From Litchfieldia alkalitelluris (GTDB lineage: Bacteria > Bacillota > Bacilli > Bacillales > Bacillaceae_L): a stretch of 64,000 nucleotides of DNA. The notes under the pieces are model-generated. The model saw only the letters and a list, made by a program, of their open reading frames with translations, was not told where the DNA came from and did not search any database. The translations under genes and the position numbers were made by a program. Below, piece after piece: positions 1 through 64,000 of this stretch. Every line of letters starts with the position of its first letter. Positions within the stretch are counted from its first letter, which is position 1. The DNA lies in contig NZ_KV917374.1 in NCBI RefSeq assembly GCF_002019645.1, forward strand, positions 1,996,696 to 2,060,695, written 5' to 3'.

Positions 1-222
1 CAAAAGTTGAAAAGTGAGCTGATCGAGTGGGTGACAAAATACGGTGAATGGATAGATTGGGATAGAGATCAATTGATTCCTAACGGTATTGAAATGGAAG
101 ACGAACATAACACCCAAGGTGCTAAACTAACAGAAAAAGTAAAAAAAGAACTTAAGGAAACATACACAATAAAATTTTCCCCATCAACAATGGCACGAAG
201 TTATGCAAATAATAAATCGTAA
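1..222 (+). CDS. C-terminal part of an unrecognised protein, cut by the window edge
   Basis: The frame is open from the first base, so the gene probably begins outside the window; an internal TTG at 7 has no visible ribosome site. About 73 residues are visible. The sequence is hydrophilic and rich in Lys and Glu, has a Trp-containing stretch (EWIDWDRDQL) and ends in ARSYANNKS. There is no membrane segment and no motif I can assign. A terminator-like hairpin follows the stop codon directly, so this is the end of a transcription unit. I do not recognise the family. Confidence 0.5.
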   Translation, partial: QKLKSELIEWVTKYGEWIDWDRDQLIPNGIEMEDEHNTQGAKLTEKVKKELKETYTIKFSPSTMARSYANNKS

Positions 223-258
223 AATTTGGGGTGCCTTTAACTTGCCCCAATTTTTTTT
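223..258 (+). terminator. Rho-independent terminator after the first gene
   Basis: A GGGG/CCCC-based stem with flanking T-A pairs and a loop of about 13 bases is followed by a run of eight T. The stem is short, but its position right after the stop codon fits a terminator. Confidence 0.6.
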
Positions 259-403
259 ATTAAATCTGGTCCTAATCAACCTTACTCCAAAAAACGCCAC
301 TAATATTTCTTTCTCTATTAAAGCTTTGTTAATAATTTCTTCATATTTTCACGCTATTATTTGTTTAAGCCAAAGAGATGGTGAAAATAAGGAGGCAGTT
401 AAA

Positions 404-1669
404 ATGAATGATTTAATTAACAATAATAGCATTACTGAAATAGAAGAACCGAAAAAGTTTAAAAAAGCAAAAAAGAGAAGAGGGGTTTTTACACTAGTAA
501 CTGGTGGAGTGATTGGCTCAATGCTCACGCTGGGTGTTGCTCCTTACATCGGTTATGTAGAAGATTTGTATTCTCAGGTTCACGCAAAGGTATCTCAGTT
601 TACTGGACAAGAAGAAAGTAACACTGAACAAGTGGCTATACAAGAAACTCCTGTAACAAGTGTATCAACTTCGACAACTTCGTCTGGTTCGTTGGCAGAC
701 ATGGTAGAGGAAGCGTCCAAAGCGATTGTTGGAATCGTTAATTTACAAGCACAAACTGGGCGGAACATTTATTCGAATTCTACTAATTCAGACACTGTTG
801 AAAGTGGCACAGGTACGGGTGTGATTTTTCAAATAGATAAACAAAGCGCATATGTTGTTACGAATAATCATGTGATTGAGAATGCAACTGAGCTTGAAAT
901 CACTGTGTATGGTGGAGAAAAGACAACGGCTGAGGTCATTGGTGCAGATCCTTTAACTGATTTAGCGGTGTTAAAAATTGATGCTGAATATGCAACTAGT
1001 CATCTAGATTTCGGTGACTCAAGTACTCTTAGAGCGGGTGAAACAGTCTTGGCGATAGGAAATCCTCTTGGTCTTGAGTTTTCAAATACAGTTACTCAAG
1101 GTATTGTTAGTGCTGTTGACAGAACTATTTCTGTTACAACTTCAGCAGGACAATGGGACTTAAACGTCATACAGACTGATGCAGCAATTAACCCTGGTAA
1201 CAGTGGTGGAGCTCTTATTAATACCTCAGGTCAATTAGTTGGTATTAATAGTTTGAAAATCGCTGTCGATGGAGTTGAGGGCTTAGGCTTTGCGATTCCT
1301 AGCAATGATTTAGTGCCTATTATTAATGAAATGATTAAAACTGGACAAGTTGAGCGCCCATATATGGGAGTTGGCTTAGCTAGTTTAGAAGAAGTTCCTT
1401 CCATGTACCTTCAACATCTACCACAAACTATTGAGGGTGGGGCAATGGTGACGACGATCGATTCCAATTCAGCAGCGGCTCAAGCTGGGTTAAAAGTCCA
1501 AGATGTAATTGTATCAATGAATAATCAACCTATCACAAGTTCAGATGATTTGCGAAAGTATTTATATACAGAGCTTAAAGTAGGTGACAAAGTATCTCTT
1601 GAGGTTTATCGTGCAGGGGATAAAATAAACATGGAGTTAACACTAACAAGTAGTAATAAAATTAGTTAA
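404..1669 (+). CDS. htrA: HtrA/DegP-type membrane-anchored serine protease with PDZ domain
   Basis: A quality-control protease that degrades misfolded proteins at the outer face of the membrane. The 421-residue protein has a Lys/Arg-rich cytoplasmic start, one membrane segment at about residues 28-50, and a Thr/Ser-rich linker. The trypsin-like domain carries the triad His156 (TNNHVIEN), Asp186 (TDLAVLKID) and Ser267 (NPGNSGGAL). A single PDZ domain spans roughly 325-415. The ATG at 404 is chosen because GGAGG lies 9 bases upstream; the open frame extends back to 203 but without a ribosome site and with non-coding-like sequence. Bacillus species have two or three paralogues (HtrA, HtrB, YyxA) and I cannot say which this is. 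It stands alone and is followed by its own terminator. Confidence 0.93.
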   Translation: MNDLINNNSITEIEEPKKFKKAKKRRGVFTLVTGGVIGSMLTLGVAPYIGYVEDLYSQVHAKVSQFTGQEESNTEQVAIQETPVTSVSTSTTSSGSLADMVEEASKAIVGIVNLQAQTGRNIYSNSTNSDTVESGTGTGVIFQIDKQSAYVVTNNHVIENATELEITVYGGEKTTAEVIGADPLTDLAVLKIDAEYATSHLDFGDSSTLRAGETVLAIGNPLGLEFSNTVTQGIVSAVDRTISVTTSAGQWDLNVIQTDAAINPGNSGGALINTSGQLVGINSLKIAVDGVEGLGFAIPSNDLVPIINEMIKTGQVERPYMGVGLASLEEVPSMYLQHLPQTIEGGAMVTTIDSNSAAAQAGLKVQDVIVSMNNQPITSSDDLRKYLYTELKVGDKVSLEVYRAGDKINMELTLTSSNKIS

Positions 1670-1685
1670 TCTATAAATATCTTTA

Positions 1686-1720
1686 AAATAGGGAGCGTTT
1701 TAGCTTCCTTTTTATTTTTT
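1686..1720 (+). terminator. Terminator of the htrA-type gene
   Basis: GGGAGC pairs with GCTTCC (one G-U pair) across a short loop, followed by a T-rich tract. Confidence 0.8.
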
Positions 1721-1864
1721 ATAGAATCCTAGACGTTCTCCAATACTACATTTTTATGGGCAAATCGTAGCTATTGATTTTTTAAAGGAAATAGTAGGCA
1801 TTTTGTTGAACAATATTACTAAGGGTAAAAAATAAACCATTCCACAAGTGTTAGGAGAATATTC

Positions 1865-2782
1865 ATGACTCATTCTAATCGGATACTTGTTATCGGTAGT
1901 TATAACATGGATTTATCATTTCATGTGACGAGATTACCAAAGCCAGGAGAAACATTAATAGGGAAAAGTTTTCACAAAGGACCTGGAGGAAAAGGCTCAA
2001 ACCAAGCAATTGCTGCTGCTAGATTAGGTGGAGAGGTTTCATTTATGGGATGCATCGGTGATGATCTATTCGGTAAAGAAGCACTGGAGATGTTTGCGGT
2101 TGAGAACATTGATACTGACTATTTACTGGTTAACCCGGAACAGAATACCGGAATAGCCAGCATCGTTGTTGATGAATCAGCGGAAAATCAAATCATTGTA
2201 ACTCCAGGTGCCAATTATTACTTACTACCAGAGGATATAGAGAATAAGGTTGATTTTCAAGAGTTTTCTTGGCTCGTCATTCAATTGGAAGTTCCTTTTC
2301 CGACGGTTAAAAGAGCGATTGAACTTGCAAAACAAAGCGGAACAAAAATTATACTAAACCCTGCTCCATATATGGAGGAGAGCATTGAAATTTTACCATT
2401 TGTAGACTTGTTTATCCCAAATGAAACAGAAGCTGAGCTCGTTTCTGGAGTCTCAATTTCAAATATGGATGATGTTGAACATGCTGCAAAAATCATACTT
2501 GAAAAAGGTGCAAAACAAGTTGTTATCACATTAGGTAGTAGAGGAGTGTACATGGCGTCAACTGCCGAAAATCAGTTTTACGGAGAGCATCTAGTAGCCC
2601 AAAAAGTAAAGGCGATTGATACAACAGGTGCTGGCGATTGCTTTGTTGGTGCTTTAGCTGTTGCGCTCTCTGAAGATAAAACACTTAGGGAGTCAGTGCG
2701 ATTTGCGATCAGTGCAGCGGGATTATCGGTGCAAAGAATGGGTGCCGGGACTGGGATGCCTTATAGGGAGGAACTAAATTGA
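1865..2782 (+). CDS. rbsK: Ribokinase, PfkB family
   Basis: Phosphorylates D-ribose to ribose 5-phosphate with ATP in the cytoplasm. The 305-residue length is normal. The N-terminal substrate signature GPGGKGSNQAIAAARLG (about residues 39-55) and the C-terminal PfkB signature DTTGAGDCFVGALA (about 252-265), with its catalytic Asp, are both intact. ATG at 1865 follows AGGAGA at a good distance. There is no rbs transporter or repressor beside it, so this is a stand-alone ribokinase, perhaps for nucleoside salvage. It is 13 bases from the sirtuin gene and probably co-transcribed with it. Other PfkB sugar kinases are possible, but the match to ribokinase signatures is close. Confidence 0.88.
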   Translation: MTHSNRILVIGSYNMDLSFHVTRLPKPGETLIGKSFHKGPGGKGSNQAIAAARLGGEVSFMGCIGDDLFGKEALEMFAVENIDTDYLLVNPEQNTGIASIVVDESAENQIIVTPGANYYLLPEDIENKVDFQEFSWLVIQLEVPFPTVKRAIELAKQSGTKIILNPAPYMEESIEILPFVDLFIPNETEAELVSGVSISNMDDVEHAAKIILEKGAKQVVITLGSRGVYMASTAENQFYGEHLVAQKVKAIDTTGAGDCFVGALAVALSEDKTLRESVRFAISAAGLSVQRMGAGTGMPYREELN

Positions 2783-2795
2783 GAGGTGGAATGTA

Positions 2796-3524
2796 ATGAC
2801 TAGTTCATATCAACATCATGCTACTTTAGTTAACTATATGTATCAATCCAAACACACCGTGATTTTAACAGGGGCCGGCATGTCAACTGAAAGTGGAATC
2901 CCAGACTTTCGTTCACGCTCAGGTTGGTGGAAGGATATTGATCCATTAACCGTTGCAACCGAGGAAGCACTTCACAAGAATTATGATTTGTTCCATGAAT
3001 TTTATAGTGCGAGATTAAAGGGACTAGGAGACATAAAGCCTCATAAAGGACATTTTATAATTGCAAAGTGGGAGCAAGATGGACTTGTTCAGAGTGTGGC
3101 AACTCAAAATGTCGATGGATTGCACCATGAGGCAGGAAGTCAAAACGTAGATCAACTACATGGTTCTATTCATTCATTTCGTTGTCATGATTGTGGAATG
3201 AAAGGCGTTAAGCAGCAATTTCTAGAGAAAGAAAGTTGTAGCAATTGCGGTGGCCATTTTCGTCCTAATGTTGTCTTGTTTGGAGAAGCGCTACCGGACG
3301 ATGCCTGGGATTCTGCGTTATTTCATATACAAAAAGCAGACCTAGTAATTGTGATTGGCACTAGTCTTCAAGTATACCCAGTTAGTCAGCTGCCAAGAAT
3401 GACGAGCGGGAAGACAGCTTTTATTAATAAAGAGATAGGTTCAGAACAATCATTTTTTGATGTAACGATTGAAGGTAGTGCGGGCGAAGCATTATCGGTT
3501 ATCGAACAATTGTTGAATTCATAA
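2796..3524 (+). CDS. cobB: NAD-dependent protein deacylase, Sir2 family
   Basis: Removes acetyl groups from lysines using NAD+. The 242-residue protein shows the Rossmann-type NAD motif GAGMSTESGIPDFRS (about residues 26-40), the catalytic segment TQNVDGLHHEAGS with its His in QLHGS, four zinc-binding cysteines (CHDCG and CSNCGG), and GTSLQVYPV. The layout matches the Bacillus SrtN/CobB class. GAGGTGG lies ahead of the ATG. It directly follows the ribokinase gene, so NAD-dependent deacetylation and ribose metabolism share a transcript; in Bacillus subtilis the target of SrtN is acetyl-CoA synthetase, which is not seen here. Confidence 0.9.
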   Translation: MTSSYQHHATLVNYMYQSKHTVILTGAGMSTESGIPDFRSRSGWWKDIDPLTVATEEALHKNYDLFHEFYSARLKGLGDIKPHKGHFIIAKWEQDGLVQSVATQNVDGLHHEAGSQNVDQLHGSIHSFRCHDCGMKGVKQQFLEKESCSNCGGHFRPNVVLFGEALPDDAWDSALFHIQKADLVIVIGTSLQVYPVSQLPRMTSGKTAFINKEIGSEQSFFDVTIEGSAGEALSVIEQLLNS

Positions 3525-3572
3525 CCGTAGATTTACCTAATCGTTTTGCCTGTTTTACTACATTGGCAACTG

Positions 3573-3617
3573 AAAAAAGGACCTTTAATTCGATAAATCG
3601 ATTAAAGGTCCTTTCTT
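3573..3617. terminator. Strong bidirectional terminator between cobB and mqo
   Basis: A 14-bp perfect stem (AAAGGACCTTTAAT with its complement) has an inner ATCGAT extension. It is flanked by an A-run on the left and a T-run on the right, so it can end transcripts of the convergent genes on both sides. Confidence 0.85.
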
Positions 3618-3660
3618 TCCAATGCATCAGTTTTGATAGAGACTCTATATACCTTCTACT

Positions 3661-5163
3661 TTAACAAAAAACCGGCTCTTTTTCGCTCAAGCGAAGAGTC
3701 TCTGCAGTTGAAGTGTGAATATTTTGCAGAAGCTTAGGGTTATCCATTAGAGATAGACCGTAAGACGGAATCATTTGTTTAATTTTCGGTTCCCATTCAT
3801 TGATATGTTCTGGGAAGCATTTTGTTAATACTTCTAGCATGACGTGAACGGCAGTCGATGCACCTGGAGAAGCACCAAGCAATGCGGCAATTGAACCGTC
3901 AACTGCACTAACAACTTCAGTACCAAATTGAAGCGTTCCTTTTCCGCCTTCTTCGGTATCTTTAATTACTTGCACACGTTGGCCAGCTACGATTAAATCC
4001 CAATCTTCACTTTTAGCATTTGGGATAAATTCACGCAACTCTTCCATACGCTTTTCTTTTGATAGCAGCACTTGCTGAATTAAGTATTTCGTCAATGACA
4101 TGTTTTTTGCACCTGCTGCCAGCATGGTTACGAGATTATCTGGTTTTACAGAAGTGATCAAATCAAACATTGACCCATTTTTTAGAAACCTTGGTGAGAA
4201 GCCAGCAAAAGGCCCAAATAGTAACGTTTTTTTATTGTCAATAAATCGTGTATCTAGATGTGGAACAGACATTGGCGGAGCACCAACCTTTGCTTTTCCA
4301 TATACCTTTGCATGATGCTGGGCGACAACATCCGGATTATTACACACCATAAATATACCGCTTACAGGGAATCCACCAATACGTCTTCCTTCAGGGATAC
4401 CGGATTTTTGAAGTAAATGGATACTTCCACCACCGCCTCCGATAAAGACGAATTTCGCTGTATGATGTTCTACGTTACCTGTAACCGAATTGCGTACCTT
4501 TAATTTCCACGAGCCGTCACTAGTGCGTTTAATATCGTTAACACTACGATTGTAGTTCATAACCACATCTTTACTCTCTAAATGTTCAAATAGCATGTTT
4601 GTTAAAGCGCCAAAGTTAACATCCGTTCCTGTGTCAATTTTTGTTGCAGCAATGGGCTCTTTCGATGTACGGTTTTGCATAACTAACGGAATCCATTCCA
4701 TTAATTTCTCAGTGTTATCCGAAAATTCCATCCCCTGGAATAGAGGGTTATTTGACAGCGCTTCAAAACGCTTTTTTAAGAAAGTCACATTTTCTTCTCC
4801 ATGCACTAAACTCATGTGAGGCAATTGTCTAATGAAATCCTGTGGGTTAGCTATCAGCTTACTATTTACAAGATGTGACCAAAATTGCATTGAAACTTGA
4901 AATTGTTCATTCACTTTTATAGCTTTACTAATATCTACAGATCCATCAGGTCTTTCATTCGTGTAGTTAAGCTCGCAAAGTGCAGCATGACCCGTACCGG
5001 CATTATTCCACTCGTTAGAGCTTTCCTCTCCTGCTTTTGAGAGTTTCTCAAACACTGTTATTTCCCATTCTGGTACTAATTCTTTTAAAAGTGTTCCTAA
5101 AGTTGCACTCATAATTCCAGCGCCAATAAGAATGACGTCTGTTTTAGTTTCTCCGTTGCTCAT
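3661..5163 (-). CDS. mqo: Malate:quinone oxidoreductase
   Basis: FAD enzyme at the inner membrane face that oxidises malate to oxaloacetate and passes electrons to quinone, bypassing or supplementing malate dehydrogenase. The N-terminal dinucleotide fold [14 protein letters not shown], the segment [18 protein letters not shown] and the C-terminal [15 protein letters not shown] are typical. The start is placed at [10 protein letters not shown] (500 residues, the usual family length), with AAAGG about 9 bases upstream. An upstream in-frame ATG at 5217 would add 18 atypical residues and lacks a ribosome site. The gene is monocistronic, ends at the shared terminator and has an AT-rich upstream region. 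Confidence 0.93.
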
Positions 5164-5606
5164 TTTTACCAACCTTTTCCCCTTGAATTTGTAAAGAAGA
5201 TGTAGCATATACACCAAACTAAGGTGCTACCTAGTTATACAGCTTTTCTGTTATCGCAATATCATAATGCATAAATATTAGTTTAGATTAAATTATTAAA
5301 TTATCTACTATTATATGATAATTATAAATTATTTGAAAGGTGTAAAAAGTGTTAAGACCGTTCGAATTTACCTATACATATAAATAATAAAGTCTTAACA
5401 AGGCTACTTGCAAGGGTTAAGGCTTGGTATATGTTACTACCTGAGAGATTTCTCTATTTTTTTAAAAGTAAAGAGGGAGAAAAGTAAACAAAAGTTACTT
5501 TTCATAGCTCCTTTTTTATTTTTATAATTTTTACCTATTAACTTATAGTTATACTATCCAGTCAGTTTGCTGAGGTGAACAAGTTGAATATAAGGGGGAA
5601 GATCAT
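5164..5606. other. Gene-free interval with inverted repeats
   Basis: About 440 AT-rich bases hold no convincing gene. An 8-bp perfect inverted repeat (GTTAAGAC at 5351-5358, GTCTTAAC at 5392-5399) encloses a 33-base loop. A small hairpin AGAGATTTCTCT followed by seven T lies near 5442-5461. A larger imperfect hairpin at about 5472-5515 (AAAAGTAAAC with GTTACTTTT inside GGAG/CTCC) runs into a T-tract and looks like a terminator. This may be a short untranslated RNA or leader; I do not recognise a riboswitch class. Confidence 0.4.
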
Positions 5607-6279
5607 TTGAAGAAAATAATGTACTTAATCATGATTATGTTGGTAGCGCTTACGACGAATTCAGTGTTGGCAGAAAGTACATCACAAGATTGGTATCATT
5701 GAAGAAAACCATGAAGAAAACGAATCGAGCTATAAAAGCGGAAGCACGAAATTGTTGGATCATAAAGAAATAACAGTTAATCTAGAAGAAATTACATTAG
5801 ATGAGACTGAGTTGGAAGAAATAGAAAAGGAATTTCACCAACAACAAGTGACGTTTTATAATGACTTTATCGCTAAAAATATCAAGCAAACAACTAGTAC
5901 AAATGAGATTATTTCATTACAAAATGAAGCAAAGAAATTATTGAAGGAACGCGAGGAAGCTTTTGAAGAGGAAAGCGGAGCATACATAAAGGAGATCAAA
6001 GTGAGAGCACTCCGATTAACCTTGCTGTATTTTCTGTTTCATATCAAACAACTAAGATACAATTTTAGAAGCAAATCATCACGCAATCTATTATGTTGAT
6101 AAAGAGACAGGTGAAATCCTAGATCCTAAAAGCTTACCACCAACGAAGAAATTGACAGTTTTGTTGAATCTCAAAAAAATGTGCTTGATGAGGGAATAGC
6201 AGAACTAAGTCTATTTATTGTCATTTTTTCGATTCTTTTTATGGGTGTAATCCCTGTAGAATGGAGACTCTGGTTTTAG
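5607..6279 (+). pseudogene. Frameshifted remnant of a secreted protein with C-terminal membrane segment
   Basis: A TTG at 5607 with AGGGGGA upstream opens a good signal peptide (MKKIMYLIMIMLVALTTNSVLAES), but this frame stops at 5700. Coding then continues in other frames: a Glu-rich coiled stretch from about 5703 to 6000, then a frame reading SESTPINLAVFSVSYQTTK, then LEANHHAIYYVDKETGEILD, then NEEIDSFVESQKNVLDEGIAEL and a membrane segment LFIVIFSILFMGV ending at 6279. At least four frame changes are needed to join these pieces, so the gene is dead unless the sequence has errors. The intact ancestor would have been about 215 residues. The family is not recognised. Confidence 0.65.
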
Positions 6280-6295
6280 GACTAGAGTCTTTCTT
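6265..6295 (+). terminator. Terminator of the pseudogene
   Basis: A perfect 7-bp stem AGACTCT/AGAGTCT with a 12-base loop is followed by TTCTT. It overlaps the last codons of the remnant. Confidence 0.65.
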
Positions 6296-6450
6296 AAAAC
6301 ACTGATTTACAAATATATCCTTTTGGTCTGAAATTAACTTTTTCAAGAAAATGAAAACATATGTTGGAGGTATTTCATTGTTGAGAAAGGATAATCCTGT
6401 ACAATAATCGAAATAATAGATGGATTGATGATTTAAGGAGCGTGAGGATA

Positions 6451-6870
6451 TTGTACGAATTAAAAACAAAAGAAAATGAAGCAAGTGTAATTGAGTTTAT
6501 TGAAAAAGTAGATAGTGTAAAAAAACGTGAAGATGCTTATAAGCTGTTAGATATCTTCACTGAGACTACTGGGTTTCCTGCAAAAATGTGGGGTGACAGT
6601 ATTATTGGCTTCGGTTCATATCATTACAAATATGCATCCGGACATGAAGGCGATGCAGCACTCGTTGGTTTCTCCCCACGTAAAGCCAAAATAAGCTTAT
6701 ACTTCGCGACGGGAGATACTAAGAGAGAGGAGTTACTAAAGGACTTCGGAAAGCATACGACAGGAAAAGCATGTGTGTACATAAATAAAATAGATGATAT
6801 AAATGTTGATGTCTTAAAAGCATTAATCAACCAATCTATACACTTTTTAAGAGAGACGTATCCTGAATAA
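6451..6870 (+). CDS. DUF1801-family small protein (YdhG-like)
   Basis: A 139-residue cytoplasmic protein of the DUF1801 / YdhG-like family, named by some annotators as iron chaperone-like. Visible signatures are YELKTKENEASV at the start, REDAYKLLDIF, the core GDSIIGFGSYHYKY, GFSPRKAKISLYF and KACVYINKIDDI. The TTG at 6451 is chosen because AAGGAG lies 10 bases before it; the GTG at 6442 would be only one base from that site. The gene stands alone. Family membership is clear but the biochemical role is not established. Confidence 0.8.
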   Translation: MYELKTKENEASVIEFIEKVDSVKKREDAYKLLDIFTETTGFPAKMWGDSIIGFGSYHYKYASGHEGDAALVGFSPRKAKISLYFATGDTKREELLKDFGKHTTGKACVYINKIDDINVDVLKALINQSIHFLRETYPE

Positions 6871-7038
6871 ATAGTAACTTGTAGCTATAGCTTCATTTTA
6901 AATTGAACTAACTAAGATACTCACCTGCCCGTTTTTTGTCGAAGTTTATTACCCGGGAAATAGGTGATGCCTGTCACCGCTCGAAATTTGTCGAAAAAAC
7001 CGTAGGAATTTCAAAGAAATGTTCCGTCCAATAGATGA

Positions 7039-7599
<561 letters not shown>

Positions 7600-7766
7600 G
7601 GTAGAGAGTTTGATTCTATTTGTCTCAAATGAACGTCAACTCCAAAAGTGGTATGGTCAGTATGAAGCATATCTTATGAAGTTTAAAGACTACAAGCGGC
7701 TGTTCCGACATTTAGGAACAAGAGGGTCCGCACTTATCGGTTGGAGATCATGTTAAGCAGCCGAAA

Positions 7767-7955
7767 TATAGGCGGAGCAATTCCCCTTAATTAGTAATTA
7801 CTTTAAAAAAAAGCATAAATAGACGGAGAAATTCCGCGTATTGACTTGAAAATTTGAAAAAGAGGAGATTTTCCTATGCTTAACCGGAAAATCTCCCCTT
7901 ATATTCCCCGAAACGAGCTCCAGTTTGGCTTTAACCGGAAAATTTCCTCTTATTT
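7767..7955. repeat. Cluster of short imperfect palindromes, family TAAGCGGA-n-TCCGGTTA, locus 1
   Basis: Two copies read forward (starting near 7767 and 7818, 51 bases apart) and two read in reverse (TTAACCGGA at 7880 and 7931, again 51 apart). The core is TAAGCGGAGAAATTCCGGTTA or its variants, whose arms can pair. The same family recurs at 24812. The interval 7600-8116 holds no supported gene; an apparent 67-codon frame over the reverse copies is a product of the repeat. Confidence 0.6.
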
Positions 7956-8116
7956 TATTTATTTTGATGCTTCCCCGATTAAGGGCAAGTTATCTTATTT
8001 AAAAGAGAATGATTATAGCTCAAAATTCCAAAAGACTTTAATTTATTGCATTCCGGGTGAACCGTATACAAATAAGTAGACCAATTGAATGGCTTTTTTC
8101 AACGGGTAGGGGTTCA

Positions 8117-8257
8117 TCATTCTACTATGGTATCCTGATCTACTGATTTGCCTTGACTTTCCGCTTCATTTGTTAGTGTATCAGAATTTTCAAGTGAATC
8201 ATATGCAGGGTTTGTTATAAATACCACTTGGTTCTTTACGTGTTCATCTTTTTCCAT
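8117..8257 (-). CDS. Small hypothetical acidic protein, 46 residues
   Basis: Begins MEKDEHVKNQVVFITNPAYD and ends SVDQDTIVE. It is hydrophilic and acidic, without Cys, Trp or a membrane segment. A clear GGAAGGA ribosome site sits 8-9 bases ahead of the ATG, and two stop codons end it in tandem. I do not recognise the family; small proteins of this kind are common in spore formers. The good start signal is the main support for its being real. Confidence 0.45.
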   Translation of the reverse strand: MEKDEHVKNQVVFITNPAYDSLENSDTLTNEAESQGKSVDQDTIVE

Positions 8258-8514
8258 GTTTCGTACATCCTTCCCTAGTATACTTATTCATTCAATATGG
8301 CTTACTCTTATGAATTTTATTCATTAGCTTCTATTAAATATACAACTAACTCTAGTGATACATAGATAAAGGTGTTAGAACGCGCTCGATGTGAAGTAAG
8401 GTAAAAGTCCTATTTTATATATATAATAGGAGTTCAATTCAATTGGATAACTATCAAAAGTGTTCATTAAGTGGTAATATTATCCTATAAAAAGCTATGA
8501 ATGGAGAGAATTGG

Positions 8515-9411
8515 ATGGTCGTATTTCGGGGTATGGGCAGGGTTGTAAATACTGTCGTTGGTGAGGCCGCAAAAGGCGGAGTAAAGATTGTTAGTAAGGC
8601 TGTTTCATCTAAGAATGAAAAACTTGGTGAATATGTCGATGATTTAGGAAATAGTGTGATTGAAGCATCAAAGGGGGCGGTGGACTCTGTTACTCAATTT
8701 GCAGACGGGACAGTAAGAGGCGTTTACGGTGCTGTAAAAAAAGATGAATACCATAAACAAAGAGGGTGGGCTGATATTACGGACTCTACTGGTCGAACGG
8801 TCAGGGGAATTGGCTCAAGCATTAAGTATACGGTTAAGAGTGCTGGTATCACTGTGAATGGTTTAAAGAATAGGGATAGAGAACAAATTCTCCACGGTGT
8901 GAAGAATTTAGGAAAGGTTGCCGCAGTCACAACTCTAGCGGTTGGAATTATTGATATTGTAGACGGGCCGGATGCTGTAAACGCACAGGAAATTGATACA
9001 AGAAATAGTAGTTTAGCGGGGTTGGAACATGCTGAGACAGGTGTGCTTTTTGAAGCAAAAACAATTGAATGGCCAAGCGGAGAATTTCAAACGGGAACAT
9101 TCCCAGTATTTGATTCACAATTCAGTGTTGTTATAGCAGAAGAAGTATATACTTCAAGTGACCAGGCTCATTTTAATATTGCAAATGACACATTGTATCA
9201 GTCAATTCAAGAGAACCCTGGTCTGGCAAATGATTTAGGACTATCCTCGTACGATGTACAAGTTCTTCAGAATGGAATTACACCCGAAGGATTTGATTGG
9301 CACCATCACGAGCAGCCAGGTGTTTTGCAGTTAGTTGATGAAGAAACTCACCAAGATACAGGACACACTGGTGGTAGAAGTATTTGGGGTGGAGGTAGTG
9401 AGTATCGGTAA
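8515..9411 (+). CDS. WHH-type HNH-fold nuclease (polymorphic-toxin-like)
   Basis: Predicted DNA- or RNA-cleaving protein of 298 residues. The C-terminus (about residues 255-298) reads PEGFDWHHHEQPGVLQLVD followed by His-rich THQDTGHTGGRSIWGGG, the signature of the WHH branch of the HNH/Endo VII nucleases found as toxin tips. The N-terminal 150 residues are Gly/Val/Ser-rich and amphipathic, with VVNTVVGEAAKGG and a hydrophobic stretch VAAVTTLAVGIIDIVDG; no LXG, WXG or signal peptide is evident. The ATG at 8515 is preceded by GGAGAG 7 bases away; the ATG at 8497 has no site. No immunity gene is visible downstream. Function as a toxin is inferred from the family. Confidence 0.75.
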   Translation: MVVFRGMGRVVNTVVGEAAKGGVKIVSKAVSSKNEKLGEYVDDLGNSVIEASKGAVDSVTQFADGTVRGVYGAVKKDEYHKQRGWADITDSTGRTVRGIGSSIKYTVKSAGITVNGLKNRDREQILHGVKNLGKVAAVTTLAVGIIDIVDGPDAVNAQEIDTRNSSLAGLEHAETGVLFEAKTIEWPSGEFQTGTFPVFDSQFSVVIAEEVYTSSDQAHFNIANDTLYQSIQENPGLANDLGLSSYDVQVLQNGITPEGFDWHHHEQPGVLQLVDEETHQDTGHTGGRSIWGGGSEYR

Positions 9412-9535
9412 AAGGCTATCATTTTTTAGTAGGTGTTGTCAGACTTAATTCTAATAAGAGAGTATATGAATTGTTTTTGTATGGAGGTGAGGTAGTAGAC
9501 AGAGGGCTAATATTCAAGAAAGGACTTGATAGCCG

Positions 9536-9661
9536 ATGAAAAAAAGTGGCTGGGAACGAGATATACGCATGCAATCATTTAGTTGGAAGGAAGAAGGTTT
9601 ACCACATTTTGGATCAACTATTTCTACTGAAGAGGGAATAGTAGTTCCAAGTGGAGAATGA
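9536..9661 (+). pseudogene. Probable C-terminal remnant of a GH43 arabinofuranosidase/xylosidase
   Basis: A 41-codon stretch reads SGWERDIRMQSFSWKEEGLP, then HFG, and ends VVPSGE. This pattern (an RMQ-F-W segment, then P-x-FG, ending in P-SGE) is how many GH43 enzymes end, as I recall the family. No start signal and no upstream catalytic domain is present, so it is read as debris of a deleted hemicellulase gene. The remaining bases of 9412-9845 are AT-rich with nothing else I can support. It could be a chance resemblance. Confidence 0.4.
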
Positions 9662-9845
9662 GGAGATTAATAATTTTCTATCAAACATTTACTATGGTAT
9701 CTGCGAAAATAGTTTGATTGTCAATAAATATTTTTTACTAAAAAACTGTAATACTTTCTTACAAAACCCTTTACTACTTATGTAATAAATTGTATATTTA
9801 TTTGGAGACTTTTTTCCAATAACGTGTTACAGGAGTAGTGTTTTG

Positions 9846-10022
9846 ATGGAACAAATTGTAAATGAAAGAATAAAAGTTGAGGCTCAAGTCTATACTTTAA
9901 GAAGTCAAATGATAGATTCAGCCAAAAACAATGGGTTTACTGATCCTGAAACAATCAAATTAAGTCAACAATTAGACTCTCTACTTAATTTGATTCAATT
10001 TAAACGCTCTAAAAAAATGTAG
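9846..10022 (+). CDS. Spo0E-like aspartyl-phosphate phosphatase
   Basis: Small sporulation regulator of 58 residues. Spo0E-family proteins dephosphorylate Spo0A~P and delay spore formation. The family pattern is a two-helix hairpin with the SQELD-type motif; here TDPETIKLSQQLDSLLNLIQ carries SQQLD at about residues 40-44. AGGAG lies 10 bases before the ATG. The stop codon lies inside an 11-bp inverted repeat (ATGTAGCTAGA and its complement, 10017-10059). It stands alone between debris and the ROK operon. The motif plus length make the family assignment good. Confidence 0.75.
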   Translation: MEQIVNERIKVEAQVYTLRSQMIDSAKNNGFTDPETIKLSQQLDSLLNLIQFKRSKKM

Positions 10023-10176
10023 CTAGATTCTATCATAAACAGGTATATTCTAGCTACATACAAAGAGATAGTTTGTTTAATTATCTGGATTCAAGTTCAG
10101 ATAATAAAACCCTCTAAATGATTTCTTCAGAAATATAATCTTCATACTTTATAAAAAACCCTAAATACGACATGTT

Positions 10177-10216
10177 GCTACACTAATTGTTTTCTTCAAT
10201 TGAGTGTAGCTTTTTT
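10177..10216 (+). terminator. Strong terminator upstream of the ROK operon
   Basis: GCTACACTAATTG pairs with CAATTGAGTGTAGC (one bulge) over a 7-base loop and is followed by six T. It probably ends the spo0E-like transcript and insulates the next operon. Confidence 0.85.
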
Positions 10217-10278
10217 ATACTTAAATACAATTTTAAAAGAAATAAAATCTAATTATATTAAATTTTCAGAATATGATA

Positions 10279-10307
10279 TTGACTAATTATGGAAAATGTT
10301 TTACATT
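10279..10307 (+). promoter_or_regulatory. SigA-type promoter of the ROK-amidohydrolase operon
   Basis: TTGACT (10279-10284), a 17-base spacer and TACATT (10302-10307) make a good vegetative promoter. Transcription would start about 10313, just ahead of the CTAA repeat. Confidence 0.7.
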
Positions 10308-10318
10308 GGTTAGTAAGG

Positions 10319-10346
10319 TTAACTAACTAACTAACTAACTAACTAA
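10319..10346 (+). repeat. CTAA tandem repeat in the operator position
   Basis: Almost seven copies of the tetranucleotide TAAC/CTAA lie from about +6 to +33 relative to the predicted start site. ROK repressors of the XylR type bind inverted sequences beginning TTAGT and ending ACTAA; a TTAGT lies at 10310 just before the tract. The tract could be, or overlap, the operator of the adjacent ROK gene. Confidence 0.5.
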
Positions 10347-10363
10347 AAGGCATGGAGGGCTGC

Positions 10364-11566
10364 ATGAGTATCCCGCAATCAGGAACACCCACTTATTTGA
10401 AGCTATTAAACAAGAAAAAGGTCTTACAAACGATTATCGGGGGTGATGATTATTATTCCAGAGCAAGTCTTGCTAAAGAATTAAATATTAGTAAACCAAC
10501 GATTTCTTCGTTAGTCGATGAGTTGGTTAAAGAAGGGTGGCTCATTGAAAAGGAAAGTAATGAAACGGCCCATGGAGGTGGGAGGAAGCCTGTTCATTTA
10601 TTTTTCAATAAAGTATGTAAATATACAATCGGAGTTGATATCGGCGGCACACATACTGAAATAGCAATAATGAATCTTGAAGGTGAATTAATTATTACCG
10701 GAAAACTATTTACTCAACAGGCATTAAAAGATGATTTTATTCATCTACTAGTAACAGAGATTAATAGATTGTTAAGAGTAAGTGGATTGATCAATACTGA
10801 TATATTATCACTTGCAATTGGTGCGCCTGGGATAACTGATACAGAGAAAGGTATTGTAATTGAAGCTCCAAGTCTTCAGTGGGACAATTATCCTTTACAA
10901 GAAAAAGTAAGCTCTTATTTTCCGTTTCCTGTATATATTGAAAATGATGTGAATATGGCGGTGCTTGGGGAGTATTGGAAGGGGTCTGCGAAAGATAAAT
11001 CCAATGTCGTTCTGATTACGATAGGAACGGGTGTTGGATGTGGCATTATTATTAATCGTGAGCTATACCGAGGCTTTCAATTTGCTGCAGGAGAAATTGG
11101 TTATATGATTACTAACAAAGATCAAGCTGGACAACATTTCGAAACAATGTTTGATGGCTTTGGTTTTCTTGAAAATCATGTTGGGGGTCCTGCTATCGTA
11201 AAGCAATATATAAAGAACTCTACGACAACTGTCAATGGCGAGTATAGTGCGGAAATGGTTTTTAATGAAGCCATTCAAGGTGAGACTTATGCAACAAAGG
11301 TGATTAATGAAGCATTAGATCACATTGCAGTTTCGTTAATTAATGTAGCGGCTCTTTTGAATCCCGATTGTATCGTTTTAGGAGGAGGAATTTCGAAATC
11401 AGGAGAATGGTTTTTACCGAAGTTACAACATAAAATAGCGATGTATCTACCTAAGCAAAGTCAAACAGAGGTGCTTCTAACTCAATTGCCACAAGTGGCC
11501 CTTATCGGAGCAACAGCTTTATGTTTGAGAAATCATGAGTTATTTTCCATCGAAAAGAAATTCTGA
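10364..11566 (+). CDS. ROK-family transcriptional repressor (XylR/NagC type)
   Basis: Sugar-responsive repressor, first gene of the long operon and probably autoregulatory. About 400 residues. An N-terminal winged helix (about 25-65) contains SRASLAKELNISKPTISSLV, followed by GGRKP and the sugar-kinase-like fold with IGVDIGGTHTEIAIM and IGTGVGCGIIINRELYRGF. The usual ROK zinc cluster (CxCGxxGCxE) is absent: the region after GEIGYM has no cysteines. The ATG at 10364 has GGAGGG 5-6 bases ahead; the ATG at 10352 overlaps that site. The downstream importer and amino-sugar-type deaminase suggest that a sugar or its phosphate is the effector. Confidence 0.85.
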   Translation: MSIPQSGTPTYLKLLNKKKVLQTIIGGDDYYSRASLAKELNISKPTISSLVDELVKEGWLIEKESNETAHGGGRKPVHLFFNKVCKYTIGVDIGGTHTEIAIMNLEGELIITGKLFTQQALKDDFIHLLVTEINRLLRVSGLINTDILSLAIGAPGITDTEKGIVIEAPSLQWDNYPLQEKVSSYFPFPVYIENDVNMAVLGEYWKGSAKDKSNVVLITIGTGVGCGIIINRELYRGFQFAAGEIGYMITNKDQAGQHFETMFDGFGFLENHVGGPAIVKQYIKNSTTTVNGEYSAEMVFNEAIQGETYATKVINEALDHIAVSLINVAALLNPDCIVLGGGISKSGEWFLPKLQHKIAMYLPKQSQTEVLLTQLPQVALIGATALCLRNHELFSIEKKF

Positions 11567-11601
11567 TTTTTATAGCAAACTTTTTTAATAGGAGGTAAAT
11601 A

Positions 11602-12549
11602 ATGCTATTTCAAAATGATTTTAAAGTCATTGATATCCATGGCCACTTGCCAGGGAAAAAGGGTAGTGGATTCATTAAGCGAACAGAAATTGGTGATCAA
11701 TATAATACAGAAAGATCAAAGCGAATGATGTTATCTTGGGATTTCCCGCATCCATCTGAGGAAACCGATGAAAAGAAGGCCATACCAATTATGGATCGTT
11801 GGGTACAGGAGCTGGATCGATATGGAATTGAAAGATTCGTGTTTCTTACTGCTGAGGATAATGATGATTTAGCTAAAAAGATAAAGGAGTATCCTGGTCG
11901 TTTTATTGGATTTGCACATCATCCGATTGAAAACCGTGATGCACTTCAGGAATTAAAACGGGCAACAGAGGAACTTGGCTTAAAGGGGTATAAGATGTTT
12001 GGGCCTCTTGTGAATCGAAAGCTTCATGATGACTCATTAATGCCTGTTTGGGAGTATTTGGCTGAAAAGCAAATTCCCGTATTAATTCATTTTGGACTTT
12101 TGGGCAGAGCTGGTGGAATTGTTGAGCATCAAAACATGTCACCACTCTCAATCTTTCAAGTTGCTAGAGAGTTCCCTGAACTTCCTATCATCATTCCACA
12201 TTTTGGAGCAGGTTACTTTCAAGAATTACTTCATCTTTGCTGGAGTTGTCCAAATGTTTATGTGGATACCTCTGGGTCTAATCAATGGATGCGCTGGATG
12301 CCATATCATTTAGATTTGGAGATTTTGTTCAGAAAAACCTATGAGCTCATTGGCGCTGAACGAATTATCTTTGGGACAGATTCAAATGGGTTTCCAAGAG
12401 GCTATTCCTACCGATATTTACAAGACCAGGTTCGAGTTTGCCGGGAAATCAATATGCGTGAGGAGGATATTGAAAAGATCTTTGGTAATAATGCACGCAG
12501 ACTATTTAATCTTGAGATTGGAGTGAAGTCAGAGAATGTCACACAATAG
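11602..12549 (+). CDS. Amidohydrolase-family metal-dependent hydrolase (amidohydrolase_2, COG2159 type)
   Basis: TIM-barrel hydrolase of 315 residues with no signal peptide. Metal-ligand motifs are visible: DIHGHLPG near residue 14, GYKMFGPL with a candidate Lys, VLIHFGLLG, IIPHFGAGYF and the late FGTDSNGFP. This family includes decarboxylases and lactonases as well as amidases, so the reaction is open: hydrolysis of an amide or lactone, or decarboxylation, of the imported compound. AGGAGG precedes the ATG. It overlaps the following lyase gene by 14 bases, implying tight translational coupling and perhaps consecutive reactions. No close characterised homologue comes to mind. Confidence 0.75.
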   Translation: MLFQNDFKVIDIHGHLPGKKGSGFIKRTEIGDQYNTERSKRMMLSWDFPHPSEETDEKKAIPIMDRWVQELDRYGIERFVFLTAEDNDDLAKKIKEYPGRFIGFAHHPIENRDALQELKRATEELGLKGYKMFGPLVNRKLHDDSLMPVWEYLAEKQIPVLIHFGLLGRAGGIVEHQNMSPLSIFQVAREFPELPIIIPHFGAGYFQELLHLCWSCPNVYVDTSGSNQWMRWMPYHLDLEILFRKTYELIGAERIIFGTDSNGFPRGYSYRYLQDQVRVCREINMREEDIEKIFGNNARRLFNLEIGVKSENVTQ

Positions 12550-14014
12550 GTCCAGGATTTATGTGAACCATATACTCGAACCTACCTACGATTTTACGAA
12601 AAGAAAATTTTTGAACTGTATACTTGAAATCAATATAGCTCATGCTGCCATGCTTGCTCGTCAACAGATTTTAAAGAACGAAGATGTGAAAAAAATTATT
12701 GAAGCTAATCAGAGATTGTTAAGAAATGGTTTTGATCAGCAGTATAACCCTGAGTTTGAAGATTTATTTTTCATGATTGAAGATGATCTGAAAAATGAAA
12801 TCGGTGATGAACTTGTTGGAAATATGCATATTGCTTTTAGCAGAAATGATATGGACGCAACGATGTTTCGGATGATTTGGCGTGAAAAAGTGGTTCAATG
12901 GCTTAAACTGATTATAGATATGAAGGAAGTCTTGCTTGAATTAGCAAAGGAGCATGAACTCACTGTAATGCCTGCATATACGCATAATCAGCAAGCTCAG
13001 CCGACAACACTTGCTCATTATTTATTAGCCGTTGATAAGCATTTGGAAAGAGATCTCGACCGTGGCTTTTCCTTATTAAATCGAATAAATGAATCGCCTA
13101 TGGGTGCGGCAGCTCTAGGAACAACAGGATTTCCTATTGATCGGACATTTATGGCACAACAATTAGCCTTTACAAAACCGCTAGATAATTCATATGATTC
13201 CATCAGTGCAGCTGATTATATGCTTGAAATCGTTGGAACATTATCAACCTCACTTAGTACTCTATCACGCTTTGTCTATGATTTAATGTTTTTTGCAACC
13301 AATGAGGTCGAAGCAATTAGATTGGATGAAAGCTTAGTACAAACTTCTAGTATAATGCCGCAAAAAAGGAACCCTTCATCATTAGAACATACACGATCAC
13401 TAATAAGTCGAACAATTGGAGAATTACAATCAGCGTTTATGATGACTCATAGCGTACCTTTTGGAGATATTGTTGACATCGGTGATGATATTCAACCGAT
13501 TCTTGATCATGGATTTCTACATACCTATCAAATACTCGAACTATTAACCGAAATCTTAAAAAATATTACTGTGAACAAAGATAAGCTATATAACCGATGT
13601 AGAGAGGGATTCTCAACGGTTACAGAGCTAGCTGATGTCCTGGTAAGGGATTACCAGCTATCTTTCCGACAAGCACACCATATCGTTCAAGCATTTGTTA
13701 AACACTTAAATACAAATGGATACAACTTAAGCCATGGAAATGCTGAACTTGTGAAAGAGATTGCTAAGAAAGAATGTCATATCGATTTATCTCTATCTGA
13801 TGAGCATTACAAGGATGCGATAGATCCTTATCAATTTGTGATGGTTCGGTCTATTTTAGGAGGGCCAAATCCAAAGGAAACAGAAAAACAGCGAACCCTT
13901 TCAGCAAATCAATTAAAAGGATACCTCACTGAGATTCAGGAATGGGAATATAAATTTAATTCCTATAAGGGATTATTACTTAATGGTAGTTATGAAATAT
14001 TAACTAATAAATAA
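12536..14014 (+). CDS. Argininosuccinate lyase-like enzyme of the fumarase/aspartase superfamily
   Basis: 492-residue cytoplasmic lyase. Superfamily features are present: the catalytic loop SSIMPQKRNPSSLEH (about residues 276-290), the His motif YTHNQQAQPTTLAHYLLA, and MGAAALGTTGFPIDR. It is related to ArgH but sits in a carbohydrate operon without other arginine genes, and it is longer than usual ArgH (about 460). Members eliminate fumarate from C-N adducts (argininosuccinate, EDDS), so one can infer that an aspartyl or succinyl-amine conjugate is split here. Its start lies inside the amidohydrolase gene. The true substrate is unknown. Confidence 0.75.
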   Translation: MSHNRSRIYVNHILEPTYDFTKRKFLNCILEINIAHAAMLARQQILKNEDVKKIIEANQRLLRNGFDQQYNPEFEDLFFMIEDDLKNEIGDELVGNMHIAFSRNDMDATMFRMIWREKVVQWLKLIIDMKEVLLELAKEHELTVMPAYTHNQQAQPTTLAHYLLAVDKHLERDLDRGFSLLNRINESPMGAAALGTTGFPIDRTFMAQQLAFTKPLDNSYDSISAADYMLEIVGTLSTSLSTLSRFVYDLMFFATNEVEAIRLDESLVQTSSIMPQKRNPSSLEHTRSLISRTIGELQSAFMMTHSVPFGDIVDIGDDIQPILDHGFLHTYQILELLTEILKNITVNKDKLYNRCREGFSTVTELADVLVRDYQLSFRQAHHIVQAFVKHLNTNGYNLSHGNAELVKEIAKKECHIDLSLSDEHYKDAIDPYQFVMVRSILGGPNPKETEKQRTLSANQLKGYLTEIQEWEYKFNSYKGLLLNGSYEILTNK

Positions 14015-14038
14015 AGTAGATTAAGAGGAGGGTTAATT

Positions 14039-15343
14039 TTGAAAAAATTTCTTGGAGTACTCTTTTTTGTCACATTGTTTATGGTGCTAGTCGGATGTTC
14101 CGATAAGGAAGAGGCTGGTGGTGATGTAACTGATGATGGAGAAGAAGGTAGTGGAGAGATTACGATTGAATACTGGCAATATGCTTATCAGTCCAAGGTG
14201 GATTTAATTGATGAACTAATTAAAGAGTTTGAGGAAGCAAACCCTGGAATCAAAGTAAAGCATACAACGTTCCCATATGAACAATATAACGAAAAGGTAG
14301 CTACACTTGTTCCAGCGGGTAGAGGACCGGATGTTATTAATCTTTATTATGGTTGGATTCCGAAATATGTTGACTCTGGATATCTTCAACCCCTTCCAGA
14401 GGATGGCTTTTCTGCAAGTGAAATTGAAAGTGAATTTTTCCCACTTGTTGATGCTGTAAAACTTGATGATCAATATTGGGCGATTCCAACCGCAGTTCGT
14501 ACCCTCGCTTTATTTTACAATAAAGATCTTTTTGAAAAAGCTGGTTTAGATCCAGACAGCCCACCTACAAACTGGGATGAGTTGGTTGATTATGCGAAGA
14601 AAACTACGGTTCGTGATGGTAACCAGTTAGTTACAGCAGGGATGGCTTATGAACTTGGAGGTCAGTTGCATAACTGGTATAGAGATGCTCTTGTTTATCA
14701 AGCAGGTGGTCAAGATTTAAGTGAGGATCGAAAACAAATTTTATGGGATGATTCGGAAGCTGGTTTAGAAGCGTTCCGTTATTTAGTTGAATTTACGACA
14801 GAGCATAAAGTTGGTGAAAAAGGATTCTATACGGATGATGTTACGGCATTTAAAACTGGAAATGCAGCAATGAATGTTGATGGTTCTTTCCGTTTAGGAA
14901 CGCTTGCTACAGATGCACCAGATTTGAATTATGCGGTAGCTCCACTGCCATCATATAAGGAAAAAGCAACACAATCTTCCTTCTGGGCGAATGGAATTAC
15001 AGCTAAGGTTGAAGGTGAAAAGTTAGAAGCAGCAACAAAGTTCCTAAAGTTCTTAACAAGCAAAGAAGTGATGGAGCGTTGGGTTGATAAGATTGGTGAA
15101 TTACCAGCTAAGGAAGCTGTGGCTTCTCAAGACAAATTTATTACTGACCCACTGTTAGGGCCTTTTATTGAACAGCTTCCATATGCAAATGCTCACTTCT
15201 TCGTAGATGAAACGGCTGAAAGACAGCTTATGATGGATGCAGTTGATCAGGTTGTACTAAATGGAGTTTCAATTGAGGACGCATATGCTGAGTTGGTGGA
15301 AAAAACACAGAAGTTATTTGATGATTACTGGAGTAGTCGATAA
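14039..15343 (+). CDS. Sugar ABC transporter substrate-binding lipoprotein (family 1)
   Basis: Captures the imported solute outside the membrane. The 434-residue precursor has a lipoprotein signal ending LVGC, with the lipidated Cys at position 20, an acidic spacer, then ITIEYWQYAYQSKVDLIDEL and RGPDVINLYYGW, typical of the UgpB/MalE-type group. AGGAGGG precedes a TTG start at 14039. It is followed by a hairpin that would let more of this protein be made than of the permeases. The family binds oligosaccharides, glycerol-phosphate esters and related polyols; specificity cannot be read from sequence. Confidence 0.88.
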   Translation: MKKFLGVLFFVTLFMVLVGCSDKEEAGGDVTDDGEEGSGEITIEYWQYAYQSKVDLIDELIKEFEEANPGIKVKHTTFPYEQYNEKVATLVPAGRGPDVINLYYGWIPKYVDSGYLQPLPEDGFSASEIESEFFPLVDAVKLDDQYWAIPTAVRTLALFYNKDLFEKAGLDPDSPPTNWDELVDYAKKTTVRDGNQLVTAGMAYELGGQLHNWYRDALVYQAGGQDLSEDRKQILWDDSEAGLEAFRYLVEFTTEHKVGEKGFYTDDVTAFKTGNAAMNVDGSFRLGTLATDAPDLNYAVAPLPSYKEKATQSSFWANGITAKVEGEKLEAATKFLKFLTSKEVMERWVDKIGELPAKEAVASQDKFITDPLLGPFIEQLPYANAHFFVDETAERQLMMDAVDQVVLNGVSIEDAYAELVEKTQKLFDDYWSSR

Positions 15344-15360
15344 TTTAATCCTATTCACTA

Positions 15361-15396
15361 GGGAGAGGCTAGGACCTGAGTCTCTCCCATCTTTTT
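15361..15396 (+). terminator. Intra-operon attenuator after the binding-protein gene
   Basis: GGGAGAGGCT pairs with AGTCTCTCCC (one G-U pair) and is followed by ATCTTTTT. A partial terminator or mRNA-stabilising hairpin is usual after binding-protein genes. Confidence 0.75.
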
Positions 15397-15414
15397 AAAG
15401 GGAGGATATACATA

Positions 15415-16350
15415 ATGGAGAGTACCAAAGCCGAAATTTCGCCACCTATAAAACTCAAGCCCAAAAAACGATCAAGGTTCACTTTAAAGCAGCAAAAATA
15501 CATCTTTGTTTATACTTGTCTACTAATCCCCCTACTCTTTTTTATTGTTATCCGTTTTCTTCCAACACTGTATACCTTTAATATAGGTTTTCATGAGTGG
15601 GATATTCTTTCAAATGATAAGCCATTTGTTGGGATGGACAATTACGTGAATCTTTTTCATGATGAGGTCTTTCGAAAATCCCTTTACAATACGATGATAT
15701 ATGTTGTATTAGGAGTCATTGGTCAATTGATTTGTGGACTAGGCATTGCTCTATTATTACAGCGAATTAATAAGTTTGTAGGGTTTTTTCGTGCGATTTA
15801 CTTCATTCCTTATGTAACGAGTATTGTTGCGGTAAGCTGGGTGTTTAAGTGGATTCTTATGAATAATGGAATCGTCAATGATATTTTATTAAAACTAGGA
15901 TTTGAAGCACAGCTCTTCTTAAAATCTCCTGATCAAGCAATCTATATTATTATCTTAACAATGATTTGGCAAGGACTAGGTTTTCAAATGATTATTTTCT
16001 TAGCAGGGTTAGAAAATATCCCGAAAATGTTTTATGAGGCAGCTGAAATTGATGGGGCTAATGGATGGAAGAAGTTTATCCATATTACGATCCCATTGTT
16101 GAATCCTACGATTGTGTTCTCTGCTGTTATTGGGAGTATTAGTTTCCTCCAAACATTTACTCAAGTTCAGAATATGACACTTGGTGGACCATTGAATTCC
16201 ACCAAATCAGTCGTTCTTTATATTTATGAATTGGCATTCCAACATTTTGAAATGGGTGCTGCTTCAGCGGCAACAGTTATCTTATTCTTAATTATTCTAA
16301 TCATTACGATTTTCCAAATGAAATTCCTAACAAAGAAATTTGAATACTAA
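15415..16350 (+). CDS. Sugar ABC transporter permease, MalF/UgpA type
   Basis: Integral membrane subunit, 311 residues, with about six membrane spans; the first is YIFVYTCLLIPLLFFIVIRF. The cytoplasmic coupling loop EAAEIDGANGWKKFIHITIPLL (about residues 213-234), which contacts the ATPase, is intact. AGGGAGG lies ahead of the ATG. It pairs with the next gene to form the channel. The immediately preceding hairpin probably lowers its expression relative to the binding protein. Confidence 0.9.
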   Translation: MESTKAEISPPIKLKPKKRSRFTLKQQKYIFVYTCLLIPLLFFIVIRFLPTLYTFNIGFHEWDILSNDKPFVGMDNYVNLFHDEVFRKSLYNTMIYVVLGVIGQLICGLGIALLLQRINKFVGFFRAIYFIPYVTSIVAVSWVFKWILMNNGIVNDILLKLGFEAQLFLKSPDQAIYIIILTMIWQGLGFQMIIFLAGLENIPKMFYEAAEIDGANGWKKFIHITIPLLNPTIVFSAVIGSISFLQTFTQVQNMTLGGPLNSTKSVVLYIYELAFQHFEMGAASAATVILFLIILIITIFQMKFLTKKFEY

Positions 16351-16367
16351 GTCTTGGGGGTGAAGTG

Positions 16368-17186
16368 GTGAAAAGAAGAAACTTTACAAAAAAAGCCATT
16401 GTTTATACATTATTAATTTTAGGTTCAGTAATCATGCTATTTCCATTCATTTGGATGGTTTCCACCTCATTCAAACCTCCGAGTGAAGTGTATGGGTTGA
16501 AGCTTATTGCTGATAACCCTACATTTAATAACTATCGTAAAATTATCGAAGGGACCCTTTTTACTAAATGGTTTTTAAATAGTTTTATTGTTGCTGTGAT
16601 TACGACAGTCAGTGTGGCTCTCTTTGATACCCTTGTTGGTTATATTATTGCTAAGTTCAACTTTTTTGGGAAACAAGTTATCTTTCTTTTTATCTTAAGC
16701 TCTCTAATGATTCCAACAGAAATGTTAATTATCCCTTGGTACTTAATGTCAGCTGACTTAGGGTGGGTTGATACATATTGGGGAGTCATGTTTCCAGGGG
16801 TGATTTCAGCGTTTGGTATATTCCTAATGAAGCAATTTATGGAGTCCATTCCGGATGATTTATTAGATGCTGCAAGAATTGATGGTATGAATGAGTTTTC
16901 GATTTTCTTTAAGGTCGCCATTCCTCAAGTATTCCCAGCATTATCTGCACTATGTATTTTCACATTCCTTGGGAATTGGAATGCGTATTTATGGCCGCTC
17001 ATTGTTATTGAAACAGCTGAAATGCGAACATTACCGGTTGGTCTTGCCTTTTTCTCAGGTGAAAATCAAACGTATTGGGAGCTTGTTATGGCAGGAGCAA
17101 CCATTGCTGTTATACCCTTAATCATTGTCTTTTTAATCTTCCAGCGCCATATTATAAAAGGAATCACTTTGACTGGCTTAAAATAA
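16368..17186 (+). CDS. Sugar ABC transporter permease, MalG/UgpE type
   Basis: Second channel subunit, about 272 residues, six predicted spans. It starts KRRNFTKKAIVYTLLILGSVIMLF and contains the coupling loop DAARIDGMNEFSIFFKVAIP. Two tandem GTG codons (16365, 16368) are possible starts; 16368 is at the better distance from GGGGGTG. The C-terminus HIIKGITLTGLK matches MalG-type permeases. It lies 17 bases after the first permease gene. Confidence 0.9.
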   Translation: MKRRNFTKKAIVYTLLILGSVIMLFPFIWMVSTSFKPPSEVYGLKLIADNPTFNNYRKIIEGTLFTKWFLNSFIVAVITTVSVALFDTLVGYIIAKFNFFGKQVIFLFILSSLMIPTEMLIIPWYLMSADLGWVDTYWGVMFPGVISAFGIFLMKQFMESIPDDLLDAARIDGMNEFSIFFKVAIPQVFPALSALCIFTFLGNWNAYLWPLIVIETAEMRTLPVGLAFFSGENQTYWELVMAGATIAVIPLIIVFLIFQRHIIKGITLTGLK

Positions 17187-17225
17187 GGTTGATCTTGAGT
17201 GAATTTTTTCAAAAGAGGTTAAAAC

Positions 17226-17981
17226 ATGAAAATTATAGAGGTCAAAGATTATCAGCAAATGAGTCGGCTCGCAGCGTGTATTATAAGTGAAAAAGTTCGT
17301 TCACAAAATCGATTAAATCTTGGGCTCGCAACCGGAGAAACACCAAAAGGGACCTACAACTATTTAATAAAGGATTTTAATCATAATGGAACCTCTTATG
17401 AAGAGGTATACACGTTTAATTTAGATGAATATGTTCCACTTTCTATGGATAACCCGAATAGCTATCGATTTTATATGAACCATTTTTTATTTAACCATCT
17501 TGATATTCCAATGTCTCATACTTTTCTTCCACTAGGTAATGCTACTGATCTAGAAAACGAATGTGTAAGATATGAAAAACAAATTGAAGATCATGGTGGA
17601 ATTGATCTTCAACTACTTGGAATCGGCAAGAATGGCCATATTGGCTTTAATGAACCAAGAACATCTTTCATATCAAAGACACATGTCGTCACACTTACTT
17701 CATTAACTAGGGAAGCAAATGCACGATTTTTTGAACGTCCAGAAGATGTTCCGAAACAAGCAATTACAGTTGGAATTGAAACAATTATGAAGTCAAAAGA
17801 AATTCTCCTGCTTGCATCTGGTGAAAGTAAAAGAGAGGCTATGAACGAACTGCTTCATGGAGAATTGTCGGAGGATTTTCCAGCATCGATACTTCGACTT
17901 CATCCAGATGTAACAGTCATCGCTGATCAAACAGCATTAAAGGGGATTCAAGTAGAAGGTTATTCCTTCACAAAATGTTGA
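17226..17981 (+). CDS. nagB: Glucosamine-6-phosphate deaminase-like protein
   Basis: NagB converts glucosamine 6-phosphate to fructose 6-phosphate and ammonia. The 251-residue protein shows LGLATGETPKGTYNYL, FNLDEYVPLSMDNPNSYRFYM and LLGIGKNGHIGFNEP, with the catalytic Asp, His and Glu region intact. AGAGG precedes the ATG at 17226. No nagA, kinase or PTS gene is in this operon, so either an amino-sugar phosphate is produced by other enzymes or this copy works on a different aminated sugar phosphate. The context makes an amino sugar moiety in the transported compound likely. Confidence 0.82.
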   Translation: MKIIEVKDYQQMSRLAACIISEKVRSQNRLNLGLATGETPKGTYNYLIKDFNHNGTSYEEVYTFNLDEYVPLSMDNPNSYRFYMNHFLFNHLDIPMSHTFLPLGNATDLENECVRYEKQIEDHGGIDLQLLGIGKNGHIGFNEPRTSFISKTHVVTLTSLTREANARFFERPEDVPKQAITVGIETIMKSKEILLLASGESKREAMNELLHGELSEDFPASILRLHPDVTVIADQTALKGIQVEGYSFTKC

Positions 17982-18010
17982 AGGGATTTTGAATTTGAGG
18001 AGGCGGTGGA

Positions 18011-19141
18011 ATGGCTGAATTGCACTTAAATCATATCTATAAGGTATATGATAAAAACGTAACGGCAGTAAAAGATTTTAACCTACATATCAAGGATCAT
18101 GAATTTATTGTATTTGTTGGCCCTTCAGGATGCGGGAAATCGACTACATTAAGAATGATTGCAGGACTTGAAGAAATATCTAAGGGCGAGTTCTACATTG
18201 ATGATGAGCTCGTCAATGATGTTGCACCAAAGGATCGAGACATTGCGATGGTTTTTCAGAACTATGCCCTATATCCTCATATGAATGTGTTTAATAATAT
18301 GGCATTTGGGTTGAAGCTTCGAAAAGCCCCAAAGGAGGAAATTAAGCGCCGTGTTGAGGCAGCAGCGAAGATTCTTGGGCTTGAACCATACCTGGATCGT
18401 AAGCCGAAAGCTTTATCAGGCGGTCAACGTCAGCGTGTAGCATTAGGTCGGGCGATCGTCCGTGATGCGAAGGTTTTCTTAATGGATGAGCCACTCTCTA
18501 ATCTTGACGCAAAGCTCCGGATTCAAATGCGTGCTGAAATTTCAAAACTTCACCAAAGACTCCAAACAACTACTATTTATGTTACCCACGATCAAACGGA
18601 AGCGATGACTATGGCCACCCGTATTGTTGTGATGAAGGATGGAATCATCCAACAGGTTGGGACTCCTAAGGATGTGTATGATAACCCGGATAATACCTTT
18701 GTGGCAGGTTTTATAGGCTCACCGGCAATGAACTTTTTCAAAGGGAAGATTCAAAACGATACGTTTATTGTGAATGAAATAAAGATGAAAATTCCAGAAG
18801 CCAAGCTTAAAGTTTTACATCAACATGGATATATCACAAAAGAGATTATTTTAGGAATTCGCCCAGAAGACATTCATGAAACTAGTGAAAAATATGATAC
18901 AGCTGTTAAAGTCACAGCTAAAATCGAGGTTGCTGAACTCATGGGAGCAGAAACCATGTTGTATTCAACCATTGGAGTCGAAAGCTATGTTTCAAGGGTT
19001 GATTCAAATGTAGAAGTGAAGCCAGGACAATTATTTTCACTTTACTTTGATATGAATAAGTGTCATTTCTTTGATGTCGATAGTGAAGAACGAATTGATT
19101 TAAGGGGTGGAGCAAAGAAGGAATTTAGGGAATCAGTGTGA
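18011..19141 (+). CDS. msmX: MsmX/UgpC-type sugar ABC transporter ATPase
   Basis: Energises carbohydrate importers. 376 residues: Walker [10 protein letters not shown] at about 39-47, Q-loop FQNYALYPH, signature [14 protein letters not shown], Walker [14 protein letters not shown], switch His in THDQTEAM, then a C-terminal regulatory OB/TOBE domain from about 235. GAGGAGG precedes the ATG. It is the last gene of the operon. In Bacillus one MsmX ATPase serves several importers that lack their own, so it may also power the LplB/YtcP-type importer at 56-58 kb; that is an inference. Confidence 0.9.
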
Positions 19142-19158
19142 TGCTGGTTCTTTTTTTT
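19130..19158 (+). terminator. Terminator of the ROK operon
   Basis: GAATCAG pairs with CTGGTTC (one G-U) across a 7-base loop that includes the stop codon of the ATPase gene, then eight T. The same stem sequence with a different loop recurs at 24586. Nothing convincing is seen between here and 19420; a 66-codon reverse frame there has no ribosome site. Confidence 0.85.
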
Positions 19159-19423
19159 GTGGAAGACTATTTCTAAGGTTGCTAAGGGGGAGAGTTTCAT
19201 TTGCTGCGTTCCACTCGAAGGATACCGGGGATATCGAGGAGCTTCTTACCAACTGAATTAGTGATAATATCCATTTTCCATAATACTCTAATGGAAAGTC
19301 ATAGTTATCATCACTTAACTTTTGTTTATCCAATAAATGAAATTCTTTTTAGGAGAACTTCTGGGAAAAATAAAACAGACTATAAAATTGTTTGAATCTT
19401 ATAAGCCTGTTATAAAAGTGAAT

Positions 19424-20323
19424 TTAATTTTTTGCATCCGCTTTAAAATAGCTTGAAATTAGGTGTTCAAGATCTTCTATTAACTTCAAATCAAATAAGG
19501 CCTGCGCATCTTTTAATGGAGCAAGTGCACTTTGAATCAAAAATGGACGAGGATTCTTTGAGTGAAGCAATTCTTCTTGAATAAACTCTAGTAACTCAAT
19601 GTACTTGTGAGATTCATTCGTATCGATTACCTCTTTTTTTAACCCCACTATCGTTTTACTAAGTTCTTCTTGAAAAACTCTTCTTGCATCTTTTTGATCT
19701 GGAATCCATTTCTCCAAAAGTTCAGGTTCATTTAATTGTTCACCCGTATTAGCAACTTCATTTACCATACTCTCAACTCTTTTTACACTATAACGGACAA
19801 CTTGATACACATTAATTTTGGAGTCATGTCCCATTGCATAATACTTCATATTGTGATGTAAAATGCCTAAAAACATAATTGCACAATCTAATAATACTGG
19901 TTTTTTTTCATGTCCGAAGATTTCTAAAAAACGTTGATATGTCCATTGAAGCATCCTTAATTGACCATCTTTAATAAATTGTTTAAGTTCAGGATCATTT
20001 GAAATCATGACCTCTTCAAAGAGCGTAATTAGTTTATTTTCTTTATTGATGTTCATTTGTAATTCATATTGTCTAATAAACAACTCAACATCAGACGGAT
20101 CTTGTCCTATGAGAAGTTGATTTCGTTCTTTTTCCATTTTTTTATAAATAGCTTTAAAAAGCGCCATTAATAACTCATTTTTTGATGAGAAATAGTTATA
20201 GAAAGTCCCCTTCGAAATGCCACTATATTCGAGAATATCTTGAATCGACGTAGCCTGAAAACCTCTGTCGATAAATAATTGGTGAGCCATTTTTATAACA
20301 TGCTGCTTACGATCGTTCATCAT
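19424..20323 (-). CDS. TetR/AcrR-family regulator
   Basis: 299-residue repressor. The N-terminal TetR helix-turn-helix is clear: HQLFIDRGFQATSIQDIL then SGISKGTFYNYFSSKNEL at about residues 13-50. The long ligand-binding part resembles the large Bacillus TetR proteins that control drug exporters. Tandem ATG codons (20323, 20320) follow AAGGG. It is divergent from the DHA2-type exporter gene, with 244 bases between them, the classic arrangement for a repressor of that pump. Confidence 0.85.
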   Translation of the reverse strand: MMNDRKQHVIKMAHQLFIDRGFQATSIQDILEYSGISKGTFYNYFSSKNELLMALFKAIYKKMEKERNQLLIGQDPSDVELFIRQYELQMNINKENKLITLFEEVMISNDPELKQFIKDGQLRMLQWTYQRFLEIFGHEKKPVLLDCAIMFLGILHHNMKYYAMGHDSKINVYQVVRYSVKRVESMVNEVANTGEQLNEPELLEKWIPDQKDARRVFQEELSKTIVGLKKEVIDTNESHKYIELLEFIQEELLHSKNPRPFLIQSALAPLKDAQALFDLKLIEDLEHLISSYFKADAKN

Positions 20324-20514
20324 ATATCACCCTTGGAATTTATTATAATCTAAGTTAAATGTTATCGAAACTCTTGATAGATGGCTTGTGTATCAATTTT
20401 ATACCCTCTGTTTAATCATCATCATACCCTACTTACTGAGCTTTAACAAACCCTTTATATATAGGAAGAAATTATTATTGCAAAATTTGAACCCATGGTA
20501 TAAGATGTTCTCTG

Positions 20515-20550
20515 TGAACTAATAGTATAAAAAAATGAACTGACAGTATA
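20515..20550. promoter_or_regulatory. Candidate operator: 15-bp direct repeat before the exporter gene
   Basis: TGAACTAATAGTATA (20515-20529) and TGAACTGACAGTATA (20536-20550) match at 13 of 15 positions and start 21 bases apart, two helical turns. They end just before the ribosome site of the DHA2 exporter gene. They are candidate binding sites for the divergent TetR protein. Confidence 0.45.
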
Positions 20551-20567
20551 CACAGGGGGAAACATCA

Positions 20568-22094
20568 ATGGAACAATCCATAAATAAACCAACAACACGT
20601 CCCAACTATGGGGTTTTAGCTGTCTTAATGATCGGTGCTTTTATTGCATTCTTAAATAATACGTTACTAAATATAGCTCTGCCTTCGATTATGACAGATC
20701 TGAAGATTGACGCACCAGTTGCACAATGGTTAACAACAGGCTACATGCTAGTTAACGGAATTATGATTCCAACAACTGCATATCTCATTCAAAAGTATTC
20801 TGTTAGACGACTATTTTTAGCAGCAATGGTGTTTTTTACACTTGGAACGATTGTCGCAGGATTATCACACGTTTTTCCATTATTACTAGCAGGTCGTATG
20901 CTTCAAGCTTCCGGTTCTGCCATTTTGATGCCACTATTAATGAATGTGATGTTAGTTAGCTTCCCGATTGAGAAAAGGGGAACAGCGATGGGGATATTTG
21001 GTCTGATTTTAATGGCTGCACCAGCAATTGGTCCTACTTTGTCCGGCTGGATTGTTGAACACTATGATTGGAGAATGCTTTTTCATTTTGTCACTCCAAT
21101 TGCCATAACGGTTTTATTAATTGGCTTATTCTTACTCAAGGATAAGAAGGAAAAAGTCGATATTCGTCTTGATCTACTTTCATTAGTATTATCTAGTATT
21201 GGTTTTGGTGGAATTCTATATGGTTTCAGTTCGGCAGGGACAAAGGGTTGGGATAGCCTACATGTCTATCCTACGATTATCATTGGGGTTATTTCATTAT
21301 TCACGTTTATTTTACGTCAATCTAAATTAGAAAGACCGATGTTGAACTTTAGTATCTTTAAGTATCCGATGTTTGCGTTATCTTCATCAATAACAATGGT
21401 GCTTAACATGGCGATGTTTTCTGGGATGCTTTTAATCCCTATTTATGTCCAAACAATTCGAGGGATTTCTCCTTTTGATGCTGGACTAATGATGCTGCCT
21501 GGAGCTCTTGCCATGGCACTGATGTCACCAATCACGGGAAGATTATTTGATAAATATGGTGGTCGTGCTTTAGCGATCATTGGTTTGACCATTATGACTG
21601 TGACAACTTATCTATTCAGTACATTAACATTTGAAACGTCCTATCATCAGTTAATGATTTTACATGCGGTTCGAATGCTCGGAATGTCGATGGTGATGAT
21701 GCCTGTATCAACAAATGGCCTTAATCAGTTACCAGCACGATTCTATCCACATGGAACTGCGATGAATAATACATTAAACCAAGTATCAGGAGCCATTGGT
21801 ACTGCATTACTTGTGACGATTATGTCTAATAAAACAGAATCAAGTGCAACAACTTTAACAGCAGAAGCAGTCAAGTCTTCAGTTGACTTATCTTCACCTG
21901 AAATGCAAATGCAGCTTTTACATCATTCAATGTTAGACGGTATTAATTTTGCGTTTTTCGTCTCAACATTCATTGCGGCAGTTGCTTTAATTCTTGCATT
22001 TTTTATTAAAAGAGCCACACAAGCAGAAGATCAGTCTTTCAAAAAGCCAATGGAAGGTAAAGTAGTATCAGAGGCTGTTATCGGAGCAAAGTAA
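20568..22094 (+). CDS. DHA2-family MFS multidrug exporter (EmrB/LmrB type)
   Basis: Proton-driven drug exporter of 508 residues with about 14 membrane spans. Family marks are the first span VLMIGAFIAFLNNTLLNIALP, motif A-like RRLF region after TM2, and the antiporter motif C region GLILMAAPAIGPTLSGW. CAGGGGG lies ahead of the ATG. The divergent TetR gene and repeat in the promoter suggest substrate-induced expression. B. subtilis LmrB (lincomycin, puromycin) is a plausible relative, but I would not name the drug from sequence. Confidence 0.87.
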   Translation: MEQSINKPTTRPNYGVLAVLMIGAFIAFLNNTLLNIALPSIMTDLKIDAPVAQWLTTGYMLVNGIMIPTTAYLIQKYSVRRLFLAAMVFFTLGTIVAGLSHVFPLLLAGRMLQASGSAILMPLLMNVMLVSFPIEKRGTAMGIFGLILMAAPAIGPTLSGWIVEHYDWRMLFHFVTPIAITVLLIGLFLLKDKKEKVDIRLDLLSLVLSSIGFGGILYGFSSAGTKGWDSLHVYPTIIIGVISLFTFILRQSKLERPMLNFSIFKYPMFALSSSITMVLNMAMFSGMLLIPIYVQTIRGISPFDAGLMMLPGALAMALMSPITGRLFDKYGGRALAIIGLTIMTVTTYLFSTLTFETSYHQLMILHAVRMLGMSMVMMPVSTNGLNQLPARFYPHGTAMNNTLNQVSGAIGTALLVTIMSNKTESSATTLTAEAVKSSVDLSSPEMQMQLLHHSMLDGINFAFFVSTFIAAVALILAFFIKRATQAEDQSFKKPMEGKVVSEAVIGAK

Positions 22095-22109
22095 ATATTA
22101 AGTAAGCTA

Positions 22110-22146
22110 GGCACAAATTCTTAAGAGGGTTTGTGTCTTTTTCTTT
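22110..22146 (+). terminator. Terminator of the DHA2 exporter gene
   Basis: GCACAAA and GTTTGTGTC form a stem over an 11-base loop, followed by TTTTTCTTTT. Confidence 0.7.
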
Positions 22147-22175
22147 TGAGAAACGTAGTTTTATACAAGGGTTTT

Positions 22176-22301
22176 ACCGGAAGTTGATAAATGGCGAAAA
22201 GTCGATGATAAAACTTGAAAAGTGGCTAATAAAAGTCCAAAAATGGCTAATAAAAATTAAAAAGCGGTTGATACCAAACCACAAGTCGTTAATAAACGTT
22301 A
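22176..22301 (+). repeat. 21-bp tandem repeat, six units
   Basis: Units begin at 22176, 22197, 22218, 22239, 22260 and 22281, all exactly 21 bases long. The consensus is AAAAGTGGCTAATAAAANTCC with GATAA or AATAA in the middle. Read forward it gives a heptapeptide repeat of the type KWLIKVQ, but there is no start signal, so it is taken as a non-coding repeat. Confidence 0.7.
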
Positions 22302-22362
22302 TAATCGAAGGATTAGAGGGTTCTTTTGTGATAAAATCAAACAATTTTCCAAAAAAATTATG

Positions 22363-22391
22363 GACTGACTAAAAAGGATGAGTCAGTCTTT
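22363..22391 (+). terminator. Hairpin with T-tract
   Basis: Perfect 8-bp stem GACTGACT/AGTCAGTC with a 10-base loop, then TTTAAT. No gene ends directly before it. Confidence 0.5.
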
Positions 22392-22519
22392 AATAAAATA
22401 CGAGTTAGCTAAAGTATCTCCAAACTAAAGTAATCGTTTTAAATAGTAAGAGTATAATTAAATGAACTTAATAATTAACCGTGCTATTTTATCCTAAACA
22501 ATAAAGGGAGGTTCTGACT

Positions 22520-23335
22520 TTGAAATTAATATCCATCTGTCCAAGTAATACAGAGTTATTAGCTTATTTAGGATTAATAGATTCATTAATAGCTGTTGAT
22601 GATTTTTCGGATTGGCCGAAGGAAGTGAATTTACTTCCTAAACTAGGCCCTGATTTAACGATTGATATGGATCTTGTTGAAAAACTTCAACCTGACTTAG
22701 TATTAGCGTCTCTTACTGTACCGGGAATGGAACGAAATATTGAAGAGCTTGAGAAACGAAACATTCCGTATGTGATCGTCCCTAATCCTAAAACTTTAAG
22801 AGAAGTTGGAGAAGGCTTGTTATTTGTTGGAAAAATCACGAATACCTACGAAAGGGCAACAAAGATATACAAGAAATTTACGGAGCTTCTTAATACCTAT
22901 CATTCTTTATCCATGAAGGTGGAACACCCAAAAACAATTTATTGGGAATGGTGGGCTAAACCTATTTTTACCCCTGGTGCTAGTAATTGGTTAACAGAAA
23001 TTAGTAGATTAGCAGGAGGAAGAAACCTATTTGAGGATAAACTTGAAGCAAGTGTAAAAACAGATTGGGAAGAGATAAAAAGAAGAGATCCTGATGTCAT
23101 GTGTATTGTGTGGGTAGGTGTACAAATGGAGAAGGTTAACCCAAAGGTCATTTACAAACGCCAGGGGACAGAACAATTGAAAGCGATTAAAACCAATCAA
23201 ATACATATATTAGAGGAACCATTATTTTGCAGGCCATCACCTAGATTGTTAGTTGGTTTAAATAAAATCGCAAGTATCCTACATCCGCAAATATTTCCGG
23301 CATTGTATGAAAAGGAAGATCCTTTAATGGATTAA
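22520..23335 (+). CDS. BtuF-like cobalamin/metal-complex binding protein without signal peptide
   Basis: 271 residues of the helical-backbone metal-receptor fold: ISICPSNTELLAYLGLIDSLIAVDDFSDWP at the start is the BtuF-type opening (given here as a family pattern, residues 3-32), followed by GPDLTIDMDLVEKLQPDLVLA and IYWEWWAKPIFTPGASNWL. The TTG start follows GGGAGG. There is no signal peptide or lipobox, and no permease or ATPase nearby, so the protein seems cytoplasmic. Such stand-alone members are often annotated as cobalamin-binding proteins; the actual ligand is unknown. Confidence 0.72.
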   Translation: MKLISICPSNTELLAYLGLIDSLIAVDDFSDWPKEVNLLPKLGPDLTIDMDLVEKLQPDLVLASLTVPGMERNIEELEKRNIPYVIVPNPKTLREVGEGLLFVGKITNTYERATKIYKKFTELLNTYHSLSMKVEHPKTIYWEWWAKPIFTPGASNWLTEISRLAGGRNLFEDKLEASVKTDWEEIKRRDPDVMCIVWVGVQMEKVNPKVIYKRQGTEQLKAIKTNQIHILEEPLFCRPSPRLLVGLNKIASILHPQIFPALYEKEDPLMD

Positions 23336-23453
23336 AAGATCCTTTCCGTACAACATTAATAAACCATATCCTTCAGTAATGATGTATCAAATTGTTCATT
23401 TGTTATACATATTTGAAAGATGTTTCACAATATTGTAATAATTGAAACCAATT

Positions 23454-23472
23454 ATTAGTACCTAGTGACAAA
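23454..23472 (+). promoter_or_regulatory. Candidate FapR box
   Basis: ATTAGTACCTAGTGACAAA has a perfect left half and centre (TTAGTACCTAGT) of the FapR operator type that I recall for Bacillus fatty-acid genes; the right half diverges. It lies about 100 bases ahead of a FabK-like gene, which fits lipid regulation. Confidence 0.45.
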
Positions 23473-23570
23473 GTTCATTGTAATTCACCCACTCGATTGC
23501 TAACATACGAAGAGAAAGAGCGGAATAAACAAGGATTTTTACACTTACACAAAAAGAAGGGTGAATGAAA

Positions 23571-24548
23571 ATGAACTTTCCAGAACTTAAAATTGGCCAT
23601 ATGAAACCGAGAGTACCGATTATTCAAGGGGGCATGGGTGTTGGTATTTCTTTAAGTGGATTAGCCTCAGCTGTTGCAAATGCAGGTGGTATAGGGATCA
23701 TATCAGGAACTGGTATTTCCGTAGATGAATTAAAAAGTCACATTAGAAAAGCGAGAGAATTAACAAAAGGTATTGGGTATATTGGCGTGAATGTACTATA
23801 TGCAATGACTGGGTTCTCGGAAGCAATGAAAGCGGCATTAGATGAGAAGGTGGATTTTATTATCTCAGGTGCAGGTATTTCAAGAGATATGTATGCTTGG
23901 GGGAAAGAATATAATATTCCAGTCATCTCCATTGTTTCATCAGCCAAATTGGCAAAGATGTCACAAAGATTAGGAGCGTCTGCAGTTGTTGTTGAAGGTT
24001 TTGAAGCAGGTGGCCATCTAGGAACCGATCGACCATTATTTGATATATTACCGGAAGTGGTTGAAGCCGTCGAGATTCCGGTAATAGCTGCTGGGGGGAT
24101 TATTAACGGGAAAGATGTGAGAAAAGCATTGGAAATGGGTGCTTCTGGAGTACAAATGGGATCAAGATTTGTAGCAAGTAATGAGTGTGACGCACCACTT
24201 TCTTTTAAAGAAAAGTATCTTAACAGTAAAGAAGGAGATACGACGTTAATTAAATCAGTTGTCGGCCTAGAAGGAAGAGCCATTAGAAATGCTTTCACTG
24301 ATAAAATTAGTGACGATAAAAAGGTGAAGATTGACAAATGTGTCAAATGTCTTAAAAAGTGTTCACATCGTTTTTGTATTCTTCAATCACTATTAAATTC
24401 ACGTGATGGAGATGCGGAAGAAGGGCTAGTATTTAGTGGCTCCAGAGTACATGAGATAAATGATATTCTTCCGGTTAAAAAAATAATTGAGAACATCATG
24501 AATGAGTATAGTGACGGCAGAAGCTTAAGCACTAGTTTTCCTGGATGA
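23571..24548 (+). CDS. Nitronate monooxygenase / FabK-like flavoprotein
   Basis: FMN TIM-barrel protein of 325 residues. It shows PIIQGGMGVGISLSGLASAV (residues about 17-36), VVVEGFEAGGHLG with the conserved His, VIAAGGIINGKDV and GASGVQMGSRF. An unusual C-terminal cysteine cluster, CVKCLKKCSHRFC, follows. The ATG at 23571 is 7-10 bases from AGAAGGG; the ATG at 23565 is too close. Family members are either nitronate monooxygenases or enoyl-ACP reductase II (FabK). The FapR-like box upstream favours a lipid role, but the Cys-rich tail is not a classical FabK feature. Single-gene unit with its own terminators. Confidence 0.75.
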   Translation: MNFPELKIGHMKPRVPIIQGGMGVGISLSGLASAVANAGGIGIISGTGISVDELKSHIRKARELTKGIGYIGVNVLYAMTGFSEAMKAALDEKVDFIISGAGISRDMYAWGKEYNIPVISIVSSAKLAKMSQRLGASAVVVEGFEAGGHLGTDRPLFDILPEVVEAVEIPVIAAGGIINGKDVRKALEMGASGVQMGSRFVASNECDAPLSFKEKYLNSKEGDTTLIKSVVGLEGRAIRNAFTDKISDDKKVKIDKCVKCLKKCSHRFCILQSLLNSRDGDAEEGLVFSGSRVHEINDILPVKKIIENIMNEYSDGRSLSTSFPG

Positions 24549-24585
24549 GGAATTTTGATGCTCTTGGTTAAATAAAACATTTTAA

Positions 24586-24613
24586 GAATCAGTTTCTAAA
24601 GCTGGTTCTTTTT
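24586..24613 (+). terminator. Terminator of the FabK-like gene
   Basis: GAATCAG/CTGGTTC stem with a 9-base loop and TTTTT; it has the same arms as the terminator at 19130. Confidence 0.8.
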
Positions 24614-24643
24614 AAAAAGATAAGAAACTATAAACTTTTGGAC

Positions 24644-24672
24644 TACCACAGGGGTTGAACTGTGGTATTTTT
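24644..24672 (+). terminator. Second terminator-like hairpin
   Basis: Perfect 8-bp stem TACCACAG/CTGTGGTA with an 8-base loop followed by TTTTT. Confidence 0.7.
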
Positions 24673-24677
24673 CGTGT

Positions 24678-24788
24678 ATGGAGACTAATATCTTTAAACA
24701 AAAGTTTTTTAATAAACATCAACATTGGGAAGCACATCGCCATCTTCTAAAGAATTTATGGATGAGGCTGCAGGGTCAGCTTTGTTGA
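24678..24788 (+). pseudogene. Short open fragment resembling DUF309
   Basis: A 36-codon frame contains FFNKHQHWEAHRHLLKNLW, similar to the F-N-x-H-W-E-A-H-x-x-L-x-x-L-W pattern of DUF309 proteins. There is no ribosome site and the frame ends soon after, so at best it is a remnant. The interval to 25263 otherwise holds repeats and no supported gene. Confidence 0.25.
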
Positions 24789-24811
24789 TTTTTCGCGTAG
24801 GTATAGGAACT

Positions 24812-25000
24812 CATAGGCGGAGAAATTCCGGTTAATGTATCTAGGAGGGGCATAAGAAGCTGATATAAGCGGACGAATTCCGGTTAACTGCTCTAATATG
24901 TGACTAAATCTAAAGATTAGGTCCATATAAGCGGAAAAAGCCCGTTATTTTTACGGGAAAGTTGATATTTTCCAAATTAAGCGGAATTTTTCCGGTTAAA
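24812..25000 (+). repeat. Cluster of short imperfect palindromes, locus 2
   Basis: Four units of the TAAGCGGA-n-TCCGGTTA family start near 24812, 24864, 24926 and 24976. The first two are exactly 52 bases apart and nearly identical in the core. A third unit has changed into AAAGCCCGTTATTTTTACGGG. The same family lies at 7767. Confidence 0.65.
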
Positions 25001-25263
25001 TTCAACCACAGTGAAATAAACATGATAGGACACAACCATACCATTTGAAAAGAAAGCAAAAGTAACTCCTTGAGTAGTAGCAGGTCCACATACCTTTGTA
25101 GATCCTATGAAAGCTTGCGACTAATTAATAGATTTTCAATGAATTAATCATCTCCCTTTTGGAAGCGAATTCATTAGCGCCGGAATTAGTAACTACCCGC
25201 CTTATTCAAATATGTTTTTTGTCAAGATCAACAGTGGTGGTAATTAAAAAAGCTGAAGATGGA

Positions 25264-25292
25264 TTGATAAAATCAAAAAAGTTAGTTATAAT
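25264..25292 (+). promoter_or_regulatory. SigA-type promoter of the MFS gene
   Basis: TTGATA (25264-25269), 17-base spacer, perfect TATAAT (25287-25292). Confidence 0.75.
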
Positions 25293-25332
25293 ACTTTGAT
25301 GAAGTAAAGCATTCATTTTTTTTATTTATTTA

Positions 25333-25346
25333 GGAAACCGGTTTCC
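25333..25346. promoter_or_regulatory. Perfect 14-bp palindrome, candidate LacI-type operator
   Basis: GGAAACCGGTTTCC is fully symmetric with a central CG, as in LacI/GalR-family operators and cre-like sites. It lies about 40 bases downstream of the -10 element and 45 bases before the MFS start, a roadblock position. No LacI-family gene is in the window. Confidence 0.5.
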
Positions 25347-25391
25347 GCTCTGTGGACGGACAAATTTAAATTCATTTATATCGAAAGGCAT

Positions 25392-26585
25392 GTGACAACA
25401 CATATGAGTACGACAGCACCGTTAAAGTCATTTTTATTCTTTTTACAAGCGATTGGTTTTATATGTACATCTTATTTACCGCTTTATTTATTCCACAAAG
25501 GATTTTCAGCTTCACAGGTTGGAATTCTTTTAGCGATTGGTCCATTTGCTTCTTTAATTTCCGAACCGATGGGTGGCTTTTTAAGTGATAAAATAAAGAG
25601 TATCAAGAAAGTTTTGTTGATTTGTATTATCGGAATGCTAGTTTCGGGTATCATCTTATTTCAATTAGATCATTTTGCAGCAATAGCGCTAGTCATCTAC
25701 TGTTTATTCTTTTTCTTAGCACCTTCAGGGGGATTGAGTGATAGCCTATCTCAAAAAACTGCAGATCAAACAAATGTTTCATTTGGTAGCATTCGATTAT
25801 GGGGATCACTGGGGTTTGGGATCGCGAGTATTACTATCGGCTACCTTTTAGCTTATATTGGTGGTGTTGAAAATGTTGTCGTCCCATTTGTCCTTTTTTG
25901 TGTGATTGTTTTAGTAGCTTGTCTATTTTTAAAAGATATTAAAGTGACTGATTCATCAGCAAAAGTGAATGTCAAAGATGCATTCCTATTATTTAAAAAT
26001 ATCCCTTTTGTGTTATTTTTAGTGATTGTGTTATTTATCACCTTAGGGCATCGAGCAAATGATTTATATTTAAGTATCTTTATTAAAGAGCTAGGTGGGG
26101 GCGAAACGACAATCGGTTGGGCGTTTTTCTGGGGAGTTTCCACTGAAGTCCTCGTCTTTTTTACAAGTGGCTTATGGTATCGAAAATTTAAAGATTTAAC
26201 CTTTATTATTATTGCGGCAGTACTGTACGGTGTCCGTTTTATCGGGATGTCGTTTGCTACAAGCCCAGTCGAGCTTTTATTTTATCAATTATTACATGGC
26301 TTCACATTCGGCATTTTCTTTACGGTCGCACTTTCATATGTAACGAAAATTATTCCAGCTCAACTTCAATCAACAGGTCATGTGTTATTAATCTCTGTCT
26401 TCTTTGGTTATTCCGGTATGATCAGTGCTTTACTCGGCGGAAAGCTAATAGAGTCATATAGTATTTCTTCACTGTACTTATTAATTGGTAGTACAGCATT
26501 GTTTGGAGCTTTATTATTAACAGTATATAAAATGTTTGTAAAGGTGGAAGAAATAAACGTAATACAGGTAAAAAAAGCCGTATAA
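25392..26585 (+). CDS. MFS transporter, MFS_1-like (sugar permease type)
   Basis: 397 residues, 12 predicted membrane spans, resembling Bacillus YwbF and LacY/nucleoside:H+ symporter-like permeases. Visible features are SFLFFLQAIGFICTSYLPLYL, motif A-like GGFLSDKIKSIKK between TM2 and TM3, and RLWGSLGFGIASI. Start choice is uncertain: GTG 25392 is close to AAAGG, ATG 25404 is rather far. The strong promoter and symmetric operator upstream suggest induction by a small molecule. Substrate unknown; a sugar is likeliest by family. Confidence 0.72.
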   Translation: MTTHMSTTAPLKSFLFFLQAIGFICTSYLPLYLFHKGFSASQVGILLAIGPFASLISEPMGGFLSDKIKSIKKVLLICIIGMLVSGIILFQLDHFAAIALVIYCLFFFLAPSGGLSDSLSQKTADQTNVSFGSIRLWGSLGFGIASITIGYLLAYIGGVENVVVPFVLFCVIVLVACLFLKDIKVTDSSAKVNVKDAFLLFKNIPFVLFLVIVLFITLGHRANDLYLSIFIKELGGGETTIGWAFFWGVSTEVLVFFTSGLWYRKFKDLTFIIIAAVLYGVRFIGMSFATSPVELLFYQLLHGFTFGIFFTVALSYVTKIIPAQLQSTGHVLLISVFFGYSGMISALLGGKLIESYSISSLYLLIGSTALFGALLLTVYKMFVKVEEINVIQVKKAV

Positions 26586-26600
26586 GTATGTGAAAAGTAA

Positions 26601-26629
26601 GGCGCATTTCCAATGAAATGTGTCTTTTT
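26601..26629 (+). terminator. Terminator of the MFS gene
   Basis: GGCGCATTTC pairs with GAAATGTGTC (G-U pairs included) around CAAT, followed by TTTTT. Confidence 0.8.
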
Positions 26630-26717
26630 ATCATTTTAGGATACTTATTATTGAAACCATGAATATACTTTAAGATAGGTTTTTTCGAGGATAAAAAAGA
26701 ATGCTGGGAGTGATGAA

Positions 26718-27164
26718 ATGGAGAGAGTCATTAACAGGTTGAACTACTGGTTAGATAAGATTCCTGCTGAGATGAATCAACTATCTGAAGAAGATGTCTC
26801 TACACGCCCTTATTCAAACAAGTGGTCCAAAAAAGAGATATTAGGTCATTTATGTGATTCGGCTATTCATAATTTGTACCGAGTCATAAAAATTCAAATA
26901 GAAGAGCCACCGTTTTTGATAAAACCTTATAATCAGGAAAAATGGGTCGTTATTCAGGATTATCACAATCAATCACTGGAGTCCATATTGGCTCTATGGT
27001 GTAGCTTGAATTCTCAAATGATAAAAGTCATTCGTAATATCCCTGACGAAAAACGATCATTTAAATGTGTGGTCGGTAATACGGAAATCAAAACATTAGA
27101 ATGGTTAATCCAAGATTATCTTGATCATTTGGAACATCATATTAAAAATCAGCTTTTAAACTAA
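26718..27164 (+). CDS. DinB-family protein
   Basis: 148-residue four-helix-bundle protein of the DinB/YfiT group, which bind a divalent metal by three histidines and act as thiol transferases or hydrolases. Candidate ligands are His in EILGHLCDSA (near residue 44) and the late DYLDHLEHHIKNQ. The pattern R-P-x-x-x-K-W-S near residue 31 (RPYSNKWSKKEI) is typical. GGGAG lies ahead of the ATG. Single gene followed by a strong terminator. The cofactor and reaction are not known. Confidence 0.78.
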   Translation: MERVINRLNYWLDKIPAEMNQLSEEDVSTRPYSNKWSKKEILGHLCDSAIHNLYRVIKIQIEEPPFLIKPYNQEKWVVIQDYHNQSLESILALWCSLNSQMIKVIRNIPDEKRSFKCVVGNTEIKTLEWLIQDYLDHLEHHIKNQLLN

Positions 27165-27204
27165 AAACAGGCACTTATCATTTCGATAGATGCCTGTTTC
27201 TTTA
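27165..27204 (+). terminator. Terminator of the DinB-family gene
   Basis: Perfect 9-bp stem AAACAGGCA/TGCCTGTTT with an inner TATC/GATA pairing, followed by CTTT. Confidence 0.8.
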
Positions 27205-27317
27205 CATTTTACCCAGTTTGTCTCTAGTTCCTCATCAGCTTTTTTTGTACTCTCCCAGAGAGCAAGCTTCTTAGTAGAGGTCCTTTTAGCACTTACGGCC
27301 TGACCAAGGGGCAGTTC

Positions 27318-27704
27318 TTATTCTTCGTCTTCTCTATCAAACCACAAGAGCTCTTTATCATCTACATCTCCATTATAGTTAATAAAAATCTCTTCTCCTG
27401 CTTTGATGTCTTTGTATGCATAATAATCAAATGTGTGTTTTTCAAAGCTAATTTCATAGAACGCATTAGGTTTATAGGAATGGTTAAATAACATTCCATA
27501 TCCAAGTAAAAGGGCTGTATGATTTATTCCATATTCAAACGCATAATCAGCAAGTAATGTTTTTTCAATATGTTCATGTTCATCATTTGGATATGCAATG
27601 ACCGGAGCCTCATGAATTAATTCCCCTTTTGCAATATCGCGTGTAGCAAATACGCCTCTATTAAATTCGCCATCACTTACTTTGGACGACTTGATTTCAA
27701 TCAT
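27318..27704 (-). CDS. SET-domain protein
   Basis: 128-residue stand-alone SET domain, a fold that transfers methyl groups from S-adenosylmethionine to lysine. The core motifs are visible: RGVFATRDIAKGELI near the start, MLFNHSYKPNAFY (the NHS-x-x-PN SAM and knot motif), and AGEEIFINYNGD. The ATG at 27704 has AGGTG 6 bases upstream; the GTG at 27713 is less likely. Bacterial SET proteins of this small size occur in several Bacillus species; targets are unknown. It is a single gene on the minus strand. Confidence 0.78.
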   Translation of the reverse strand: MIEIKSSKVSDGEFNRGVFATRDIAKGELIHEAPVIAYPNDEHEHIEKTLLADYAFEYGINHTALLLGYGMLFNHSYKPNAFYEISFEKHTFDYYAYKDIKAGEEIFINYNGDVDDKELLWFDREDEE

Positions 27705-28033
27705 GTATTTCACCTACTCATCTTCTTTAGTTTCTCATCTGACTTTAACACAGTTACATTCATTGGGCAATTGAGCAATTCATTCTAACGCGATTGATAT
27801 TAAAAGCGAAAGTTTTTTCATGTAAATTTAGTTATCTGTTATAAAGAAAAGCTATTTTCCGTAAAATGTTTTGTAAATGATCATAGGAAATTACTACATA
27901 AAATTGTCACATTTCTCTAATAGCGCCAGAACTACTCTCTACTAATGTATAGGTAATTTTTACTAGTCTAGCTCTATTAGTTGATATATAATAAGTAAAA
28001 TTATTACTTTTTTTAAGTTGGAGTAGATGAATC

Positions 28034-29602
28034 ATGCAAGAGCTATTAATGTATATTTTAATTATGGTGATGGGCGGTTTATTAAGTCTTTTTCTAAGCT
28101 TATATACGTTAATAAAGATCAAAAATGCGCCAGGAGCTAATTATTTTATCATTTCAACATTGCTAGTAGGATTATTTACATTTGCCTATGCATTTGAACT
28201 AGCAAGTCCGACCATCGAACAGATTAAATTCTGGCTAAAGGTTGAATATATTGCATTACCATTTATTCCTGTATTCATCTTGTTAATGTGTTTTCAATAT
28301 GCTGGACAGAAAATTCCACGGTGGTTGTATTACTTTTTATTTGGGATCCCCATTTCAACGGTGTTTATGAACCATACTAATGAGTTTCATCAACTATATT
28401 ACACATCAATGGAACTTCAAGTGACTGAACCTTTTCTAATTATTGATCTTGAGGGTGGGCCATGGTTTTATGTGCATTCTTTTTTTCTATATTTGTGTAT
28501 CACTGCAAGTGTAGTTGTGTTGCTCAGACAACTAAAAAAGCGATCTTATAGATTCAAGATGCAGATTTTATTAATGGTTGCAGGATTGTTAGTTCCTATT
28601 GTTGCAAGTGTTTTTTATTTAGTTGGATTGAGTCCCCGTGGTATTGACCTTGGACCTGTTTCAACTTGTATTTCTTTTATTTTTCATGGGATAGCACTTT
28701 TGTCGTTTCAGATGTTTAACCTTGCGCCAATTGCTAGAGAAACAGTGTTTGAGAATATGGGCGAAGGAGTAATCGTATTAAATCCAAATGATGTGATCGT
28801 TGATTATAATCAGGCCCTGCTTAAAGTCATTCCAAACTTAGATCATCACTGTATTGGAAAATCAATTAGTGCCATTTTAAAAGATAACATGAAGCTAGCA
28901 AACATCATCTTGATGAAAGAGGAATGTGATTTCGAGTGGCATGATAATGGTGAATTTACTCATTATCATATTCGTTTTTCTTCTGTAAAAAATAAAAAAA
29001 GCTTAGAGTTAGGATGTATTGTTTCTTTTGTTAATATAACTGAACGAGTTAATATGCAGAAACGGCTACAACTACTTGCTAGTATGGACGGATTAACGCA
29101 GGTATATAACAGAGCTTTTCTTGAAAAGAAAGCTGAAGAGCTCCTAAAAACCCTAGTGACAGAGGGAGGAAGTATATCCATGCTAATGTTTGATATTGAT
29201 CATTTTAAAAATGTAAATGATACATTCGGACACGAAGCTGGAGACCTAGTGTTAACTCAGGTGACCAAGTTAGCAAAAGATAGTCTAAGGTCAAAAGACA
29301 TGATCGGTCGTTATGGTGGAGAAGAGTTTATTATTTGTATGATAAACACTCCTTTCGAGGAAGTCCTTGAATTAGCCAATAAGATCCGGCTAAACATCTC
29401 AGACCTTCGATTGAATCTAAATGGAAAAGACATTCGTGTGACCTCAAGCTTTGGTATTTCAAACAAAGACATACCATATGGAGAAGACACCATAACAATT
29501 AAAGCACTGATGAGACAGGCTGACCAAGCGCTATATACTGCAAAAAATAACGGGAGAAACTGTGTGAAGTTGTTCAATGAAATCTATGAATATACTGGGT
29601 AG
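28034..29602 (+). CDS. Membrane diguanylate cyclase with 7TM sensor, PAS-like and GGDEF domains
   Basis: Makes cyclic di-GMP from GTP. 522 residues: an N-terminal histidine-kinase-type 7TM sensor (about 1-225) with FAYAFELASPTIEQIKFWLK, a PAS-like linker domain (about 230-340), and a C-terminal GGDEF domain starting near DGLTQVYNRAFLEKK. The active-site sequence GGEEF is at 428-432 and the substrate motif FDIDHFKNVNDTFGH is intact. An inhibitory RxxD site (RSKD, 419-422) sits five residues before it, so product inhibition is likely. GGAG lies 10 bases before the ATG. The ligand sensed by the membrane part is unknown. Confidence 0.9.
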   Translation: MQELLMYILIMVMGGLLSLFLSLYTLIKIKNAPGANYFIISTLLVGLFTFAYAFELASPTIEQIKFWLKVEYIALPFIPVFILLMCFQYAGQKIPRWLYYFLFGIPISTVFMNHTNEFHQLYYTSMELQVTEPFLIIDLEGGPWFYVHSFFLYLCITASVVVLLRQLKKRSYRFKMQILLMVAGLLVPIVASVFYLVGLSPRGIDLGPVSTCISFIFHGIALLSFQMFNLAPIARETVFENMGEGVIVLNPNDVIVDYNQALLKVIPNLDHHCIGKSISAILKDNMKLANIILMKEECDFEWHDNGEFTHYHIRFSSVKNKKSLELGCIVSFVNITERVNMQKRLQLLASMDGLTQVYNRAFLEKKAEELLKTLVTEGGSISMLMFDIDHFKNVNDTFGHEAGDLVLTQVTKLAKDSLRSKDMIGRYGGEEFIICMINTPFEEVLELANKIRLNISDLRLNLNGKDIRVTSSFGISNKDIPYGEDTITIKALMRQADQALYTAKNNGRNCVKLFNEIYEYTG

Positions 29603-29605
29603 ACA

Positions 29606-29835
29606 CTTATGCTAAATAAGTATTTCGCACCATGGTGAATGAAAATGGTTACTCCTAAGTGTGGAATGAGTGTAGAGCCACTCGACTCCTGTGAGATCTA
29701 GCGGTTTCGTGAGACCCCACAGGAGCCAAAAGGGCGACGAGGAGGATCACGGACCGCCCCACGGTATCCCGCGAGTGGATGGCAGCTCATGGAACTCCAC
29801 AACCAAAGTTATTTTCAGGGTAGGCCTCCATACTA
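29606..29835. repeat. Long Bacillus-type intergenic repeat, copy A (diverged)
   Basis: About 230 bases aligned with the copy at 54135: both contain TGCTAAATAAGTATTTC, GAATGAAAATG, GAGCCACTCGACTCCTG, GAGACCCC-CAGGAG, GCGACGAGGAGG and a TATTTTCAGGG end. The inner hairpin is preserved with compensating changes (CTCCTGTG with CACAGGAG here, CTCCTGCG with CGCAGGAG there). Confidence 0.75.
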
Positions 29836-29874
29836 ATTAAAAATTAGCACCATGGAGTATGAAAAAATATACTT

Positions 29875-30015
29875 AGCCTAGTGTCTAGCTACAGGCGCTA
29901 TCGGCTCTCAGGTCTAAGTCAATCCATCTAGAAGGTTAAAGAGCAACCTTCAAGCCGTCTTGTCTTATGCCTGTCGCCGATGAACGAGCGCCTTCCGCTT
30001 TTCTTTTTTCAGGGT
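29875..30015. repeat. Second long intergenic repeat (GTGTCTAGCT...GCGCCTTCCGCTTTT type)
   Basis: Begins TAGTGTCTAGCTACAGGCGC and ends CGATGAACGAGCGCCTTCCG. I recognise this as a repeat commonly seen between genes in Bacillus genomes. GAAGGTTaaagagcAACCTTC forms a perfect 7-bp inner hairpin. It lies directly after repeat copy A, so the 29603-30055 gap is filled by these two elements. Confidence 0.65.
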
Positions 30016-30055
30016 AGAGGGGAAGTTAGTTCTCTTAAAAAGGGGGACGTGAGAA

Positions 30056-30964
30056 ATGGATTTTCAAGAAAACTTTATCAAATCGATTCGCTTGTACTTT
30101 AAAGAAGAGGGAGAAGTATGGTTAAAGAAGTTACCAGAACTGATTCGATACAGTGAAGAAAAATGGAAGTTGAAACTAAACCAACCATATTTACTTTCCG
30201 TAAATTATGTTGCACCTGCTGTAATGGAAAGCGGTGAAGAGGTCGTTGTAAAAATCTGTTTTTCCTCGGAGGGATTCATGGATGAATTAGAAGCTATGAA
30301 CACTTTTGAAGACGGAATGGCTAAACTATTAGATTGGGATGATGTTCATCATATCTTTCTCCTTGCAAAATTATCTCCGGGACATACGTTAGCCGAAATA
30401 GAGGATGATGAGGAAGCTTGTAAAATTGCAGCTGATGTCATGAAAAAACTTTCTAAGCCACCTTCACCAAATACTCGAATTAAAACAACAAAAGCTAGAG
30501 AAGAAGCTCTTCATAAAATCATGACTGAACACCCAGATGGTCTTGGACCAATCACTAGTGGAATGCTTGAAAAAGCCTTAAACATCTTTTCATACCTACA
30601 TAAAACACCTCAAGATTACTATCTTCTCCATGGTGATTTTCATCATTATAATATTCTTTCATCAGGAGAAGGTGAGTGGATAGCGATTGACCCTAAAGGT
30701 TTAATAGGCGAGAGGGAATACGACCTGATTCAATATTTACTAAATAAACTTCCTAACAAAGGTGTATACGAAATCATCTCAAAGCGGGTTGAGATTTTAA
30801 CGAAGGAACTTTACCTGATTGAAAAGCGTCTTCTGCTCTGGGGTTATTGTCATACTGTATTAGCGACGGCTTGGTCTGTTGATGATCATGGTGTATTTGA
30901 TCTGGCGTTTTTCAATGGGATTGAAGTTTTTGAGAGAATGTTTGAAGAGAGATTTGTGTTATAG
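30056..30964 (+). CDS. Aminoglycoside/hydroxyurea antibiotic kinase family protein (APH(6)-like)
   Basis: 302-residue small-molecule kinase fold related to streptomycin 6-phosphotransferases. The catalytic segment YLLHGDFHHYNILSSGEG (about 197-214) and the Mg-binding IAIDPKGLIGE (about 218-228) are intact. An N-lobe Lys in VVVKICF is present. GGGGG precedes the ATG. In chromosomes of Bacillus these genes do not always confer resistance; whether this one does cannot be judged from sequence. Single gene, followed by a 10-bp hairpin. Confidence 0.8.
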   Translation: MDFQENFIKSIRLYFKEEGEVWLKKLPELIRYSEEKWKLKLNQPYLLSVNYVAPAVMESGEEVVVKICFSSEGFMDELEAMNTFEDGMAKLLDWDDVHHIFLLAKLSPGHTLAEIEDDEEACKIAADVMKKLSKPPSPNTRIKTTKAREEALHKIMTEHPDGLGPITSGMLEKALNIFSYLHKTPQDYYLLHGDFHHYNILSSGEGEWIAIDPKGLIGEREYDLIQYLLNKLPNKGVYEIISKRVEILTKELYLIEKRLLLWGYCHTVLATAWSVDDHGVFDLAFFNGIEVFERMFEERFVL

Positions 30965-30967
30965 AAA

Positions 30968-30995
30968 GAGAGAGAACCTGTGCCTGTTCTCTCTC
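30968..30995 (+). terminator. Hairpin after the antibiotic-kinase-like gene
   Basis: Perfect 10-bp stem GAGAGAGAAC/GTTCTCTCTC with an 8-base loop; the T-tract after it is weak. Confidence 0.55.
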
Positions 30996-31094
30996 GAATT
31001 ATATATTCTTTCATTCTTCAGTCTCAAGTACATCATGTTTCTGATAAAAATTAAAATCAATGTCCATTAATTAAATAATCTTCTATCTAGTATC

Positions 31095-31889
31095 TTACCC
31101 TACTAATTCCTTTAACACCTTATGCTCATTTTCGTTAAGAAGGTTTTTCTGAATTTTCTTATGAACCTTCTTATTCATGGACTCTTCTAAAAAGTCGGTT
31201 CCTTCTCTATCACCAACAAGCATGATTCTTTCCCAGTTTTGTTTAGCTGCAATTTGATCAAGCATACTGCCAAAGCTCTTCCACCATCTTTGTTGATGTA
31301 CTTTGACGCGGTTGTCAACGTGATCCTGTTGTGTTGCACTTGCGCCATTGCTAATTGAACTAGGTTGTGGTCCTGCATGAATTCTCCAATTTTCATCATC
31401 TAAATCAAATTCATAGGTTTCAGTGTTGTGTAAGGTACCAAAGCTCGTTTCAATAATTTTCGCTTGATTTTGTTGCATCAATACAAGTGCAGTAGAGGGA
31501 TAGTTTTCATGTAAAGCTACTAACTGATCAAGCATTGGTTGCTCTTCCCAGAAAAAGTAGGTGTCTACTGGAACTTGAAGCTCAAATACCTCCCACAGTG
31601 ATTCATCTGCTGTTGCAAAAAGAATGATACTTCTTGGGAGATTTCTTTTCATACTTAATACATAAGGTTCAACTTTTTCTCTAATTTGCTGTAAATTCCT
31701 TAGCTCTTCGGTGGAACTTGCTTCTAAGTATTGTTCGAGGCGATTAAAGCCATTTTTTAGTGCGATTTCCCATTCGCCGCCTTGTTGATCTTGATCACTA
31801 CGGTCAGTGTTTAAGTACATAGTAAGAATTTTATCCGGTTTCACGCGTTGTTCATACTGGAGTTGTTTTAATTTCTTTTGAAATGTCAT
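31095..31889 (-). CDS. VLRF1/baeRF-type release-factor-like protein
   Basis: 264-residue cytoplasmic protein resembling the bacterial relatives of archaeo-eukaryotic release factor 1 (VLRF1 / baeRF). Family-like segments are TMYLNTDRSDQDQQGGEWEI near the start, the central ALVLMQQNQAKIIETSFG, and late WERIMLVGDREGTDFLEESM. Members are linked to ribosome rescue or peptidyl-tRNA hydrolysis in other lineages. No GGQ motif is visible, so hydrolytic activity is uncertain. GAGGAGG precedes the ATG. Single gene. Confidence 0.65.
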   Translation of the reverse strand: MTFQKKLKQLQYEQRVKPDKILTMYLNTDRSDQDQQGGEWEIALKNGFNRLEQYLEASSTEELRNLQQIREKVEPYVLSMKRNLPRSIILFATADESLWEVFELQVPVDTYFFWEEQPMLDQLVALHENYPSTALVLMQQNQAKIIETSFGTLHNTETYEFDLDDENWRIHAGPQPSSISNGASATQQDHVDNRVKVHQQRWWKSFGSMLDQIAAKQNWERIMLVGDREGTDFLEESMNKKVHKKIQKNLLNENEHKVLKELVG

Positions 31890-32046
31890 TTGTACTCCTC
31901 CTCTTTATGTGGCTATTATCCTTTAGACTATTTTCAGGGTGTCTAAACATTTATTCGCAAAGTTAGCTCAGATTTGTGTATGTAAGATTAGTTAGGTAAA
32001 ATAATGAAGTGATTCTAACTATGAACGAAAAAGGTGTTTATTTTAC

Positions 32047-33168
32047 ATGAGGAAGTATATTGTTGTTGGTGGAGGTATTCTTGGAGCATCGACTGCTTAC
32101 CATTTATCAAAAGCAGGAGCAAACGTTGTGTTAATTGATCGAAACGATAAAGGACAAGCTACAGATGCTGCAGCTGGTATCGTGTGTCCTTGGATTTCAC
32201 AACGTCGGAATAAGGCATGGTACACGCTTGCTAAAAATGGAGCGAAATTTTATCATTCACTAATTGAAAAATTAAAGGAAGACGGTGAAACTGATACAGG
32301 TTATAAGGTCGTTGGCGCAATCAGTTTACATACGGATTCAAAAAAATTAGACCAAATGATAGAACGTGCACATAAAAGGCGTGAAGAAGCTCCTGAAATT
32401 GGTGAAATCACAAGACTAACAGCACAGGAAACACAAGCTCTCTTTCCAGCACTATCTGATGAATATGAATCTGTTCATATTAGTGGAGCAGCTCGTGTTA
32501 ATGGAAGAGCACTCAGAGATTCACTTACCCGCGCGGCAAAAAAACATGGAGCTGAAGTGGTTAAAGGAGATGCTACATTAATCCACGACAATTACATAAC
32601 TAAAGGTGTAAGGGTAGAAGAACAAACATATTCTGCTGAAAAAGTGATTATAACAAGTGGTGCTTGGGCAAACCAATTACTAAAGCCACTAGGAATTCAC
32701 TTTCTAGGCTCGTTCCAGAAAGCACAAATCATCCATCTTCAAATGGTAGATGTTGAAACTGATTCTTGGCCGGTTGTCATGCCACCTAATAATCAATATA
32801 TAGTAAGCTTTGCTGAAGGAAAGATTGTAATAGGTGCTACACATGAAGATGATACTGGATTTGATCTGCGTGTAACGGCAGGTGGAGTGCTAGAAGTACT
32901 TGAAAAAGCATTAAACATTGCACCGGGTCTCGCTGATTGCACATTAATTGAAACGAGAGTTGGTTTTCGGCCGTTTACACCTGGATTTCTTCCAGTAATC
33001 GGACAAGTACCTCAATACGAGGGTCTTCTTATTGCCAACGGATTAGGTGCTTCTGGGTTAACTGCAGGGCCTTACTTAGGACAACAATTATCAAAACTAG
33101 CACTAGGTGAAGAAGTAGAGCTCGATTTAAGTCAGTATGACATAAATGGAGCCATTCAAAAGAAATGA
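32047..33168 (+). CDS. yurR: FAD-dependent oxidoreductase, DAO family (YurR-like)
   Basis: 373-residue D-amino-acid-oxidase/dehydrogenase-type flavoprotein. The N-terminal dinucleotide motif VVGGGILGASTAYHLSKAG (about 5-23) is followed by ATDAAAGIVCPWIS; the C-terminal GFRPFTPGFLPVIG and NGLGASGLTAGP motifs bind FAD. The next gene matches B. subtilis YurQ, which lies next to yurR there, so the pair is conserved. The substrate is unproven; D-amino acids or sarcosine-like amines are usual for the family. Confidence 0.78.
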   Translation: MRKYIVVGGGILGASTAYHLSKAGANVVLIDRNDKGQATDAAAGIVCPWISQRRNKAWYTLAKNGAKFYHSLIEKLKEDGETDTGYKVVGAISLHTDSKKLDQMIERAHKRREEAPEIGEITRLTAQETQALFPALSDEYESVHISGAARVNGRALRDSLTRAAKKHGAEVVKGDATLIHDNYITKGVRVEEQTYSAEKVIITSGAWANQLLKPLGIHFLGSFQKAQIIHLQMVDVETDSWPVVMPPNNQYIVSFAEGKIVIGATHEDDTGFDLRVTAGGVLEVLEKALNIAPGLADCTLIETRVGFRPFTPGFLPVIGQVPQYEGLLIANGLGASGLTAGPYLGQQLSKLALGEEVELDLSQYDINGAIQKK

Positions 33169-33193
33169 ACATACATAAAGGACGTGACTTATA

Positions 33194-33568
33194 ATGATCA
33201 AAATTGACATTCCAAAGCCAGACATATCCATCACCCAAAGAAAACAAGTGATGAAAGAAGGGGAGCCTGAGATTAAAGATATTTACGGCTTCATTGATTT
33301 CCATGAAATTCCAAGAGATAAAGGCGGAATCTTCCTGTTTTTTAGCAATAGAGATGAACTTCTTTTTGTTGGCAAAGCCCGTAAACTAAGACAACGAATC
33401 AAAAAACATTTCGAGGATAACGTATCTCCAATCAAAAACCACCGAAATGAAGTATATCGAATTGATGTATGTGTAGTAGAAGATCCAATGGAACGAGAAA
33501 TCTATGAGACATATGCAATCAATACTCTACAGTCTAAATACAATGTTGATAAAGTGTTTTATCAATAA
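33194..33568 (+). CDS. yurQ: GIY-YIG nuclease-domain protein (YurQ-like, UvrC N-terminal type)
   Basis: 124 residues. The GIY-YIG core is GGIFLFF...ELLFVGKARKLRQRIKKHF (parts at about residues 45-77), followed by the conserved Glu in PMEREIYETYAI. It resembles the N-terminal nuclease of UvrC, which cuts 3' of DNA lesions, but without UvrB- or DNA-binding domains. The first Tyr of GIY is replaced by Phe (GIF). GGACGTGA precedes the ATG. It follows yurR by 25 bases, so the two are co-transcribed. Confidence 0.75.
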   Translation: MIKIDIPKPDISITQRKQVMKEGEPEIKDIYGFIDFHEIPRDKGGIFLFFSNRDELLFVGKARKLRQRIKKHFEDNVSPIKNHRNEVYRIDVCVVEDPMEREIYETYAINTLQSKYNVDKVFYQ

Positions 33569-33595
33569 GTTTTGATTTGACTATATCTGGTGCGA

Positions 33596-34687
33596 GGTTC
33601 AGACAGCTTTTAGCGTTTGAGTTGAGAAGCTGTCCGAAGTAGAGCAAGGTTCAGACAGTTTTTAGTGTTTGAGTTGAGAAGCTGTCCGAAGTAGAGCAAG
33701 GTTCAGACAGCTTTTAGCGTCTGAGTTGAAAAGCTGTCCGAAGTAGAGCAAGGTTCAGACAGTTTTTAGTGTTTGGCTCCGAAAGCTGTCCGAAGTAGAG
33801 CAAGGTTCAGACAGCTTTTAGCGTTTGAGTTGAAAAGCTGTCCGAAGTAGAGCAAGGTTCAGACAGTTTTTAGTGTTTGGCTCCGAAAGCTGTCCGAAGT
33901 AGAGCAAGGTTCAGACAGCTTTTAGCGTTTGAGTTGAAAAGCTGTCCGAAGTAGTGTCAGGTTCAGACAGCTTTTAGCGTCTGGCTCGAAAAGCTGTCCG
34001 AAGTCGTGCGAGGTTCAGACAGCTTTTAGCGTCTGAGTTGAGAAGCTGTCCGAAGTCGTGCGAGGTTCAGACAGCTTTTAGCGTCTGGCTCCGAAAGCTG
34101 TCCGAAGTGGATCAAGGTTCAGACAGCTTTTAGCGTCTGGCTCCGAAAGCTGTCCGAAGTGGATCAAGGTTCAGACAGCTTTTAGTGTTTGGCTCCGAAA
34201 GCTGTCCGAAGTCGTGTGAGGTTCAGACAGCTTTTAGCGTCTGGCTCGAAAAGCTGTCCGAAGTCGTGTGAGGTTCAGACAGCTTTTAGCGTCTGAGTTG
34301 AGAAGCTGTCCGAAGTGGATCAAGGTTCAGACAGCTTTTAGCGTTTGAGTTGAGAAGCTGTCCGAAGTAGAGCAAGGTTCAGACAGCTTTTAGTGTTTGG
34401 CTCCGAAAGCTGTCCGAAGTCGTGTGAGGTTCAGACAGCTTTTAGCGTCTGAGTTGAGAAGCTGTCCGAAGTCGTGCGAGGTTCAGACAGCTTTTAGCGT
34501 CTGGCTCCGAAAGCTGTCCGAAGTGGATCAAGGTTCAGACAGCTTTTAGCGTCTGGCTCCGAAAGCTGTCCGAAGTGGATCAAGGTTCAGACAGCTTTTA
34601 GTGTTTAGGTCGAAAAGCTGTCCGAAGTAGAGCAAAGTTCAGACAGCTTTTAGCGTCTGGCTCCGAAAGCTGTCCGAAGTAGATCAA
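33596..34687. repeat. Tandem array: 21 units of exactly 52 bp, each a hairpin
   Basis: Units start with GGTTCAGACAGCTTTTAGCG and repeat every 52 bases from 33596 to 34687 without an indel. Each has inverted arms GACAGCTTTT and AAAAGCTGTC around a 13-base loop, then a variable tail (AGTAGAGCAA, AGTCGTGCGA or AGTGGATCAA). The loop alternates between GTTTGAGTTGAGA-like and GTCTGGCTCCGAA-like forms. Changes in the arms (C to T, A to G) keep G-U pairing. There is no open frame through it and no unique spacer, so it is neither a gene nor CRISPR. It lies between yurQ and the MATE gene. Confidence 0.9.
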
Positions 34688-34704
34688 GGTTTTAAACAAC
34701 TCGT

Positions 34705-34835
34705 AAAGGCCTAGTTCTCAGACAGACAGACCCCCGGAAGCCTAAGCGACGAGCAGGCTCACCGCACACCCCGCGGAAAGCGAGTGAACTGCAGCGATTG
34801 AACCTCCAACCTATGTATTTTTAGGGTAGATCACC
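34705..34835. repeat. Long Bacillus-type intergenic repeat, copy B (right half)
   Basis: Contains GCGACGAGCAGGCTCACCGC, ACCCCGCGGAAAGCGAGTGAA and a TATTTTTAGGGTAGA end, matching the right half of the copy at 54135. The left half is missing; the 52-bp array adjoins it on that side. Confidence 0.7.
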
Positions 34836-34840
34836 AAAAA

Positions 34841-34876
34841 GAAAAAAAGCTTGGACAATGTCCCAAGCTTTTTTTC
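34841..34876. terminator. Strong symmetric terminator
   Basis: GAAAAAAAGCTTGG pairs perfectly with CCAAGCTTTTTTTC around an 8-base loop; it can act in both directions. Confidence 0.8.
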
Positions 34877-34994
34877 ATCTAAGGTCAACTATTGTCAATA
34901 TTTATCAAAAGAAGTACAAGTGATTTATATATAATACAAGGATAAAATAAGATATAATTAGTCTGCTAAACTTTAGATCTAGGAGTACCCATCT

Positions 34995-36374
34995 ATGAAT
35001 CAAACCTTTTCAACAAAAGAAAAGATCAAACAAATTTTCATATTATTAATTCCGATCCTAATTACACAACTTGGTATGTTTTCAATGGTGTTCTTCAATA
35101 CGATTATGTCAGGAAAATATAATGCTTCTGACTTAGCGGGAGTGGCCATTGGCTCCTCGATTTGGAACCCAGTTTTTACGGGCCTAAGTGGAATTTTATT
35201 AGCTGTATCGCCCATTGTTGCACAACACTTTGGTGAAAAGAAGGATAAAGAAGTAGCTAGTGTTGTAGCCAATGGAATTTATTTAGCAGTGATCATTGCA
35301 TCACTTGTGATCATTCTAGGCTTCTTTTTATTAAATCCGATCTTAACGATCATGAATTTACCTAACAGTGTTCATGAAACAGCAAATGCCTATTTAGTAG
35401 GATTAAGCTTTGGTATTATTCCTTTATTTATTTTTAATGTGCTGAGGTCGTTTATTTATGCATTAGGCAAAACTCGAATTGTCATGTTTGTTCTAATCCT
35501 GAGCTTGCCGCTGAATTTCTTTTTGAATTATGTCCTTATTTTTGGCCATTGGGGTTTCCCGGAGCTCGGTGGTGCTGGAGCAGGATATGCAACATCCATC
35601 ACTTATTGGTTTATCGCAGGTATGACCGTATTTGTGATTAAAACAAAAACGCCTTTTTCACAATTTCAGGTTTTCGCCAACTTGAACCAATTCTCATTAA
35701 CTAAATGTATGGAAATATTAAAAATAGGTGTACCAATGGGACTTTCAATATTTTTTGAAACGAGTATGTTTGCTGCAGTCACGATTTTGATAAGCAAGTT
35801 TAATATTACAACTATTGCTGCCTATCAATCTGCATTAAATATTGTTTCATTTCTATATATGATTCCAATCAGTATTTCTATGGCGATCACTGTTTTAGTA
35901 GGATATGAGGTTGGTGCGAAAAGATACCGAGATGCTAGGGCATATAGTTGGATTGGAATTAGTTTATCGATACTAATTGCTTTAGTAACCGGACTAATGG
36001 TTGTGATTTTCCGTTATGAGGTTGCAGCGCTTTATTCTAATGAAGAAGCAGTGATTTTACTAACGGCCCATTTCTTGATTTATGCACTGTTTTTCCAGAT
36101 TTCAGATGCGATTCAGGCAACAGCTCTCGCAGCATTACGAGGATATAAGGATGTTAATATTGCCTTTATCATGACTTTAGTAGCTTATTGGCTTGTTTGT
36201 TTACCAGTAGGATACGTATTAGCGCACTATACAAAGATTGGCGCACCTGGATACTGGATTGGATTAACTGCTGGATTACTAGCAGCCGGGATTGGATTAT
36301 CAATTAGACTAGTTTATATACAAAAACGTAAGTATAAGCAATATAAGGTTTCTAATGAGTTCTCTTTAACGTAA
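34995..36374 (+). CDS. MATE-family efflux transporter
   Basis: 459-residue cation-coupled exporter with 12 predicted membrane spans in two homologous halves. Typical segments are ILITQLGMFSMVFFNTIMSG near the N-terminus, GLSGILLAVSPIVAQHFGE, and the second-half SISMAITVLVGYEVGAKRYRDA. It resembles the NorM/YeeO branch that exports drugs and flavins. TAGGAG precedes the ATG. Single gene between two terminators. The substrate is unknown. Confidence 0.88.
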   Translation: MNQTFSTKEKIKQIFILLIPILITQLGMFSMVFFNTIMSGKYNASDLAGVAIGSSIWNPVFTGLSGILLAVSPIVAQHFGEKKDKEVASVVANGIYLAVIIASLVIILGFFLLNPILTIMNLPNSVHETANAYLVGLSFGIIPLFIFNVLRSFIYALGKTRIVMFVLILSLPLNFFLNYVLIFGHWGFPELGGAGAGYATSITYWFIAGMTVFVIKTKTPFSQFQVFANLNQFSLTKCMEILKIGVPMGLSIFFETSMFAAVTILISKFNITTIAAYQSALNIVSFLYMIPISISMAITVLVGYEVGAKRYRDARAYSWIGISLSILIALVTGLMVVIFRYEVAALYSNEEAVILLTAHFLIYALFFQISDAIQATALAALRGYKDVNIAFIMTLVAYWLVCLPVGYVLAHYTKIGAPGYWIGLTAGLLAAGIGLSIRLVYIQKRKYKQYKVSNEFSLT

Positions 36375-36380
36375 CCTTTT

Positions 36381-36416
36381 AGGAGTATGAATCATAAGAT
36401 TTATACTCCTATTTTA
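36381..36416 (+). terminator. Terminator of the MATE gene
   Basis: AGGAGTAT/ATACTCCT with an inner AATC/GATT pairing, followed by ATTTT. Confidence 0.8.
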
Positions 36417-36450
36417 AAAGAAACGTTAAAAGAAACGTTAAAAGAAACGA
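36414..36450 (+). repeat. 12-bp direct repeat, three copies
   Basis: TTAAAAGAAACG occurs three times in tandem directly after the MATE terminator and about 50 bases before paiB. Confidence 0.7.
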
Positions 36451-36502
36451 GATTTATAATTTCACCCCTAGTAAACTGAAAATAGGTAAGGAGGGATTAA
36501 TA

Positions 36503-37152
36503 GTGTATATCCCGAAACAGTTCAACATGGATGAAGAAAATAGGATGTTCGAGCTCATTGAGGAACATAGTTTTGCTGTTCTTTTTTCACAGCATCAGGG
36601 TGATCCTTTTGCAACTCATTTACCGTTTACACTAGATAGGGAAAATCGCTATTTATATGGTCACTTTGCGAGAGCAAATGAACAGTGGGTGGATATTGAA
36701 AATCAAAACATTCTTGTTGTGTTTCACGGGCCACACTGTTATATTTCACCATCGTGGTATGAAACAGAGCGTGCTGTGCCTACATGGAATTACGTGGCCG
36801 TCCATGTGTACGGAAATATAGAAATTTTAACAGATGATCAAGAAGTCACTAAAGCATTAGGCGATATGGTTGGAAAATATGAGCAACCTAACAGTTCCTA
36901 TCACTTTGAACAACTAGATTGGCTTACATAGAAGGAATGAAAAGAGGAATAGTAGGTTTTCGTGTGAAAATCAATCATATGGAGGGAAAGGCAAAGTTAA
37001 GTCAGAATCATCCAGAAAGTCGTCAGAAGTTAGTTATTAATGAATTAAAGAAGATACCAAGTGAAAATCATCAGAAGATTGCACGATTGATGGAAAAAAA
37101 TATCGCTAAAGTAAGAAGGAGATATAACAATGAGTATGACACAAATTATTGA
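36503..37152 (+). pseudogene. paiB: paiB-type regulator interrupted by a frameshift
   Basis: PaiB proteins (about 205 residues, flavin-reductase-like fold) repress sporulation and protease genes in B. subtilis. The first frame (36503-36931) gives [20 protein letters not shown] through [20 protein letters not shown] and stops at 36931 after about two-thirds of the family length. The rest, [20 protein letters not shown] and GKAKLSQNHPESRQKLV, continues in another frame from about 36919 to 37152. A single-base loss near 36920 explains the break. The second piece has no ribosome site. Either the gene is inactive or the base is a sequencing error. paiA is not adjacent. Confidence 0.8.
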
Positions 37153-37648
37153 TGAAATATTTCAAGCAGCCAAGGAAAATGATTTTGTGCGCTTAAAACA
37201 GTTACTTGAAGAAAACCCTAATCTAGCAAATACAGAAAATAGTGATGGGCTTGCACCACTAGGTTTTGCTGCACACTATGGAAATGCTGATGTAGTCAAG
37301 GTGTTAATTGACTATGGTGCCAATATTAATGCAATTTCTCATTCGAAAATAAGCTATATTCCATCCAATACGGCACTGCACGCTGCGATTGCAGGAGAAA
37401 GGAATATCGAAGTGATAAAATTACTTTTAACCAATGGAGCCGACACGACGATTTTTGATAGTAACGGACATACTGCCCTTCATAGTGCCGCTTTTCATGA
37501 TGATAATGTAGAGGTTCTAAAATTGCTCCTAAATCATGGGGTAGAGGTGAATGCTAAGCTTGATGATGGGGTAACAGCTTTGGAATTAGCAGTTGAGAAA
37601 GGGTATGAACGGGTGGTGGAGGTTTTACGGGAGAATGGTGCGCAATAG
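37130..37648 (+). CDS. Ankyrin-repeat protein
   Basis: 172-residue cytoplasmic protein with four ankyrin repeats, each helix-turn-helix of about 33 residues: DGLAPLGFAAHYGNADVVKV, NTALHAAIAGERNIEVIKLL, GHTALHSAAFHDDNVEVLKL and DGVTALELAVEKGYERVVEV. Ankyrin repeats bind other proteins; the partner is unknown. AAGGAG is 8 bases before the ATG, which lies inside the end of the interrupted paiB frame, so the two were probably co-transcribed. Confidence 0.88.
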   Translation: MSMTQIIDEIFQAAKENDFVRLKQLLEENPNLANTENSDGLAPLGFAAHYGNADVVKVLIDYGANINAISHSKISYIPSNTALHAAIAGERNIEVIKLLLTNGADTTIFDSNGHTALHSAAFHDDNVEVLKLLLNHGVEVNAKLDDGVTALELAVEKGYERVVEVLRENGAQ

Positions 37649-37731
37649 TTTATCTTCGCAATTTTCATAAGGCATGATAGTAAAATATTCATATTCTCAA
37701 ATAATTAACTTAGATCATGAGGTGAAACCGA

Positions 37732-38241
37732 TTGGAAATCAGGCAACTCAATCCTAATGATAGTGAAATTTACAAAATTCTTAGATTAGAAGCTTTAAAA
37801 AACAATCCTGAAGCCTTTAGTTCAAGTTTCGAGGAAGAAGAGAACGATTCTCTTGAAAAATACGAACTTCGCTTCAAAGGAATAAATTCCTTTACATATG
37901 GCGCTTTTAAACAAAATCAATTAGTTGGTACAGTGACATTAGTATTAGAGACAAAAAAGAAAGTACTACATAGAGCAACAATCGTAGCCATGTATGTTAC
38001 ACCTGAAGCGCGTGGGCTTGGCGTTGGCAAGAGCTTGATGCTTCAAGCAATCCAAAAAGCCAAGGAAATGAATCATGTCAACCAAGTGTACTTGGTTGTC
38101 ACAGCAACAAATGAACCAGCGAAAGCCCTTTACACTGCACTTGGTTTCAGGACCTATGGAATAGATAAAGAAGCATTAAAAATCGGAGACACCTTTTTTG
38201 ATGATGAACTTATGGTTTTAAACTTAAACAAAAAAGCTTGA
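37732..38241 (+). CDS. GNAT-family N-acetyltransferase
   Basis: 169 residues. The acetyl-CoA-binding motif A is VAMYVTPEARGLGVGKSLM (about 84-102), with R-G-x-G-V-G-K in place, and motif B NQVYLVVTATNEPAKALYTALGF follows. The TTG start follows GAGGTGAAAC. Its stop codon lies inside the shared terminator with the convergent purine permease. Acceptor substrate not predictable. Confidence 0.82.
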   Translation: MEIRQLNPNDSEIYKILRLEALKNNPEAFSSSFEEEENDSLEKYELRFKGINSFTYGAFKQNQLVGTVTLVLETKKKVLHRATIVAMYVTPEARGLGVGKSLMLQAIQKAKEMNHVNQVYLVVTATNEPAKALYTALGFRTYGIDKEALKIGDTFFDDELMVLNLNKKA

Positions 38242-38263
38242 GGTGTTATCCCTCAAGCTTTTC
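38231..38263. terminator. Bidirectional terminator between the acetyltransferase and purine permease genes
   Basis: AAAAGCTTGAGG pairs perfectly with CCTCAAGCTTTT around TGTTATC; it includes the acetyltransferase stop codon. Confidence 0.85.
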
Positions 38264-38267
38264 ATCA

Positions 38268-39791
38268 TTATGAAGCTAACTTATTCTCACTTTTTAGATC
38301 TTGTACACTGTTACCATTAGTCTTAGCATGCTGTAAAGCACAATAACCTAAGAATACTGCCACCAACACATATGCAATGGAATAATCTTGAGCGGCATTA
38401 AGCGCTAATTTCGGTGCATGCATAAATCCAACAAATGATAGAAACGCACCAATTAAAGAGAAGATACTCGCTTTTATAAATTCCTTATCAATGATCGCAA
38501 CAGTAATTGCACCTAGAATAATCGCTGTAAACATTGCACCTTGTCCCAATGGAACAATTCCTCCAGAAATCTTCTCGACCACTTCACCTGCTGCATTATT
38601 AAAACGTGTCATCACATAGTTTGCAAAGTATGGAAGCATTGCAATCGCTACTGCTGGATAGTATTTTGTTTCATTAGCTGAAAATGCTGACCAGACCATG
38701 GACATTCCAACAAACACAAGGATTGGAGCAACTGCTGCTAATGGAATGATTGCTGAAAAGGCGGCAATTACACCTGTCATTGCTGCAATTCCAAACACAA
38801 TTGCGTTTAAGATACTATATCCACGACCTGCGCCCATCATTTTTGAACCGACTGTTGCAATATATACTGTTGTAGGGAATAATCCTCCAAATACAGCTCC
38901 AAGCATTGTACCAACACCATCAACAGCTTGGCTTTCACGAACATCATATGAATCACCAGCAGCTGACATTGCATCCACATTGTTCATTGTTTCAATCGCA
39001 TTGTAAATCGTGATTGGTAAAATAACTGCTAATAGTCCGATTAAAGATCCAAATAAATAGGTCATTCCTTCAAAGGCTGCAAGACTTGGTAAGATTGGAT
39101 AAAAACCTACATTTGAAAGACCTTCTGAAATTTTTTCAGGTGATTGATAACCTAATACAAATGCTAAAATTGTTCCAATTAATACTGCAAATAAAGAAGT
39201 AGGAATTTTAAATGGCATCGCTGTTTTTCCGACAACACCTACAATGATGATAATTAAAGCAACAAGACCTACAACTGGAACTGAGAATGTGTTAAACAAC
39301 ATCTCTCCAGCAATAAATGTAAGTGCTACCCCTGCAAGTGCACCAAGCATGGCAGCACGAGGCAGGTTGTTACGAACCCAATTACCTGTAAAGCTTACTA
39401 ATGCTTCAATAAGTCCACTTAAAAATGCAGCAGCAACGGCAATTTTCCAAGCTAACTCTGGATCATTTGTTAATGCTTTTGCTGGAGCAAGAACCCCAAA
39501 TAAGAAGACAAACATGACAGGTGTACTTATTCCATATGACATTGCAGTTACATCTGTACGTCCTTCTTTTTGTGCAAGACGATTGGCCATGTAGGCATAG
39601 TATAGATTACCAACCATAACAGCAACTGCGGCACCAGGAATTACTTTTCCAAAAACAATGCTAGTAGGAAATCCCATTCCAAGCATTGTTACAGCAATTA
39701 TTACAAAATTAGCTAAGTTATTTTGAAATAGAGCAAAAAATGCATCTGTATCTTCTTTTTTATACCATGGGTAATTGACGGTTTTATTCAT
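38268..39791 (-). CDS. NCS2-type purine permease
   Basis: 507-residue importer with about 12-14 membrane spans, of the broad xanthine/uracil or AzgA-like permease group: GVLAPAKALTNDPELAWKIA, MSYGISTPVMFVFLFG and the late TTVYIATVGSKMMGAGRGYS, with a Thr/Ser-rich substrate loop. It follows xpt by 16 bases with GGAGGA before the ATG, so it is the second gene of the guanine-riboswitch operon, as pbuX is in B. subtilis, although the sequence looks nearer to a different NCS2 subgroup. Likely substrate: xanthine, guanine or hypoxanthine. Confidence 0.8.
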   Translation of the reverse strand: MNKTVNYPWYKKEDTDAFFALFQNNLANFVIIAVTMLGMGFPTSIVFGKVIPGAAVAVMVGNLYYAYMANRLAQKEGRTDVTAMSYGISTPVMFVFLFGVLAPAKALTNDPELAWKIAVAAAFLSGLIEALVSFTGNWVRNNLPRAAMLGALAGVALTFIAGEMLFNTFSVPVVGLVALIIIIVGVVGKTAMPFKIPTSLFAVLIGTILAFVLGYQSPEKISEGLSNVGFYPILPSLAAFEGMTYLFGSLIGLLAVILPITIYNAIETMNNVDAMSAAGDSYDVRESQAVDGVGTMLGAVFGGLFPTTVYIATVGSKMMGAGRGYSILNAIVFGIAAMTGVIAAFSAIIPLAAVAPILVFVGMSMVWSAFSANETKYYPAVAIAMLPYFANYVMTRFNNAAGEVVEKISGGIVPLGQGAMFTAIILGAITVAIIDKEFIKASIFSLIGAFLSFVGFMHAPKLALNAAQDYSIAYVLVAVFLGYCALQHAKTNGNSVQDLKSENKLAS

Positions 39792-39807
39792 GTTGTCATT
39801 CCTCCAG

Positions 39808-40496
<689 letters not shown>

Positions 40497-40562
40497 TATT
40501 AGACCCAACGTGTTTTGAAATATCAGGAAAAAATTCCAAATATAAACACAATGTTAGTGTAT

Positions 40563-40632
40563 CACTCGTAGTCAAGTTATTTACGGTAACTTGGTAGAAA
40601 CTTTTGGGCCATATTCCCAGGATTATACGAGT
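40563..40632 (-). ncRNA. Guanine-type purine riboswitch aptamer
   Basis: On the minus strand the P1 arms are ACTCGTA and TACGAGT. The conserved core is complete: ATAATCC, loop AATATGG with P2 closing GGCCCA, TTTCTACC, P3 with loop CCGTAAA, and TTGACTACGAG. The discriminating base in GACTA is C, which pairs with guanine (T would give adenine). It heads the xpt operon. Confidence 0.95.
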
Positions 40633-41005
40633 TGTTATATTGTTTGGTTATGAAAGTGATTATAAATGAATTTGAACGGAAATGGAACCCTATTTTTTAA
40701 GAAAACGAACAAAAAATTAAAATGGAAAAAATTAGTTCGTATTTTACAGGAAAATTCACATACAAACTTTTCCATTAACAAAAGGATAATTCACAAAACG
40801 GTTAAAGGATTTTAAAGTTCATTTTACTTAACAGAAGTAAAAAAAAAGAATAGAAAGAAGTCGAAGAAAAATCAAGTAAAGCGAAGACTCTTTTGTTACA
40901 TTTCTAAGTGAGGAGGAAAATAAGAAGGAGTTCTTATCATAGGTTTGTTTGTAAGCAGTAATCATTACATGCATGATTACTGCTTTTGATTACTCGTAAA
41001 CAAAA
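40633..41005. other. Gene-free interval with one hairpin
   Basis: About 370 AT-rich bases. The only clear structure is a perfect 12-bp hairpin AGCAGTAATCAT/ATGATTACTGCT at 40954-40984 followed by TTTTGATT on the plus strand; it might terminate transcription from either side. The promoter of the xpt leader must lie in the left part on the minus strand. No gene is supported. Confidence 0.5.
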
Positions 41006-41182
41006 TTAAGTGATTGGATTTCGTTTTTGCCAAATGGTATACACACCACTACCATTACAGCCGCTACAGTTAGCGGGATCTGAGATGAAAAAATCACTAC
41101 CTGCGAAGGAGTGAAAGCCTTTCCCGCGACACTCAGGGCAGTGATCCTTCGCTTTCATCTTTCTTAAACGTCTTGTGTACAA
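41006..41182 (-). CDS. yuiA: YuiA-like small zinc-ribbon protein
   Basis: 58-residue protein with two DnaJ-type CxxCxGxG knuckles: CPECRGKGFHSFAGSD and CSGCNGSGVYTIW. Such paired knuckles bind one zinc ion. The TTG at 41182 is chosen because AGAGGTGA lies 7-8 bases upstream; an in-frame ATG at 41158 without a good site would give 50 residues. B. subtilis YuiA is a short protein of this design. Role unknown. It is single and on the minus strand. Confidence 0.7.
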   Translation of the reverse strand: MYTRRLRKMKAKDHCPECRGKGFHSFAGSDFFISDPANCSGCNGSGVYTIWQKRNPIT

Positions 41183-41320
41183 AGCTTAATCACCTCTACC
41201 TTCTCGTCTTATTTTTTATAAAAAGAAACATAAGTATTCATCATGATTTATACGAATTTTTTATATGTAGAGAAAGGGGATTTGTGTTATTCTAATAAAA
41301 AAATCCTGGAGTGATAAATT

Positions 41321-41542
41321 TTGGCAGAAATCAAATACGAAATTGTGAAAAATATTGGTGTACTCTCAGAAAATCAAAAAGGCTGGCGAAAGGAATTAAA
41401 CCTAGTAAGCTGGAATGGTCGTGAGCCAAAGTTTGATTTAAGAGATTGGTCAGAGGATCATGAGAAAATGGGGAAGGGTGTAACATTATCGCAAGAGGAA
41501 GTTAACGCCTTAAAGGAAATTTTAGCAAACTTGAATAACTAA
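41321..41542 (+). CDS. PC4/YdbC-family single-stranded DNA-binding protein
   Basis: 73-residue protein of the YdbC group, distant relatives of the eukaryotic coactivator PC4, which bind single-stranded DNA as dimers. It shows EIVKNIGVLSENQKGWRKEL, LVSWNGREPKFDLRDWSEDH (the WNG-x-x-P-K-x-D-I/L-R family core) and KMGKGVTLSQEEVNALKEIL. The TTG start follows TGGAGTG. Single gene, compact and complete. Confidence 0.85.
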   Translation: MAEIKYEIVKNIGVLSENQKGWRKELNLVSWNGREPKFDLRDWSEDHEKMGKGVTLSQEEVNALKEILANLNN

Positions 41543-41621
41543 TTCGGAGGTGTAAAGTGAAATTTTCAGCTAGAATTGTGATTATTAAGAAATAACAGAG
41601 AATGATAGGGGAGTGAGAAAG

Positions 41622-42167
41622 ATGTTTGTACATAAAATTGATGAAGAACTATCATTAAAATTAATACAGCAACAAGATGCAGAACGAGTATTTCAACTAA
41701 CCGAGAACTCAAGAAAATACTTAAGACAGTGGTTACCATGGTTGGACGGAACAACTACAGTTGAGGACACTAAAGGTTTTATAGCTGCTGTGATAAAAAG
41801 CTATGCTGAAAATAAAGGCTTAACATCAGTTATCATTTATAAGAATGAAATCGTTGGGATAGCTTCATATAATCAGATTGACTGGACAAATAAGATTGCA
41901 TATATTGGCTATTGGCTCGGTGAACCATATCAAGGAAATGGGATTATGACAAGAGTGGCAGGGGCATTGACTAGTTATGCACTGAAAGAGTTGAAATTAA
42001 ACAAAGTTGAAATTCGTGCAGCTGAAGAAAACCACAAAAGTAGATCTGTTCCCGTACGGTTGGGATTTATAGAAGAAGGTAGAATAAGACAAGCAGAATG
42101 GCTATATGATCACTATGTCGATCATGTAGTTTATGGAATCCTTGCAAGTGAGTGGAATGAAAAGTAA
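41622..42167 (+). CDS. GNAT-family acetyltransferase (RimL/YdaF type)
   Basis: 181 residues. Ribosomal-protein or generic protein N-acetyltransferase type: ENSRKYLRQWLPWLDGTTT near the N-terminus, IAYIGYWLGEPYQGNGIMTR with the acetyl-CoA loop, and EENHKSRSVPVRLGFIEEGR. The ATG at 41622 is 8 bases after GGGGAG; the GTG at 41613 is too close. Target protein unknown. A terminator follows immediately. Confidence 0.85.
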   Translation: MFVHKIDEELSLKLIQQQDAERVFQLTENSRKYLRQWLPWLDGTTTVEDTKGFIAAVIKSYAENKGLTSVIIYKNEIVGIASYNQIDWTNKIAYIGYWLGEPYQGNGIMTRVAGALTSYALKELKLNKVEIRAAEENHKSRSVPVRLGFIEEGRIRQAEWLYDHYVDHVVYGILASEWNEK

Positions 42168-42200
42168 AGAGGGATCAAATTTTTTTGGAATCCCTCTTGC
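42166..42200. terminator. Terminator between convergent genes
   Basis: Perfect 9-bp stem AAGAGGGAT/ATCCCTCTT with a T-rich loop; it sits between the acetyltransferase gene and the convergent dehydrogenase gene. Confidence 0.75.
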
Positions 42201-42204
42201 TCTC

Positions 42205-43206
42205 TTAATAACCTAGGTCTTTATCAATCACATTTAATAATGGCTTTTCTTCATAATAACGCTGTAAATTCTCAATGAATAATTCCATATAACGATCCAT
42301 CGTTTTAGGAGAGAAAAAAGCATTATGTGGTGAGATGATGATGTTTTCTTGATTCCAGAAAGGATGATCGTCCGGCAATGGCTCGATATCAAATACATCC
42401 AATGCAGCCCCATTTAAATGCCCATTTTGTAAAACCTCTAAAAGATCATCCTCAACGATTGTGTTTCCCCGCCCCACATTGATAAAATAACTACCTTTTT
42501 TCATCCTTTTAAATTTTTCACTATTCATAAAGCGATATGTTTCGTCTGTAGAAGGTAGTGAGAGGATTAGGAAATCAGACTGTGCAAGTAATTGATCAGC
42601 TTCCCCCATTCCAACTACGAAATCTGCGGGATCATTTTCATTGCTTTTTCCAGGGTGTTTTCGGCAGCCTATTACCTTCATACCAAGCGATTTACACCTA
42701 TTTGCTATTTCCATCCCAATCACACCATATCCGATAATCCCAACCGTCGTATCTTCTAGGTCCATCACTGGAATTCGTGCCCATGTTTTACTTAATTGAT
42801 TTCGAATCATTGCGGGTACTCCCCGGCTAAAGGCTGTAATCATAGCAATCGTATGCTCAGCAATAGGAACCGATGTACAACCTTTTACATTGGTTATAAC
42901 TAGTTCGCTTTTTCGGATATCCTCGTGAAGCATTGCATCCAACCCCACACTTAGAGATTGAATCCATTTCAGATTTGGTGTTTGTTTGATGATCGTTAAT
43001 GGATCTTGAAGACCAAGTGTTGCGATCACATTCACTTGAGATAAATCAGAGATAGGTTCTGGTTCTGGCGTTCCATAAACCCACGGCTCAATAATAATTT
43101 CTTCACATACTTCTTTCATTTTACCCACATATTTTTCTGGGATGTTGTATCTAACGTACACATAGGGCTTTGTTTTTTTAGGATGTTCGGCTAAATCAGA
43201 GGTCAT
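42205..43206 (-). CDS. D-2-hydroxyacid dehydrogenase (NAD(P)-dependent)
   Basis: 333 residues. Reduces a 2-oxoacid to the D-hydroxyacid or the reverse. The NAD-binding motif is GIIGYGVIGMEIANRCKSLG (about residues 160-179); the catalytic region FINVGRGNTIVEDDLL and ALDVFDIEPLPDDHPFW, ending in SPHNAF with the catalytic His, is intact. Its ATG shares a base with the stop codon of the aminotransferase gene (TAATG), so translation is coupled. Third gene of a minus-strand operon. Confidence 0.87.
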   Translation of the reverse strand: MTSDLAEHPKKTKPYVYVRYNIPEKYVGKMKEVCEEIIIEPWVYGTPEPEPISDLSQVNVIATLGLQDPLTIIKQTPNLKWIQSLSVGLDAMLHEDIRKSELVITNVKGCTSVPIAEHTIAMITAFSRGVPAMIRNQLSKTWARIPVMDLEDTTVGIIGYGVIGMEIANRCKSLGMKVIGCRKHPGKSNENDPADFVVGMGEADQLLAQSDFLILSLPSTDETYRFMNSEKFKRMKKGSYFINVGRGNTIVEDDLLEVLQNGHLNGAALDVFDIEPLPDDHPFWNQENIIISPHNAFFSPKTMDRYMELFIENLQRYYEEKPLLNVIDKDLGY

Positions 43207-44426
43207 TATAACACCTCCTTAAGGTATTCAGGATTCATTTTTAATTCATAATAGGCCTCTGCCAACCGACTAATAGCCTCCTTAATTTTTTCCTCATTAC
43301 AGAAGGTAAAGCACAAGCGTAGTTGGTTAGACCCCTCATTATTCAAATAGAAATGTTCACCAGGAATATAGTTCACACCAGTTTCAAGTGATTGTTCTAA
43401 TAAGTCACTTGTATTTGTTTCCAGTGGGAAAGTAAGCCATAAGAAAAATCCACCTTCAGGGACATCATATGAAACATCATCTTTGAAGAATTCATCAATT
43501 GCTTCTATCATCGCATTTCTTCTAGAGCAATAGATCGCATTCAGTTTGGAAAGATGTGCTTCCATGTTCATACTTTCAAGGAATTGATGGATAATTTCTT
43601 GAACAAAAACACTGGTTTGACCATCGACCTTAAGCATCCTCATTTTAGCGATGATTTCACTACAAGCAATGGCCCACCCAACCCGAACACCAGGTGCAAT
43701 AATCTTAGAAAATGTACTTAAGTAAATCACTCGCTCTGGAGCAAATGAATAGATAGCTGGTAGATATTTATGACCAAATGTTAGTTCTACATAGGCATCG
43801 TCTTCTAAAATAAAGAAGTTATATTCCTTAGCCAACTCAGCTAATTTGATTCTTCGTTCAAGTGAAAGATTTATGCCTCCTGGATTGTGATAATTTGGCA
43901 TGATATAAATCATTTTTGGTAATGGTAATTCATTGTCCCGAGCATAAATTAATGCATCTTCAATTAAGTCGACTTTTACCCCGTGTTCATCAATCGGGAA
44001 AGCGGAAAGTTCTACTTCTGCTAGTTTGAAAATTCGAATCGCTCCAAAAAATGAAGGACCTTCAATCCATACTTGATCACCAGGATCAGTTAAGGTTCTT
44101 ACAGCTAAATCAATAGCTTGCATCGATCCTGTTGTAACGATGATTTCATTGTTATCTACATCAATTGATCGTAATGAAGAGCGATTCTTAATCCATTCAA
44201 CGACTTTTGAGGGACCGATTCCTCCCGTGTACTGTAATGCTTGCTCGCCTTGGGTTTGAAGTGCCCTTGCTGTTGAATCTGAAAGTAATGTGATAGGTAA
44301 TGTTTCAGGAGCCGGAAACCCAAAAGATAGTGGGATGGCATCAACTACCCTTGAGGGAAAAGCAGTACCAATCTCAGCTATATGACTAGAAAATCGTCTT
44401 GAAAAAGAAAACTCGCTTGTTGACAT
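43206..44426 (-). CDS. PLP-dependent aminotransferase (class I/II, ARO8/LysN-like)
   Basis: 406-residue aminotransferase without the GntR-type DNA-binding head found in MocR relatives. PLP features are ITTGSMQAIDLAVRTLTDPG-like (VTTGSMQAIDLAVR), MPNYHNPGG, ILEDDAYVELTF, the Schiff-base Lys in YLSTFSKIIAPGVRVGW, and the C-terminal QLRLCF arginine. Together with the coupled D-2-hydroxyacid dehydrogenase it could turn an amino acid into a 2-oxoacid and then a D-hydroxyacid. The amino acid is not identifiable; the family prefers aromatic, branched or 2-aminoadipate substrates. Confidence 0.87.
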   Translation of the reverse strand: MSTSEFSFSRRFSSHIAEIGTAFPSRVVDAIPLSFGFPAPETLPITLLSDSTARALQTQGEQALQYTGGIGPSKVVEWIKNRSSLRSIDVDNNEIIVTTGSMQAIDLAVRTLTDPGDQVWIEGPSFFGAIRIFKLAEVELSAFPIDEHGVKVDLIEDALIYARDNELPLPKMIYIMPNYHNPGGINLSLERRIKLAELAKEYNFFILEDDAYVELTFGHKYLPAIYSFAPERVIYLSTFSKIIAPGVRVGWAIACSEIIAKMRMLKVDGQTSVFVQEIIHQFLESMNMEAHLSKLNAIYCSRRNAMIEAIDEFFKDDVSYDVPEGGFFLWLTFPLETNTSDLLEQSLETGVNYIPGEHFYLNNEGSNQLRLCFTFCNEEKIKEAISRLAEAYYELKMNPEYLKEVL

Positions 44427-44455
44427 ATATAAGCAACATCCTTATTGTTTTTGTG

Positions 44456-45637
44456 TTAGTTTGAACTGCCTTGAGCAATTTTTTGTGGTTTGGAATGAGT
44501 TTTAAAGCTAATTGAAAAAAGGAAAAACATAACTACACAAATAGTTAATGCACTTAAAAAAGGAGCAGATGGGCTAAATGTAAAAAGCAATCCAGCTACT
44601 AGAGGACCAATTGTCCGTCCTAAACTATCCATTGATTGTTGAAGTCCCATCACTGTACCCTGTCCGAAAGATTCTTGTTTGGATAACAAGGAAAGCAAGG
44701 TTGGACGTGAAAGCGCCTGACCGATTCCAATACAAACACAGCCCATCAGAGCCAGTGGAAATGTAAAAGAAACTACAATTAGTAGAAATCCACCTGCTTC
44801 AAACAAAAAACCAGTTTTGGCAATATTAATGTCACGGTATCTTTGATATAACCATCCAATGATAAATAGCTGAATGGCAACTGCTGCGCCAGATTGAATG
44901 CTAAATGCAATTCCTGTTTGACTTGGCAATGCCTCAAATTGTTCGATTAAATAATAGCCTAGCATGGAAAATAAACTTGAAGCTGCAACAGCTAAACCAA
45001 AGGTAATAAAGAATAATTCGCGGAATCTAGGTGTAATCATGAGCTTTAATGATTGAGAAAATGAAGGTAATTCTTTTGTTGAAGTATTGTGTGGTGGTTC
45101 CTTGAGATAGAGTAAAACAACCGGAATTGTAATTAAACTTAATGTTCCTGCAACAATAAAAGGAACATTAATTCCCATTGGTGAAAACATTGCTCCAACC
45201 GCTGGTCCGCATAAAAAACCAAGGGCATTGGCTGCAGCCATTTTTGCTAATGCTTGGCTTCTTTCTTTTTTATCAAAGGAATCAGTCACAAGTGCAAGAG
45301 CGGCTGGCTGAGTTCCAGAAGAAAGGAATGCACCAATCATCCGGATGAGCAGTAGATGAAGATAAGACTTGGCAAACAATAATAATAGAAATGCTAAACC
45401 AAAACCCAATAGTCCAAACACTAATATTGGCTTTCTACCCAATTTATCAGCCAATCTTCCCCAAAAGGGAACAACAAGAAACTGTGTAAATGCCCAACCT
45501 GTAATCAAACTCCCCATTTGAAAAGAGCTGAGTCCAAGTTCATCCGCCAAATAAGGTAGAGCTGGCAAAACTACACCATAACCAGTCATTGATAAAAACA
45601 TAATAAAAGCCAACAGATAGAAAGATCGTTTTGACAT
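44456..45637 (-). CDS. MFS transporter (DHA1/TetA-like exporter)
   Basis: 393 residues, 12 membrane spans. The N-terminus FYLLAFIMFLSMTGYGVVLPALPYL-type start, motif A GRLADKLGRKPILVFG and LGFLCGPAVGAMF (motif C region) identify a drug:H+ antiporter-like exporter. First gene of the operon with the aminotransferase (29 bases on) and hydroxyacid dehydrogenase. The arrangement suggests export of the amino acid or the hydroxyacid made by the partner enzymes. Confidence 0.85.
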   Translation of the reverse strand: MSKRSFYLLAFIMFLSMTGYGVVLPALPYLADELGLSSFQMGSLITGWAFTQFLVVPFWGRLADKLGRKPILVFGLLGFGLAFLLLLFAKSYLHLLLIRMIGAFLSSGTQPAALALVTDSFDKKERSQALAKMAAANALGFLCGPAVGAMFSPMGINVPFIVAGTLSLITIPVVLLYLKEPPHNTSTKELPSFSQSLKLMITPRFRELFFITFGLAVAASSLFSMLGYYLIEQFEALPSQTGIAFSIQSGAAVAIQLFIIGWLYQRYRDINIAKTGFLFEAGGFLLIVVSFTFPLALMGCVCIGIGQALSRPTLLSLLSKQESFGQGTVMGLQQSMDSLGRTIGPLVAGLLFTFSPSAPFLSALTICVVMFFLFSISFKTHSKPQKIAQGSSN

Positions 45638-45938
45638 GTTGATGAACCTTTCTATAAGAGATTTAGTTTTGAAATAGTCTATGGTATGTAAGCTGTTAGC
45701 TGTGGAGAATAGACTGTTTTCACGATAATATCCTTAATATACTTCATAACTCGAAATAAATAAAATCAAGGAAGACTGTGTAAAAACGAGAGAATGAAAG
45801 AGAAAACGTTAACAAGAGGATGTTTTGTTTGAATTTTACATATTTTTAAAATTTTTAAAAAATATAATTGTAAATAGATTGTGAGTTCTCTTCTGCTCTA
45901 AAGGGTTTATGGGAATAAAATTTATAGCTGGAGCGGGG

Positions 45939-46110
45939 AAGTGAATCTGAGAAGGCCAATGGTGCAGTTAGTCGGCACAAAAGAGGGAGCAAGTGAATCA
46001 TAGAAGACCTATGATGTAGTAAGTCTAACCAAAAGAGAGGGCAAGTGAATCATAGAATACCTATGATGTAGTAAGTCTGCACAAAAGGGTGAGAAGTGAA
46101 CCAATGATAC
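45939..46110. repeat. 52-bp repeat, four units
   Basis: Units begin with AAGTGAATC at 45939, 45991, 46043 and 46094, i.e. steps of 52, 52 and 51 bases. Units two and three are nearly identical (ATCATAGAAGACCTATGATG, TAGTAAGTCT); the outer two are degenerate. Each good unit has a 7-bp inverted repeat ATCATAG/CTATGAT. The sequence is unrelated to the 33596 array. The gap 45638-46121 holds nothing else I can support. Confidence 0.7.
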
Positions 46111-46121
46111 AGTTACTCTAT

Positions 46122-46158
46122 AAAAAAGGCCCTAGGACTAATAACTAATCCTAGGGCT
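46122..46158 (-). terminator. Terminator of the xylanase gene
   Basis: On the minus strand GCCCTAGGA/TCCTAGGGC with an 11-base loop is followed by CTTTTTT. Confidence 0.85.
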
Positions 46159-46181
46159 GGCTCTTCATTAATTTTTAAAGA

Positions 46182-49100
46182 TTAAAGTGACGCTCTTTTT
46201 CTGAAACGAATAAAGGTAAATGCTCCTGCAGCAATCAACATTACACCAACCAATAGCCAGTTATATATGTTTGTAGCTGTATTAGGTAACTTTTTACCAT
46301 CATTCTTCACAGGATCTTTCTTACCAGGCTCTTCAGTACCAGGCTCTTCAGTACCAGGCTCTTCAGTACCAGGCTCTTCAGTACCAGGATCTTCAGTGCC
46401 AGGCTCTTCAGTGCCAGGATCTTCAGTACCAGGCTCTTCAGTACCAGGATCTTGAGCACCTACAAGTGTTAGTTCACCAAACACAGATGTATCTTGATAT
46501 CCAACACCAGTTGCATCATTCCAAGAAGCAGCACTTTGACGTGCACCGTCTTGACCGTCGTTGATTTGTAAATCATAGCCGATTTTTGCATTTAGTTCAG
46601 GTGTAATTGACTTGAATGGAATCTTCACTTCAACTGTGTATCCATTACCTGAAACATGTGTTGCAGATTCAAACCCTTCTGCAATACTTGCAGGATTGAA
46701 GGATGTCTCATTGTCAAAGTTTACTCGATATTGTCCATCATCATCTTGGTAAGAAGATGTTTTTGCATTATTTTCATCTAGGAAAACTTCGATTGAATCT
46801 TGTTCCCATGGATTTGGACTTGACTTGTCAAGCTTTGAGTCACTTACCTTAATCATCACATAAAGGTTTTCATTGTCCCAAAGAACCTTAGATACACCGT
46901 TTGCTCCTTGCCATGCCATTTGATACTGATTTACTTGTAACTCTTCTGCATTGCTCCAAACATCATCTTCAGTTCCATCAATTACAGGGGTACCGAATAC
47001 AGCAGTTGCTTGCTTGTAATCTTTCTCCTTTGGCTGATTTTCTTCGATAAATTTGTCTGGATCAATTACAGCATAATATGCTGGCTTTGCTTGCATATCT
47101 TTATCAAACAACAATGGATTTTGTGCAGCTCTCCAGCTTGTTGCATCATTAAGTCCCCAGAATGTTACACGAGAAATGTGGTCTGCATGTTCTTTGTAAA
47201 GTTGGAACAATTGTGCGTATAAATAACCTTGTGCAACTGCTTGCTCCTCGGTAAGTACACTGTTTTCTCCAGCTCTGATGTCAAGCTCAGTCACGCCTAC
47301 TTCTACACCTAGTGAGATGAATTTTTCCAATGAGCTTCTTACATTTTCTGGATTTGTATTTAAATGATAGTGTCCTTGCATCCCAATTCCATCGATAAGA
47401 AGTTCGCCATCATTTTCTGCAGCATACTTTTCATTGATTTCTTTAACCATTTGATAAATGGCTTCAGCTTTGTTTTGATTATCATCATTGTAATCATTGT
47501 AGTAAAGCTTAATATCCCAGCCATTTTCTTTGATTACTTCATTTGCTGCTAAGTAAGCCTGCTCAATGTAGTCTTCTCCGATTGCTTTAAGCCAACCAGA
47601 TTGACGTAATGAAGCTTTCCAATCTGATGGGTTTGGTGGGTTATCATTCATTGCTTCGTTAACTACGTCCCAAGAAATCACATTAGGACCAAAATGCTCA
47701 ACCACTGTTTGAACGTGGGTTCTTAAATTAGCAAGTGCCTCTTCACGACTTAAAGGGTTACCGTTAGCGTCAGTGTGCAATTCTTCTCTTGATTGTTGGT
47801 GCCATACTAGTACGTGACCATGCATAAGAAGTCCTTGGTCTAAAGCACTTTGAACAAGCTCATCCTCAGCAGTAAAATCAAATTCTCCTGCATCGTTGTA
47901 CGTATAACCAGGTTTCAGAGCATTCTCTGCTGTTACAAGATTGTGATGCTTGTTAAGAAGCTCAAGTCTTTTGCCTTCAAATTCTGAACCTGAAACAGCG
48001 TTACCAATTAAGAAATAATCTTTATAAACATCTTTGATTGGTGTTAAATCTTCAATTTCAATTGGTGCTGAACCTGTAGGCTCAAACGTAATATCATCAA
48101 TATAATATGATGCTGTAGCGTTATTTGAGCTTTCTACATAAATAGTTAAATACTCATTGCCTACGCTACTATAACGGTAAGTTCCCTCTAAAAGTACCCA
48201 ACCATCTGTAGTGCTTACTGTTTTTCCTTGAAGATTGTTGTAACTAGCACCGTCTCCTTCTCCAACCTGTGTTGAAAGCTGAAGTTGTGAAGTGTCAGGT
48301 GAAATTAACTTAACACGGGCTGATATTTTATATTCTGCACCCTTGTCAACATATTGCTCTATGCGTAATGTTGGACCATGCCAAGCTTGTGTTCTTCCTT
48401 CAACTTTTAAAGCGTAAGAACCATCTTCAGTATGGTTTGCTTCATTTGTTACAGTCAGTGTTTCTGTTCCTGCTCTGCCTTCAAATCCGCCTGTAATTCC
48501 ATCTTCAAACGTAATTGTTGTGAAAGGTTTAGCAGGATCTCTTGGAACTTCTGGCTCTTCCTCGCCACCACCTGAAGTTGTCTTCTCAGTTATAACAACT
48601 TCTCCTAGGTAGAATGAAACCTTTGCACCATCTGAATTTGATTGAACACGAAGTTTTGAATCCTTACTAGTATCTACTGTAAACTCTTTTGTTAAAGTGA
48701 ATGGTTGTCCTGCTTCAAAGTTTAAATTCGATAACCAAGTATAACTGTTTACAGTAGAAAGGACAGCTTGCGCACCAGTTGGCACAGTTTCATCACTGTC
48801 AACAAAACCATTAACAGTCACTGTATAAGTTTTACCGTTTTCTAGCCCGATATCGCTGAAGTTGAAGTCAACTGCATCCCAATCGTTATTTCTGTTGCTT
48901 ACATGTAATGCCGCACCATCTTCATTACCGGAGAAAACTTTATCCATAACAGGAGACAAGGTAACGCCACCTGATGCACTTGCAAAACCTTGACCATCGG
49001 CAAAGCTTTCAGTATATACTATTTTTTCAGTTGTTGGTTCAGTTTTAGCCGTAATCTTCATATCGCCAATGTAGAAAGGAACGGTTGCGCCATCTCCATT

Positions 49101-50288
49101 AGATTGAACACGAAGTTTTACATCCTTACTAGTATCAACCGTAAACTCTTTTGACAAAGTGAATGTTTTACCAGCTTCAAAGTTAACATTTGATAACCAA
49201 GTATAACTGTTTACTGTTGAAAGAACAGCTTGCCCACCAGCTGGCACAGTTTCGTCACCGTGAACATAACCAGTTACAGTTACCGTATACGTTTTACCAT
49301 TTTCTAGACCAATGTCACTGAAATTGAAATCAGCTGCATCATAGTCATTAGTTCTGTTGCTTACATATAATGCTTTTCCATCATCGTTACCGTCAAAAAC
49401 AACATCAGAAACCGCTTCCAATTTTGCGTTGCCTGATTGAGTTGCAACACCTACACCGTTCTCAAACGTTTCGTGATACACTGTTCCTGTTTCATCACCA
49501 GGAGTTGGCTCTGGAGTTGGTCCGCCAATCATTGCTGCAATTTGAGTAACATCTTGCGTTGTGATATAGTGACGTCCCATTGCAAAATCGCCATCATTAG
49601 GGTATCCAACTTTAAATGCATACTTAATTCCATTTGCTTCGTTTACTTGTTTAGTAATATCATTATAGCTTCCATAAGGGTAAGCCATTAGAACTGGATC
49701 TTTTCCTGTAATTCCCTTAAGATATGTGTTTGCTTGGGAAATTTCTACCTCAGCTTGTTCTTGTGTGATGGTACTATTGCTACCAACACCATTGCCCCAA
49801 ACAGTATCTTTATGAGTTTTAGTATGGTTTTCTATACTAACACTCGCTTCATTTGTTAGACTTTTTAACTGTTCTTCTGACATGCTATAACCGCCGCCAA
49901 TCCAGTCACTGGTAACAAACAGAACAGAGTTCATGTTATATTGCTTCAGTAATGGTAAAGCGGTAGTAATAAAGTCAGGAGTAGCATCGTCAAAGGTTAA
50001 TAGAATCGGATTTTCTGGAGCCGGTTCTGATCCTTCTAGTATGCTTACATATTGTGCTGAAGACAAGGCTGTATAACCATTGTCAGCAAGATACTTCAGA
50101 GTTTGTTCAAACGTTTCAGTACTTGTATCCGTCCATTCATTGGAAGGATTTTCAACAATTCGATGATACAGAAGGACTGGGATATCTTCGTTTGTTGCCG
50201 CTTCTGCAACCGGCTTAACCCAGCCTGTTGGAATCAATAAAATTGCCACAAGAAATAGTGAAATAAATCTTTTTAACTTCCTACTCAT
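46182..50288 (-). CDS. xynA: Wall-anchored multidomain xylanase: CE4 deacetylase, CBM-like repeats, GH10, CBM9, LPXTG-type anchor
   Basis: 1368-residue secreted enzyme for xylan. Order: signal peptide (1-30, ending AEA); NodB/CE4 deacetylase (about 36-255) with Asp100-Asp101 (TFDD), His155 and His159 (ENHTKTH); two near-identical CBM-like domains (about 270-414 and 423-568); a CBM22/CBM4_9-like domain (587-738); GH10 catalytic barrel (about 745-1090) with acid Glu878 (WDVVNEAMN) and nucleophile Glu1001 (GVTELDIRA); CBM9 (about 1105-1290); [10 protein letters not shown] linker; sortase motif LPNTA at 1334-1338, membrane span and FRKRASL tail. ATG 50288 follows GGGGGA by about 10 bases. It would deacetylate and cut glucuronoxylan at the cell surface, feeding the divergent uptake operon. 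Confidence 0.93.
46322..46452. repeat. 15-bp minisatellite coding for the PGTEE linker
   Basis: About eight copies of a 15-base unit (plus strand CCAGGCTCTTCAGTA) lie inside the xylanase gene. The unit length is a multiple of three, so copy-number changes lengthen or shorten the wall-spanning linker without breaking the frame. Confidence 0.85.
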
Positions 50289-50324
50289 TTGCTGCATTCC
50301 CCCATAAAAAATTTTTTGGTTCAA

Positions 50325-50348
50325 ATTATAAAACGCTTACATAAAAAC
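50325..50348 (-). promoter_or_regulatory. Promoter of xynA with overlapping cre-like element
   Basis: On the minus strand GTAAGCGTTTTATAAT ends in a perfect -10 (TATAAT, 50325-50330) and overlaps a cre-like core. No good -35 is present, suggesting activator dependence. Nearly the same 16 bases lie before lplA at 54449. Another cre-like core, AGAAAGCGTTTACC, is near 50392. Confidence 0.55.
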
Positions 50349-50607
50349 CTAGAACACCTCCTCTTAATCTATAATTATAGTTTGTCTGCTAGAAAGCGTT
50401 TACCATACAAACTAAAGATTATTCTTTAAAAATTAAAGAAATTTACTAGTTTATGGATAAAAATATTAATTTTTCTAGTAATCCAACAGCTTTTATAAAT
50501 CCAATCTTAAAATAATTCATTGAGTTCATTCGTAATTCTGCTAAAATGGGAGTAAGTTTACAAATTTCGAAGAATTTCTCATGTATAAATATTTCTATCT
50601 TTTTATT

Positions 50608-50621
50608 TGATAACGCTTTCA
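50608..50621. promoter_or_regulatory. CcpA cre site upstream of yesN
   Basis: TGATAACGCTTTCA fits the cre consensus TGWNANCGNTNWCA at every fixed position. It is 78 bases before the response-regulator start, in the divergent control region of the xylan locus. Confidence 0.65.
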
Positions 50622-50698
50622 GGTTTGTGTAATATGAAATCGATTTACTAGTTAAAACAAATGATGAGAAGCTAGAGGTTGCGTAAGGGGGAACTAAG

Positions 50699-52270
50699 AT
50701 GTTCAAGGTTATTTTGGTAGATGATGAACAATTCGTAAGAAAAGGTCTTATGAGTTTGATCGATTGGGAACAATGTGGCTTTGAGGTAGTCGGTGACGCA
50801 AGTAATGGAGAGGACGCATTACTCTTGATTAAAGAGAGTGTCCCTGATTTAGTCATAACAGACATTCGCATGCCGGTTTTAGATGGATTAGAATTAATTC
50901 AGCATGTAATCGAACGGAAAGAGGCTACAAATAAGTTTATTATTGTCAGTGGATTTAATGATTTTAAATATGCACAAAGAGCCTTAAGATATGGAGTTAC
51001 TGACTTTATTCTGAAACCAATTGATAAGGAAGAAATGGAATCAACTCTAGTGACGCTTGCCGAAGCACTTAGGAAAGAAAAACAAAAAGAGGAGATTCAA
51101 AGAAACTTCCAAGTAGATGCGATTTTTGAAGAAATCCTACTTGGAGTAGATACTCCTGAACTTACGCTATCACATAGAAAAATTTTGCGTGTAGATCACG
51201 CTGTTGAGTTTTATTATTATTTATTAATTGAAGTAAATGGGTTACATCCAAATGAAATTGAACGGTTAGAGATGATTAAACAAGACTTAGTACATGTATT
51301 TACAGAATTTTGTCAGACGAAGGAACAAGTTTATTTTTATAAACAGAAAGAAGGAGTTTATGGGGTTGTTGTTACATCCAATGACTTAAAGCGCTATCAA
51401 AATAATGTTGAGCGTTTTCTAGATAGGTTAAATGAAGCGTTTAAGAAGAAAGTAAAAGAAGAAACAACTCTCTATTTAGGGAAAGCAGTCACCAGTGTGA
51501 CTGAGTTAAGAACTGCTTATTCTACTGCGAAATTGGCTATGCAATATAAATATTCAAATTCTAATAATCATCATATTATTTATGATGAGGTAAAAGATCA
51601 TCAAGTCAAATACGCTGAAATTAAGTCATCGCTTTTTCAAAAACTTATGGAGCTTCTAGAGGAAAATCACACGGAACAGTTATGTTCAGCTATTGATGAT
51701 ATTTTCGTAGAATTTGAAACAAAGGTTTTTGCCCCAGGGTCCGTCTCAACATCGATTAATCGCTGCATCCATAGTGTTGTTGGGAAGATAAGGGAATTTG
51801 AAGGGGACGAAACAGCGCTAAATACATTAGAAGATATGATTGAGTGGCAAACCTTTCAGTGGACAACCCCTGAATTAAAGCAGCGATTTAAAGAGTTTAT
51901 GATTGAAGCGGCTCAACTTCTTGGGCAGGTTCGTAAACAAACAGCCAAAGGTGATATATACAAGATTAAAATGTATATTGACCAAAATTTCAGAGAAAAT
52001 TTATCTTTAAAATCAATTGCAAATACCTTCTTTATGAACCCGGTATACATGGGGCAACTTTTTAAAAAGACGTACGGTGTTTATTTTAAGGAATATTTAC
52101 TAGCATTGCGCTTAAATGAAGCTAAGAAGCAACTTCGACAAACACATAAGAGAGTTTACGAGATTGCTGAAGAAGTCGGGTTTGGAAGCACTGATTATTT
52201 TGTTACGCAGTTCGAAAAAAATGAGAAAATTACCCCAACAGAGTATCGAAATCAGATTCTCGAGTCGTAG
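50699..52270 (+). CDS. yesN: YesN-type response regulator (REC + AraC)
   Basis: 523 residues. Receiver domain 1-120 with acidic pocket Asp8-Asp9, phosphoacceptor Asp55 (LVITDIRMP) and Lys106 (ILKPID). A long middle region links to the C-terminal AraC-type double helix-turn-helix (about 425-523): MYIDQNFRENLSLKSIANTF, then IAEEVGFGSTDYFVTQFEK. It is the regulator half of the YesMN-type pair found next to Lpl/Ytc-type oligosaccharide importers, and probably activates lplA and the divergent xynA. The gene order regulator then kinase, 16 bases apart, indicates one transcript. Confidence 0.9.
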   Translation: MFKVILVDDEQFVRKGLMSLIDWEQCGFEVVGDASNGEDALLLIKESVPDLVITDIRMPVLDGLELIQHVIERKEATNKFIIVSGFNDFKYAQRALRYGVTDFILKPIDKEEMESTLVTLAEALRKEKQKEEIQRNFQVDAIFEEILLGVDTPELTLSHRKILRVDHAVEFYYYLLIEVNGLHPNEIERLEMIKQDLVHVFTEFCQTKEQVYFYKQKEGVYGVVVTSNDLKRYQNNVERFLDRLNEAFKKKVKEETTLYLGKAVTSVTELRTAYSTAKLAMQYKYSNSNNHHIIYDEVKDHQVKYAEIKSSLFQKLMELLEENHTEQLCSAIDDIFVEFETKVFAPGSVSTSINRCIHSVVGKIREFEGDETALNTLEDMIEWQTFQWTTPELKQRFKEFMIEAAQLLGQVRKQTAKGDIYKIKMYIDQNFRENLSLKSIANTFFMNPVYMGQLFKKTYGVYFKEYLLALRLNEAKKQLRQTHKRVYEIAEEVGFGSTDYFVTQFEKNEKITPTEYRNQILES

Positions 52271-52286
52271 ATAGGGAGCATAAGAG

Positions 52287-54059
52287 TTGAAAACCTACTT
52301 TAATAATTTAAAACTACGAAAAAAATTAATTATTCTTTATATTTTCTCAGTTATTCTCCCAATTGTATTAACGAATATCATCTTTTACCAAGTAACCACA
52401 AATAATGTAAAAGAACAAAAAATGAGTGATCTTTCTAAAGTAACCAACCAGATAAGTAATGAGTTTCTAGATAGTGTCGAGCACGCAGTTGGAATTTCTT
52501 CAGCACTTTATACAGATAATCGAATGAATGAATTCCTTGAAAGGGAGTATCAATCGTATTCTGACTATGTTGAAGCATATGATACATTTTTGAGAGGTTT
52601 TAATAAGTATACTCCTGTGTTTTCTGCGATTGAATCAATAAGCTTTTATACAGATAATCCTACTGTTTTATACTCAGGTGGAGTAAATTCAATTTCACAA
52701 CAAATTGAACAAGAAGAGTGGTATCAATCTCTTTTAGAAAAAAAGAAATCAACTCCATTAGTAATTAAAACGAGTAGTGTTGATGGTTCACGGGACACAC
52801 TTAGTGTGATTCAAGAATTAAACTTTTTTAGGGTATATAATACAACCAAAAAGATTATCAAAATTGATATCGACCAAAATAAAATCGATTCCATTTTTAA
52901 AAATGTAAATTTACAGGGTGAGATGTATTTATTAAATGAAAAAGGTGAAATTGAATATACGACAGACTCAACGATCAATTGGAAAAATGAACTTGTTAGT
53001 TTTAACAGAGTTAGCAAACCAGAAGAAGCATTCTTAATAGAAGAAACCTATGATATCAATAACTATCTTAGTAACTGGAAAATCGTTGCGGTTATTGATG
53101 AACAAGAGTTAGTAGATTATGTATCAAACTCGAGACAGTTTATCTTTTATTTAGCTTTTTTTAATTTTATTGTTCCAACTGCGATTATTGTATTAATTTC
53201 TCAATCAATTGATTTAAGACTAAATAAAGTATTAAAGTATATGAAAAAAATGAAAAATCAAAACTTCCAAACCATTGATGGGGTTCAATATAAAGACGAA
53301 ATCGGACAACTTACAAGTGAATTCAATCGAATGTCCCAAAAAATAAATGAATTAATCAATGATGTCTATGTTGTTAATATTCAAAAGAAGGACTTGGATT
53401 TGCAACGAAAACAAGCACAACTTAGTGCTCTGCAAAGTCAGATTAATCCTCATTTCTTATTTAATGCCTTAGAAACGATTCGGATGAGAAGTATTATTAA
53501 AAAAGAAAATGAGACAGCTAAGATTATACAAAACATGGCAAAGATGCTAAGAAGATCTTTCACATGGGGAAGAGATTGGATTAGTGTTAAAGAAGAATTG
53601 GACATTATTATTTGCTTCTTAGAAATCCAAAAGTACCGATTTGACGAAAAGTTAGAGTACGAGCTGATCGTTTCAAATGAAGCATATGAAGTGGTAATCC
53701 CAAATATGATCCTACTTCCTTTCGTTGAAAACGCAAGCATCCATGGAATTGAGCCGAAAAAAGAAAAAGGTGAAATTACAATCAATATTAGGTGTGAGGG
53801 AGATTACCTCATTTGTGAAATCGAAGATAATGGACCAGGGATTCAGAAAGAACGTTTAGCGGAAATGCTAGAATCATTGAAAGCTGAAGATGCTATTGGT
53901 GAGAATGTTGGTATTAAGAATGTGTATTATCGATTAAAAATGCACTACGGTACAGACTTCGATTTTGATATACGTAGTGAAATAGATAAGGGGACGACTG
54001 TATTTGTGAAAATTCCAATCCCAAAAAAATCTACATTATTTAGTAGACATTCAGAATAA
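52287..54059 (+). CDS. yesM: YesM-type sensor histidine kinase
   Basis: 590 residues. Two membrane spans (about 14-35 and 285-305) flank an extracellular sensing domain; a HAMP linker follows. The LytS-type kinase core has the phosphorylated His389 in SQINPHFLFNALETIRMR, and the ATP domain contains LPFVENASIHGIE and EIEDNGPGIQ. The TTG start is 8 bases after GGGAG. It likely senses xylo-oligosaccharides or aldouronates, directly or through the binding protein, and phosphorylates the preceding YesN-type regulator. The ligand is inferred from context only. Confidence 0.9.
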   Translation: MKTYFNNLKLRKKLIILYIFSVILPIVLTNIIFYQVTTNNVKEQKMSDLSKVTNQISNEFLDSVEHAVGISSALYTDNRMNEFLEREYQSYSDYVEAYDTFLRGFNKYTPVFSAIESISFYTDNPTVLYSGGVNSISQQIEQEEWYQSLLEKKKSTPLVIKTSSVDGSRDTLSVIQELNFFRVYNTTKKIIKIDIDQNKIDSIFKNVNLQGEMYLLNEKGEIEYTTDSTINWKNELVSFNRVSKPEEAFLIEETYDINNYLSNWKIVAVIDEQELVDYVSNSRQFIFYLAFFNFIVPTAIIVLISQSIDLRLNKVLKYMKKMKNQNFQTIDGVQYKDEIGQLTSEFNRMSQKINELINDVYVVNIQKKDLDLQRKQAQLSALQSQINPHFLFNALETIRMRSIIKKENETAKIIQNMAKMLRRSFTWGRDWISVKEELDIIICFLEIQKYRFDEKLEYELIVSNEAYEVVIPNMILLPFVENASIHGIEPKKEKGEITINIRCEGDYLICEIEDNGPGIQKERLAEMLESLKAEDAIGENVGIKNVYYRLKMHYGTDFDFDIRSEIDKGTTVFVKIPIPKKSTLFSRHSE

Positions 54060-54134
54060 ACGATAAATAAACAACACGGTGAACGAAATATATACTCACT
54101 AAGTTAATGCAACCGCTAACTAGTAATTTTTTAG

Positions 54135-54350
54135 GGTAGACGTCCATGCTAAATAAGTATTTCTCACATGATGAATGAAAATGTTAACTCTTCAGTGTGG
54201 AATGAGCGGAGAGCCACTCGACTCCTGCGGGATGTAGCGGGCAAAGTGAGACCCCGCAGGAGCTTTTTTGCGACGAGGAGGCTCACCGCACGCCCCGCGG
54301 AAAGCGAGTGAATCGCAGCGAATGCAACTCATAAACCTAGGTATTTTCAG
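54135..54350. repeat. Long Bacillus-type intergenic repeat, copy C
   Basis: Best-preserved copy, about 215 bases: ATGCTAAATAAGTATTTCTC, GAGCCACTCGACTCCTGCGG, the hairpin CTCCTGCGGG/CCCGCAGGAG, GCGACGAGGAGGCTCACCGC, ACGCCCCGCGGAAAGCGAG and a TATTTTCAGGGG end. It separates the sensor kinase from lplA. Confidence 0.8.
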
Positions 54351-54448
54351 GGGAGATAATTAATAGAAAGCTAGAAACTATAGTTTCTAGTCTAGTGTTC
54401 TAAATTTTTTTAAGTAAGAACTATAGTTTGTTGGGTAATCAAACGAAT

Positions 54449-54465
54449 GAAAGCGTTTTATAATG
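54449..54465 (+). promoter_or_regulatory. Promoter of lplA with overlapping cre-like element
   Basis: GAAAGCGTTTTATAATG contains a perfect -10 (TATAAT, 54459-54464) overlapping a cre-like core. The -35 region is poor (TAATCA). It matches the xynA promoter at 14 of 16 positions, so the two genes are probably co-regulated. Confidence 0.6.
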
Positions 54466-54512
54466 AAAGTGCTTACAAGATACAAAATAAAATAACTCGA
54501 GGGGGTTAACAA

Positions 54513-56180
54513 ATGTTTTTTAACAAAAAGCTTTTAGCTGGTTTCTTAGCACTACTTCTACTATTTACTTTAGTAGCGTGTAACAATGACAGTACTTCAA
54601 CTGATGGAAAAGACAACTCAGATTCAACATCAGAAGATGACAAGGCACCTTTTGAATTTACTTATTTTAATGCAGGATCACCTGGTAAAGACATCGTTTC
54701 TACTGACACTAAAATCGGTAAGATTTACCAAGAACAAACAGGTACAACTGTAAAAATGGAATTCCTTGTAGGCGATATTAATACAAAAATCGGAACAATG
54801 ATCGCAAGTGGACAATACCCAGATGTATTAGTTCCGGATATTGCAATTGATAAAGTATTAGAAGCAGAAGCATTTATTCCTTTAAATGATTTAATTGATG
54901 AGCACGCTCCGAACCTTAAAAAGTTATATGAGCCATACTTAAACCGTATGAAGGCTGAAGATGGAAACATTTACTTCATTCCATTCAATGCAAGTCAAGG
55001 TCACATGCCTAACCCTAATATTGACCAAGGTGCATTCTGGATGCAACGTGGAGTTTTAAAAGAGTTTGGTTACCCTGAAGTGAAAACTCTAGAGCAATAC
55101 TTTGATTTACTAGAGCAATATAAAGCGAAGTATCCTGAAGTGGATGGCGCGAGTACAATTGGTTTCACAGCATTAACATATGACTGGAGATTTTTCTCTA
55201 CGACTAACCCACCTGCACATTTAGCTGGTTATCCAAATGATGGATCAGTTATTGTTGACATGGAAACACATGAAGCAAAAGTATATGCTGCAACTGAAAA
55301 TGAGAAAAAATGGCTTCAACAGCTTAATGAAGCAAATGCAAGCGGTTTATTTGATAAAGAAGCATTCGTTGCTAACTATGATGAATATTTAGCAAAGTTA
55401 ACTTCTGGTAGAGTATTAGGATTCTTTGATTATGGTTGGCAAATTGGTCAAGCTGAAGCAGCTTTAAAAGAAGCTGGTGACGATGACAAGCGTTATATCG
55501 CATTACCTGTAACATTTGATGAAAGTATTAAAGATCAGTATATTGATCCACCAGCATTTGTAAATAACCGTGGACTTGGTATTACTGTAAGTGCTAAAGA
55601 CCCTGTTCGTATTATGAAGTACCTAGATAACATGGCTAAAGAAGAAAACCAAAAGCTTATTATGTGGGGACTTGAAGGCGAGACATTTGAAGTTGACGAA
55701 AATGGTAGTTACTTCAGAACAGAAGAACAAATTGCATTAACGTCTAACCAAGAGTTCCGTGAAGAATTTGGATTCCAACAATTTGAATATTACTGGCCTC
55801 GTGGTAACGGTATTTTCTCTGATGGAAATGCATGGGAGCCTCGTAGACAACCAGCTGTTGCACAAGCAGCTTATACTGAAGGCGACAAAGCAATCCTTGA
55901 GAAGTACGAAGCAGAAGTGTTCGCTGATTTATTCTCTGATCCAGATGACCGTCCTTGGTACCCAGCATGGAGTGCTGAATTAGAGCAAGGTTCACCAGCT
56001 CAAATTTATCAACAAAAAGCACAGGATTTACAACGTAAGTACTATCCTAAGTTAGTATTAGAAGGTGACTTTGAAGCAACTTGGGCAGAATATGTAGCTG
56101 AGCATGATAAGTTAGGTGCTGCAGAATTTGAAAAGACTATGACAGAAGTTGTTAAGAAACGTGTAGAAGAAAATAAATAA
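54513..56180 (+). CDS. lplA: LplA-type oligosaccharide-binding lipoprotein
   Basis: 555-residue extracellular binding protein, larger than usual sugar-binding proteins and typical of the LplA/YtcQ group. A lipoprotein signal ends LVAC with Cys23; an acidic Ser/Asp-rich spacer follows, then FEFTYFNAGSPGKD and GQYPDVLVPD. GAGGGGG precedes the ATG. In Paenibacillus aldouronate operons a protein of this type takes up methylglucuronoxylotriose, and the present neighbours (GH67, GH10, uxaC) fit the same job. A hairpin after the gene probably raises its level over the permeases. Confidence 0.88.
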   Translation: MFFNKKLLAGFLALLLLFTLVACNNDSTSTDGKDNSDSTSEDDKAPFEFTYFNAGSPGKDIVSTDTKIGKIYQEQTGTTVKMEFLVGDINTKIGTMIASGQYPDVLVPDIAIDKVLEAEAFIPLNDLIDEHAPNLKKLYEPYLNRMKAEDGNIYFIPFNASQGHMPNPNIDQGAFWMQRGVLKEFGYPEVKTLEQYFDLLEQYKAKYPEVDGASTIGFTALTYDWRFFSTTNPPAHLAGYPNDGSVIVDMETHEAKVYAATENEKKWLQQLNEANASGLFDKEAFVANYDEYLAKLTSGRVLGFFDYGWQIGQAEAALKEAGDDDKRYIALPVTFDESIKDQYIDPPAFVNNRGLGITVSAKDPVRIMKYLDNMAKEENQKLIMWGLEGETFEVDENGSYFRTEEQIALTSNQEFREEFGFQQFEYYWPRGNGIFSDGNAWEPRRQPAVAQAAYTEGDKAILEKYEAEVFADLFSDPDDRPWYPAWSAELEQGSPAQIYQQKAQDLQRKYYPKLVLEGDFEATWAEYVAEHDKLGAAEFEKTMTEVVKKRVEENK

Positions 56181-56197
56181 TAAGCAGTTCTTTAAAA

Positions 56198-56251
56198 GGT
56201 GAGGAAATGGTCAACTACCTTAAAGGTTAAGTCCTTTTCCTCCTTTTTTTC
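56198..56251 (+). terminator. Intra-operon attenuator after lplA
   Basis: GAGGAAA/TTTCCTC with inner ACC/GGT pairs, followed by seven T. Likely a partial terminator. Confidence 0.65.
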
Positions 56252-56358
56252 TAAAAATCTATGAATAGACAATAATCTAGATGTTTTATTTAGTTTTCAG
56301 GAATCAATACCATACTAATGTTGAGAGTCAACAAGAGTGAGAAAAAGGAGGGGTAGTC

Positions 56359-57333
56359 ATGAGTATGAAAAGTGAACCAGTATCCGTAGTTGTTCCATCT
56401 GGACCTAATAAACCAACTGGATTTAAGCTGTTTCTACAAAAATGCGGGCAGCAAAAGGCACTTTTAGCCATGAGTTTACCATTTGTTATTTGGTTATTTG
56501 TTTTTAAGTATGTTCCACTTTGGGGTTGGACGATGGCCTTTCAGGACTTCAAACCTGCAAAAAGCTTTAGTGAACAAGAATGGGTGGGCTTAGAGCATTT
56601 TACCTTTCTTTTCGGTGATGAAGCGTTCCTTCGTGTACTTCGAAATACACTCGCCATGAGTGCAATTAATCTAGTCCTCGGATTTGTAACTGCTATTTTC
56701 CTAGCATTACTCTTAAACGAATTAAGGCATTTAGCCTTTAAGAAGATTGTACAAACAATAAGCTACATGCCCCATTTCCTATCATGGGTAGTAGCAGCAA
56801 GTATTGTTTCTTATACACTATCTTTAGAAAATGGGATTGTAAACATTCTATTAATGAAATCGGGATTAATAGACGAACCAATTCTTTGGTTAGGGATTGG
56901 AGAATACTTCTGGGGAATCCTAGGTGCATCAGAAGTCTGGAAAAACCTAGGGTGGAATACAATTATCTATTTAGCGGCAATTACAATGATTGATCAAGAG
57001 CAGTATGAAGCTGCCGAAATTGATGGAGCTTCAAGACTTCAAAGAATGTTCTTAATCACATTACCTGCATTAAAGCCAACAATTGTTATTTTATTAATCA
57101 TGAACTTAGGTCACATTCTTGAAGCAGGATTTGAAGCTCAATACTTATTAGGAAACCCTATGAACCTTGAGTTTTCAGAGGTGCTAGAAATTTTCGTACT
57201 TAAATACGGGATTTCAATGGGTAACTTCTCACTAGCAACAGCTGCAGGGATCTTTAAGACGGTGGTAAGTTTTATCTTCTTATTCGCTGCTAACTCGATT
57301 GCCAAAAAACTCGGGCAAGCAAGATTATTTTAG
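56359..57333 (+). CDS. lplB: LplB-type ABC permease
   Basis: 324 residues, six predicted spans, first QQKALLAMSLPFVIWLFVFK. The coupling loop EAAEIDGASRLQRMFLITLP (about 216-235) contacts the ATPase. The N-terminal part VPLWGWTMAFQDFKPAKSF is typical of the Lpl/Ytc oligosaccharide group. AGGAGGGG precedes the ATG. Forms the channel with the next gene. No ATPase gene is present in this operon, as is usual for the group. Confidence 0.9.
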   Translation: MSMKSEPVSVVVPSGPNKPTGFKLFLQKCGQQKALLAMSLPFVIWLFVFKYVPLWGWTMAFQDFKPAKSFSEQEWVGLEHFTFLFGDEAFLRVLRNTLAMSAINLVLGFVTAIFLALLLNELRHLAFKKIVQTISYMPHFLSWVVAASIVSYTLSLENGIVNILLMKSGLIDEPILWLGIGEYFWGILGASEVWKNLGWNTIIYLAAITMIDQEQYEAAEIDGASRLQRMFLITLPALKPTIVILLIMNLGHILEAGFEAQYLLGNPMNLEFSEVLEIFVLKYGISMGNFSLATAAGIFKTVVSFIFLFAANSIAKKLGQARLF

Positions 57334-57344
57334 GAGGCGTTCCC

Positions 57345-58268
57345 ATGAAAAATCCATTCAAAGTCAGTGCGCGCCATTCCTCAATGGGAGACCGTATTTT
57401 CGACATTAGTAACTATACATTTATGATATTCTTATGTGCGATCATGCTTTATCCAATGCTAAACACATTGGCGATCTCACTAAATGATGCAACAGATTCT
57501 ATCAAAGGTGGCATTTACTTATGGCCACGTGAGTTCACTTTCTATAACTATGAGCATGTATTTGGTGAAGCATCTCTAGTAAACTCATTCTTTATGTCAG
57601 TATTAAGAACGGTATTAGGTACTGCGATTTCTGTATTCTGTACGGCAATGGTTGCATATACGATCAGTCGTCAAGAATTTGTATTAAGAAAGTTTGTAAC
57701 GATCGCGTTTATTTTAACGATGTATTTTAATGGTGGATTAATTCCAAACTTCCTATTAATGAGAGACTTAGATCTAATCGGAAGCTTCTGGGTTTATATC
57801 TTACCAGGTATTATCGGAGTATTTAACTTAATCGTTGTTCGTTCATTTATTGAAGGATTACCAGAGAGTTTAATGGAATCTGCAAAGATTGATGGTGCAG
57901 GTGACTTTACAACATTCTTTAAAATTGTTTTACCATTATCATTACCGGTATTAGCAACTGTTTCATTATTCGTTGCGGTTTTCCAATGGAATTCTTGGTT
58001 TGATGTATTTCTATTCAACTCATCAGTTCCAGAATTAAGTACATTGCAATATGAGCTAATGAAAATTCTACAAAACTCAAATGCTTCAATGTCTGGTAAA
58101 ACGGCTGCAGATGCATTTGCCAATGCTCAGGCTAGTGCGAATGTTGTAACTCCAACATCAATTCGTGCAACAATGACAATTATTGCGAGTGTACCTATTA
58201 TTCTAGTATATCCTTTCGTTCAAAAGTACTTTGTAAAAGGTTTAACGATTGGTGGAGTAAAGGGCTGA
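57345..58268 (+). CDS. ytcP: YtcP-type ABC permease
   Basis: 307 residues, six predicted spans. Starts with a short cytoplasmic arm, then ISNYTFMIFLCAIMLYPMLN, ISLNDATDSIKGGIYLWPRE and the coupling loop ESAKIDGAGDFTTFFKIVLP; ends YFVKGLTIGGVKG, the typical tail of the family. It lies 11 bases after lplB with AGGAGG before the ATG. Confidence 0.9.
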   Translation: MKNPFKVSARHSSMGDRIFDISNYTFMIFLCAIMLYPMLNTLAISLNDATDSIKGGIYLWPREFTFYNYEHVFGEASLVNSFFMSVLRTVLGTAISVFCTAMVAYTISRQEFVLRKFVTIAFILTMYFNGGLIPNFLLMRDLDLIGSFWVYILPGIIGVFNLIVVRSFIEGLPESLMESAKIDGAGDFTTFFKIVLPLSLPVLATVSLFVAVFQWNSWFDVFLFNSSVPELSTLQYELMKILQNSNASMSGKTAADAFANAQASANVVTPTSIRATMTIIASVPIILVYPFVQKYFVKGLTIGGVKG

Positions 58269-58384
58269 TCTTTAGTTTAACTCATTTTAAAATCTATTCA
58301 TCTACGAGCCCTTATCATATTAATGGCTCGTACTTGTTTAAATGAGACTTTTTCACAAAAAATATAATTATTTGGGGGAGAACA

Positions 58385-59398
58385 ATGAATCAAACGCAAC
58401 TTCAAAAAAAGGTTCCGTCATTATATGAAGCTTTTCAGAACAATTTCTCAATCGGGGCTGCTGTCAACCCAAAAACATTAGTGTCCGGAAGCGATTTACT
58501 AGTTAACCATTTTAATAGTTTAACATCAGAAAATCATATGAAATTTGAAAATTTACAGCCTCAGGAGGGCGTGTTCACCTTTGAAGAAGCAGATCAACTC
58601 TTTGCTTTTGCAGAAGCAAACGGAAAGATGGTTCGCGGACATACTCTTGTTTGGCATAATCAGACACCTGATTGGGTATTTCAAGATGGTGACAAACCTG
58701 CTACACGAGAACTTGCTCTTAAGCGCATGAAAGATCATATTACAGCTGTGATGGGACGTTATAAAGGTAAAATCTATGCTTGGGATGTTGTTAACGAAGC
58801 TGTTACAGATAGTGGTGAGGTATTACTAAGAGATTCAAAATGGTTACAAGCAGTTGGAGAAGATTATATTGCAAAAGCGTTCGAATTTGCACATGAAGTA
58901 GACCCAGATGCACTGCTTTTTTATAACGACTATAACGAATCAGACCCTGGGAAAAGCGAGAAAATTTATACCCTTGTGAAATCACTTTTAGATCAAGGTG
59001 TACCTATTCATGGTATTGGACTGCAAGCACATTGGAATATTCATGATCCTTCATTGGAGAATATCCGTGCTGCAATGGAACGATATGCGTCATTAGGATT
59101 ACAACTTCATATCACTGAGATGGATGTTTCAGTATTTAAATTTGATGATAAAAGAACAGACCTCCTAGAACCTACCGAAGAAATGGTTGAATTACAGGAA
59201 CAACGTTATCAACAGTTTTTCGATATTTTCAATGAATACAAAGAATCTATTAGTAATGTAACCTTCTGGGGAGTTGCGGATGATTATACATGGTTAGATT
59301 ATTTCCCAGTTGCTAGTAGAAAGAATTGGCCATTTTTATTTGATAAAAACCATCAACCAAAGTCATCATTTTGGAACATTATAAACGATCAAAAATAA
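58385..59398 (+). CDS. xynA2: Intracellular GH10 endo-beta-1,4-xylanase
   Basis: 337-residue single-domain GH10 barrel with no signal peptide, so it acts in the cytoplasm on imported oligosaccharides. Acid/base Glu138 in WDVVNEAVTD, nucleophile Glu245 in HITEMDVSV, plus ENHMKFENLQP, GHTLVWHNQTPDW and the late TFWGVADDYTWLDYF. GGGGGAG precedes the ATG. It differs from the exported enzyme at 46182 in lacking all accessory domains. In Paenibacillus the corresponding enzyme (XynA2) trims xylo-oligosaccharides released by the GH67 enzyme; the gene next door here is that enzyme. Confidence 0.93.
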   Translation: MNQTQLQKKVPSLYEAFQNNFSIGAAVNPKTLVSGSDLLVNHFNSLTSENHMKFENLQPQEGVFTFEEADQLFAFAEANGKMVRGHTLVWHNQTPDWVFQDGDKPATRELALKRMKDHITAVMGRYKGKIYAWDVVNEAVTDSGEVLLRDSKWLQAVGEDYIAKAFEFAHEVDPDALLFYNDYNESDPGKSEKIYTLVKSLLDQGVPIHGIGLQAHWNIHDPSLENIRAAMERYASLGLQLHITEMDVSVFKFDDKRTDLLEPTEEMVELQEQRYQQFFDIFNEYKESISNVTFWGVADDYTWLDYFPVASRKNWPFLFDKNHQPKSSFWNIINDQK

Positions 59399-59506
59399 TG
59401 ATTAGAAAAGGCTCTTTAGAAAAGAACATTGGTTAATGAAATTAATCGTACTTAAACTAGGGCTATCCAATAACATAATCTACGAATTAAATCATAGGAG
59501 GAATCC

Positions 59507-61609
59507 ATGAAAAATAATAGTACAGAAATTCAAGTGGAGCAACTCGGACTAAGTCAATATGACGATTATTCTTGTTGGTTACAATATACAAAAATTACAA
59601 ATCAAAAGTGGATTGAAAACAATCAATCTCTTTTATCACAAATAGAAGTTTTAACAAGCTCATTAGTTGTAGAATCTGCAATGCAGGAGATTCTAACAGC
59701 AATCAATGGAATGGTTGAGATCACTCCTAGTGTTTCAACTGAACCTAAAAATCAATCTGCAATCGTGTTAACAACTGCTGCTGATCCTTTGGTTAGTGAT
59801 TATGTCGACCTACAAGTGTTTGAGTCAATAAATAATGAGGGCTATATAATCACTTCAGTTGCTGTCGAAGGTTACCGTAAGCTGTTGTTAGTTGGGAAAA
59901 CAGATAAAGGTATATTATATGCAGCATTTCATTTGCTTCGTTTAATAAAAATGGAAGAGGATATCAAGCAACTCCATATTGTTGAAAGTCCTACAAACCA
60001 ATTAAGAATGCTTAATGAGTGGGATAATATGGACGGCTCCATTGAACGTGGTTATGCCGGAAATTCTCTTTACTTCGAAGACAATCGTTTCACTGAAAAC
60101 TTTGAACGAATTAAGGATTACGCGCGACTTTTATCATCGATTGGTATTAATGGGATATCAATCAATAATGTCAATGTGCATGAAGTAGAAACAGACTTAA
60201 TTACTGAGAAGTTTCTACCAGATGTGGCTAGAGTCGCTGATATTTTTAGAGCATATGGAATTAAAACGTTCTTAAGTGCGAATTATGCAAGCTCGATTCA
60301 GCTTGGTGGACTTGATACAGCAGATCCACTTGATGAAGGTGTACAGCAATTCTGGATTAAAAAAGTAAAAGAGGTATATAGTTATATTCCTGATTTCGGT
60401 GGATTTGTTATTAAAGCGGATTCAGAACATCGACCAGGTCCGTTTACCTACAACCGTAATCATGCAGATGGAGCAAACATGCTTGCAAGAGCGCTTGAGC
60501 CATTCGGAGGTATCGTTTTCTGGAGATGCTTCGTTTATAACTGCTTACAGGATTGGCGTGATCGTAGTACGGATCGTGCAAGAGCTGCGTATGATCATTT
60601 TAAACCACTTGATGGCCAGTTTATGGATAATGTTGTTTTACAGATTAAAAACGGACCAATGGACTTCCAAGTCAGAGAGCCGGTTTCACCATTATTTGGG
60701 GCAATGCCAAATACGAATCAGGTCCTTGAATTCCAAGTGGCTCAAGAATATACAGGACAACAGAGACATCTATGCTACCTTATTCCGCAATGGAAGGAAG
60801 TACTAGATTTTGATACGTATGCTAAAGGAGAAGGCTCAACCGTAAAACGAATTGTCAATGGTGAGCTTTATAGCAATAAGCTTAGTGGAATTACAGCCGT
60901 AACAAATACAGGGAATGACCGAAACTGGACGGGGCATACACTTGCACAGGCAAACTTCTACGGTTATGGCCGTTTGATATGGAACCCAGACTTAACGGCG
61001 GAAGAAATCACTGAAGAGTGGATTAAAATCACTTTTGGTAATGATCCAGAGGTGTTTGAGACCGTTTCTTCGATGTTATTAAATTCATGGGAAATCTATG
61101 AAAATTATACAGCTCCACTTGGTGTAGGTTGGATGGTCAATATTCATCACCATTACGGACCAAGTGTTGATGGGTATGAATATTCTGTATGGGGAACGTA
61201 TCATTTCGCAGATTGGAAAGGGATTGGAGTAAACCGTACTGTTAAAGACGGAACTGGATATACAGGGCAGTATTTTAAAGAAGTAAGTGACATGTACGAA
61301 TCACTTGACACTTGTCCAGATGAACTGGTTTTATTTTTCCACCACGTCCCATATACACACAAGCTGAAATCTGGAGTTTCGGTGATACAGCATATTTACA
61401 ACACACACTTTGAAGGTGTGGAGCAAGCAGATCAGCTTGTGGAGAACTGGAAGCAGCTTGAAGGGAAAATTGATTCTGCTAGATTTGAAGGTGTTTTAAG
61501 CAGACTACAAGAACAAGCAGACCATTCTCGTGAATGGCGTGACCAGATTAATACGTACTTTTATCGAAAATCAGGCATTGCTGATGAACTAGGTCGCGAG
61601 ATTTACTAA
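59507..61609 (+). CDS. aguA: Alpha-glucuronidase, GH67
   Basis: Removes 4-O-methylglucuronic acid from the non-reducing end of aldouronates. 700 residues, normal for cytoplasmic GH67. Seen are [19 protein letters not shown] (about 167-185), the central [20 protein letters not shown] with a probable catalytic Glu307, QVEFQ-like [20 protein letters not shown], and [19 protein letters not shown]. No signal peptide. AGGAGG precedes the ATG. Positioned between the intracellular xylanase and glucuronate isomerase, a coherent degradative order. Confidence 0.95.
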
Positions 61610-61654
61610 GGGTGAGTTGATAAAGATCGAAAAAGGTCTTAATAAACATTTTAA

Positions 61655-61693
61655 AAAGGTGCAAGTAACCATGATATGGTCTCTCGCACCTTT
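61655..61693 (+). other. Intercistronic hairpin before uxaC
   Basis: AAAGGTGC/GCACCTTT encloses an inner ACCATGATATGGT palindrome. There is no T-run, so mRNA stabilisation or processing is likelier than termination. Confidence 0.55.
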
Positions 61694-61717
61694 CCCTATA
61701 GTAGGAGGTGTTTCACT

Positions 61718-63124
61718 ATGAAATCATTCATCCATGATGATTTTATCCTGAATAATGAGGCTGGAAGGCTTCTTTATCATCAATTTGCCAAGGATCTACC
61801 CATTATTGATTATCATTGCCATTTAAACCCCGAAGAAATTGCTGAAGATAAACAGTTCAAAAACATTACTCAAGTTTGGCTAGAGGGAGATCATTATAAA
61901 TGGCGGGCTATGAGAAATATCGGGATCGCTGAGAAGTATATTACTGGTGATGCAGATGATTATGAAAAGTTTAAAGCATGGGCTAAAACGGTCCCTTATT
62001 GCCTAGGAAATCCTTTATATCATTGGACACATCTTGAATTAAAGCGTGTTTTTGATGTGGATTTACTATTAAATGAGGAGACCTGCCAAGAGATATGGGA
62101 GATTTGTAATACCAAATTGCAAAGTCCTGACTTTAGCGCTCAGAAACTCATTGAAAAGTTTAAAGTGAAGATGATTGGTACTACCGATGACCCAGTTGAT
62201 GATTTACTTTTTCATAAAGAATTGAAGGAGAAGTTACCGAATACAAAAGTTCTAGCATCGTTTCGTCCAGATTTATTTTTGAAAATATCAGCACCTACAT
62301 TTACCCAGGTGGTTGAGAACTTAAGTAAGAAAGTCGACCGAGAGATTACTAGCTTCGAAGAATTTCTAGCGGGTTTAAAACAGAGAGTCAGCTATTTTCA
62401 TGAGTTAGGTTGTCGGATTTCAGATCATGGATTTGAATATTTACCATATGAAGATTGTACAAAAGAAGAAGCTGAAGACATTTTTTCATTTCGTTATAGT
62501 GGGAAGATGATCACAGCTCATGAAGAGAACAAATTCATGACTTATATGATGCTTTTTCTAGGGAAACTATATCACTCACATGATTGGGTCATGCAGTTAC
62601 ATATTGGAGCAGTCAGAGACAATAATTTAAGAATGCTGGAGCGGATTGGACCTAATACTGGTTATGATTCAATCAATGATTTTGAATTAGCAAAGCCACT
62701 GAATTCTTTGTTAGGTAAATTAGATCAACATAATCAATTACCAAAAACGATTCTTTATAGCTTAAATCCTGCCCATAACGAAGTCATCGCTACAGCAGCA
62801 GGGAATTTCCAAGGAGAGGGAATTAAGGGGAAAATTCAGTTTGGTTCTGGCTGGTGGTTTAATGATCAAAAAGACGGGATGATCAGACAATTAAAAGATC
62901 TCGCAAATTTTGGTATTTTGGGTACATTTGTTGGGATGCTGACTGATTCTAGAAGCTTCTTATCCTACACAAGGCATGAGTATTTTCGGAGAATTCTATG
63001 TGATTTAATCGGAAGTTGGGCTGAAAAGGGTGAGGTGCCCTATGATTTAAATCTTTTAGGAAAGTTAGTTGAAGACATATGTTACTACAATGCAAGAGAT
63101 TATTTTAAACTTCATGAGAAATAG
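61718..63124 (+). CDS. uxaC: Glucuronate isomerase
   Basis: Converts D-glucuronate to D-fructuronate (also galacturonate to tagaturonate). 468 residues, normal length. The N-terminal PIIDYHCHLNPEEIAEDKQF has the metal-binding HCH; WVMQLHIGAVRDNN and GSGWWFNDQKDGM are typical. The ATG at 61718 follows GGAGG by 9 bases; the frame is open to 61676 but with atypical residues. It handles the uronic acid released by the GH67 enzyme; the methyl group must be removed separately. The later genes (uxuA, uxuB, kdg) are not in the window. Confidence 0.93.
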   Translation: MKSFIHDDFILNNEAGRLLYHQFAKDLPIIDYHCHLNPEEIAEDKQFKNITQVWLEGDHYKWRAMRNIGIAEKYITGDADDYEKFKAWAKTVPYCLGNPLYHWTHLELKRVFDVDLLLNEETCQEIWEICNTKLQSPDFSAQKLIEKFKVKMIGTTDDPVDDLLFHKELKEKLPNTKVLASFRPDLFLKISAPTFTQVVENLSKKVDREITSFEEFLAGLKQRVSYFHELGCRISDHGFEYLPYEDCTKEEAEDIFSFRYSGKMITAHEENKFMTYMMLFLGKLYHSHDWVMQLHIGAVRDNNLRMLERIGPNTGYDSINDFELAKPLNSLLGKLDQHNQLPKTILYSLNPAHNEVIATAAGNFQGEGIKGKIQFGSGWWFNDQKDGMIRQLKDLANFGILGTFVGMLTDSRSFLSYTRHEYFRRILCDLIGSWAEKGEVPYDLNLLGKLVEDICYYNARDYFKLHEK

Positions 63125-63136
63125 AGGAGTGAAATC

Positions 63137-64000
63137 ATGGAAACCATCCAAGTTCAATTAAACCAGGTTAGTTCGTTTAATAAGAATTGGCAATATTGCG
63201 TAGGAACAGGCAGATTAGGGTTAGCGCTTCAAAAGGAATACTTGGAACACCTTAAGTTAGCGAAAGAAAAGATCGGGTTTAAGTATATCAGAGGTCATGG
63301 TCTACTATCAGATGATGTTGGAATCTATCGAGAAATAAAGGTTGGGGATGAGGTTCGCCCTTTTTACAACTTTACTTACATTGACCGTATTTTTGATTCT
63401 TTTTTAGAATTAGATATTCGTCCTTTTATTGAGTTTGGTTTTATGCCGAAAAAATTAGCCTCTGGTGATCAAACGATCTTTTATTGGGAAGGAAATGTTA
63501 CCCCACCAAATGATTATCAAAAGTGGCATGATTTAATTGTTGCAGTGGTGTCGCATTTTATTGACCGATACGGCATAGAAGAAGTACTTCAATGGCCGTT
63601 TGAGGTGTGGAATGAACCGAACCTTGTTAACTTCTGGAAGGATGCGGATAAGGAGGAGTACTTTAAATTATATAAAGTTACCGCACTTGCCGTGAAATCT
63701 GTTCATCCTGATCTACAGGTTGGTGGTCCAGCTATTTGTGGTGGTGCTGATCATTGGATTACTGATTTTCTAGCATTTTGTGAACGTGAAGAAGTGCCGG
63801 TTGATTTTGTTTCAAGGCATGGTTATACCTCTGAAGCACCAAAGAAGGTTACTCCAGATTATTATTACCAAGATTTATATGAACCAACAGATTTACTTGA
63901 TCAATTTAAAATTGCAAAAGAGTTGATAGAGGAATCGTCATTCCCAAATCTACCTTTTCATATTACCGAATATAACACGTCTTATAGCCCGATCAACCCT
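63137..64000 (+). CDS. GH39 beta-xylosidase, cut by the window end
   Basis: First 288 codons of an enzyme that releases xylose from xylo-oligosaccharides. It starts [20 protein letters not shown] and continues [48 protein letters not shown] and the acid/base motif [15 protein letters not shown]. The nucleophile side, THITEYN-like [12 protein letters not shown], is just inside the window. No signal peptide. GAGGAG is 7 bases before the ATG, 12 bases after the uxaC stop. The normal length is about 500 residues, so roughly 200 are missing. Confidence 0.9.

What the first reader, a model, noticed from the sequence alone, without database searches (positions are those of the whole stretch)
10279..19158. 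Long operon pairing an ArgH-like lyase, an amidohydrolase and a NagB-like deaminase with a sugar ABC importer
Seen: ROK repressor, amidohydrolase and ArgH-like lyase overlapping by 14 bases, binding protein, two permeases, NagB homologue and MsmX-type ATPase, between one promoter and one terminator. Known: fumarase-superfamily lyases release fumarate from C-N adducts; amidohydrolase_2 proteins cleave amides or lactones or decarboxylate; NagB deaminates amino-sugar phosphates. Inference: the operon may import and dismantle an amino sugar carrying an aspartyl/succinyl or similar group. I know of no described pathway with this gene set, and no kinase is present to make the phosphorylated substrate.
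Basis: partly seen in the sequence, partly recalled or inferred. Interest (0 to 1): 0.78.

Follow-up and report, generated by a model that had tools for sequence, protein, structure and literature searches.

The report
Candidate bacillithiol (malyl-glucosamine) breakdown operon
This gene cluster most likely imports and takes apart bacillithiol or its malyl-glucosamine core, the thiol that many Gram-positive bacteria use in place of glutathione, using a lyase that is annotated as an arginine-pathway enzyme but seems to have lost that enzyme's arginine pocket.

Summary
The eight genes are real and in the reported order. The amidohydrolase would remove the N-acyl group, the ArgH-like lyase would eliminate fumarate from glucosaminyl-malate, glucosamine would be phosphorylated, and NagB would make fructose-6-P.

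Evidence: relatives of the amidohydrolase lie in bacillithiol biosynthesis operons (BshC-AMH, once BshC-AMH-BshA) in two genomes with no recognisable BshB. Across 80 lyase loci the amidohydrolase (9) and a large Mca-like PIG-L protein (34) never share a locus, and on the lyase tree they swap at least 5 times. BadF kinases, BshB-like deacetylases, NagB and an SDH_alpha (cysteine-desulfidase-like, from memory) gene recur beside the lyase. All 99 lyases aligned keep the seven catalytic residues checked; none keeps the Tyr/Gln/Lys recalled as holding arginine. The genome has a separate argG-argH and the bacillithiol synthesis genes. A genome of another class holds the same eight genes, reordered.

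No activity was measured. The literature listings seen (titles and abstract starts, open-access only) showed no paper on bacillithiol catabolism.

The parts
10279..10307 (+). promoter-like site TTGACT-17-TACATT
   Evidence: 9 of 12 matches, not above shuffles, so weak
10306..10346 (+). inverted repeat TTGGTTAGTAAG / CTAACTAACTAA merged with a TAAC x6.8 tandem array; possible ROK operator in the leader
   Evidence: operator role is inference
10352..11566 (+). ROK-family repressor with winged HTH; keeps DIGGT phosphate-binding and END motifs of ROK kinases
   Evidence: PF00480 4.4e-53, PF13412; motif check; start perhaps 10364
11602..12549 (+). Amidohydrolase_2 (AMH); proposed N-acyl-glucosaminyl-malate amidase/deacetylase
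   Evidence: PF04909 1.1e-39; relatives in bsh operons; conserved H13/H15/H163/H200/D260
12536..14014 (+). ArgH-like fumarase-superfamily lyase; proposed glucosaminyl-malate lyase giving glucosamine + fumarate
   Evidence: PF00206/PF14698; catalytic residues kept, Y323/Q328/K331 (crystallin numbering, recalled) absent in 99 of 99
14039..15343 (+). extracellular solute-binding lipoprotein of the sugar importer
   Evidence: PF01547 2.4e-44
15361..15388 (+). terminator-like hairpin between SBP and permease 1, perhaps giving excess SBP message
   Evidence: role is inference
15415..16350 (+). ABC permease 1 (MalF/UgpA type)
   Evidence: PF00528 3.9e-15
16365..17186 (+). ABC permease 2 (MalG/UgpE type)
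   Evidence: PF00528 3.7e-22
17226..17981 (+). NagB, glucosamine-6-phosphate deaminase
   Evidence: TIGR00502 299.1 bits, cut-off 236.9
18011..19141 (+). sugar ABC ATPase (UgpC/MalK/MsmX type)
   Evidence: NF008653 501.8 bits, cut-off 432
19127..19153 (+). terminator-like hairpin overlapping the ATPase stop, then a T run
   Evidence: 12 pairs but only 3 G-C

Best explanation
A catabolic operon for bacillithiol (Cys-GlcN-malate) and/or its N-acyl-glucosaminyl-L-malate core. The binding protein and two permeases, driven by the MalK-type ATPase, import the compound. The amidohydrolase hydrolyses the amide on the glucosamine nitrogen (releasing Cys or acetate) to leave glucosaminyl-malate. The ArgH-like lyase carries out the superfamily's anti-elimination on the L-malyl half and expels the sugar's anomeric oxygen, giving fumarate and glucosamine. 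Glucosamine is phosphorylated (by a kinase elsewhere, or by the ROK protein itself) and NagB converts glucosamine-6-P to fructose-6-P and ammonia. Fumarate enters the TCA cycle, cysteine supplies sulfur. The ROK protein represses the operon. Shown: gene content, conservation, residues kept and lost, linkage of AMH relatives to BshC/BshA, exchange with PIG-L proteins. Inferred: every substrate and reaction, the kinase, the regulator's ligand.
For: (1) AMH relatives (46% identical) follow BshC directly in two genomes and precede BshA in one of them (BshC 524 and 530 bits, cut-off 265.8; BshA 506, cut-off 273.7). These genomes have one PIG-L each, scoring at most 48.5 against BshB cut-offs of 182.5 and 195.25. 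In that family AMH and BshC are both present in 2 of 4 genomes and both absent in the other 2. (2) Of 80 named lyase loci, 34 carry a large PIG-L protein (one of them as two pieces), 9 carry AMH, none both (chance 0.005, loci not independent). At least 5 switches on the lyase tree. The two such PIG-L proteins scanned (L055, L061) hit Mca, mycothiol-conjugate amidase, best, below its cut-off. (3) Of the 80, 34 have a BadF kinase, 10 a BshB-like deacetylase and 3 an SDH_alpha-type protein beside AMH (Pfam confirmed for two of the three). Three BadF proteins scanned from loci outside the 80 (L012, L069, L219) match NagK below cut-off. (4) The lyase keeps the seven catalytic residues checked and lacks the putative arginine pocket in 99 of 99; a true argG-argH lies elsewhere. 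(5) NagB passes its equivalog cut-off. (6) BshA's product name in NCBIfam is N-acetyl-alpha-D-glucosaminyl L-malate, which unites glucosamine, an N-acyl group and a fumarate precursor.
Against: No activity, ligand or expression data. 19 of 80 lyase loci have none of the partner genes sought, and 10 of 80 have an importer but no amidase nearby. The two closest lyases (73-74%, L072, L073) stand alone. The AMH/PIG-L exclusion is by locus only: genome G105 has an AMH operon and a large PIG-L elsewhere, and it partly follows importer type and kinship. In the window genome AMH is not the missing BshB, since BshB1 and BshB2 are there. BshB2 in L069 follows a gene like the one before BshB2 in the window genome, so it may simply be the biosynthetic copy. 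No C-O lyase of a glycoside is known to me in this superfamily. TIGR00838 still calls the lyase ArgH (347.9, cut-off 279.5). More distant AMH relatives lie with a GH125-like protein (6 of 20 phylum loci in one cluster, a seventh further off), so the AMH family may act on other sugars. The desulfidase label for SDH_alpha is from memory; NCBIfam named neither of two scanned.
Confidence: 0.68

Rival explanations
1. The operon degrades an N-linked aspartyl or succinyl amino sugar: the lyase breaks a C-N bond to give fumarate and an amino sugar, AMH removes another acyl group.
For: ArgH and related lyases break C-N bonds (established knowledge); NagB and importer present.
Against: Does not explain AMH relatives inside BshC/BshA operons or the exchange with Mca-like PIG-L proteins. 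I made no literature search aimed at such compounds.
Confidence: 0.12
2. The lyase removes succinate adducts (succination damage) from bacillithiol or cysteine conjugates, like the S-(2-succino) lyase 2SL, and the operon salvages damaged thiols.
For: 2SL is a lyase of the lyase class I domain family that replaces YxeK in breakdown of 2-succino-cysteine (PMC9706529, passages); thiol link through BshC neighbours of AMH relatives.
Against: A sugar importer, NagB and sugar kinases are not needed for thiol repair. Sequence relation to 2SL was not tested and yxe-type neighbours were not searched for by name.
Confidence: 0.07
3. A sugar-acid or glycoside pathway unrelated to bacillithiol, in which AMH is a decarboxylase or lactonase and the lyase acts on a different dicarboxylate; bsh linkage of distant AMHs reflects a later change of function.
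For: Named PDB matches of AMH are mostly decarboxylases (LigW2, resorcylate, ACMSD); AMH relatives beside GH125-like proteins.
Against: Many residues are invariant between catabolic and bsh-operon forms of AMH; the swap with PIG-L proteins points to amide hydrolysis.
Confidence: 0.1
4. Ordinary argininosuccinate lyase duplicated into a sugar operon, with its usual activity.
For: TIGR00838 above cut-off.
Against: Y323, Q328 and K331 replaced in 99 of 99 members (roles recalled); argG-argH elsewhere; operon neighbours unrelated to arginine.
Confidence: 0.03

Closest known systems
Bacillithiol biosynthesis and conjugate recycling (BshA, BshB1/B2, BshC, Bca)
   Same: Same proposed molecule; AMH relatives sit in bsh operons; BshB-like and Mca-like PIG-L proteins accompany many of the lyases.
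   Different: Those enzymes build or recycle bacillithiol; here an importer, a fumarate-type lyase and NagB would break the core down. AMH does not belong to the PIG-L family.
Argininosuccinate lyase (ArgH, TIGR00838)
   Same: Superfamily, domain order, catalytic Ser/His/Lys/Asn.
   Different: Putative arginine-binding residues absent in 99 of 99 members aligned; importer, ROK and amidase neighbours; separate argG-argH in the genome.
NF005218 / PRK06705 'argininosuccinate lyase'
   Same: Best NCBIfam match by bits (372.9).
   Different: Far below its cut-off of 883.
GlcNAc/chitobiose-type ROK + sugar ABC + NagB operons
   Same: Regulator, importer and NagB parts.
   Different: No NagA in the operon; instead an Amidohydrolase_2 and a lyase.
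S-(2-succino) lyase (2SL) pathway
   Same: Catabolic lyase of the same broad class (PMC9706529, passages).
   Different: Thiol rather than sugar substrate; other neighbours as that paper's passages describe.
Mycothiol conjugate amidase Mca
   Same: Best NCBIfam match, sub-cut-off, of the two large PIG-L partners scanned.
   Different: These partners are about 830-1015 aa, with an added NEW3-type domain in the two scanned by Pfam; the window operon has AMH instead.

Membership tests
Argininosuccinate lyase | catalytic Ser283, Lys289, Asn291, Thr161, His162, Arg115, Asn116 (crystallin numbering, recalled) | tested here: met
   identical in 99 of 99 family members
Argininosuccinate lyase | Tyr323, Gln328, Lys331 for the arginine half (role recalled; the literature search gave nothing) | tested here: not met
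   Asp in 99 of 99; Glu/Gly/Ala; Met/Leu/Ile/Thr
Argininosuccinate lyase | profile TIGR00838 above cut-off | tested here: met
   347.9 vs 279.5, but the argG-linked ArgH of this genome scores 676.9
Argininosuccinate lyase | linkage to argG or sole argH | tested here: not met
   argG-argH pair in L016
NagB glucosamine-6-phosphate deaminase | TIGR00502 equivalog cut-off | tested here: met
   299.1 vs 236.9; also L058, L079, L212
MalK/UgpC-energised sugar ABC importer | SBP, two permeases, OB/TOBE ATPase | tested here: met
BshB GlcNAc-malate deacetylase | PIG-L/LmbE family | tested here: not met
   AMH is PF04909
BshB GlcNAc-malate deacetylase | place in bsh operon of a genome lacking other BshB | tested here: inconclusive
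   met for relatives in G416 and G464; not met for the window copy, whose genome has BshB1 and BshB2
BshB GlcNAc-malate deacetylase | deacetylase activity | not testable with these tools
   needs assay
Amidohydrolase_2 metallohydrolases | HxH, His, His, Asp metal ligands (assignment recalled) | tested here: met
   H13, H15, H163, H200, D260 invariant in 11 of 11
ROK sugar kinase (for the regulator) | DxGGT phosphate motif and END | tested here: met
   the CxCGxxGC zinc motif (recalled) is not seen by eye; activity not testable
S-(2-succino) lyase | sequence relation to 2SL and yxe neighbours | not tested
   2SL sequences not at hand

The most novel reading that the evidence does not exclude
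Bacteria, including some that lack BshC, feed on bacillithiol. The route has a new enzyme type, a fumarase-superfamily 'glycoside lyase' that cuts the malyl alpha-glucosaminide by elimination rather than hydrolysis. It also has a third, non-homologous class of N-acyl-glucosaminyl-malate amidase (Amidohydrolase_2) that doubles as the missing BshB in some bacillithiol producers.
Probability: 0.5. Interest if true: 0.85.

Novelty: new variant of a known kind. Interest (0 to 1): 0.75.

Why it matters
What becomes of bacillithiol once made or released is not described in the papers that the searches here listed or in the passages I saw; one review says only that its glucosamine-malate core is presumably recycled (PMC4101496, passages). 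This operon would give a route for its use as carbon, nitrogen and sulfur source, explain many ArgH-like lyases that sit in sugar operons, add a reaction type (elimination across a glycosidic C-O bond) to the fumarase superfamily, and supply a candidate BshB for bacillithiol producers that seem to lack one. All of it is testable with synthetic GlcN-malate and purified proteins.

Tried and rejected
Plain ArgH duplicate: rejected on residues and on the separate argG-argH. Simple GlcNAc/chitobiose operon: no NagA-like gene in the operon (the rest of the genome was not searched for NagA), and the lyase is unexplained. Plasmid collection: 255 records matched the amidohydrolase, all below 60% identity, the ten listed at 24-32%, nothing useful. 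Literature: bacillithiol, degradation, malate, glucosamine and fumarate together gave 0 papers, as did the operon's gene names together; bacillithiol with argininosuccinate lyase gave 2, judged incidental from the listing only; none of the 12 listed of 28 bshA/B/C papers holds the word amidohydrolase. Broader searches held more papers than were listed (15 of 21; 15 of 110; 10 of 846; 8 of 20); the titles and abstract starts shown held nothing on bacillithiol catabolism, and the unlisted ones were not seen. Papers opened, passages only: PMC5270733, PMC4101496, PMC9706529. A search for the arginine-site residue numbers gave 0 papers. Class of G777: only 1 of 15 genomes has the amidohydrolase at E<=1e-70, so that copy may be horizontally acquired.

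Of the 34 loci with a large PIG-L, one (L093) has it in two pieces. The tree set has 99 lyases plus one ArgH and contains near-duplicates (for example L014 and L088, from contigs of equal length). ROK motif tally, by protein: 21 of 25 in loci without a separate kinase keep a DxGGT-like motif, against 10 of 31 in loci with one (Fisher 1.3e-4, not corrected for relatedness; the pattern also accepted DIGAT/DIGAS in three Ruminiclostridium-type loci). AMH search of the phylum: 23 of 398 genomes; neighbourhoods of 20 were fetched, the other three being known already; in three of the 20 (L208, L215, L226) my ORF caller did not show the AMH. GH125 was confirmed by Pfam in 2 loci and elsewhere by similarity to those. 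ORFs in high-GC loci include false ones. The printout was cut; the compact map of all 20 is.
Full report
Searches give the eight genes at the stated places and in the stated order, with the exact 14-base overlap. Small corrections: the promoter is a weak consensus match with no statistical support, a second terminator-like hairpin lies between the binding-protein and first permease genes, and the ROK start is probably 10364.

The lyase does not look like argininosuccinate lyase. NCBIfam's TIGR00838 calls it ArgH (347.9 bits, cut-off 279.5), but the genome's other argH, beside argG, scores 676.9. In an alignment of 99 family members plus that ArgH, seven residues needed for the superfamily's elimination (Ser283, Lys289, Asn291, Thr161, His162, Arg115, Asn116 in crystallin numbering, recalled) are unchanged in 99 of 99. 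The positions recalled as holding the arginine half are changed in 99 of 99: Tyr323 to Asp, Gln328 to Glu/Gly/Ala, Lys331 to Met/Leu/Ile/Thr. Solved canonical lyases 2e9f, 9ggi and 1tj7 show the LAYN(K/R)D-QEDK motif there, and EDDS lyase 6g3d (name recalled; the entry reads argininosuccinate lyase) differs as well. So it should still release fumarate, from something else.

What else is read from neighbours. I scanned the genome-contig collection with the lyase alignment and mapped all 80 loci kept, out of 463 relatives. 50 of 80 have an ABC importer, 39 a ROK protein, 34 a large PIG-L protein, 34 a BadF-type kinase, 10 a creatininase, 10 a short BshB-like PIG-L, 9 the amidohydrolase, 3 an SDH_alpha-type protein, 1 NagB; 19 have none of these. 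Over all loci mapped, 43 large PIG-L proteins (829-1015 aa) were listed: all carry AHPDDE, and most but not all begin with a signal-like stretch. The two scanned (L055, L061) match Mca best, below cut-off. By the density of PIG-L genes in 17 genomes (52 matches in about 76 Mb, one of them below cut-off) roughly one of 80 windows would hold one by chance. Three BadF proteins scanned (L012, L069, L219) match NagK, below cut-off.

The amidohydrolase and the large PIG-L never share one of the 80 loci (9 and 34; chance 0.005 if loci were independent), and on the lyase tree the two states exchange at least five times (17 and 43 leaves). This is the pattern of two unrelated enzymes doing one job, and PIG-L (LmbE-like) enzymes act on N-acyl-glucosamine cores (PMC4101496, passages). 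One genome (G105) with an AMH operon has a large PIG-L elsewhere, so exclusion is by locus, not by genome.

The strongest clue is the amidohydrolase itself. In G416 and G464 its relatives follow BshC directly, in G464 with BshA next. Neither genome has a recognisable BshB: one PIG-L each, at most 48.5 bits against cut-offs of 182.5 and 195.25, and no BshB1 above cut-off in 4 of 4 genomes of the family. AMH and BshC are both present in 2 of 4 genomes of that family and both absent in 2 of 4; one carrier is only 79% complete and one non-carrier 86%. These forms share 46% identity and many invariant motifs with the window protein. So the amidohydrolase family very likely works on N-acyl-glucosaminyl-malate. 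In the window genome itself BshB1 and BshB2 are present, so there AMH would serve breakdown, not synthesis.

Other parts fit. In Ruminiclostridium-type loci (L074-L076) AMH is followed by an SDH_alpha protein (PF03313 in L074 and L075) that I recognise from memory as cysteine-desulfidase-like, in a cluster with a ROK kinase without HTH and the lyase: enzymes for cysteine, glucosamine and malate, the three parts of bacillithiol. L209 also has AMH beside an SDH_alpha protein. L069 has the lyase, AMH, importer, BadF kinase and a BshB2 above cut-off, though this BshB2 may be the ordinary biosynthetic copy. The genomes of L075 and L079 lack BshC, so they would use bacillithiol made by others. L212, in another class, has NagB, AMH, ROK, lyase, ATPase, SBP and both permeases together. 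The window genome should make bacillithiol: BshA, BshB1, BshB2 and BshC all pass cut-offs.

The kinase. ROK proteins in loci with a BadF or ROK kinase mostly lack the DxGGT motif (10 of 31 keep it), those in loci without one mostly keep it (21 of 25), the window included. The repressor may thus double as glucosamine kinase; this is inference, and relatedness is not corrected for.

Against: no biochemistry; lone lyases, the two closest to the window's among them; AMH relatives with GH125-like proteins in 6 of 20 phylum loci (L213, L214, L220, L221, L222, L227, with L211 more distant), which could be a second way to cut the same alpha-glycoside or a different pathway; no precedent known to me for a fumarase-type enzyme cutting a glycoside. 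The library searches for prior work were negative as far as their listings were seen, within open-access PubMed Central only.

Verdict: a credible, testable bacillithiol-core catabolic operon, confidence 0.68, with a new reaction type if right.

Noticed in passing
L068 9788-12398 and L071 8061-12402: Amidohydrolase_2 in BshC(-BshA) operons of genomes with no recognisable BshB: candidate missing GlcNAc-malate deacetylase; a DinB-family gene precedes BshC in both.
   Followed up: yes
L213, L214, L220, L221, L222, L227: AMH relatives elsewhere in the phylum cluster with a ~625-aa protein related to GH125 (Pfam-confirmed in L214 and L227), some with importer genes; perhaps a hydrolytic alternative to the lyase.
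   Followed up: partly
window 10320-10346: TAAC x6.8 perfect tandem array between promoter-like site and ROK start, overlapping an inverted repeat; length changes could alter expression.
   Followed up: partly
window 8497-9411: Protein with a colicin-DNase/WHH nuclease domain (PF12639, PF14414) just upstream of the operon; looks like a polymorphic toxin; immunity gene not sought.
   Followed up: no
L096, L133, L134: Loci titled as Acidobacteria or Edaphobacter join the lyase to a ROK protein and (L133, L134) a large PIG-L, with ~1000-aa proteins that look like TonB receptors and, in L133, a symporter-like protein (labels recalled) instead of an ABC importer.
   Followed up: no
L080, L084, L089, L090, L097, L098, L100, L101, L136, L148: Short BshB-like PIG-L genes within lyase loci, after the BadF kinase; the one scanned (L080) is below the BshB2 cut-off (112 vs 195).
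   Followed up: partly
L064 9569-10546: AMH gene interrupted by an in-frame TAG; L063, from the same genus, has it intact; neither has the lyase nearby.
   Followed up: no
L072, L073: Closest lyases to the window's (73-74%) stand without partner genes; L072 lies beside a DinB-family gene.
   Followed up: no
L017 7390-8163: Second NagB-like protein of the window genome, below the NagB cut-off (130 vs 237), in another gene cluster.
   Followed up: no
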